Shown: in pieces, positions 1-34,268 of the stretch | Layout: the number at the start of each line of letters is the position of its first letter | Position numbering within the stretch: the first letter of the stretch is position 1 | DNA from: Klenkia sp. PcliD-1-E | GTDB lineage: Bacteria; Actinomycetota; Actinomycetes; Mycobacteriales; Geodermatophilaceae | DNA: 34,268 nt | Direction: 5' to 3' | Assembly: GCF_024124375.1 (NCBI RefSeq) | Contig: NZ_JAMXRZ010000038.1 | Span: 1-34,268 of the forward strand | The notes under the pieces: generated by a model | Databases searched by the model: none | The model's input: the letters and a program-made list of their open reading frames with translations, nothing else | Told to the model about the DNA's origin: nothing | Translations under genes and position numbers: made by a program

Positions 1-1
1 C

Positions 2-3000
2 GCGGCCCAGCCGGCCGCCGAGGCCGCCGCCGCCGCGGTCGCCGCCGACCTGCCCGCCGCCGTGCCGGACGCCGAGGTGCTCTACACGACGTCGACCGTG
101 CTGTCCGGCGTCGCGGTGCGCGCCGACGCCGCCGACTACGACGCGCTGGCTGCGCTGCCCGACGTCGTCGCGGTGCACCCGATCTACCCGAAGAAGGTGT
201 CCAACACCGGCGCCGCGTCCGTCGTGCAGGCCGTGCAGGCCTGGGAGGACCTCGGCAACACCGGCGAGGGCGTGTCCATCGGCATCATCGACACCGGCAT
301 CGACTACACGCACACCGACTTCGGCGGCAGCGGCAGCGTCGACCAGTTCGACACCCTGCAGCAGTACGAGGCCCAGCCCGCCCCGGCCGGCGTCTTCCCC
401 AACGCCAAGGTGGTCGGCGGCTACGACTTCGTCGGTGACAGCTACGACGCCGACCCGTCGAGCCCGGACTACCAGCCCGTGGCCATGGCCGACCCGAACC
501 CGCTGGACTGCAACGGGCACGGCACCCACGTCGCCGGCACCGCAGCCGGGTACGGGGTCGAGGCCGACGGCAGCACCTACACCGGTGGCTACGCCGGCGG
601 CGTGCCCGGCGACCTGCGGATCGGCCCCGGCATGGCGCCCGGCGCCGAGCTGTACGCCCTGAAGGTCTTCGGCTGCGAGGGCTCCACCGACGTCACGATG
701 CAGGCCATCAACTGGGCCATGGACCCCAACGGCGACGGTGACCCGAGCGACCACCTCGACGTCATCAACCTGTCGCTGGGCTCGGACTACGGCCTGGCCG
801 ACGACGCGGACTCCATGGCCATCAACCAGGCGATGGAGATGGGCATGCTGGCCGTGCTGGCCGCCGGCAACGCCGGGGACAGCTACGACATCGGCGGCTC
901 ACCGGGCAACGCCGCCCGCGGCATCGGCGTCGCGGCGAGCAACGACGGCTACGGCGTCTTCGACGGCTGGCAGGTCACCTCGCCCGAGGGGCTGCTCGAC
1001 GGCACCCGACCGGGCCTGCGCTCGGTGGCCTACAGCGACACCGACGCGGACGGCGCGACCAAGCCCGACGTCACCGGTGACCTGGTCTACGCCCCGGCCG
1101 GCAACACCGACGCCTGCGCCGCGCTCCCGGCCGGCTACGCGACCGGGAAGATCCTGCTGATCGAGGCCAACGGCTTCGCCTGCGGCTCGGTCACGAAGGG
1201 CACCAACGCGGTCAACGCCGGCGCCGTCGGCTTCGTGATCATCGCCGACGACGACCTGCTGGAGACCGGCATCACCGGTGTCGCGCAGATCCCCGGCATC
1301 CTGGTCACCAACTCCGACGGCGGCGCCCTGCGCGGCGCGGTCACCGGTGGTCAGACCGTCACGGTCACCTTCGGGCCCAGCCTGAAGGACGCCGCGTCCT
1401 TCACCGACCCCGACCAGGTCGACCTGCTCGCCTCGTTCAGCTCCCGCGGCGTCCGCCAGGAGGACGGCGCCAAGCCCGACGTCACCGCACCGGGTGTCAC
1501 GGTCTACTCCGCCGGTGTCGGCCAGGGCTCGGGCGGCGCCAGCCTCTCGGGCACCTCGATGGCCACCCCGGTCACCGCCGGCGTCACCGCGCTCATCCGC
1601 GCGGCGCACCCGGAGTGGAGCACCGAGGAGGTCAAGGCGGACCTGATGAACACCGCCACCCACGACCTGTACACCGAGCCCGGCCGGACCGGTGACGTCT
1701 ACGGGCCCAACCGGGTGGGCTCCGGCCGCATCGACGCCGCATCGGCCCTGCGCAACGAGGTCCTGGCGTACGCCGAGGCCGGGTCCGGCGTGGTGACGGC
1801 GTCCTTCGGCGTCGTCGAGGTCGACCAGGAGCAGGTCAGCGCCACCAAGACCATCACGGTCGAGAACAAGGGCGGCCGCGCCGCGGTGTACCGCGTCTCC
1901 TACGACGCGCTGGTCGCCCAGCCCGGTGTCCGGTACGCCCTGTCGGCCCAGCGGCTGACCATCCCGCCGGGCCAGAGCCGCACGGTGACGATCACCATGA
2001 CCGCCACCCAGGACGACCTGCGCAAGGTCGCCGACCCGACCGTGGTCGTCGACGACGGCCGGCAGTTCCTCGGCGAGGCCAGCGGCCGCGTCGTGCTCAC
2101 CCCGACCAACAACCGGGGCGAGGTGCTGCGGGTGCCGGTGCACGCCAACCCGAAGCCGGCCTCCACGCTGACGGCGACCCCGTCGGCGGACGGCTCGACC
2201 ATCGGGCTGTCGGGCGAGGCCGTGGCCAACGGCGACCTGTTCGACCCGACCAGCTACACCTCGTTGGTCAGTGCCTTCGAGCAGCTGGGCACCAGCCCGC
2301 AACTGCCGAAGTGCGACGCCGAGACCGGTCTGGTCAGCACCTGCTACAAGACCGAGCTCGAACGATCGGTCGACCTGGCCGCGGTCGGGGTGGCCTCGGA
2401 CGTCGCCGACAGCCCGGACGACCCCGGTGTGTACTTCGCGGTCTCCGCGCACGGGAAGTACACGTCGGCGGAGACGGCCGTGAACTACGGCGTCTTCATG
2501 GACACGACCGGGGACGGGGTCTGGGACTACCAGGTCACCACCACCCGGATCGCCGACTACGACATCCCGCTGGTCGTCATCACCGACCGGGACTACCAGC
2601 TGGTCGGTGCCGGTGGCCAGCCCTACGTCGGTGCCATGAACGTCTACGACGGCCTGGTCGACACCAACGCCTACGACTCGGACGTGCAGATCCTGGGCAT
2701 CCCGCTGTCGCAGCTGCCGACCGCGCCCGGGCGCATCTCCTTCGGCGTCCAGTCGGCCAGCTACAACGGCACGGTGGACGACGTCGGCACGCTGTCCACG
2801 CCGACCGGGCCCGAGCTCGCGCCGCAGGCGATGAGCTTCGACCCGACCGCCCCGGGGCTGTCCTTCAGCACCGAGGACGGGACGGCGCTGCTCGTGCCGG
2901 CGACCGACGGCACGCAGATCGCCGTCACCCAGGACGCCGAGTCCTACGCCGCGGACACCGCGGTCGGCGGTGACAAGGGCGCCATGGTCGTGCTGAGCCA

Positions 3001-3133
3001 GAACTCCAGCGCGGCCGGCCGCACCCAGTCGGTGCCGATCGCCCCCGCCGGGGGTGCCGACGCCACGGTCGTCACCGTCCCGCCGGCGGCGGAGGCACCC
3101 GCCACGGACCAGCCGGCGGACACCACCGGCTGA
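2..3133 (+). CDS. Secreted subtilisin-like serine protease (S8), 5' end missing
   Basis: The reading frame is open from base 2, so the true start and any signal peptide lie upstream; a GTG at 62 is only an internal codon. Counting from that GTG, the order is: end of an inhibitor I9-type propeptide (about 1-45), then a peptidase S8 domain with catalytic Asp77 (GIIDTGID), His153 (NGHGTHVAGT), oxyanion Asn270 (AAGNAG) and Ser499 (SGTSMATP). A protease-associated (PA) domain is inserted at about 340-440, and a fibronectin-III-like region follows at about 575-700. The remaining 300 residues are an unrecognised extracellular-type region ending in a Pro/Ala/Thr-rich tail. The catalytic triad is complete, so it should be an active exported protease. 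It sits where related genomes tend to carry serA beside leuB. It ends 17 bases before a perfect hairpin. Confidence 0.93.
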   Translation, partial: AAQPAAEAAAAAVAADLPAAVPDAEVLYTTSTVLSGVAVRADAADYDALAALPDVVAVHPIYPKKVSNTGAASVVQAVQAWEDLGNTGEGVSIGIIDTGIDYTHTDFGGSGSVDQFDTLQQYEAQPAPAGVFPNAKVVGGYDFVGDSYDADPSSPDYQPVAMADPNPLDCNGHGTHVAGTAAGYGVEADGSTYTGGYAGGVPGDLRIGPGMAPGAELYALKVFGCEGSTDVTMQAINWAMDPNGDGDPSDHLDVINLSLGSDYGLADDADSMAINQAMEMGMLAVLAAGNAGDSYDIGGSPGNAARGIGVAASNDGYGVFDGWQVTSPEGLLDGTRPGLRSVAYSDTDADGATKPDVTGDLVYAPAGNTDACAALPAGYATGKILLIEANGFACGSVTKGTNAVNAGAVGFVIIADDDLLETGITGVAQIPGILVTNSDGGALRGAVTGGQTVTVTFGPSLKDAASFTDPDQVDLLASFSSRGVRQEDGAKPDVTAPGVTVYSAGVGQGSGGASLSGTSMATPVTAGVTALIRAAHPEWSTEEVKADLMNTATHDLYTEPGRTGDVYGPNRVGSGRIDAASALRNEVLAYAEAGSGVVTASFGVVEVDQEQVSATKTITVENKGGRAAVYRVSYDALVAQPGVRYALSAQRLTIPPGQSRTVTITMTATQDDLRKVADPTVVVDDGRQFLGEASGRVVLTPTNNRGEVLRVPVHANPKPASTLTATPSADGSTIGLSGEAVANGDLFDPTSYTSLVSAFEQLGTSPQLPKCDAETGLVSTCYKTELERSVDLAAVGVASDVADSPDDPGVYFAVSAHGKYTSAETAVNYGVFMDTTGDGVWDYQVTTTRIADYDIPLVVITDRDYQLVGAGGQPYVGAMNVYDGLVDTNAYDSDVQILGIPLSQLPTAPGRISFGVQSASYNGTVDDVGTLSTPTGPELAPQAMSFDPTAPGLSFSTEDGTALLVPATDGTQIAVTQDAESYAADTAVGGDKGAMVVLSQNSSAAGRTQSVPIAPAGGADATVVTVPPAAEAPATDQPADTTG

Positions 3134-3150
3134 TCCACCGCACCACCCGA

Positions 3151-3203
3151 GCACGCACCGGCACCCCCCGCGACGCACTCCCGCGGGGGGTGCCGGTGCG
3201 TGC
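3151..3203 (+). terminator. Perfect 22-bp hairpin after the subtilase gene
   Basis: Bases 3151-3172 and 3182-3203 are exact reverse complements with a 9-base loop (ACGCACTCC). There is no T-run, which is usual for high-GC actinobacterial terminators. The right arm stops 13 bases before the presumed -10 box of leuB, so it would insulate leuB from subtilase transcription. Confidence 0.8.
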
Positions 3204-3215
3204 GGGCCCGGGCAC

Positions 3216-3221
3216 TAGCCT
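3216..3221 (+). promoter_or_regulatory. TAGCCT -10 box for leaderless leuB mRNA
   Basis: TAGCCT ends 8 bases before the leuB ATG at 3230 and no Shine-Dalgarno is present in between. The same arrangement recurs before several other genes here. No convincing -35 hexamer is visible. Confidence 0.5.
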
Positions 3222-3229
3222 CTGAGCCC

Positions 3230-4252
3230 ATGCGCCTGGCAGTGATCCCTGGAGACGGCATCGGCCCCGAGGTGGTGGCCGAGGGCCTCAAGGTCCTGGG
3301 CGAGGTCGCCCCCGACGTCGAGACCACCCCCTACGACCTCGGCGCGGCCCGCTGGCGGCGCACCGGGGAGCTGCTGCCCGACAGCGTCCTGGACGAGCTG
3401 CGCGGTCACGACGCGATCCTGCTCGGCGCGGTCGGCGACCCCGGCGTGCCGGCCGGCATCCTCGAGCGGGGCCTGCTGCTCAAGCTGCGCTTCGAGCTCG
3501 ACCACCACGTCAACCTGCGGCCGGCCAAGCTCTACGACGGCGTGGACAGCCCGCTGGCCGACCCCGGCGAGATCGACATGCTGTGCGTCCGCGAGGGCAC
3601 CGAGGGGCCCTACACCGGCAACGGCGGCGTGCTCCGCCGGGACACCCCGCACGAGGTCGCCACCGAGGTCAGCGTCAACACCGCCTTCGGCGTGGAGCGG
3701 GTCGCCCGCTACGCCTTCGAGCGGGCCGTCGCCCGGCCCCGCAAGCACCTGACGCTGATCCACAAGACCAACGTGCTCACCCACGCCGGGTCGCTGTGGT
3801 CGCGCACCGTGGAGGAGGTCGCCGCGGAGTTCCCCGAGGTCACCGTCGCCTACCAGCACGTGGACGCGGCCTCGATGTTCTTCGTCACCGACCCGTCCCG
3901 CTACGACGTCATCGTCACCGACAACCTCTTCGGCGACATCGTCACCGACGTCGCCGCCGCGGTCACCGGCGGCATCGGCCTGGCCGCCAGCGGCAACATC
4001 GACGCCTCGGGCACCCACCCGTCGATGTTCGAGCCGGTGCACGGCTCGGCCCCCGACATCGCCGGCCAGGGCGTCGCCGACCCGACCGCCACCGTGCTGT
4101 CCGTCGGCCTGCTGCTGGACCACCTCGGCCGCACGGAGCAGGCCCGCAAGGTCAACGCCGCCGTCGCCTTCGACCTGTCCACCCGGGACCGGGCCCAGCC
4201 GCTGCGCACCGCCGAGGTCGGCGACCGCCTGGCCGCCCTCGCCGGCGGCTGA
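3230..4252 (+). CDS. leuB: 3-isopropylmalate dehydrogenase
   Basis: This 340-residue NAD-dependent beta-decarboxylating dehydrogenase oxidises 3-isopropylmalate to 2-oxoisocaproate in leucine synthesis; in the citramalate route it can also act on 3-methylmalate to give 2-oxobutyrate. The N-terminus has the family signature GDGIGPEV, the centre has HKTNVL with the conserved lysine, and the C-terminal half has [10 protein letters not shown] and [12 protein letters not shown], all typical of LeuB. The length is normal for actinobacterial LeuB (about 340-350). I chose ATG 3230 because the protein then begins [12 protein letters not shown]; an in-frame GTG at 3200 would start inside the upstream hairpin. 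It is followed by its own terminator and then by cimA, which has a separate promoter. Confidence 0.96.
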
Positions 4253-4255
4253 GGG

Positions 4256-4293
4256 CCCCGTCCCGGGACCTGCTCGACAGGTCCCGGGAGGGG
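4256..4293 (+). terminator. Hairpin terminator after leuB
   Basis: TCCCGGGACCTG (4261-4272) pairs perfectly with CAGGTCCCGGGA (4278-4289) around a CTCGA loop. CCCC at 4256-4259 can add four pairs with GGGG at 4290-4293 across a bulged G. It starts 4 bases after the leuB stop codon. No T-run follows. Confidence 0.75.
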
Positions 4294-4303
4294 GTGCCAT
4301 CAT
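4274..4303 (+). promoter_or_regulatory. Promoter of the cimA leader
   Basis: TCGACA at 4274-4279 (5 of 6 matches to TTGACA) and CATCAT at 4298-4303 (4 of 6 to TATAAT) are separated by 18 bases. The -10 box ends 8 bases before the leader-peptide ATG, so transcription would start at or next to that ATG. The -35 hexamer lies in the loop and right arm of the leuB terminator. Confidence 0.55.
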
Positions 4304-4311
4304 CTGCGGCG

Positions 4312-4344
4312 ATGCACACCACCGGCACGATCACCATCACCTAG
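4312..4344 (+). CDS. Leader peptide MHTTGTITIT (Thr/Ile attenuator)
   Basis: ATG at 4312 opens a 10-codon frame ending in TAG at 4342-4344: five Thr codons (ACC, ACC, ACG, ACC, ACC) and two Ile codons (both ATC) among ten residues. Thr and Ile are the two amino acids expected to control 2-oxobutyrate supply, as in the classical thr and ilv leader peptides of enterobacteria. The stop codon overlaps the first arm of a perfect hairpin, and an intrinsic terminator follows, then cimA. There is no Shine-Dalgarno, but a promoter-like -10 box 8 bases upstream would make the frame leaderless. It is far too short for normal gene finding. Reading it as a regulatory leader is inference, strongly supported by the flanking RNA structures. 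Confidence 0.82.
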   Translation: MHTTGTITIT

Positions 4345-4372
4345 CGCGCAGTCACCCCCCCGACTGCGCGCT
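4343..4372 (+). promoter_or_regulatory. Attenuator hairpin 1:2 upstream of cimA terminator
   Basis: AGCGCGCAGT (4343-4352) pairs perfectly with ACTGCGCGCT (4363-4372); the 10-base loop is CACCCCCCCG. The first arm overlaps the leader-peptide stop codon, so a ribosome stopped in the leader would open or mask it depending on which codon it sits on. The C-rich loop is complementary, with one mismatch, to the 3' arm of the adjacent terminator (4387-4393). This could give an alternative, antiterminating pairing. Confidence 0.75.
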
Positions 4373-4373
4373 C

Positions 4374-4400
4374 ACCTCCCGTACCCCGGGAGGTTTTTTT
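4374..4400 (+). terminator. Intrinsic terminator of the cimA attenuator
   Basis: ACCTCCCG (4374-4381) pairs perfectly with CGGGAGGT (4387-4394) around a TACCC loop, followed immediately by a run of seven T (4394-4400). This is the only hairpin with a real T-run noticed in the window and it lies upstream of the cimA start, not after a gene. That position makes sense only as a conditional terminator. Confidence 0.9.
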
Positions 4401-4425
4401 GTGCCCGGACACCCGAGGAGCCCCC

Positions 4426-6012
4426 ATGACCACCCCGACCGTCGAGGTCTTCGACACCACGCTGCGCGACGGAGCCCAGCGCGAGGGGATCACCTACTCG
4501 GTGGCCGACAAGCTCGCCGTCGCCCGGCTGCTGGACTCCGTCGGGGTCTCCTACATCGAGGGCGGCTGGCCCGGCGCGCTGCCCAAGGACACCGAGTTCT
4601 TCGCCCGCGCCCGCACCGAGCTGCAGCTGCGGCACGCCGTGCTGGTCGCCTTCGGCGCCACCCGCAAGGCCGGCGTCCGCGTCGAGGACGACGCGCAGGT
4701 CCACGCGCTGCTGGACTCGCAGGCCCCGGTCGTCTGCCTGGTCGCCAAGAGCGACCCCCGGCACGTGCGCGACGCGCTGCGCACCACTCCCGAGGAGAAC
4801 CGGGCGATGGTCGCCGACACCGTCGCCTTCCTGGTCGGCCACGGCCGGCGGGTGTTCGTCGACTGCGAGCACTTCTTCGACGGCTACGCCGCCGACCCCG
4901 ACCACGGCGTCGCCGTCCTGCAGGCGGCCTTCGACGCCGGCGCCGAGGTCGGCGTCCTGTGCGACACCAACGGCGGCATGCTGCCCTCGGGCATCACCCG
5001 GGTGGTCACCGACGTCCGGGCCCGGGTGCGCGGGCAGCTGGGCATCCACTGCCAGGACGACACCGGCTGCGCGGTCGCCAACTCCCTCGCCGCGGTCGAG
5101 GCCGGGGTCACCCAGGTGCAGGGGACGGCGAACGGCTACGGCGAGCGCGCCGGCAACGCCAACACCTTCACCCTCATCGGGAACCTGGTCACCAAGATGG
5201 GCCTGCGCGTCGTCCCCGCCGCGTGCCTGCCCGAGCTCACGAGGGTCAGCCACGCGATCGCCGAGCTGGCCAACCTCACCCCCGACGACCACCAGCCCTT
5301 CGTCGGCGCCTCGGCCTTCGCGCACAAGGCCGGCCTGCACGCCAGCGCCATCAAGGTCAGCCCGGAGCTGTACAACCACCTCGACCCCGCGACCGTCGGC
5401 AACGACATGCGCATCCTGGTCACCGAGATGGCCGGCCGGGCATCGGTGGAGCTCAAGGGCCGCGAGCTCGGCGTCGACCTCACCGGCCAGGACGCCGCGG
5501 TCGGCCGGGTCGTCACCGCCGTGAAGGAGCGCGAGGCGCGTGGCTGGTCCTACGAGGCCGCCGACGCCTCCTTCGAGCTGCTGCTGCGCAGCGAGCTCGC
5601 GGACGCGCCCGCGCCGCTGTTCGAGCTGGAGAGCTGGCGGACCACCGTCGAGCACCGGCCCGACGGCCAGGTGGTCAGCGAGGCCGTGGTGAAGGTGGGG
5701 CTGCCGGACGGCGACGGCGGCACCGAGCGGGTGGTCGCCGTCGGCGAGGGCAACGGCCCGGTCAACGCCCTGGACAACGCGCTGCGCGCCGCGCTCGTCA
5801 GCCGCTGGCCGCAGCTGGCCGAGGTCGCGCTCAGCGACTACAAGGTGCGCATCCTGGGCTGGACCGGTGGCACCAGCGCCACCACCCGGGTGCTGGTCGA
5901 CACCGCGGACAAGGCGGGGGAGTGGACCACGGTCGGCGTGCACGAGAACGTCGTCGAGGCCTCCTGGCTGGCCCTGGTGGATGCCCTCACCTACGCCGTC
6001 CTCAGCCGCTGA
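4426..6012 (+). CDS. cimA: (R)-citramalate synthase
   Basis: This 528-residue enzyme condenses acetyl-CoA with pyruvate to citramalate, the first step of the threonine-independent route to isoleucine; LeuC, LeuD and LeuB then carry it to 2-oxobutyrate. An HMGL-like TIM barrel occupies about residues 5-270, opening with DTTLRDGAQREG (Asp10, Arg14, Asp15) and including TANGYGERAGNAN. A LeuA-type allosteric dimerisation domain occupies about 400-528 (GNGPVNALDNALRAAL, YKVRILG). The metal-binding HxH reads His208-Cys-Gln210, so the second histidine is replaced. The start is ATG 4426 with GAGGAG at 4415-4420. It is preceded by the Thr/Ile attenuator and ends overlapping the convergent VOC gene by 11 bases. 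The related 2-isopropylmalate synthase is less likely given the DTTLRDGAQREGI signature and length. Confidence 0.93.
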   Translation: MTTPTVEVFDTTLRDGAQREGITYSVADKLAVARLLDSVGVSYIEGGWPGALPKDTEFFARARTELQLRHAVLVAFGATRKAGVRVEDDAQVHALLDSQAPVVCLVAKSDPRHVRDALRTTPEENRAMVADTVAFLVGHGRRVFVDCEHFFDGYAADPDHGVAVLQAAFDAGAEVGVLCDTNGGMLPSGITRVVTDVRARVRGQLGIHCQDDTGCAVANSLAAVEAGVTQVQGTANGYGERAGNANTFTLIGNLVTKMGLRVVPAACLPELTRVSHAIAELANLTPDDHQPFVGASAFAHKAGLHASAIKVSPELYNHLDPATVGNDMRILVTEMAGRASVELKGRELGVDLTGQDAAVGRVVTAVKEREARGWSYEAADASFELLLRSELADAPAPLFELESWRTTVEHRPDGQVVSEAVVKVGLPDGDGGTERVVAVGEGNGPVNALDNALRAALVSRWPQLAEVALSDYKVRILGWTGGTSATTRVLVDTADKAGEWTTVGVHENVVEASWLALVDALTYAVLSR

Positions 6013-6376
6013 CCCGGGAGCGCAGCAGGCAGAACTCGTTGCCCTCGGGGTCGGCGAGCACCACCCAGTCGACGTCCCCCTGGCCGACGTCCACCCGCAC
6101 GGCGCCGAGCTCCAGCAGCCGCTCGAGCTCGGCGTCCCGGTCGCGGTCGGTGGCGTTGACGTCCAGGTGCAGCCGGCGCCGTCCCGGCGTCGGGTCGGGC
6201 ACCCGGACGAGGTCCAGCACCGGCACCGGGCCCTTCGGCGGCTGGCCGGGCGGGCCCAGCGTGACCAGCTCGTCGTCGGCCTCCTGCACCTCCCAGCCGA
6301 GCACCTGCCCCCAGAACGCGGCCAGCGCGGCCGGGTCGGTGCAGTTGACGACGACCGACGTGATGCGGGCTGCCAT
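6002..6376 (-). CDS. VOC (glyoxalase/bleomycin-resistance fold) family protein
   Basis: A 124-residue single-domain protein. It has a glyoxalase-like start (MAARITSVVVNCTDPAALAAFWGQVLGW), a central LHLDV strand and the usual ending DPEGNEFCLLR, which fit the Glyoxalase_6-like branch of the VOC superfamily. Members use paired beta-alpha-beta modules to bind a metal or ligand; the substrate cannot be predicted. Its 3' end overlaps the cimA stop (convergent), and it diverges from the FAH gene across 54 bases. A CATGAT box (6385-6390, minus strand) ends 8 bases before its ATG, suggesting leaderless expression. Confidence 0.85.
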   Translation of the reverse strand: MAARITSVVVNCTDPAALAAFWGQVLGWEVQEADDELVTLGPPGQPPKGPVPVLDLVRVPDPTPGRRRLHLDVNATDRDRDAELERLLELGAVRVDVGQGDVDWVVLADPEGNEFCLLRSRVSG

Positions 6377-6418
6377 GCCGCCCGATCATGGCCCGCCGCG
6401 TGCCCGGCCGCACATCAG

Positions 6419-6424
6419 TAGCCT
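6419..6424 (+). promoter_or_regulatory. TAGCCT -10 box for the FAH-gltX-CPBP operon
   Basis: TAGCCT ends 6 bases before the GTG at 6431; no ribosome binding site lies between them. This is the same hexamer as before leuB and the DAK gene. Confidence 0.5.
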
Positions 6425-6430
6425 CGACCC

Positions 6431-7234
6431 GTGCGCATCGTCCGTTACGCCTCACCCACCGGCATGTCCTTCGGCGTCCTCGACGGCGACGGCCAGGTCG
6501 CCCAGATCGAGGGCCACCCCTTCGGCCAGATCAGCTTCACCGGCCAGCGGCACGCCGCCGCCGACGTCCGGCTGCTCTCGCCGATCCTGCCCAGCAAGGT
6601 GGTCTGCGTCGGCAAGAACTACGCCGACCACGTGAAGGAGATGAACACCGGCGACGCACCGAAGGAGCCGCTGGTCTTCCTCAAGCCCTCCACCTCGGTG
6701 ATCGGCCCCGGTGACGCGATCCGCATCCCGCCGGGCAGCACCAACGTGCACCACGAGGCCGAGCTGGCCGTCGTCATCGGCGCCCGGGGCGCCCGGCACG
6801 TCACCGAGGAGCAGGCGCAGGCCAGCATCTTCGGCTACACGATCGGCAACGACGTGACCGAGCGGGACATGCAGAAGAGGGACAACCAGTGGACCCGGGC
6901 CAAGGGCTTCGACTCCTTCTGCCCGATCGGGCCCTGGATCGAGACCGACCTGCCCGGCATCGGCAAGGACCCCGCCGACCTGCAGGTCACCTGCACCGTG
7001 GACGGCGAGCTCCGCCAGGACGGCCGCACCAGCCAGCTGCTGTTCGGCATCCCGACGCTGATCTCCTACATCTCCCAGGTCATGACGCTGCTCCCCGGCG
7101 ACGTCGTGCTCACCGGCACCCCGGCCGGCGTCGGCCCGCTGCGCGCCGGTGGCTCGGTCACCGTGGCGATCGAGGGCCTGGGCGAGCTCACCAACTCCGT
7201 CGCCGGCGCGGACACCACCTCCACCGCCCGATGA
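6431..7234 (+). CDS. Fumarylacetoacetate hydrolase (FAH) family protein
   Basis: A 267-residue protein with a short N-terminal DUF2437-like segment (about 1-55) followed by a FAH catalytic domain. The metal-binding acidic residues occur in [11 protein letters not shown] and [12 protein letters not shown], and the active-site region KNYADH is present. Annotation often calls such proteins 2-hydroxyhepta-2,4-diene-1,7-dioate isomerase; characterised relatives also include acylpyruvate hydrolases and oxaloacetate tautomerases or decarboxylases, so the substrate is open. The start is GTG 6431, leaderless. Its stop overlaps the gltX ATG (ATGA at 7231-7234), and the FAH-gltX order is conserved in mycobacteria. 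Confidence 0.88.
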
Positions 7235-8709
7235 GCAGCCCGGTCCGCACGCGGTTCTGCCCCTCGCCGACGGGCACGGTGCACGTCGGCGTCATGCGCG
7301 CCGCGCTGTTCAACTGGGCCTACGCCAAGCACACCGGGGGGCAGTTCGTCTTCCGCATCGAGGACACCGACGAGGCACGCAACACCGAGGAGTCCTACCG
7401 GCACCTGCTGGACAGCCTGCGCTGGCTGGGCCTGGAGTGGGACGAGGGCCCCGAGGTCGGCGGCCCGCACGGCCCGTACCGGCAGTCCGAGCGGGGGGAG
7501 GTCTACCGCGACGTGCTGGCCAAGCTGGTCGAGGCCGGGCACGCCTACGAGTCCTTCTCCACCCCCGAGGAGGTCGCCGCCCGCCGGGTCGCCGCCGGGC
7601 AGGACCCCAAGCAGGGCTACGACGGCGCCGACCGCGAGACCACCGAGGCGCAGAAGGCCGCGTTCCGCGCCGAGGGCCGCCAGCCCGTGCTGCGGCTGCG
7701 GATGCCCGACACCGACCTGTCCTGGGACGACCTGGTCCGCGGCGAGGTCACCTTCGCCGCCGGCGCCGTCCCCGACTTCGTGCTCGCCCGGGCCGGCGGC
7801 CAGCCGCTGTACACCCTGGTCAATCCGGTCGACGACGCCCTGATGGGGATCACCGACGTGCTGCGCGGGGAGGACCTGCTGTCCTCCACCCCCCGCCAGC
7901 TCGCGCTCTACACCGCGCTCACCGACGTCGGCCTCGCCGACGGTGCCCCCCGCTTCGGGCACCTGCCGCTGGTGATGGGCGAAGGCAACAAGAAGCTGTC
8001 CAAGCGCGACCCCACGTCCAACCTGGACCTCTACCGCGAGCGCGGCTTCCTGCCCGAGGGCCTGGTCAACTACCTGGCGCTGCTGGGCTGGGCGATCGCC
8101 GAGGACCGCGACGTGTTCTCGCCCGCCGAGATGGTGGCGGCCTTCGACGTCCGCCGGGTCAGCCCCAACGCGGCCCGCTTCGACCTGAAGAAGGCCGAGG
8201 CCATCAACGCGACCCACCTGCGCGCGCTGCCGGTCGAGGAATTCGTCGCCCGGGTCACGCCCTACCTCGCCGACGCCGGCCTGGTCGAGCCGACCCCGAC
8301 GCCGGAGCAGCAGCGGGTGCTGGACACCATCGCGCCGCTGGCCCAGGAGCGGATGGTCGTGCTGAGCGAGGCCGTCGGCCTGCTGGGCTTCCTGTTCCGC
8401 GACCAGCCCGAGTACGACGAGGCCGCGGTCGCCAAGCAGCTCACCGGCCCGGACGCCGTCGAGGTCCTGGACGCCGCCACCGCGGCGCTCACCGCCCTGC
8501 CGGAGTGGACCACCGGGACGATCGAGGCCGCGCTGAAGCAGGCGCTGGTCGAGGAGCTGGGCCGCAAGCCGCGGCAGGCCTTCGGCCCGGTCCGGGTGGC
8601 GATCAGCGGTCGCACCGTCAGCCCCCCGCTCTACGAGTCGATGGAGCTGCTCGGCCGGGAGGCCTCGTTGGCCCGCCTCGCCGCCGCCCGGGAGGTCGCG
8701 GTCCCGTGA
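7231..8709 (+). CDS. gltX: Glutamyl-tRNA synthetase
   Basis: A 492-residue class I aminoacyl-tRNA synthetase that attaches glutamate to tRNA-Glu and, in bacteria lacking GlnRS, also to tRNA-Gln for later amidation by GatCAB. The HIGH-type motif is [10 protein letters not shown] (His18), and the KMSKS-type motif is KLSKR at 255-259. The FRIEDTD sequence of GluRS and a C-terminal anticodon-binding helical region are present. ATG 7231 overlaps the FAH stop and the gene's own stop overlaps the next gene (GTGA at 8706-8709), so the three genes are translationally coupled. The tRNA-Gln and tRNA-Glu genes lie about 1.25 kb downstream. Confidence 0.97.
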
Positions 8710-9893
8710 CCGGGCCGGGGCCCGGGTGGTCCTACGGCGGTCCGCCGCCGACGCGGCCCTGGGGTGCGCAGCCCCAGGTGCCGCGCTCGTGGGTGCCCGC
8801 CCCGCCGCTGCCCCCTCCGCCGCCCCCGCCCACCGGCGGACGGCCGGTCACGCCGCCGGGCGCCCCGCCCTTCGACGAGCCGCAGCCCTACGCCTGGCTG
8901 ATGCGCTCGCGGGACTGGGCGTGGTGGCGGCCGCTGCTGGGCCTGCTGCTGTTCGCCGTCCTCTACGCCGTGGCCGCCGTCGTCGTGGTGTTCGTCGTGG
9001 TGCTGACCGGGGTCGTCCCGGTCGCCGACCTGCTGCAGCTCACCGACCCCGGCGTCCTGCTGGTCACCAACGCGTCGTTGATCGTGGCGATCCCCATCGT
9101 CTGGGCCGCGTGGGCGGTCGCGCACGGCATGGGCCGGGGCTGGTCGGGGTCGGTGCGCGGCCGGATCCGGTGGCAGCTGCTGCGCCCCTTGACCTGGCGG
9201 GCGCTGGTGACCATCGGCGTGGGCGTCGTCGTCACCATCGGCCTCTCGCTGACCGACGGGCCGGTGTCGATCACCGGGCCCGACGGCAGCTACGTCTGGC
9301 TGCTGGTCGTCGTGCTGCTGACCACGCCGCTGCAGTCGGCCGCCGAGGAGTTCGTCTTCCGCGGCTACCTCAGCCAGACCGTCGCGGCCTGGTTCCGCAC
9401 CGAGCGCACCGGCGCCGTGGTGGCCGCGGTGCTCACCGCCGCGCTGTTCTCCGCCGCGCACGCGCCGCCGGACGTGCTGACCTTCGCCGACCGGTTCGTC
9501 TTCGGCCTGGCCGCCTCGTGGGTCACCCGGCTGACCGGCGGGCTGGAGGCGGCGATCGTGCTGCACGCGGTCAACAACGTTGTCGTGTTCGTGCTCGCCG
9601 GCGCCCTGGGCGGGGACACCGGGACCGCGCTGCCGCTGTCCTTCGGCATCTCGCTGCTGATCACCTTGCTCGACGTGGTGGCGATGGGCGCCTACGTCTG
9701 GCTCGTCGCCCGGGCGCGGCGCACCCTGCGGCCGGAGCTGGCCAGCCCGGCGGTCGACCTGCGCCGCCCGCCGACGGCCCGGCAGCAGACCTGGCAGCCG
9801 ACCTGGGTGCCCGCCCCGCCGCTGCTACCGCAGGCCCCGGCGTCGACCGTGCCCGAGCCCGACCCGCGGTGGTCCCGGGAGGGGGGTGCGTGA
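8706..9893 (+). CDS. CPBP-family intramembrane metalloprotease
   Basis: A 395-residue membrane protein. The first 65 residues are Pro/Gly-rich and cytoplasmic-looking; several hydrophobic segments follow between about 80 and 345, and a Pro-rich tail ends the protein. The CPBP (Abi/CAAX protease) motifs are complete: Glu214-Glu215 with Arg219 (EEFVFRG), His252 (FSAAHAP) and His287 with Asn290/Asn291 (HAVNN). The family cleaves within membranes or acts in prenyl-protein-like processing and bacteriocin immunity; no substrate is evident. The peptide WVPAPPL occurs in both tails (residues 29-35 and 367-373), encoded by an identical 22-base DNA stretch. GTG 8706 overlaps the gltX stop. The tRNA promoter overlaps its 3' end. 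Confidence 0.88.
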
Positions 9894-9918
9894 ACGCCGT
9901 CCCGGCATCGGGTAGTGT
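9890..9918 (+). promoter_or_regulatory. Promoter of the tRNA-Gln/tRNA-Glu unit
   Basis: GTGAAC (9890-9895) and TAGTGT (9913-9918) are spaced by 17 bases, 40 bases upstream of tRNA-Gln. The -35 hexamer overlaps the stop codon of the CPBP gene. Confidence 0.5.
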
Positions 9919-9958
9919 CTCCGACGGCGCCGCGAGGCCCGCACAACAGCACAGCCCA

Positions 9959-10030
9959 TGGGGTATGGGGTAATTGGCAGCCCGACGGTTTCTGGTTCCG
10001 TTAGTCTAGGTTCGAGTCCTGGTACCCCAG
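9959..10030 (+). tRNA. tRNA-Gln (anticodon CTG)
   Basis: A 72-base cloverleaf: acceptor stem TGGGGTA/TACCCCA is perfect, discriminator G73, T-arm CTAGG-TTCGAGT-CCTGG, and anticodon loop TTCTGGT with CTG at 34-36. The anticodon stem has a T-T opposition at its last pair (31-39). CCA is not encoded. It reads CAG codons. Confidence 0.93.
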
Positions 10031-10075
10031 CGAGGAACGCTCCACCTCCTCTTGTAACATCTGCACCGCAGTTCT

Positions 10076-10148
10076 GGCCCCGTCGTCTAGCGGCCCAGGA
10101 CGCCGCCCTCTCACGGCGGTAGCGAGGGTTCGAATCCCTTCGGGGCTA
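10076..10148 (+). tRNA. tRNA-Glu (anticodon CTC)
   Basis: A 73-base cloverleaf: acceptor GGCCCCG/CGGGGCT (first pair G-U), anticodon stem CCGCC/GGCGG around CTCTCAC with CTC at 34-36, T-arm GAGGG-TTCGAAT-CCCTT, discriminator A. CCA is not encoded. It reads GAG codons and lies 45 bases after tRNA-Gln, presumably co-transcribed. Confidence 0.95.
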
Positions 10149-10154
10149 CACCAC

Positions 10155-10187
10155 GAGGACCCCCGGCCCACTGGGCCGGGGGTCCTC
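10155..10187 (+). terminator. Terminator of the tRNA unit
   Basis: GAGGACCCCCGGCCC (10155-10169) and its exact reverse complement (10173-10187) form a 15-bp stem with an ACT loop, 6 bases after tRNA-Glu. Confidence 0.85.
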
Positions 10188-10265
10188 TGCGTTCCCGGGG
10201 CGTTGACGCCGGGCCCGGGGTGGGCTGTGATCGGGGTCTCATCCCACCTCAGCGCGGAGGCGTCC

Positions 10266-11444
10266 ATGAGCAGGCTCCGGTTCGGCATCTTCCTGGCCCC
10301 GTTCCACCCGGCGGGGGAGAACCCCACCACGGCGCTGCAGCGCGACCTCGAGCTCGTCGCCCACCTGGACCGGCTGGACTACGACGAGGCCTGGATCGGC
10401 GAGCACCACTCCGCCGGCAGCGAGATCATCGCCTCGCCCGAGATCTTCATCGCCGCGGCCGCCGAGCGGACCAAGCGGATCAAGCTCGGCACCGGGGTCA
10501 CCTCGATCAGCTACCACAACCCGCTCTGGGTGGCCGAGCGCATGGTGCTCCTGGACCACCTGACCCGGGGTCGGGTGATGCTCGGCTGCGGGCCCGGGTC
10601 GCTGCCCACCGACTCGATGATGCTGGGGCTGGATCCCACGGCCACCCGTGAGCTGCTGGCCGAGAACCTCGACATCATCATGCGGCTGCTGCACGGCGAG
10701 ACGGTCACCGCGACCACCCGCACGCACACCCTCGTCGACGCCCGGCTGCACCTGCGTCCCTACAGCGAGCCGCTGTTCGACGTCGCGGTGGCCGCCGTCG
10801 CCTCGCCCACCGGGCCGCGGATGGCCGGTACGCACGGCGTCGGCCTGCTGTCGGTCGGCGCGACCCTGAGCCCCGACGGCTTCGACGCCCTGGCCCACCA
10901 CTGGGGCGTGGTCGAGGAGCGCGCGCAGGCGCACGGGCAGACGGTCTCCCGGCGGGACTGGCGCCTGGTCGGGCTGATGCACGTCGCGGAGACCCGCGAG
11001 CAGGCCTACGCCGACGTGCAGTACGGCATCGAGCAGTGGTTCCGGTACTTCCAGAAGACCGCGGCGTTCCCCCAGATGGCGGTCGAGGGCGGCGACGTCA
11101 AGGAGATGATCGACTTCATCAACGAGGCCGGCATCGGCGCCATCGGCACCGTCGAGGACGCCCGCAAGCAGGTGCAGAAGCTGTGGGACCAGTCCGGCGG
11201 CTTCGGCGCCATGCTGCTGCTGGCGCACGAGTGGGCCAACCCCGAGGCCACCAAGCGGTCCTACGAGCTCATCGCCCAGCACGTCGTGCCGCACTTCCAG
11301 GGCGGCCAGGTCACCCACGCCCAGGCCACGCTGGACGCCAAGCAGCGGGCCGGGGCCAAGCGCGAGGACTACGCGGCCGCCCAGCTGCAGGCGGTCGCGA
11401 CCATGACCGAGCGCTACCAGGCCGAGGTCGCCGCCAAGGGTTGA
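10266..11444 (+). CDS. Luciferase-like (LLM class) flavin-dependent monooxygenase
   Basis: A 392-residue TIM-barrel oxidoreductase of the bacterial luciferase superfamily, resembling limonene 1,2-monooxygenase LimB in length and in blocks such as AWIGEHHSAGSEIIASPE, RIKLGTGV and GCGPGSLPTDSMMLGLDP. Members use reduced FMN or F420 with a partner reductase to oxygenate small organic substrates; the true substrate is not deducible, and terpene or other hydrocarbon oxidation is only a guess. ATG 10266 is preceded by GGAGG at 10256-10260. It stands alone between two hairpins. Its stop codon lies inside a perfect 14-base tandem duplication. A cofC gene elsewhere in the window shows the host makes F420, so either flavin cofactor is possible. 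Confidence 0.87.
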   Translation: MSRLRFGIFLAPFHPAGENPTTALQRDLELVAHLDRLDYDEAWIGEHHSAGSEIIASPEIFIAAAAERTKRIKLGTGVTSISYHNPLWVAERMVLLDHLTRGRVMLGCGPGSLPTDSMMLGLDPTATRELLAENLDIIMRLLHGETVTATTRTHTLVDARLHLRPYSEPLFDVAVAAVASPTGPRMAGTHGVGLLSVGATLSPDGFDALAHHWGVVEERAQAHGQTVSRRDWRLVGLMHVAETREQAYADVQYGIEQWFRYFQKTAAFPQMAVEGGDVKEMIDFINEAGIGAIGTVEDARKQVQKLWDQSGGFGAMLLLAHEWANPEATKRSYELIAQHVVPHFQGGQVTHAQATLDAKQRAGAKREDYAAAQLQAVATMTERYQAEVAAKG

Positions 11445-11460
11445 GCGCCAAGGGTTGAGC
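11433..11460 (+). repeat. 14-base tandem duplication across a stop codon
   Basis: GCCAAGGGTTGAGC occurs twice, back to back (11433-11446 and 11447-11460). The first copy contains the end and TGA stop of the monooxygenase gene, and the second is non-coding. It looks like a recent slippage duplication. Confidence 0.9.
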
Positions 11461-11463
11461 TCC

Positions 11464-11492
11464 GCGTCCGGGGGCACCGTGCCCCCGGACGC
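11464..11492 (+). terminator. Terminator after the monooxygenase gene
   Basis: GCGTCCGGGGGC (11464-11475) pairs perfectly with GCCCCCGGACGC (11481-11492) around ACCGT, 19 bases after the stop. There is no T-run. Confidence 0.78.
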
Positions 11493-11527
11493 ACCCACCC
11501 CGGGTGCCCAGACCTCGGGAGCAACTC

Positions 11528-12319
11528 GTGGACCTCGGCATCGCCGGACGCACCGCCCTCGTCACCGGAGCCGACTCCGGCATCGGGAAGGAGACCGCCC
11601 GCCTCCTGCTGGCCGAGGGGGTGACGGTGGTCATCACCGACGTCGACGGCGACGCCCTCCAGCAGGCCGCCGACGAGCTCGGCGAGGGCGTCACCGCCAT
11701 CGCCGCCGACCTGACCGACGCCGCCGACGTCGACCGGCTCAAGGCCGAGGTCGTGGCGGCCATCGGGGACCCGGCCATCCTGGTGAACGCCGCCGGCATC
11801 ACCGGGGCGCAGGGACTGTTCCACGAGATCGACGAGCAGGGCTGGCGGGACACCCTGGAGATCGACTTCTTCGCCGCCGTCCGGGTCGTGCGGGCCTTCG
11901 TCGACGGCATGCGCTCGGCCGGCTGGGGCCGCGTCGTCCTGCTGGCCAGCGAGGACGCCGTCCAGCCCTACGTCGACGAGCTGCCCTACTGCGCGGCCAA
12001 GGCCGCCGTCCTGTCGCTGGTGAAGGGCCTGTCCAAGACCTACGGCTCGGACGGCGTCCTGGTCAACGCGGTGTCGCCGGCGTTCATCGCGTCCCCGATG
12101 ACCGACAAGATGATGGAGAAGCGCGCCGACGAGAAGGGCACCAGCTTCGACGAGGCCGTGGAGTCCTTCCTGGAGGAGGAGCGCCCGGGCATGGAGCTGG
12201 GCCGCCGCGGCGAGGTCGCCGAGGTCGCCGCCGTCATCGCGTTCCTGTGCTCGGAGCGCGCCAGCTTCGTCAACGGCAGCAACTACCGCGTCGACAGCGG
12301 GTCGGTCTCGACGATCTGA
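11528..12319 (+). CDS. Short-chain dehydrogenase/reductase
   Basis: A 263-residue classical SDR with the nucleotide-binding motif TGADSGIGK near the N-terminus, VNAAG in the middle, and the catalytic set Ser (VVLLASED), Tyr and Lys (YCAAK). The Asp after the second strand (ITDVDG) suggests an NAD preference. The C-terminus ends in the usual RVDSGSVSTI-type sequence. The substrate is unknown. The start is GTG 11528, with CGGGAG at 11516-11521; an in-frame GTG at 11504 lacks a ribosome binding site. It has its own upstream terminator, so it need not be co-expressed with the monooxygenase. Confidence 0.88.
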   Translation: MDLGIAGRTALVTGADSGIGKETARLLLAEGVTVVITDVDGDALQQAADELGEGVTAIAADLTDAADVDRLKAEVVAAIGDPAILVNAAGITGAQGLFHEIDEQGWRDTLEIDFFAAVRVVRAFVDGMRSAGWGRVVLLASEDAVQPYVDELPYCAAKAAVLSLVKGLSKTYGSDGVLVNAVSPAFIASPMTDKMMEKRADEKGTSFDEAVESFLEEERPGMELGRRGEVAEVAAVIAFLCSERASFVNGSNYRVDSGSVSTI

Positions 12320-12337
12320 GGTCCGGCCGGGTGGGGC

Positions 12338-12351
12338 TGTTAACGTTCACA
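12338..12351 (+). promoter_or_regulatory. LacI-family-type operator overlapping the galT -10 box
   Basis: TGTTAACGTTCACA is a 14-base palindrome with a central CG and one asymmetric pair, matching the general LacI/GalR-type pattern TGTnAACGTTnACA. TAACGT (12341-12346) inside it ends 8 bases before the galT GTG, so it is also the likely -10 box of a leaderless transcript. A bound repressor would block RNA polymerase. No LacI-type gene is in the window. Confidence 0.62.
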
Positions 12352-12354
12352 ATC

Positions 12355-13428
12355 GTGATCAGCACCACCCGGCACCTCGCCGACGGCCGCGAGGTCGTGT
12401 ACTTCGACAGCGTCCCGACGCCGCGCGAGGCGGCGGACCCGCGGGAGCTGCCGCCGGTCGCGACCGCCTCCCAGGTGCGCTGGGACCCGTTGCTGGGGGA
12501 GTGGGTGGTCATCGCCGCCCACCGGCAGACCCGCACGTTCCTGCCGCCGGCCGACCAGTGCCCGCTGTGCCCCTCGACCCCGGAGCGGGCCACCGAGCTG
12601 CCCGAGGCCGACTACGAGGTCGCGGTCTTCGAGAACCGGTTCCCGTCGTTGTCCACCGAGGTCGACCGGGACGTCCCGGTGCACGCCGAGGGCAACCCCC
12701 TGGTGGTGCGGCGGCCGGGGGAGGGTCGCTGCGAGGTCATCGTGTTCACCAGCGACCACGACCGGTCCTTCGCCGACCTGGGCCGGGACCGCGCCCGGTT
12801 GGTGGTCGACGCGTGGGCGCACCGCACGCAGGCGCTGTCGGCGCTGCCGGGGGTGGAGCAGGTGTTCCTGTTCGAGAACCACGGCGAGGAGATCGGGGTG
12901 ACGCTGTCGCACCCGCACGGCCAGGTGTACGCCTACCCCTTCCTCGCCCCGCGGGTGCAGAAGATCCTCGGCCAGGTCGGCGCGTACGAGGGCGACCTGT
13001 TCGCCGACGTGCTGGCCGCCGAGCGGTCCGGCCCGCGGGTCGTCCGCGCCAACGAGCACTGGACGGCGTTCGTGCCGGCCGCGGCGCGGTGGCCCTACGA
13101 GCTGCAGCTGTTCCCGCACCGCCGGGTGCCCGACGTCGCGGCGCTGACCGACGAGGAACGGGACGCCTTCGTCGAGGTCTACCTGGACGTGCTGGGCCGG
13201 TTCGCGCACCGGTTCGAGGAGCCGATGAACTACATCTCCTCCTGGAACCAGGCCCCGGTGCACGCCGGGCGGGAGGAGTGGTGGCTGCACCTGCAACTGT
13301 TCAGCTTCCGCCGCGCGCCGGGGAAGCTGAAGTACCTGGCCGGCTCGGAGTCGGGGATGGGCGCGTTCATCTCCGACACCTCACCCGAGGGTGCGGCGGA
13401 GGCGCTGCGCGCGGTGGTCGTGCCGTGA
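12355..13428 (+). CDS. galT: Galactose-1-phosphate uridylyltransferase
   Basis: A 357-residue HIT-superfamily enzyme of the Leloir pathway, exchanging UMP between UDP-glucose and galactose-1-phosphate. The active-site motif His186-Pro-His188-Gly-Gln is present (SHPHGQVYAYPF). CPLC near residue 65 is the usual zinc-binding pair, and NHGEEIGVTLSHPHGQ and WNQAPVH are typical. I chose GTG 12355 because it follows the -10 box with leaderless spacing; an in-frame GTG at 12331 would place the operator inside the gene. The stop overlaps the galK start (GTGA at 13425-13428). No galE is present nearby. Confidence 0.95.
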   Translation: MISTTRHLADGREVVYFDSVPTPREAADPRELPPVATASQVRWDPLLGEWVVIAAHRQTRTFLPPADQCPLCPSTPERATELPEADYEVAVFENRFPSLSTEVDRDVPVHAEGNPLVVRRPGEGRCEVIVFTSDHDRSFADLGRDRARLVVDAWAHRTQALSALPGVEQVFLFENHGEEIGVTLSHPHGQVYAYPFLAPRVQKILGQVGAYEGDLFADVLAAERSGPRVVRANEHWTAFVPAAARWPYELQLFPHRRVPDVAALTDEERDAFVEVYLDVLGRFAHRFEEPMNYISSWNQAPVHAGREEWWLHLQLFSFRRAPGKLKYLAGSESGMGAFISDTSPEGAAEALRAVVVP

Positions 13429-14522
13429 GCACCTTCACCGACGCCTTCGGCACCGACCCCGAGGGCGTCTGGCTGGCACCCGGTCGAGCCAACGTGATCG
13501 GCGAGCACACCGACTACAACGACGGCTACGTGCTGCCCGTCGCGCTGCCGCACCGGGTGCTGGCCTCGGTGGCCCGGCGCACCGACGGGCTGCTGCGCAT
13601 CGCCTCGGTGCAGCAGCCCGGCGCCGTCGTCGAGCTGCCGATGACCGAGGTGCGGGCCGGCAACCCGGCCGGCTGGGCCGGCTACGTCGCCGGGGTGGCC
13701 GAGCAGTTCGACCTGCCGGGTGGGCTGTCGGTGCTGGTGGACGGCGACGTCCCCGCCGGTGCGGGCCTGTCCTCGTCGGCGGCGGTGACCTGCTCGGTCG
13801 CCCTGGCGCTGCGCGACCTGCTGCGCCCGGACCTGCCGGTCGACGCGCTGGTCGACGTGGCGCGGCGGGCGGAGAACGACTTCGTCGGGGCGCCCACCGG
13901 GATCCTGGACCAGTCGGCATCGCTGCTGTGCGAGGCCGGGCACGCGCTGTTCCTGGACACCCGCGACCGCAGCCGACAGCAGGTGCCGTTGGACCTCGCC
14001 GCGGCGGGGCTGGCGCTGCTGGTGGTCGACACCGGGCACACGCACTCGCACGCCGACGGCGGCTACGGCGACCGGCGGCGGGAGTGCGAGGCGGCCGCGG
14101 CCGCGCTCGGCGTCCCCGCGCTGCGCGACGCCACGCCCGCCGACGTCGAGGGCCTGGCCGACGACGTGCTCCGCCGCCGGGCGCGGCACATCGTCACCGA
14201 CAACGCCCGGGTGCTGCAGGTCGTCGAGATGCTGACGGGTGGCGGTGACCCGCGCGCGATCGGCCCGGTGCTGACCGCCGGGCACGTGTCGCTGCGCGAC
14301 GACTTCGAGATCTCCACGCCCGAGCTGGACGCCGTCGTCGACACCGCGCTGGCCGCCGGCGCCCACGGGGCCCGGATGGTCGGCGGCGGCTTCGGCGGCA
14401 GCGCGATCGTGCTGGTGGACACCGAGGACCTGGAGGCGGTCACCGCCGCCGTCCAGCCCGCCGGGTGCGCCTACCGGACCTTCGTCGTCGTCCCCTCACC
14501 GGGCGCGCACCGGGTCGGGTGA
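13425..14522 (+). CDS. galK: Galactokinase
   Basis: A 365-residue GHMP-family kinase phosphorylating galactose at C1 with ATP. All three family motifs are visible: PGRANVIGEHTDYNDGYVLP at the N-terminus (galactose-binding signature), the phosphate loop VPAGAGLSSSAAV, and GARMVGGGFGGSAIVLV near the C-terminus. The length is normal. GTG 13425 overlaps the galT stop, and its own stop overlaps the next start (GTGA at 14519-14522), so galT, galK and the methyltransferase are one translationally coupled operon under the LacI-type operator. Confidence 0.96.
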   Translation: MSTFTDAFGTDPEGVWLAPGRANVIGEHTDYNDGYVLPVALPHRVLASVARRTDGLLRIASVQQPGAVVELPMTEVRAGNPAGWAGYVAGVAEQFDLPGGLSVLVDGDVPAGAGLSSSAAVTCSVALALRDLLRPDLPVDALVDVARRAENDFVGAPTGILDQSASLLCEAGHALFLDTRDRSRQQVPLDLAAAGLALLVVDTGHTHSHADGGYGDRRRECEAAAAALGVPALRDATPADVEGLADDVLRRRARHIVTDNARVLQVVEMLTGGGDPRAIGPVLTAGHVSLRDDFEISTPELDAVVDTALAAGAHGARMVGGGFGGSAIVLVDTEDLEAVTAAVQPAGCAYRTFVVVPSPGAHRVG

Positions 14523-15151
14523 CCGACCTCGACGGGCTCCGGTCGGCCTACGACCGGGTGGCCGATGCCTACGTCGGGATGCAGGCCGGGGACCTGGGCG
14601 CGCACCCGTGGCTGCGGGCGGTGCTCGCCGGCTTCGCGGAGGGAGTGCGCGAGCTCGGGCCTGTGCTCGACGTGGGCTGCGGGCCGGGTCAGGTGTCGGC
14701 GCACCTGGCCGGGCTGGGCGTGGACGTGTCCGGGGTGGACCTGTCCCCGCGGATGGTCGAGCACGCCCGCCGCGACCACCCGGGCCTGCGCTTCGAGGTC
14801 GCCTCGGCCACCGACCTGCGGCCCGCCGCGGGGTCGCTGGGCGGGGTGCTCGCCTGGTGGTCGCTGTTCCACCTGCCGCGGGCGACGGTGCGCACGGTGC
14901 TCGGGACGCTGGCGGAGGCGTTGGTGCCCGGGGGGCAGCTGGCCTGGGGCACACACGTGGGCGACGGCGAGGTGCAGCGGCGGGACGCCTACGGCGTCGA
15001 GGGCGTCTCGTGGACGACGTACCTGTGGCAGCCGGACGAGATGGCCGCAGTGCTGGCGGGTGCGGGCCTGGAGCCGGTGGTCGAGCTGCGCTTCCCGCCA
15101 CTGTGGGGTGCTCGCCCGCAAGCCCTCCTCGTCGCCCGCCGGCCCGGCTGA
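14519..15151 (+). CDS. SAM-dependent class I methyltransferase
   Basis: A 210-residue Rossmann-fold methyltransferase. Motif I is VLDVGCGPGQVSAHLA (about residues 42-57), followed by GVDLSPRMVEHAR (motif post-I) and a WWSLFHLP segment (motif IV region). It belongs to the small UbiE/Methyltransf_25-type group; the methyl acceptor cannot be inferred. GTG 14519 overlaps the galK stop. Its link to galactose use may be only positional. It is convergent with the HNH gene, 28 bases apart. Confidence 0.85.
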   Translation: MTDLDGLRSAYDRVADAYVGMQAGDLGAHPWLRAVLAGFAEGVRELGPVLDVGCGPGQVSAHLAGLGVDVSGVDLSPRMVEHARRDHPGLRFEVASATDLRPAAGSLGGVLAWWSLFHLPRATVRTVLGTLAEALVPGGQLAWGTHVGDGEVQRRDAYGVEGVSWTTYLWQPDEMAAVLAGAGLEPVVELRFPPLWGARPQALLVARRPG

Positions 15152-15179
15152 CCGCCGCGGCCGAGCCGTCCCGGCCGGG

Positions 15180-16580
15180 TCAGCCTGAGCGGGGGAACAG
15201 GGGTGGGTCGGGTTCTCGGCGGTGGTCGATGGGGGCGACGGTGGTGTCGGTGAGGAGGCCGGTGATGATCTCGCGGCCGTCGGGGCGGAACGTGCGCCAG
15301 CACCTGTCGTCGGGGTCCCACTTCAGCCGGTAGCCGTGGTGGACCTGGGTGTGGTGGCGTTCACACAGCAGCGCGGTGTTCTCCAGGCTGGTGGCTCCGC
15401 CGTCGATCCAGTGGATGAGGTGGTGGGCGTCGCACCACCAGGCCGGGGCGTGGCAGCCGGTGAACACGCACCCACCGTCCCGGACCTCGGCGGCGCGGCG
15501 GATGTGCGCCGGCACCAGGCGGTGGGCGCGGCCGACGTCGAGCGGGAGCCCGTCGGGGCCGAGCAGGACGCGGGCGACGTCCCCGTCGCAGGCGGCCTGC
15601 CGGGCCACGGTGTTGGACGCGGTCGCCCCTGATCCCAGCCGGGTGGCGGCGGGGCGGGTGTCGGGGTCGGCGAGGTCCTCCAGCTGGATCAACGCGGTCA
15701 CCTGGGGCTTGGTCGTGCGCAGCATGGGCAGGTCCCCGGCGGCCAGGTGCAGCGCGGCCAGCTGCACGAGGGCGTCGGCGGCGCGCTGGTCGCGGGAGCG
15801 CAGGTCGCCCTCGCAGCGGCCGGCGGCAGCGATGGCCTCCAGCGCGGCCTCCACCTGCTCCCCACCGGCAGCGTCCAGCTGCCCACGGATTGCCCGGGTG
15901 CCATCGGCGCGGCGGGAGATCCGCAGGCCCCTCCCCTCGGTCGGGTCGGTCGGCGGTGGGCCGTCGGGGTCGATCGCGTCGGCGATCCGCCGGCACACAT
16001 CGGCCAGCGTGCGGGGCGCCTGCAGCGCGGTCTCGGCCACCAGCAGGTCCAGCGCGGGCAGGTCCACCCCGGCCGCCTCGCCGGTCGCCCACACGTCGTC
16101 GGCGAGGATCCGGCCGATCAAAGCCACCTGCCCGCCGGTGATCCCGCCGGTGGCAGCACCAGCGCCGACGGCCGGCATCCGCACGGCTAGCCGTCCTGCT
16201 GCCAGCGTTCCAGCGGCTTCGGGACCGGACAGGTGGGCGTGCCCGCGCAACCAGGGCCGCATCCCGGTCAGCCCGTCGGCGTAGGCGGCATCCACTGACT
16301 CGGCGTGGGCGACGGTGCGGGCCAGCTCGGCCTGCGCGAGGTTGACCAGCCGGGCCAGACCCCGAGCCCGGTCCAGCAACTGCGCGGCCGACACCCCGCC
16401 CTCCAGCGGCGTCTGCGACGCAGCCAGCGCCGCCTCGATCGCCGCGCACACATCGGCCGGCGGCGGCTCCGGTGACCGGGACGCAGCAGCCATCGGCGAG
16501 GGCGCCGGCGGACGCTCAGCACCGAGCGCGCCGGGTGCGAGGGGCTCGGGCGTCCAGGGCTCGGCGTCGTCCAGACCCAC
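15180..16580 (-). CDS. DUF222 / HNH endonuclease-domain protein (13E12 repeat family)
   Basis: A 466-residue protein with an N-terminal Ala-rich DUF222 region (about 40-330) and a C-terminal HNH nuclease motif (CVFTGCHAPAWWCDAHH, then HWIDGG, SLENTALLC and RHH). The His, Asn and His residues are intact. The family resembles the M. tuberculosis 13E12 repeat proteins, which are multicopy, poorly understood and, from memory, partly LexA-regulated. I chose GTG 16580 because GGGAGG lies 8 bases upstream; GTG 16589 overlaps that site. The upstream region has a strong promoter and a LexA box. An SOS-induced nuclease or a mobile-element remnant are both possible. Confidence 0.9.
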   Translation of the reverse strand: MGLDDAEPWTPEPLAPGALGAERPPAPSPMAAASRSPEPPPADVCAAIEAALAASQTPLEGGVSAAQLLDRARGLARLVNLAQAELARTVAHAESVDAAYADGLTGMRPWLRGHAHLSGPEAAGTLAAGRLAVRMPAVGAGAATGGITGGQVALIGRILADDVWATGEAAGVDLPALDLLVAETALQAPRTLADVCRRIADAIDPDGPPPTDPTEGRGLRISRRADGTRAIRGQLDAAGGEQVEAALEAIAAAGRCEGDLRSRDQRAADALVQLAALHLAAGDLPMLRTTKPQVTALIQLEDLADPDTRPAATRLGSGATASNTVARQAACDGDVARVLLGPDGLPLDVGRAHRLVPAHIRRAAEVRDGGCVFTGCHAPAWWCDAHHLIHWIDGGATSLENTALLCERHHTQVHHGYRLKWDPDDRCWRTFRPDGREIITGLLTDTTVAPIDHRREPDPPLFPRSG

Positions 16581-16600
16581 CGCCGACACCTCCCACTCAT

Positions 16601-16616
16601 TCGATCAGGTGTTCGA
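16601..16616 (-). promoter_or_regulatory. LexA (SOS) box
   Basis: On the minus strand the site reads TCGAACACCTGATCGA; the actinobacterial SOS box is TCGAAC-N4-GTTCGA, so 11 of 12 defined bases match. It directly follows the -10 box of the HNH gene, where LexA would block initiation. Confidence 0.75.
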
Positions 16617-16645
16617 ATTGTAGCTCGGTCGGCTGGGGGGAGCAA
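16617..16645 (-). promoter_or_regulatory. Promoter of the HNH gene
   Basis: On the minus strand, TTGCTC (16645-16640) and TACAAT (16622-16617) are separated by exactly 17 bases. TACAAT is one base from consensus, unusually good for this genome. The LexA box abuts the -10. Confidence 0.7.
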
Positions 16646-16701
16646 GACGAATCCGCAGGTCAACCCACCGTTCGCCCGTAGCCGCGGTTCGTCACGGGTG
16701 G

Positions 16702-17322
16702 ATGGGCGGCACCGTGGCGTGGGACCAGTCCTACGGCCCGTGGGCTCCACGAGTGCCGGCCGACGCGGCCATCCTCCTCGACGGCTACGACGGCACGTGG
16801 TGGAACGCCGGCGGCCGGGTGATCGAGGCTCTGACGGGTCCGTGCAGGCAGCACGGGGACCTCGACATCGGGGTGCCACGGACCGACGTCGCCGGTCTGT
16901 GGCGCCACCTGGCCGGCCGCTTCGACGTGTGGGTTGTCGACCAGGGTTCACTGCGCCCGGTGCTCCGCGCCGACGACGACATGCCGCCGTCCTGCGTCAA
17001 CCTCTGGCTGCGCCGCAGCGGAGCCGACCCGTGGGAGTTCGACGTCCTGCTGTCCGAGGTGACCGACGGGACGTGGAGCTACCAGCGAGACCCCCGGGTG
17101 TCAGCTGCGCTGGACGACGTCCTCACCGAGCACGGCGGCGTCCGGTACCTGCGGCCCGAGGTGCAGGTGCTGCACGAGGCTCCCGGGCTGCGGCCGGTCG
17201 ACCAGGCGGAGGCCGAGGCCTCCGTCCCGCTCCTGTCGACGGCGGCTCGCCGCCGGTTGCGCGACGCCCTCGGGGTCGCCCACCCCGGCCATCCGTGGAT
17301 CGGGGCCTTCGCCCGCGGTTGA
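16702..17322 (+). CDS. Aminoglycoside 2''-adenylyltransferase-like nucleotidyltransferase
   Basis: A 206-residue protein resembling the aminoglycoside-2''-adenylyltransferase family. It has WWNAGGRVIEALTG then HGDLDIGV with the metal-binding pair Asp53 and Asp55, a central EFDVLLSE, a YLRPEVQVLHEA segment, and the ending ALGVAHPGHPWI. The family transfers AMP to a hydroxyl of a small molecule; most environmental members have no proven drug-resistance role, so resistance should not be assumed. ATG 16702 has only a weak GGGTGG upstream, so the exact start is uncertain. It diverges from the HNH gene across a 120-base region holding the SOS box, and converges on the IclR gene. Confidence 0.75.
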   Translation: MGGTVAWDQSYGPWAPRVPADAAILLDGYDGTWWNAGGRVIEALTGPCRQHGDLDIGVPRTDVAGLWRHLAGRFDVWVVDQGSLRPVLRADDDMPPSCVNLWLRRSGADPWEFDVLLSEVTDGTWSYQRDPRVSAALDDVLTEHGGVRYLRPEVQVLHEAPGLRPVDQAEAEASVPLLSTAARRRLRDALGVAHPGHPWIGAFARG

Positions 17323-17358
17323 CACTGCGCCGTTGCGGATGTGCATGGTCACGAGCGC

Positions 17359-18072
17359 TCAGCGGGCGGCGCGGGCGATCGCGTGGGCGGCCTCCAGGAC
17401 GGCGCCGACCACCTCCGGGCTGGGCCGCCGTCCCAGCCGCTCGACCGGGCCGGAGACCGACACCGCACCCAGCACGCCGCCGGCGCCGTCCCGCACCGGG
17501 GCCGACAACGACGCCACCCCCGGCTCGCGCTCGGCGACGCTGTGCGCCCACCCCCGGCGGCGGACGTCCAGCAGCGTGCGGGCGGTGAAGGAGGCCGAGG
17601 GCAGCAGCGGGGTGACCTCCTCGGCGGGGGCGAAGGCGAGCAGGGCGTGCGCCGCGGAGCCCGCCGTCATGGGCAGCCGGGCGCCGACCGGGACGGTGTC
17701 CCGCAGCCCGGACAGGCGCTCGGCGGCGGCCACGCAGACGCGCGCGGAGCCGTCGCGGACGTAGAACTGCGCGCTCTCGCCGCTGACGTCGCGGAGGGTG
17801 ACCAGGTGGCGGGTCGCTGCCTCGGCGAGCTGGTCGGCGAGGTCCCGGCTGCCCCGGCCGAGCTCGGCCAGCGCCGGCCCCGGGGCCCAGGACCCGTCGG
17901 GACGGCGGCGCACCAGCCGGTGCCCCTCCAGCGCCACGGCGAGCCGGTGCGCGGTTGCGCGTGGCAGCCCGGTGCGCTCCACGAGCTCGGCGAGCGTGGC
18001 GGGTTCGTCGGCGACGGCGTGCAGGATCGACACCGCTTTGTCCAGCACGCCGACGGGGTTAGGCTGTCCCAC
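17359..18072 (-). CDS. ndgR: IclR-family regulator of leucine genes (NdgR/LtbR type)
   Basis: A 237-residue IclR protein: winged helix-turn-helix at about 6-65 (LDKAVSILHAVADEPATLAELVERTGLPRATAHRLAVALEG) and a C-terminal effector-binding domain. Length, N-terminus (VGVLDKA) and position divergent from leuC match Streptomyces NdgR/AreB and Corynebacterium LtbR, which control leuCD and other amino-acid genes. I chose GTG 18072 (VGQPNPVGVLDKA) instead of ATG 18108, because the latter adds 12 residues overlapping the operator region. An AAGTAT box ends 6 bases before it, so the transcript may be leaderless. The effector is not evident from the sequence. Confidence 0.88.
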   Translation of the reverse strand: MGQPNPVGVLDKAVSILHAVADEPATLAELVERTGLPRATAHRLAVALEGHRLVRRRPDGSWAPGPALAELGRGSRDLADQLAEAATRHLVTLRDVSGESAQFYVRDGSARVCVAAAERLSGLRDTVPVGARLPMTAGSAAHALLAFAPAEEVTPLLPSASFTARTLLDVRRRGWAHSVAEREPGVASLSAPVRDGAGGVLGAVSVSGPVERLGRRPSPEVVGAVLEAAHAIARAAR

Positions 18073-18076
18073 GAGC

Positions 18077-18092
18077 TGATACTTGCATCTCA
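18077..18092. promoter_or_regulatory. Candidate NdgR operator between ndgR and leuC
   Basis: TGATACTTGCATCTCA has inverted ends (TGAnA...TnTCA) and lies in a strikingly AT-rich patch of about 30 bases. It overlaps the likely -10 box of ndgR and sits 39 bases before the leuC GTG, placing it to control both genes. Identity as the NdgR site is inferred from position only. Confidence 0.45.
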
Positions 18093-18130
18093 CTGAATGG
18101 GATGGCAAACGAGCCGGAGGAGGCGCAGCC

Positions 18131-19543
<1,413 letters not shown>

Positions 19544-19545
19544 GC

Positions 19546-20142
19546 ATGGACGCCTTCACCACCCACACCGGCACCGCCGCCCCGCTGCGGCGCAGCGCCG
19601 TCGACACCGACCAGATCATCCCGGCCGAGTACCTCAAGCGGATCACCCGCACCGGGTTCGAGGACGGCCTGTTCGTCGCCTGGCGCACCAACGAGCCGGA
19701 CTTCGTGCTCAACAAGCCCGAGTACGCCGACGCCTCGGTCCTGGTCGCCGGCCCCGACTTCGGCACCGGCTCCTCCCGCGAGCACGCCAACTGGGCGCTG
19801 CTGGACGGCGGGTTCAGGGTCGTCATCAGCCCGCGGTTCGCCGACATCTTCCGCAACAACTCGACCAAGTCCGGCCTGCTCACCGTGGTGCTGCCGGCCG
19901 CCGACGTCGAGGCGCTGCAGGACGCCTGCGAGGCCGACCCCACCCTGCAGGTGACGGTCGACCTCGGCGCCCGAGAGGTCCGCTGGGCCGACCGGACCGT
20001 GGGCTTCGAGATCGACGACTACACCCGCTGGCGGCTGATGGAGGGCCTGGACGACATCGGCCTCACCGAGCGGCACCTCGCCGACATCGACGCCTACGAG
20101 GCGCAGCGCCCCTCCTGGAAGCCGACCACCACCCCGGTCTGA
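19546..20142 (+). CDS. leuD: 3-isopropylmalate dehydratase small subunit
   Basis: A 198-residue swivel-domain subunit of isopropylmalate isomerase. Typical blocks are [25 protein letters not shown], the substrate-loop region [17 protein letters not shown], and [18 protein letters not shown] 19546 is 2 bases after the leuC stop. No terminator hairpin is obvious after it. In mycobacteria hupB usually comes next, but here a CopC-like gene follows. Confidence 0.96.
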
Positions 20143-20200
20143 CGGGAACCAGCAGGGTCGCGGGGGCGACTGCACAGGGGACACCCAGGAGAGGACCCCG

Positions 20201-20767
20201 GTGACCCACCGCCCCCGCGCCCTGCTGCTCGCCCTGCTCGTCCTGCCGCTGTGGCTCCTCGGCGCCGGGCCCGCCGCGGCGCACTCCGGCCTGAGCAGCA
20301 CCTCGCCCGCCGAGGGCGCCACGGTCAGCGACCCGCTCGGCGCCGTGGTGCTCACCTTCAGCGGCGCAGTGCGGGGCCCCGACGTCGTCGTCGCCGGCCC
20401 GGACGGCGTCTCGGTGGGCACCGCCGAGGCCACTGCGGACGGCAGCGCAGTCACCGTGCCGGTGGCGCCGACGGCGACCGGTACGCACACCGTCACCTGG
20501 GCGGTGACCTCCGCCGACGGGCACCGGCTCGAGGGCAGCTACGCCTTCACCTACGCCGGCCCCGTCCCCACCCGCCCAGCGGCGTCGACCACGCCCGCGC
20601 CGGGGAACGCACCGGCCACGACCGCACCGGCCGCGGCGACCCCCAGCGAGGCGGCGGCCACCCGCGACGACAGCGGCCCCAACCTGCTGGTGCGGGGCGT
20701 GCCCGTGCTGCTGGCGGCCGCCGTCGTCGTCGGTGGCGTGGTCCTGCTGCGCCGGCGGCGGACCTAG
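20201..20767 (+). CDS. CopC-domain copper-binding protein, membrane-anchored
   Basis: A 188-residue exported protein. A signal peptide (hydrophobic residues 7-22) should be cleaved after AAA, exposing His28 as the new N-terminus. A CopC beta-sandwich follows (about 28-122), with SADGH giving Asp106 and His108. An N-terminal His plus Asp-x-His is the high-affinity Cu(II) brace of CopC proteins. Then comes a Pro/Ala/Thr-rich linker (about 123-160), a C-terminal membrane helix (about 166-183) and RRRR. GTG 20201 has AGGAGAGG at 20187-20194. The role is probably periplasmic or cell-wall copper handling; no CopD or other copper gene is adjacent. It converges on and overlaps mutT1 by 4 bases. Confidence 0.88.
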   Translation: MTHRPRALLLALLVLPLWLLGAGPAAAHSGLSSTSPAEGATVSDPLGAVVLTFSGAVRGPDVVVAGPDGVSVGTAEATADGSAVTVPVAPTATGTHTVTWAVTSADGHRLEGSYAFTYAGPVPTRPAASTTPAPGNAPATTAPAAATPSEAAATRDDSGPNLLVRGVPVLLAAAVVVGGVVLLRRRRT

Positions 20768-21687
20768 ATGTCGGGGTCGGCCGGGAAATCGCGGTAGTAG
20801 TCGGCCAGCAACCGGCCCGGCTGCCCGCCCAGCACCCACACGCTGCCCTTGGCCGCCGGTGGCCACAACGACCCCGTCGTCCCCGGGAAGCGCACCCCCA
20901 GGGCCATCAGCACGGACGGGATCGCCCCGCCCTGGCTGCAGACCACCGTCACCCCGGGTTGCGGGCGGGGCTCCAGCCAGGCCTCCACCCGGTCGATGCC
21001 GGCCTGCGGGTCGTCGCCGAAGCCCTCCTCGCCGAGCTCCGGGACGCTGCTCAGCGGCAGCCCCAGCGCCTGCGCCAGCGGGGTGACCGTCTGCACGCAG
21101 CGCACCGGCGGCGCGGCCAGCACCTCGGTGGGCCCGAAGGCGGTGAGCACCTGCGCCAGGCGCGCGGCCTGCGCCCGGCCCCGGGCGTCCAGCGGGCGCT
21201 CGTCGTCCGGGCCGGCGACGTCGCCGCGCTCACCGGCGCTGGCGTGCCGGACCAGCAGCAGGGTCGGGGTGCGGGGCACGTCGGTGCGGGCCAGGTCGGC
21301 CAGCACCGCCGCGTCGTGCGGGTGCGTGACCAGCTGCGACGCCGCGGGGACCGGCAGCCAGCGCAGCTCGTCGACCTCGTCGTTGGCGGCGAAGTCCCCG
21401 GCCACGTGCTGCATCGTCCAGTAGTCGACGCGCTTGGGGCCGTGCTTGTGGACGTACCGGGTCTGCACGCTGCGCCGGCCGACGGCGACGGCCAGCCCGG
21501 TCTCCTCCCCGACCTCCCGGACGGCGGCCTGCAGCGGGTGCTCGCCGTCGTCGAGCTTGCCCTTGGGCAGGGACCAGTCGTCGTACTTGGGCCGGTGCAC
21601 CACGGCGGTCTCCAGGGTGCCGCCGGCGCCGTGCCGCCAGACCGCGCCGCCGGCAGCCGGCTGCACCCGCTCAGCCAGCGAGCTCAC
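20764..21687 (-). CDS. mutT1: Nudix hydrolase with histidine-phosphatase domain (MutT1 type)
   Basis: A 307-residue two-domain protein. The N-terminal Nudix domain has the box [23 protein letters not shown], complete to the G-x5-E-x7-REVGEETGL pattern. The C-terminal half is a phosphoglycerate-mutase-like domain starting [14 protein letters not shown], with the catalytic RH followed by Ala instead of Gly. Mycobacterial MutT1 has the same architecture and acts on 8-oxo-guanine nucleotides and dinucleoside polyphosphates. GTG 21687 lies inside the 3' end of ppk (17-base overlap), so the two are coupled. In mycobacteria these genes are also neighbours. Confidence 0.92.
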
Positions 21688-23746
21688 CGGCCATCACCCG
21701 GGCCTGGTAGTCGTGCTCGCCGGTGCGGGTCCAGCTGCCGTCGGCGCCGAGCTGCCAGCTGCGGACGTCGTCGGCCATCGCGCCGTCGAACATCCGCTGC
21801 AGCTGGTCGGCGGCGTGCTGGTCGCTGATCCGGAGCAGGACCTCGACCCGGCGGTCCAGGTTGCGGTGCATGAGGTCCGAGCTGCCCAGCCACCACTCGG
21901 GCGAACCGTCGTTGGCGACGTGGATGACCCGGGAGTGCTCCAGGAAGCGGCCCACGACCGAGCGCACCCGGATGTTCTCGCTCAACCCCGGCACCCCCGG
22001 CCGCAGCGCGCAGATACCGCGGATCCACAGCTCCACCGGCACGCCGGCCGCCGACGCCTCGTACAGGGCGTCGATGAGCTCCTCGTCGACCAGGGAGTTG
22101 ACCTTGATCCGGATCCCCGACGACCGGCCCTCGGCGGCGTGCCGGGCCTCCCGGCGGAACTTCTCCAGCAGCCCGGCACGGATGCCGTGCGGGGCGACCA
22201 GCAGCGAGCGGTAGGTGGTCTGCCGGGAGTAGCCGGTGAGGGTGTTGAACAGGTCGGTGAGGTCGGCGCCGACCCGGGGGTCGGCGGTGAGGATGCCGAG
22301 GTCCTCGTAGATCCGCGCCGTCTTGGGGTTGTAGTTGCCGGTGCCGATGTGGCAGTACCGCCGCAGGACGCCGTTCTCCCGCCGCACCACCAGTGCGGTC
22401 TTGCAGTGCGTCTTGAGGCCCACCAGGCCGTACACGACGTGGCAGCCCGCGCGCTCCAGCGTCTTGGCCCAGCTGATGTTGGCCTCCTCGTCGAAGCGGG
22501 CCTTGATCTCCACCAGGACGACGACCTGCTTGCCGGCCTCCGCCGCCTCGATGAGCGCCTGCACGATCGGGGAGTCACCGGACGTGCGGTAGAGGGTCTG
22601 CTTGATCGCCAGCACGTTGGGGTCGGCCGCGGCCTGCTCGATGAACCGCTGCACGCTGGTGGCGAAGGAGTCGTAGGGGTGGTGCAGCAGCACGTCGCCC
22701 TCGCGCAGGGTGGCGAACACGCTCTTGGGGCTCTCGCCGTCGCTCAGCCGCGGGTGCGTGCCGGGGACGAACGGCTCGTCCTTGAGCTCCGGCCGGTCCA
22801 GCCCGTACAGCGCCATCAGCGAGGCCAGGTCCAGCAGGCCCGGCACGTGCAGCACGTCCGAGGGCGCCACCTCGAGCTCGTGCATGAGGACGTCGAGGAT
22901 CTGCTCGTCCATCGAGTCGGTGACCTCGAGCCGGACGGCGGGGCCGAACCGGCGGCGCTGCAGCTCGCGCTCCAGGGCCTGCAGCAGGTCCTCGTCGCGG
23001 TCCTCCTCGACCTCGACGTCGGCGTTGCGGGTGACCCGGAACAGGTGCTGGTCCAGGACGTCCAGGCCCGGGAACAGCTGGCCCAGGTGCGCGGAGATCA
23101 GGTCCTCCAGCGGCAGGAACACCGACTCGCCGTCGTCCTCGGTGTGCACCGGGACGAAGCGCGGCACGTTGTCGGGCACCTTCACCCGCGCGAAGCGCGG
23201 CGCACCCGTCTCGGGGTCGCGCACCGACACGGCCAGGTTCAGCGACAGGCCCGAGATGTAGGGGAAGGGGTGCGCCGGGTCGACCGCCAGCGGGGTGAGC
23301 ACGGGGAACACCTGGTCGCGGAAGTACTCCCGCAGCCGCATGGCCTCGGCGTCGCCGACGGCGTCCCAGTGCACGATCTTGATGCCGTGCTCCTCCAGCC
23401 GCGGCAGCACGTCCTTGACGAACACGCCGGCGTGCCGGGCGACGAGGTCCTGGGTGCGGTCGGAGATGCGCGCCAGCTGCTCGCGGATGGTCAGCCCGTC
23501 GGGGGAGCGGACCGTCAGGCCGGTGCTCTGCCGGCGCTTGAGCCCCGCGATGCGCACCATGTAGAACTCGTCGAGGTTGCTGGCGAAGATCGACAGGAAC
23601 TTGACCCGCTCCAGCAGTGGGGCGCCCTCGTCCTCGGCCAGCTCCAGCACGCGGGCGTTGAAGTCCAGCCAGGACAGCTCCCGGTTGAGGAAGCGGTCGG
23701 GGTCCTGCGGGGCGGGGGGAGCCGTCTCGGTCGGCGTCTCGGGCAC
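21671..23746 (-). CDS. ppk: Polyphosphate kinase
   Basis: A 691-residue PPK1 that polymerises the gamma-phosphate of ATP into polyphosphate, reversibly. It opens with the family N-terminal domain ([20 protein letters not shown]). The phospho-accepting histidine is His466 in [11 protein letters not shown], and the C-terminal phospholipase-D-like module includes [14 protein letters not shown] and [17 protein letters not shown] chose GTG 23746, since upstream residues from 23791 look like intergenic translation; a CAAGAT box ends 6 bases before it. It lies 37 bases after the cofC stop and overlaps mutT1 downstream. Confidence 0.96.
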
Positions 23747-23783
23747 CCCGCCATCTTGGCCTACGCCGGTGAACGGCCGGTGA

Positions 23784-24398
23784 TCACGCACAGGCCGCGT
23801 GCAGCGCCGCCCGGGTACGCGGTCCGGTGCCCAGCAGGGCGGCCTCGGCGAGGTGCGCGGGGGTGTCGACGTCGCGCCGCAGACCCGGCCACGCGCCCTG
23901 CAGCGGGATCGCGCCCGACGCCGCGTGCGCGGCCGCCGAGCCCGGACCGAAGGCCGGCTCCAGCACCCCGTCGGTGACCGCCAGCAGCGTGGTCCCCGTG
24001 CCGTCGGCGTCGGCGACGAAGCAGCGCCGGTGGGACGTCGCGGCCGTCAGCGCGGCGCCCAGCTCGTCCGGTCGCAGTGCCGGCAGGTCCGAGTGCAGCG
24101 TCGCGACCAGCGGGTTCGCCGCGATCGCGGCCCCGTGGCGCAGCGCTGCGTCCAGGCCGGCGGCCGGGGCGTCGGGCACCGGGCGGGCCCCGGCGGCGGC
24201 AGCCACCGTCGCCGCGCGCGGGTCGTCGGTGACCACCACCACCGACCGCACCTCGGCGCAGCCGAGCACCGCCTCGAGGGTGTCGCCGAGCATGGCCAGC
24301 ACGAGCTCCTCGTGGGCCGCACGGGTGCCCGTGGGACCGAGCCGCGTCTTGGCCAGGCGGAGCGCCTTCGCGGGGACCACGACCGACCACTGCTGCAC
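23784..24398 (-). CDS. cofC: 2-phospho-L-lactate/PEP guanylyltransferase (F420 biosynthesis)
   Basis: A 204-residue nucleotidyltransferase matching CofC/Fbi[16 protein letters not shown] at the N-terminus, a central [28 protein letters not shown], and the diagnostic [22 protein letters not shown]. In mycobacteria FbiD guanylylates phosphoenolpyruvate, supplying the side-chain precursor for coenzyme F420, so the host is inferred to make F420. I chose GTG 24398 over GTG 24416, because a CAGCGT box ends 6 bases before it and the extra residues are not family-like. ppk follows 37 bases downstream. It diverges from a tiny membrane-protein gene. Confidence 0.9.
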
Positions 24399-24480
24399 GT
24401 CCCCACGCTGCCACACACCGCTGGGTGAACACCTGGTGAACGCCCTCGCCGGGGCCGCGCGCGGGCCCTACCGTCCGGTC

Positions 24481-24663
24481 ATGGTGACCGCGGTCGTCGT
24501 CCTCGTGGTGGTGGTCGGGCTGGGTGCGCTGCTGGCGCGGGGCGTCCGCCGGCGCCGGCAGGGCTGGTACGGCGACGAGGCCGGCCCGACCGCCGACGCC
24601 CGCGGGGCGGTCAACCGGAACAGCTGGGTGCTCGGCGGCGGAGGTGGCGGCGGGGGCGGCTGA
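24481..24663 (+). CDS. Small membrane protein with a polyglycine tail
   Basis: A 60-residue frame: a single hydrophobic helix (about residues 3-19), a basic cluster (RRRRQ), a short linker, and NSWVLG followed by an unbroken run of nine glycines at the C-terminus. I do not recognise the family. Support for its being real: TACCGT (24469-24474) ends 6 bases before the ATG, the leaderless pattern seen elsewhere here, and the frame has clear signal-anchor topology. It sits between cofC (divergent) and plsC. A role near the membrane is all that can be inferred. Confidence 0.62.
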   Translation: MVTAVVVLVVVVGLGALLARGVRRRRQGWYGDEAGPTADARGAVNRNSWVLGGGGGGGGG

Positions 24664-24720
24664 CCCGCTGCTGCGCGGGCCCGTTCCGGTGCGCGGGGGA
24701 GAACGGGGCAGACTGGCCGG

Positions 24721-25521
24721 GTGAGTTCCGACGTCGCCCCGGGCAGCCGGTGGCCGCGCCGGCGGTGGCGCCCACGCCCGCCGCTGACCTGGTCGCTGCG
24801 GATGTGCCTGTACGTGGTCTGGCCGGTCGCCACCCTGCTCTACGACCTGCGCCTGCGGCACGCCGAGCGGATCCCGGCCACCGGCGGCGTCCTCGTGGTC
24901 GCCAACCACGTGTCGGTGCTGGACCCGCTGGCCTGCGCGATGCTGCTCTACGACGCCGGCCGGGTGCCGCGCTTCCTGGCCAAGGACGCCGTCTTCAAGG
25001 GCCTGGCCGGCACCATCCTGCGGTCGGCCGGGCAGATCCCGGTCTTCCGCGGCACCTCGGCCGCGCAGAGCTCGATGCGCGCCGCCCAGCAGGCGCTGGC
25101 CGACGGCGAGGCCGTGGTCATCTACCCCGAGGGCTCGGTCACCCGCGACCCCGACTGGTGGCCCATGCAGCCGCGCACCGGGGCCGCCCGCCTGGCGCTG
25201 ACCAGCGACGCCGTCGTCGTCCCCCTGGCCCAGTGGGGTCCGCAGCGGGTGCACGACTACCACACCAAGCAGCTGCACCTGCGGCTGCGCACCCGCGCCG
25301 ACTACCTGGTCGGCGAGCCGGTCGACCTCTCCGACCTGCGCGCCCAGGTCCGCGAGGGGCGCCCGGTCACCGCCGACCTGCTGCGCGAGACCACCGACCG
25401 GCTGATGGGCCGGGTCCGTGCCCAGCTCGGCGAGGTCCGCGGCACCACCCCGCCGGTGGCGGTGCACCCCCGGCCGGGCCGCACGCCCGGTGACCTGCCC
25501 GGCTCGGCGGGCGCCGCGTGA
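24721..25521 (+). CDS. plsC: 1-acyl-sn-glycerol-3-phosphate acyltransferase
   Basis: A 266-residue membrane-associated acyltransferase making phosphatidic acid from lysophosphatidic acid. The catalytic motif NHVSVLD (His-x4-Asp) and the acceptor-binding YPEGS are both present, preceded by a hydrophobic N-terminal segment ([14 protein letters not shown]). GTG 24721 has no Shine-Dalgarno, but CAGACT ends 6 bases before it. Its stop overlaps the gpsA start (GTGA at 25518-25521), coupling synthesis of glycerol-3-phosphate to its acylation pathway. Confidence 0.93.
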
Positions 25522-26513
25522 CCCGGGCAGCGGTGCTCAGCGCCGGCAGCTGGGGGACGACGTTCGCCAAGGTCCTGGCCGACGCCGGGTCGGAGGTGAC
25601 CCTGTTCGCCCGCCGGCCCGAGCTCGCGGCCGCCATCACCGCGGACCGGGTGAACGCCGACTACCTGCCCGGCGTGCGGCTGCCCGACGGCGTCACCGCC
25701 ACCGACGACGCCGCCCGCGCCCTGGACGGCGCGGACCTGGTGGTGCTGAGCATCCCCTCGCAGTCGCTGCGGGAGAACCTGGCCGGCTGGGCGCCCCTGG
25801 TGCCGGCCGGGGCGACCCTGCTGTCGCTGATGAAGGGCATCGAGCTGGGCAGCACCCGGCGGATGAGCGAGGTGGTCTGCGAGGTCACCGGTGCCTCCCC
25901 CGACCGGGTCGCGGTGCTCAGCGGACCCAACCTGGCCCGCGAGATCGCCGAGGAGCAGCCCTCGGCCACCGTCATCGCCTGCGCCGACACCGACCGGGCC
26001 GAGGCGCTGCAGGCCGCCTGCCACACCCGGTACTTCCGGCCCTACACCAACGCCGACGTCGTGGGCTGCGAGCTGGGCGGGGCGGTGAAGAACGTCATCG
26101 CGCTGGCCGCGGGCGTCGCCGAGGGCCTCGGTTTCGGCGACAACACCCGGGCCTCGCTGATCACCCGCGGGCTGGCCGAGACCGCCCGCCTGGGCCAGGC
26201 GCTTGGGGCCGACCCGCTGACCTTCGCCGGGCTCGCCGGGCTCGGCGACCTCGTGGCCACCTGCTCGTCCCCGCTGTCGCGCAACCGCACGTTCGGGGAG
26301 CACCTGGGCCGGGGGATGAGCCTGGAGGAGACGGTCGCGGCGACGAAGCAGACCGCCGAGGGCGTGAAGTCCTGCCGCTCGGTGCTCGACCTGGCCCGCG
26401 CGCACGGCGTCGACGTGCCGATCACCGAGGCCGTCGTCCGGGTCTGCCACGAGGGGGAGTCCCCGGTGCAGATGGTGCGGGAGATCATGAGCCGGGAGGC
26501 CAAGAGTGAGTGA
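25518..26513 (+). CDS. gpsA: Glycerol-3-phosphate dehydrogenase [NAD(P)+]
   Basis: A 331-residue enzyme reducing dihydroxyacetone phosphate to glycerol-3-phosphate for lipid synthesis. It has the N-terminal Rossmann domain ([15 protein letters not shown]), [17 protein letters not shown] and the catalytic-lysine segment [23 protein letters not shown], with a normal C-terminal helical domain. The first glycine of the GxGxxG loop, normally GAGSWG, is Ser8 here (AGC instead of GGC). GTG 25518 overlaps the plsC stop. The next gene starts 8 bases inside its 3' end. Confidence 0.96.
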
Positions 26514-27639
26514 GCTGGGAGACGGCACCCGCGTCGCCCGCGGGGGCGACGAACCGGTGGCGCCCGGCACCCCGCTGCGGCCCTCGCCGGTGTTCGCCGC
26601 GCCCTTCCACCTGGCCGAGGACCCCTACGCGACCGACTTCTACGCCCGGCCCGGCCACCCGACGCTGCGGGTGCTCGAGCGCGCGATCGGCGACCTGGAC
26701 GGCGGCGAGTGCCTGGTGTTCGCCACCGGCATGGCCGCGATCAGCGCCGCCGTGCTGGCCGTCTGCGGCGCCGGCGACCGGGTGGTGGTGCCCAGCGACG
26801 GCTACTACCAGACCCGCGCGTTCGGCGAGGGCGAGCTGACCCGGTTCGGCATCGAGGTGCAGCAGGTCCCGACCCTGCAGATCGCCGACGTCGCCGCCCG
26901 CGGGGACCTCGAGGGTGCGGCGTTCGTGCTGCTGGAGACGCCGTCCAACCCCGAGCTGGACGTCTGCGACGTCGCCGCGGTCGCCGCGGCCACCCAGGCG
27001 GCGGGCGCGGTCCTCGCCGTCGACAACACCACCGCCACCCCGCTGGGCCAGCGGCCCCTCGACCTCGGTGCCGACCTCGTGCTGGCCGCGGACACCAAGG
27101 CGCTGACCGGCCACAGCGACCTGCTGATGGGTCACGTCACCGCGGCCCGCACCGAGCGCGGCCGGCAGCTGCTCACCCGGGTCAAGGCCTGGCGCGACCG
27201 CACGGGCAACGGCCCGGGCGCCTTCGACGCGTGGCTGGCGCACCGGTCGCTGTCCACGCTGGACCTGCGGCTGGCCCGTCAGGCCACCACCGCTGCCGCC
27301 GTCGCCGACCTGCTCGCCGACCACCCCGCGGTCACCGGCGTCCGCTGGCCCGGCCGGCCCGGTGACCCCTCCTACGAACTCGCGTCGAGGCAGATGCTGC
27401 GGATGAACGGCGTGGTGTCGGCGACGCTGGCCGACGAGGCCGCGGTGCACGCCCTGGTGCGGGCCAGCGAGCTGTGGCTGGCCGCGACCAGCTTCGGCGG
27501 CGTGCACTCCACCGTCGACCGGCGCGCGCAGTGGGGCGGGGACGCGGTCCCCGCGGGTTTCGTGCGGTTCTCCTGCGGCATCGAGGACACCGCCGACCTC
27601 GTCGCCGACCTCGCCCGCGCGCTGGACACCCTGGTCTGA
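26506..27639 (+). CDS. Cys/Met-metabolism PLP-dependent lyase (cystathionine gamma-lyase-like)
   Basis: A 377-residue fold-type I enzyme. The PLP lysine is Lys198 in [38 protein letters not shown] and [10 protein letters not shown] are the usual N-terminal blocks, [13 protein letters not shown] the cofactor-binding region, and [18 protein letters not shown] the C-terminal signature. Likely reactions are cystathionine gamma-lysis or a related sulfur-amino-acid elimination; cystathionine beta-lyase or gamma-synthase cannot be ruled out by sequence alone. GTG 26506 has GGGAGG at 26494-26499 and overlaps gpsA by 8 bases. Confidence 0.88.
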
Positions 27640-27650
27640 CCCGGCCCCGA

Positions 27651-27656
27651 TAGGGT
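27651..27656 (+). promoter_or_regulatory. TAGGGT -10 box for leaderless ddl mRNA
   Basis: TAGGGT ends 8 bases before the ddl ATG at 27665, with no ribosome binding site between. The -35 is not clear. Confidence 0.45.
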
Positions 27657-27664
27657 CGCCTGCG

Positions 27665-28780
27665 ATGACCGAGACACGCAGGACCAGGGTCGCCGTCGTC
27701 TTCGGCGGCCGCAGCGCCGAGCACGCCATCTCCTGCGTCTCGGCCGGCAGCGTGATGGCGGCGCTGGACCCCGACCGCTACGAGGTGGTGCCGGTCGGCA
27801 TCACCCGCGAGGGCGGCTGGGTGCTGCACGACGGCGGTCCGCTGGCCATCGAGGGCGGCCGGCTGCCCGAGGTCACCGGCGGGACCGCGGTGTCCCTGGT
27901 CGGCGACCCGGCCGGCCGCGGGTTGTCCGTGCTCGAGCCCGGCGAGGCGTTCGGCCGGCTGACCGGTGTCGACGTCGTCTTCCCGGTGCTGCACGGCGCC
28001 TACGGCGAGGACGGCACGATCCAGGGCCTGCTGGAGATGAGCGGCCTGCCCTACGTGGGCTCCGGGGTCTTCGCGTCCGCGGCGAGCATGGACAAGGAGT
28101 TCACCAAGAAGCTGCTCACCGCCGCCGGCATCGAGCAGGGCGACCACGTGGTCCTCCGCGACGCCGCGGGCGCGCTCACCACCGACCCCGCCGCGCTGAC
28201 CGCCGAGCACCGGGACCGGCTGGGCCTGCCGGTGTTCGTCAAGCCCTCCCGGGCGGGCTCCAGCATCGGCATCACGAGGGTGACCGACTGGGCCGACCTC
28301 GACGCCGCCGTGGCCACCGCCGCCGCGGTCGACACCAAGGTCGTGGTCGAGGCCGCCGTGCCCGGCCGCGAGGTCGAGTGCGGTGTGCTGGCCGGCGTCG
28401 GCGGTGCGCTGCCCGAGACCAGCCTGCCCGCCGAGATCCGGCTGCGCTCCGGTGTCGACTGGTACGACTTCGACGCCAAGTACCTCGACGACGCCGTCGA
28501 CTTCGACGTCCCCGCCGACCTCACCCCCGAGCAGACCGCCGCGGTGCAGGAGGTCTCCCGCCGGGCCTACCTGGCCCTGGACTGCCGTGGGCTGGCCCGG
28601 GTCGACTTCTTCCTGGGCACCGACCCGGTGACCGGCGCCGACCGGCTGGTGGTCAACGAGGTCAACACCATGCCCGGGTTCACGCCCATCTCGATGTTCC
28701 CGCGGATGTGGGCGGCCTCCGGCGTCGACTACCCGGCGCTGGTCGACCGCCTGGTGGCCGGCGCCCTGGCCGAGGGGTGA
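27665..28780 (+). CDS. ddl: D-alanine--D-alanine ligase
   Basis: A 371-residue ATP-grasp ligase joining two D-alanines for peptidoglycan precursors. Conserved blocks: [19 protein letters not shown] at the N-terminus, [36 protein letters not shown] (ATP-binding loop), EVECGVL, and the Mg-binding [20 protein letters not shown]. It is full length. The gpsA-ddl neighbourhood is conserved in mycobacteria. Its stop overlaps the start of the lipoprotein gene (GTGA at 28777-28780). Confidence 0.97.
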
Positions 28781-29418
28781 GCTCCCGCCGCGGTCTGCTG
28801 GTGCTCGCACTGGCCTCGCTCGCGGGCTGCTCGGACGCCGTCCCCGGCACGGCGTCGCCGGCGGCCACCGCGGAGGTCGGCGCGCTGCCCGGCGACGTCG
28901 ACGGCCTGGGCGAGCTGGTGGTCACCGAGGTGCCCTCCGGGCAGCCGCAGGTGCCCGACGACGAGCTCGACCCGCCCGCCGGGGCCAAGTCGCTGGCCGA
29001 CGTCGCCGGGTACGCCGACGACGCCGGCCGCGAGGAGGAGGTGCTCACCGGCTACGGCTACCGCTGGGGCTGGGAGCGGTTCTGGGGTACCGACGACGAC
29101 CTGACGTCGGTGTTCGTGGACCAGTTCGACGGCGCGGACGGAGCGGCGTCCTACGCCGCCGACCTGGCCCGCAACGACACCCGGTACTACGGCGGCAACC
29201 CCGACCGCGACCCCGACCACCTGCCGCGCGGGTGCGCGACGCTGACCGTCGAGGACCCCGACGAGGACACCCGGCTCACCGGTCCGGCGGCGTTCGCGTG
29301 GTGCGTGCACGGCCCCTTCACCGTCTCGGTCGCCGTGGTCTCCACCGACACCGAGGACGCCATGGACCAGGTCGACGACCTGGTGCAGGAGCAGCTCGAG
29401 CGCCTGCCCCGCGGCTGA
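28777..29418 (+). CDS. Putative lipoprotein of unknown function
   Basis: A 213-residue protein starting [18 protein letters not shown]: a type II signal peptide with lipobox LAGC and lipidated Cys18. The mature part is acidic and has no domain I recognise; it contains a [13 protein letters not shown] segment and two cysteines (PRGCATL, AWCVHG) that could form a disulfide. It is coupled to ddl by a 4-base overlap, so a cell-envelope role is plausible. It ends 22 bases from the convergent YchJ-like gene. Confidence 0.8.
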
Positions 29419-29440
29419 ACCCGGTCCGCCTGCACGGGGG

Positions 29441-29824
29441 TCAGGCGGTGGTGACGCCGTCCAGGTAGACCCAGCGGCCCTCGACCTTGGTAAAGCGGCT
29501 GCGCTCCTGCTGCGCGCCGGGCTCACCGTCGCGGCGGTAGGAGGCGCGGAACTCCACCACGCCCTCGCCGGCCAGCAGGCCGCCCCCCTCGACGGCCAGG
29601 ACCTCCAGGCCGGTCCACCGGGTGCCCTCGTCCAGCTCCAGGTCGTCGGGCCGGGTGCGCGGGTGCCAGGTGGTGAGCAGGTACCCGGCGTCGCCGACCG
29701 CGAAGGCGCTGTACCGGGAGCGCACGAGCGCCTCCGCGGTGGGTGCGGGCGCCCCGGCGTGCAGCCGGCCGCAGCACTCGTCGTAGGTGAGCCCGGTGCC
29801 GCACGGGCAGCGTCGGGGCGTCAC
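29441..29824 (-). CDS. YchJ family protein (UPF0225), SEC-C zinc motif
   Basis: A 127-residue protein with the N-terminal zinc-binding pattern CPCGTGLTYDECCGRLHAG (Cys-x-Cys...Cys-Cys) and the YchJ signature AEALVRSRYSAFAVGDAGYLLTTWHP, followed by an NTF2-like strand region (FRASYR). The molecular function is not known. I chose GTG 29824, whose first bases overlap the stop of the DUF3515 gene (GTGA, minus strand). Longer readings from 29935 run through that neighbour. Confidence 0.88.
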   Translation of the reverse strand: MTPRRCPCGTGLTYDECCGRLHAGAPAPTAEALVRSRYSAFAVGDAGYLLTTWHPRTRPDDLELDEGTRWTGLEVLAVEGGGLLAGEGVVEFRASYRRDGEPGAQQERSRFTKVEGRWVYLDGVTTA

Positions 29825-30333
29825 CGGGCGGGGATCGCGCCGGCGATGATCGGACCCAGCGCGGTGACCAGCGCGCTGTCCGTGCTTGCCGGGACGCTGA
29901 TCTGCACGGCCACCGACCGATCGGTCGTCGTCCACACGTTGACGGCCGGGTCGGAGGTGTCCACGAACCAGGGCAACCCCGAGATCTGCACGATGAACGC
30001 GTCGGGCTGCAGGTCGATCTGGGGCACCCCGCAGATGAGCACCTGCGCCGGGTCGCCCCAGGCGTAGGCGTAGGGGGAGTCGGAGTCGACACGTCGACTC
30101 GTCTCCCCGACGACCTCCAGCGGCAGCTGGCTCATGAGCGCCGGGCAGGCGGCGTCGGCCTCGGGCGTGATCTCGGGGGTCTCGACCTCGACCGGGCCGT
30201 CGTCGCGCTGGCTGGGGGTGGCCCCCGAGACCTCGGCGACCGGCCCGGATGCGTCCTCCCCGCTGCCGGGTCCGAGCACCCGGATCAGCACGAGCAGCAC
30301 CACGACCACCGGGACGGCGACCGCCGTCGCCAC
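29821..30333 (-). CDS. DUF3515 family membrane-anchored protein
   Basis: With GTG 30333 the protein is 170 residues: an N-terminal helix (VAVPVVVVLLVLIRVLG), an acidic linker, and an extracytoplasmic domain (CPALMSQLP, YAWGDPAQVLICGVP, WTTTDRSVAVQISVP) typical of the actinobacterial DUF3515 family, which usually lies near ddl and thiL. The frame is open further upstream and encodes a family-like SDPTRRAAL before the helix. The only upstream start-like codon is CTG 30438, 10 bases after the stop of the Lrp gene with GAGG before it, so the true protein may be 205 residues. The function is unknown; an envelope role is inferred. Confidence 0.82.
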   Translation of the reverse strand: MATAVAVPVVVVLLVLIRVLGPGSGEDASGPVAEVSGATPSQRDDGPVEVETPEITPEADAACPALMSQLPLEVVGETSRRVDSDSPYAYAWGDPAQVLICGVPQIDLQPDAFIVQISGLPWFVDTSDPAVNVWTTTDRSVAVQISVPASTDSALVTALGPIIAGAIPAR

Positions 30334-30448
30334 CAGGGCGGCGCGGCGGGTGGGGTCCGACGTCCGGCGGGCGGGCTGCTCGTCGGTGTCGGCGTCGGCG
30401 TCCGGCCCGTCGGGGGTGGTGTCGGGGTCGCTGCTCAGCGGAGGGACC

Positions 30449-30682
30449 TCAGAGGTTGACGACCGGGCAGGTCAGCGTGCGGGTGATGCCGTCGACCGAC
30501 TGCACCCGGGCCACGACCAGGCGGCCCAGCTCGTCGACCGACCCGGCCTCGGCGCGCACGATGACGTCGTAGGGACCGGTGACGTCCTCGGCCTTGGTGA
30601 CGCCGGCGATGCCGCTGATGGTCTGGGCGACCGCGGCGGCCTTGCCGACCTCGGTCTGGATCAGGATGTAGGCGTGGACCAC
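30449..30682 (-). CDS. Stand-alone Lrp/AsnC ligand-binding (RAM) domain protein
   Basis: A 77-residue protein consisting only of the Lrp/AsnC effector domain (VVHAYILIQTEVGKAAAVAQ ... GPYDVIVRAEAGSVDELGRLVVARVQSVDGITRTLTCPVVNL), with no helix-turn-helix. Such proteins form the same multimers as Lrp and bind amino acids, but their targets are mostly unknown. GTG 30682 has GAGGAGGG 7 bases upstream, which fixes the start and rules out the longer frame from 30802. It is upstream of DUF3515 and divergent from thiL. Confidence 0.9.
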   Translation of the reverse strand: MVHAYILIQTEVGKAAAVAQTISGIAGVTKAEDVTGPYDVIVRAEAGSVDELGRLVVARVQSVDGITRTLTCPVVNL

Positions 30683-30765
30683 AGCAGTTCCCTCCTCGGG
30701 CAGGGCGTCGGCGCCGCCGATCGGCGGGCCGGACGGCAACGTACCCCAGCGCACCGGGGTGACCG

Positions 30766-31803
30766 GTGACGCGTCCCCGGCCGCGGGCGGCCCCGGGGGC
30801 ACGGCCGCCGGCCACCGGCGACACGGTCGGCGCGGTGGGGGAGTTCGGCGTCATCGACCGGGTCGTCGCCCGCGCGGGGCGGGCGGCGGCGACGGTGGTC
30901 GGACCCGGGGACGACGCCGCCGTCGTGCGGGCGCCGGACGCGCGCGTGGTCGCTGCGTGCGACGTGCTCGTCGAGGGCCGGCACTTCCGGCGCGACTGGT
31001 CCTCGCCCGAGGACGTCGGGCACAAGGCCGCCGCCGCCAACCTGGCCGACGTGGCCGCCATGGGCGCGGTGCCCACCGCGCTGCTGGTCGGCCTGGCCTG
31101 CCCCGCCGGCACCCCCACCGCGTGGCTGGAGGGCGTGGCCACCGGGATGGCGCAGGAGTGCGCCCCGCACGGGGCCGCGGTGGTCGGTGGGGACACCGTC
31201 GCCAGTGCCCCGGACAGCGACGCCGTCGTGCTCTCGGTGACCGTGCTGGGCGACCTGCAGGGCCGCGCGCCGGTCACCCGGGGCGGCGCCCGGCCCGGGG
31301 ACGTCGTCGCGGTGGCCGGCCGGCTGGGCTGGTCGGCGTGCGGCTGGGCGGTGCTGCGCCGCGGGTTCACCTCCCCGCACGCCGCCGTCGCCGCGCACCG
31401 CCGTCCGGAGCCGCCCTACGCGGCCGGGCCTGCGGCCGCCGACGCCGGTGCCACCGCCATGTGCGACGTCAGCGACGGCCTGCTCGCCGACGCCGGGCAC
31501 CTCGCCGACGCCTCGGGCGTCGTGCTGCACCTGGACCGCGGCACCCTGGAGTCCTTCATCGACCCGGCGGGGCCGCTGGCCCAGGTCGCCGCGGCGCTGG
31601 GCGGCAACCCGCTGGGCTGGGTGCTCACCGGCGGCGAGGACCACGCGCTGCTGGCGACCTTCCCGGCCGCGGCCGACCTGCCGGCGGGCTTCGTGCGCAT
31701 CGGCGTGGTCGAGGCGGGCCGCCCCGGCGTCCTGGTCGACGGCGTCGCCGCCGCCGACGTGGCCGAGGGGCTGGGGGAGGGCACCGGGCATGTGCACTTC
31801 TGA
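30766..31803 (+). CDS. thiL: Thiamine-monophosphate kinase
   Basis: A 345-residue PurM-like ATP-dependent kinase converting thiamine monophosphate to the diphosphate cofactor. Conserved blocks: GEFGVIDRVV, VGPGDDAAVV (metal/ATP binding), GHKAAAANLADVAAMGA, VVGGDTV, CDVSDGLLADAGHLA, and LTGGEDHALLATF. GTG 30766 is the first start in frame and gives a typical TVGAVGEFG N-terminus; GTG 30835 would truncate into the domain. No TPP riboswitch is evident in the 83 bases upstream. The GNAT gene begins 14 bases inside its 3' end. Confidence 0.94.
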   Translation: MTRPRPRAAPGARPPATGDTVGAVGEFGVIDRVVARAGRAAATVVGPGDDAAVVRAPDARVVAACDVLVEGRHFRRDWSSPEDVGHKAAAANLADVAAMGAVPTALLVGLACPAGTPTAWLEGVATGMAQECAPHGAAVVGGDTVASAPDSDAVVLSVTVLGDLQGRAPVTRGGARPGDVVAVAGRLGWSACGWAVLRRGFTSPHAAVAAHRRPEPPYAAGPAAADAGATAMCDVSDGLLADAGHLADASGVVLHLDRGTLESFIDPAGPLAQVAAALGGNPLGWVLTGGEDHALLATFPAAADLPAGFVRIGVVEAGRPGVLVDGVAAADVAEGLGEGTGHVHF

Positions 31804-32290
31804 GCTGTCGCAGCGGCTTGTGCTGCGCCCGGCCGGCTACGACGACCCGCAGGTGGCCGAGCTGGTCGAGGCCGTGCAGCAGGAGTACGTCGTCCGCTAC
31901 GGCGGCCGCGACGCGATGGAGGTCGACCCGGCGGAGGTGCTGCCGCCGCGCGGGTTGCTGCTGGTCGCCGAGGTGGGCGGCGAGGCCGTGGGCTGCGGCG
32001 CCTGGCGGGTGCACGCCCCGGGCACGGTGGAGGTCAAGCGGATGTACGTCGCCCCGCACGCCCGCCGGCAGGGCGTCGCGGAGGCGGTGCTGGCCCGCCT
32101 GGAGGCCACCGCGGCGGCGGCGGGGCACCGGCGGGTGGTGCTCAACAGCGGGGACCGGCAGCCCGAGGCGCTGGCGCTCTACGCCCGGGCCGGGTACACA
32201 CCGGTCGCCGGGTACGGCGTCTACGCCGACGCCCCCGGTGCGGTGTTCCTCGGCAAGCAGCTGGCCGGTGGCGCGGAGGAGGGGTCCTGA
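31790..32290 (+). CDS. GNAT-family N-acetyltransferase
   Basis: A 166-residue acetyltransferase: GGEAVGCGAWRV strand, then the acetyl-CoA loop VKRMYVAPHARRQGVAEAVLARLE (Arg-Arg-Gln-Gly-Val-Ala pattern), followed by VLNSGDRQPEALALYARAGYTPV. The substrate is unknown. ATG 31790 has GGGGGAGG at 31773-31780 and overlaps thiL by 14 bases; its stop overlaps the next ATG (TGATG at 32288-32292). Confidence 0.9.
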   Translation: MCTSELSQRLVLRPAGYDDPQVAELVEAVQQEYVVRYGGRDAMEVDPAEVLPPRGLLLVAEVGGEAVGCGAWRVHAPGTVEVKRMYVAPHARRQGVAEAVLARLEATAAAAGHRRVVLNSGDRQPEALALYARAGYTPVAGYGVYADAPGAVFLGKQLAGGAEEGS

Positions 32291-32934
32291 TGGGTGTGGT
32301 CACGGTGTCGGCCACGTTCGGCTGCGGGGGCGCGGAGATCGCGCCTGCGGTGGCCGAGCGGCTCGGCCTGCCCTTCCACGACCGGGTCATCCCGGCCCAG
32401 GTCGCGCTGCGGCTCGGGGTGCCCGTCGCCGACGCCGAGGCCGCCGACGAGAGCGTCGTGCGCGGCCTCTGGCGGGTGGTGGCGTCGCTGGGCGCGATGC
32501 CCGACCCGGTGGGCGGTGTGCTGCCCGACGCCGGGGTCCCCGACGAGCGCAGCTACCGGCTGCAGACCGAGCGGGTGGTCACCGACATCGCCGACGGCGC
32601 CGGCGGCGTCGTCCTGGGCCGGGCGGCCGCCCTGGTGCTGCGCGACCGGCCCGACGCCCTGCACGTGCGGCTGGACGGCCCGCCCGAGCGGCGGCTGGCC
32701 GCCGCGGTCGCGCACCTGGGCCGACCGGCCGACGAGGTGCGCCGGGAGCTGCAGGCCGCCGACCGGGCGCGGGCGGCCTACGTGCGGCACTACCACCGCT
32801 GCGACCCGGCCGAGGCCCGGCACTACCACCTGGTGGTGGACTCCACCGCCTTCGACCACGACCTCGTCGTCGACCTGGTCGTCGCCGCCGCGCGGGCGCG
32901 GGGGATCAGCGGGGAGCCAGCAGCGGGAGCATGA
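32290..32934 (+). CDS. Cytidylate kinase-like family protein
   Basis: A 214-residue protein of the cytidylate-kinase-like family that resembles Cmk but is distinct from the essential enzyme: VVTVSATFGCGGAEIAPAVAERLGLPFHDRVI at the N-terminus, GGVVLGRAAALVL in the middle, and YVRHYHRCDPAEARHYHLVVDSTAF at the end. The nucleotide-binding loop reads GCGGAEI instead of the usual GxGKS/T or GSGGREI, so kinase activity is unproven. It is coupled to the GNAT gene, and its 3' end overlaps the convergent TetR gene by 29 bases. Confidence 0.83.
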   Translation: MGVVTVSATFGCGGAEIAPAVAERLGLPFHDRVIPAQVALRLGVPVADAEAADESVVRGLWRVVASLGAMPDPVGGVLPDAGVPDERSYRLQTERVVTDIADGAGGVVLGRAAALVLRDRPDALHVRLDGPPERRLAAAVAHLGRPADEVRRELQAADRARAAYVRHYHRCDPAEARHYHLVVDSTAFDHDLVVDLVVAAARARGISGEPAAGA

Positions 32935-33523
32935 CCCCGTCGACGACGTCGCGCACCAGCTCGTCGTCCAGCGGCCGGCCGAGCACCAGCCAGCGCTGCA
33001 TGACCACCGCGGGCCCGGCCTCGCCGGCCACGGTGCCCAGCCGCGCGGGGTCGAGGTCCCCCCGGGTGACGGCGGCCGAGAAGACCTGCACGAAGGCGTC
33101 CCGCCAGATCTCCACCGACCCCTCGCGGAAGGCCGCGGCCAGGTCGGGCTCGTGCGGGAGCACGCCGACCACGGCGCGCGCGGCGGCGCCCACCCGGCCG
33201 TTCAGCGAGGTCGCCATCGCGCCGACGACCTCGAGCAGGTCCCCGCGCAGGGTCCCGGTCGCGGGGACGGTGACCTGGCCGCGGTCGGCCTCGGCGATGG
33301 TCTCGGCGACCATCTGCACCCGCGAGGACCACCGGCGGTACATGCTCGCCTTGCCGACCTTCGCGCGGGCCGCGACGGCGTCCATCGACAACCCGTCCCA
33401 GCCGCGCTCGGCCAGCAGTTCCAGGACGGCGGAGCGCACGGCCTCGTCGACGGCGGGGTCGCGACGGCGACCCGGGCGGAGCGGGGCGTCGGGGGCGGGC
33501 TCGGGGTCACGGCGGAACTGCAC
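32906..33523 (-). CDS. TetR-family transcriptional regulator
   Basis: A 205-residue repressor-type protein: N-terminal helix-turn-helix at about 28-70 (AVLELLAERGWDGLSMDAVAARAKVGKASMYRRWSSR) and a C-terminal helical ligand domain (TetR_C_11-like by its ending). Its ligand and target are unknown. GTG 33523 is preceded by TAAGGT ending 6 bases before it (33530-33535, minus strand), so it is probably leaderless. It lies downstream of rpmB, separated by a terminator. Confidence 0.92.
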   Translation of the reverse strand: MQFRRDPEPAPDAPLRPGRRRDPAVDEAVRSAVLELLAERGWDGLSMDAVAARAKVGKASMYRRWSSRVQMVAETIAEADRGQVTVPATGTLRGDLLEVVGAMATSLNGRVGAAARAVVGVLPHEPDLAAAFREGSVEIWRDAFVQVFSAAVTRGDLDPARLGTVAGEAGPAVVMQRWLVLGRPLDDELVRDVVDGVMLPLLAPR

Positions 33524-33529
33524 CGCGAA

Positions 33530-33535
33530 ACCTTA
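33530..33535 (-). promoter_or_regulatory. TAAGGT -10 box for leaderless TetR mRNA
   Basis: On the minus strand TAAGGT is followed by TTCGCG and then GTG at 33523. No Shine-Dalgarno is present. Confidence 0.48.
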
Positions 33536-33560
33536 GGCTCCCTACCGACCCCGGACGCCG

Positions 33561-33594
33561 ACGACCCCGGTCACCGTGGGGTGACCGGGGTCGT
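33561..33594 (-). terminator. Terminator after rpmB
   Basis: ACGACCCCGGTCACC (33561-33575) and its exact reverse complement (33580-33594) form a 15-bp stem with a 4-base loop, 21 bases beyond the rpmB stop codon and before the TetR promoter. There is no T-run. Confidence 0.82.
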
Positions 33595-33615
33595 GGGTGG
33601 TGTGTGCGGTGCAGC

Positions 33616-33807
33616 TCAGACGCGGGTGAGCTTCCCGGCCCGGATGCAGCTGGTGCAGGCGTTCACGCGCTTGCGCGTCCCGTTGCCGAGGACGGCCCGC
33701 ACGGACTGGATGTTCGGGTTCCAGCGGCGCGGCGTACGGCGGTGCGAGTGGGACACCGACATGCCGAACCCGGGGCCCTTGCCACACACGTCGCAGACGG
33801 CAGCCAT
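33616..33807 (-). CDS. rpmB: 50S ribosomal protein L28
   Basis: A 63-residue L28 with the full family pattern: [20 protein letters not shown] at the N-terminus, [11 protein letters not shown] in the middle, and [14 protein letters not shown] at the end. The two CxxC pairs make it the zinc-binding (C+) form. ATG 33807 has AGGAG about 10 bases upstream. It is flanked by a terminator downstream and diverges from the DAK gene across 140 bases. Confidence 0.97.
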
Positions 33808-33934
33808 GGTCGATCACTCCTGAAGACAAGATTTCGTGGGCGCAGGGAACGAGCCACCCGCGCGGACAACTCGACCAGCGTAGCCGGTCGGCCGGGGCGG
33901 TGTCCGCCGACCCCGGGGTGTCGGTGGCCACCGG

Positions 33935-33940
33935 TAGCCT
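33935..33940 (+). promoter_or_regulatory. TAGCCT -10 box for leaderless DAK-gene mRNA
   Basis: TAGCCT ends 7 bases before the GTG at 33948. It is the same hexamer as before leuB and the FAH gene. Confidence 0.5.
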
Positions 33941-33947
33941 CCGGCAC

Positions 33948-34268
33948 GTGCTCACGGCGCTGGACGACGCCGCGGTCGGCCGCTGGAGCCGCGCCGCCGC
34001 CGACGCGCTGCGCGCCTCCCGCGGGGAGCTCGACGACCTCAACGTCTTCCCCGTCCCCGACGGGGACACCGGCACCAACCTCCTGCTCACCGCCCGGGCC
34101 GCGGCCGACGCGGTCGGCGAGGGCCCCGAGGCCTCCTCCGACGACGCGGCCACCGGGTCGGTGTGGGCCCGGTGGGCGCGGGGTGCGGTGCTCGGCGCCC
34201 GGGGCAACTCCGGGGCGATCCTGGCCCAGCTGCTGCGCGGGCTGGCCGACGACCTGGCCGGCCGCGGC
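33948..34268 (+). CDS. DAK2/FakA-like kinase-domain protein, 3' end missing
   Basis: The first 107 codons of a DAK-phosphatase/FakA-type protein; the frame is open to the window edge. LNVFPVPDGDTGTNLLLT is the family's nucleotide- and Mg-binding signature, followed by GAVLGARGNSGAILAQLLRGLAD. Related proteins are dihydroxyacetone-kinase-like or fatty-acid kinases working with a DegV-type partner. In mycobacteria the homologue lies just upstream of recG, expected beyond this window. GTG 33948 is leaderless. Confidence 0.9.
   Translation, partial: MLTALDDAAVGRWSRAAADALRASRGELDDLNVFPVPDGDTGTNLLLTARAAADAVGEGPEASSDDAATGSVWARWARGAVLGARGNSGAILAQLLRGLADDLAGRG

Follow-up and report, generated by a model that had tools for sequence, protein, structure and literature searches.

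The attenuators of the enterobacterial thr and ilv operons combine regulatory codons in a short leader with an intrinsic terminator, and rely on overlapping 1:2, 2:3 and 3:4 pairings. Attenuation as a principle is well known, as are leader attenuators before ilvB and leuS. For the ilvB1 attenuator of Mycobacterium tuberculosis, the available part of the study describes a ribosome that masks the antiterminator when it stands at the stop codon and frees it when it is held on the LVVI codons, calls the antiterminator and the terminator mutually exclusive, and reports that changing LVVI to AAAA abolishes induction (PMC13236596). This conflicts with an earlier result for Streptomyces coelicolor ilvB, where replacement of the leader codons was without effect, as cited in the accessible portion of Seliverstov 2005 (PMC1262725). 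For the Corynebacterium ilvB-II motif, the excerpted text proposes that the P1 loop pairs with the terminator (PMC10272879).

We found no description of a cimA attenuator in the open-licence literature on cimA or citramalate leaders and on actinobacterial attenuators, and the available sections of PMC4833913 do not mention citramalate; this agrees with the initial annotation of this DNA, to which no described cimA attenuator was known. Here we report an element upstream of cimA that is very probably an isoleucine-responsive transcription attenuator. What is new is the cimA branch itself, the isoleucine specificity, the spread of the element, the abutting layout shared with other attenuators and the absence of a base-paired antiterminator.

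The cimA leader of Klenkia sp. PcliD-1-E

The window (the whole stretch of 34,268 nt that was analysed) comes from a 4.5 Mb genome whose closest named relatives are Klenkia, with cimA 95–96% identical. The whole arrangement occupies positions 4312–4425. The initial annotation had read there a 10-codon frame whose stop codon overlaps a 10-bp hairpin, followed by a terminator (8-bp stem, seven T), a Shine-Dalgarno sequence and cimA; all of these were confirmed in the sequence. The features, with the evidence for each, are as follows.

3200..4252, + strand: leuB, 3-isopropylmalate dehydrogenase, with a putative start; upstream neighbour, outside the element (PRK03437)
4274..4303, + strand: putative promoter, -35-like TCGACA and extended -10 TGC-CATCAT (consensus scan, relatives)
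4312..4344, + strand: leader ORF MHTTGTITIT* (sequence; relatives keep isoleucine at codons -2 to -4)
4344..4371, + strand: hairpin 1, proposed as the regulated, antiterminating structure (sequence, folding, covariation in relatives)
4374..4400, + strand: intrinsic terminator, 8-bp stem and U tract (sequence, terminator scan, folding)
4415..4420, + strand: Shine-Dalgarno sequence GAGGAG of cimA (sequence)
4426..6012, + strand: cimA, citramalate synthase, with HMGL-like, HCS_D2 and LeuA_dimer domains (TIGR00977, Pfam)

The leader ORF runs from an ATG at 4312 to a TAG at 4342–4344 and has two isoleucine codons, both ATC (4330–4332 and 4336–4338), with one of its five threonine codons between them. 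G4344 closes the stop codon and also opens the 5' arm of hairpin 1, a perfect 10-bp stem of GCGCGCAGTC (4344–4353) and GACTGCGCGC (4362–4371) closed by the loop ACCCCCCC, with a possible eleventh pair A4343–U4372. Two nucleotides separate the 10-bp hairpin from the terminator, whose arms ACCTCCCG and CGGGAGGT lie at 4374–4381 and 4387–4394 and whose seven T are T4394–4400. The cimA frame, with its ATG at 4426, scores 593.4 bits against TIGR00977 (cut-off 450), and leuB scores 585.8 bits against PRK03437 (cut-off 393).

Folding of the region 4250–4440 gave a z of -6.1, and both hairpins together (4344–4401) reach -35.4 kcal/mol with a z of -8.65, a value equalled in none of 200 shuffles. Scans of positions 3000–7000 returned a single terminator-like site, that of the cimA leader (0.4 expected), and a single promoter-like site, at 4274–4303 (0.0 expected). 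The strongest evidence that the element is more than chance is its conservation across the class. At the gathering score, Rfam matched two tRNAs only in the window and nothing at eight related loci; adjoining genes for tRNA-Gln(CTG) and tRNA-Glu(CTC) lie at 9959–10149. Directly 3' of leuB there is also a perfect 12-bp hairpin (4261–4289) with no T run, whose loop and 3' arm contain the -35-like box that serves the cimA leader; L007 shows an imperfect counterpart, which most other relatives inspected lack.

The -35-like box (4274–4279) stands 18 nt upstream of the -10, and the extended -10, TGC CATCAT at 4295–4303, was absent from the initial annotation. As the leader ATG begins 8 nt after this box, the transcript would be leaderless or nearly so, and translation of the leader in this genome probably begins at the mRNA 5' end or close to it. 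A NANNNT hexamer 5–9 nt before the start is found in 129 of the 148 leaders in which the start lies within 50 nt of the hairpin, and 118 of these 129 boxes have TGN ahead of them. This suggests that leaderless transcription is general among these leaders. The ilvB and leuS leaders of Streptomyces lividans are likewise reported to be leaderless in the available part of PMC8079986.

Distribution of the arrangement and its association with cimA

The initial annotation had proposed an alignment of relatives in search of a conserved short frame and terminator, and such an arrangement was found: among 80 cimA relatives taken from genome contigs, 69 passed an automatic test for it and L074 was added to the alignment by eye. 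Two further relatives (L028 and L030) had no upstream sequence present, and in eight (L031, L039, L041, L042, L043, L046, L048 and L073) the arrangement was absent. A covariance model built from 71 sequences, referred to here as R1, had matches in 240 of 394 genomes of the class (E 1e-3). A cimA match (E 1e-110) was found in 310 genomes; R1 and cimA occurred together in 235, cimA alone in 75 and the RNA alone in 5 (Fisher p 4e-33, uncorrected for kinship).

Genes were assigned to R1 matches as the best tblastn match 60–700 nt behind the element start. Among 111 match rows, mostly the better-scoring among the matches listed, 108 precede cimA, two precede ilvB and one precedes neither, being followed by a small protein with a weak ACT-domain match. 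These rows represent 110 places (L096 and L204 are the same) and include the window (L087); weaker matches are under-represented in them. A chance scatter of R1 matches can be rejected on these numbers. The weakest R1 match in the window's own genome (L089, E 0.05), with no cimA or ilvB by tblastn and with no leader or T run seen by eye in the stretch inspected, which was not on the match strand, was set aside as chance.

In the window's family, 55 of 57 genomes had an R1 match at E 0.01, seven of them one match only. Three of these seven were examined. G414 and G422 had no cimA match at E 1e-100 and had only a weaker R1 match, which in G414 belongs to an ilvB leader. In the third, G402, cimA starts ∼ 18 nt after the gene ahead of it, and the interval contains no leader. 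Inspection by eye of 20 cimA upstream regions, 18 of them from genomes without an R1 match and two from the weakly matching G056 and G100, revealed no Ile leader; in these regions cimA adjoins the preceding frame, has a promoter-like box before it or follows another G/C-rich leader.

At nine loci of family f20 (L205–L209, L217–L219 and L223) a different G/C-rich leader with shared stretches, such as GGCGGCGAACCCGTC and CGTCGCGCG, precedes cimA, and the Ile attenuator was not seen where this leader is present; Rfam gave no match for L205, L217 or L224. At L031, L039, L042, L048, L210–L212, L216 and L220–L222, several of them from small genomes, cimA overlaps or almost touches the preceding frame and no attenuator was seen.

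Isoleucine as the conserved codon of the leader

For the analysis of codons we collected 180 elements, of which 176 could be parsed (173 before cimA, two before ilvB and one before an ACT-domain protein) and four could not. A leader was obtained from 172. Six leaders were dropped by eye as misparsed (L025, L096, L118, L172, L180 and L189) and two as belonging to ilvB (L088 and L177), leaving 164, or 158 distinct leaders; 157 of these stand before cimA, and L188, before the ACT-domain protein, was retained. Leader starts at -71 to -65 (13 of the 172) were in several cases probably set too far upstream by the script. The stop codon falls at -3 or -2 in 108 of the 172 leaders and at +7 to +16 in 58.

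Counted back from the codon at the foot of the hairpin, isoleucine is encoded at codon -3 in 150 of 158 leaders, at codon -2 in 125 and at codon -4 in 93. The six codons before the foot include 377 Ile codons among 948 in frame and two in each of the other two frames. As both ATC (211) and ATT (183) are used and the Ile codons are nearly confined to a single frame, it is the amino acid, not the letters, that is kept. The initial annotation had named free drift of the leader codons among close relatives as an outcome that would speak against it; this was not seen, isoleucine being conserved.

Part of that annotation, a Thr/Ile leader-peptide attenuator of cimA, is supported as far as the attenuator and isoleucine sensing are concerned, and not as regards co-sensing of threonine. 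A dual sensor, in which a stall for lack of either charged tRNA would open the switch, has some appeal because threonine is the other route to 2-oxobutyrate: the window leader carries five Thr codons, one of them between its two Ile codons, threonine outnumbers every other residue at codon -1 (33 of 158) and ranks second in the leaders as a whole (0.107 against 0.229 for isoleucine), and leaders with a single isoleucine, such as CITT or LITH, exist. However, among the 474 residues at codons -2 to -4 of the 158 leaders there are 12 threonines against 368 isoleucines, and 54 of 158 leaders have no threonine after the start. Six loci that the collection assigns to the window's genus read TIIIT, TIIIA, TIVIT, TITIT, TIIT and TIIIT, against TITIT in the window; the ITI of the window is III, IVI or II in close relatives. 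We therefore reject threonine as a conserved co-sensor and regard a dual sensor as highly unlikely. The conserved sensor, judged from these alignments, is isoleucine and not threonine, and a leader of the thrL kind, with conserved codons for both, was not found.

The choice between the two isoleucine codons is itself skewed. Of 394 Ile codons in the leaders 183 are ATT, compared with 128 of 2008 in the readable downstream coding sequence; at the 109 loci where ATT accounts for less than 5% of the coding Ile codons, it is used in 120 of 265 cases in leaders and in one of 1441 in coding sequence. For Geodermatophilaceae (n = 21) the figures are 6 of 54 in leaders and 1 of 138 in coding sequence; the window leader has ATC twice. 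A single tRNA-Ile(GAU) would read both codons. Instead of a preference for a rare codon, selection for A/U-rich, unstructured RNA could be the cause of the ATT enrichment.

Hairpin 1, the terminator and the position of the ribosome

Covariance analysis of the two hairpins had been suggested at the outset, and according to the alignment of relatives hairpin 1 covaries. Six of its 10 pairs are changed on both sides among relatives, and the score of the whole structure was 0.341 against 0.167 in shuffles, none of 500 of which reached it, and against 0.154 or less when the structure was slid, with the caveat that related sequences can beat shuffles without any structure. Over both helices, 96 cells were changed on both sides against 31 in shuffles; the number of pairs so changed, eight, is less telling, as 25 of 500 shuffles reach it. 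Across the 176 parsed elements, hairpin 1 and the terminator lie 0 nt apart in 122, 1 nt in 40, 2 nt in 11, 3 nt in one and 4 nt in two, that is, 0–2 nt in 173.

To model the ribosome, the RNA was masked up to a point 10, 12 or 14 nt beyond the A-site codon's first base (n = 158). With the ribosome at the stop codon, the mean fraction of hairpin 1 pairs left was 0.03, 0.01 and 0.01 for the three masks; at the first Ile codon it was 1.00, 0.93 and 0.81, and at the last Ile codon 0.77, 0.53 and 0.30. The geometry that had been read from the window alone, a ribosome at the first Ile codon leaving hairpin 1 free and one at the stop codon covering it, thus holds on average over the 158 leaders modelled. 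Being unfolded at the stop and largely intact at the first Ile codon in this model, hairpin 1 is the structure that the ribosome would switch.

The terminator behaves differently: whether the ribosome stands at the first Ile codon or at the stop, a mean of 0.95–1.00 of the terminator pairs persists, so that no thermodynamic switching of the terminator by ribosome position was found in the model. When the 3' arm of the terminator was absent, pairing of its 5' arm with upstream RNA had a mean probability of 0.018 and exceeded 0.3 in none of the 158 leaders. A classical 2:3 antiterminator was therefore not seen in these base-pair probabilities, nor, in the same 158 leaders, was an antiterminator sharing bases with the terminator, as in attenuators of the trp, thr and ilv type. 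With no rival pairing and a terminator that keeps its pairs, thermodynamics alone gives no switch.

The initial annotation had offered a pseudoknot, in which base-pairing between the C-rich loop of hairpin 1 and the terminator's 3' arm would keep the terminator from forming, a pairing of the sort proposed, in the part of the paper at hand, for the Corynebacterium ilvB-II motif (PMC10272879). In Geodermatophilaceae (n = 21) the loops are 6–9 nt long and pair with that arm at a mean of -10.2 kcal/mol, with a median of 0.015 of random downstream k-mers doing as well. However, shuffled loops of this family already average -9.4 kcal/mol, which suggests that the complementarity is mostly a matter of C content, and the terminator itself averages -16.2 kcal/mol. 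In the 137 other leaders the loops are 3–16 nt long, 3–5 nt in 76 of them, and the median k-mer fraction is 0.30. Such a pseudoknot is thus unlikely to be the antiterminator. Its universal form is rejected for most lineages, and it does not appear, from these folding calculations, to be the general mechanism of the cimA elements; in Geodermatophilaceae alone, where the complementarity is good and barely above that of shuffles, it is plausible and may contribute.

The same scaffold before ilvB, leuS and other genes

The window's own genome has two further elements of this build. Before ilvB there is a leader MLRSALLVVID* followed by an 11-bp hairpin and an abutting terminator, the one further convincing R1 match in this genome; before leuS, a leader MSGGLLLPRPC* is followed by an 11-bp outer hairpin and a terminator with no gap (G000:C221, L299, ∼ 710–830), which gave no R1 match at E 1. 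Twenty further elements from Geodermatophilaceae, all before ilvB by tblastn, mostly have LVV, LVI or similar codons, and the gap is 0–2 nt in 21 of 21 ilvB elements of this family and in 20 of 20 others.

A further 40 R1 match regions, from 29 of 40 further genomes, were assigned by tblastn to ilvB (20), leuS (12), cimA (5) and neither (3); they amount to 39 new places, L298 being the earlier L188. The 12 leuS elements (L259–L261, L268, L269, L273, L276, L280, L282, L284, L286 and L287), all R1 matches of E 1e-6 to 3.4e-3 only, have leaders with Leu runs, a hairpin 1 and an abutting terminator; parsing was sensible for eight (gaps 0–1 nt), gave nothing for two and was wrong for two. Three of the leuS fragments have TIGR00396 as their best match and fall below its cut-off because they are partial. 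The three regions with neither gene are two before small ACT-like proteins and L281 (G309, E 2.4e-4), which was rejected as it shows no leader or terminator by eye. In family f2, probably Mycobacteriaceae, there was no R1 match in the genomes listed; four of its ilvB leaders (L254 and L256–L258) have the same layout with gaps of 0–2 nt, and three of the four carry Leu-Val-Val-Ile.

Many codons expected to be rare in G/C-rich genomes occur here too, the comparison with coding sequence covering ATT: the valine codon GTA was counted 39 times, in 36 of 41 ilvB elements, and CTT makes up 14 of 36 Leu codons in the 12 leuS leaders. In family f22 an Ile-run element of the cimA kind stands before a small protein at two loci. 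The protein behind L298 (G102) resembles an ACT domain weakly, short of the Pfam cut-off, the one behind L278 (G183) has no NCBIfam match, and the protein might be a relative of the acetolactate synthase small subunit.

With Ile runs before cimA, LLVVI before ilvB and LLL before leuS, the codons track the gene while the layout stays.

Proposed mechanism and alternatives

The leader frame, the two hairpins, the Ile codons, their geometry, the coupling to cimA and the counterparts before ilvB and leuS are all supported by sequence and its conservation. The direction of regulation, with starvation turning cimA on, would follow by analogy with the tested ilvB relative. On a leaderless transcript, translation would start from the first codon. 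With ample charged tRNA-Ile, the ribosome would proceed to the stop codon and cover the 5' arm of hairpin 1, whereupon the abutting terminator would form and transcription would end before cimA. Under a shortage of charged tRNA-Ile, the ribosome would wait at the Ile codons just upstream of hairpin 1, which could then fold beside it; termination would fail and cimA would be made. Because the two hairpins abut (0–2 nt) and do not compete for bases, we infer that hairpin 1 excludes the terminator sterically, which is the likeliest remaining reason: a 10-bp hairpin 0–2 nt upstream would leave the terminator stem no room to zip in the RNA exit channel.

Several observations count against an isoleucine attenuator: the 75 of 310 cimA genomes without an R1 match, together with the 20 upstream regions without an Ile leader and G402, whose cimA has none; the last Ile codon, at which only 0.30–0.77 of hairpin 1 pairs are kept in the model; the 25 of 500 shuffles that reach eight doubly changed pairs; and the lack of a base-paired competitor of the terminator in the 158 leaders. 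To these is added the ineffective codon replacement before S. coelicolor ilvB, as cited in the accessible text of PMC1262725. The last result would also suit a fixed partial terminator behind a constitutive uORF, in which the Ile run would merely keep the RNA before hairpin 1 A/U-rich and unstructured; Ile codons are indeed A/U-rich, and ATT is greatly enriched over coding sequence. Yet it is the frame and not the letters that is kept, and the ilvB and leuS leaders have Val/Leu or Leu codons at the same place, which makes such a fixed terminator distinctly improbable. The two hairpins fold together and, since they abut, could stack end to end, so that hairpin 1 might instead assist the terminator and starvation would lower cimA. 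A biosynthetic gene would not be expected to respond with this sign, and starvation induces the ilvB1 attenuator that has been tested, according to the available part of PMC13236596; we consider the reversed sign extremely improbable.

The isoleucine attenuator may be one instance of something broader. Tentatively, and with more doubt than confidence, we suggest a single exchangeable actinobacterial scaffold that carries an Ile run before cimA, Leu-Val-Ile codons before ilvB and a Leu run before leuS, that acts by steric antitermination beside the stalled ribosome, and in which AUU has been chosen as a rare codon to sharpen the response.

If the isoleucine attenuator is real, much of the class would control the first enzyme of the threonine-independent route to isoleucine by sensing isoleucine directly, alongside similarly built sensors for ilvB and leuS. 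The more than 150 natural variants would form a comparative set for how a stalled ribosome prevents termination without competition for bases, and the cimA attenuator could serve in the engineering of isoleucine-derived products.

Comparison with known systems

The cimA element shares leader regulatory codons and an intrinsic terminator with the enterobacterial thr and ilv attenuators, whereas the 2:3 antiterminator of the latter was not found in 158 cimA leaders. With a uORF of pathway codons near hairpin 1, an abutting terminator and a branched-chain gene downstream, the element appears to belong to the known actinobacterial ilvB-type uORF attenuators. The described members of this group (PMC1262725, PMC13236596 and IlvL of S. 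lividans, PMC8079986), as far as the available parts of these papers go, share a branched-chain uORF beside hairpins and a terminator, and the uORF of IlvL is reported there to be leaderless. The cimA leaders differ from them in having Ile runs instead of Leu-Val-Val-Ile and in preceding the gene of citramalate synthase. The Corynebacterium ilvB-II motif, from what is given in the available text (PMC10272879), shares the uORF, two stems and the U run with the cimA element, whereas outside Geodermatophilaceae the cimA elements do not conserve its proposed loop pairing. The leuS attenuators (PMC1262725; LeuL2 of S. lividans, PMC8079986; both in the portions available) have the same layout as the cimA element and differ from it in having Leu codons and in preceding the gene of leucyl-tRNA synthetase.
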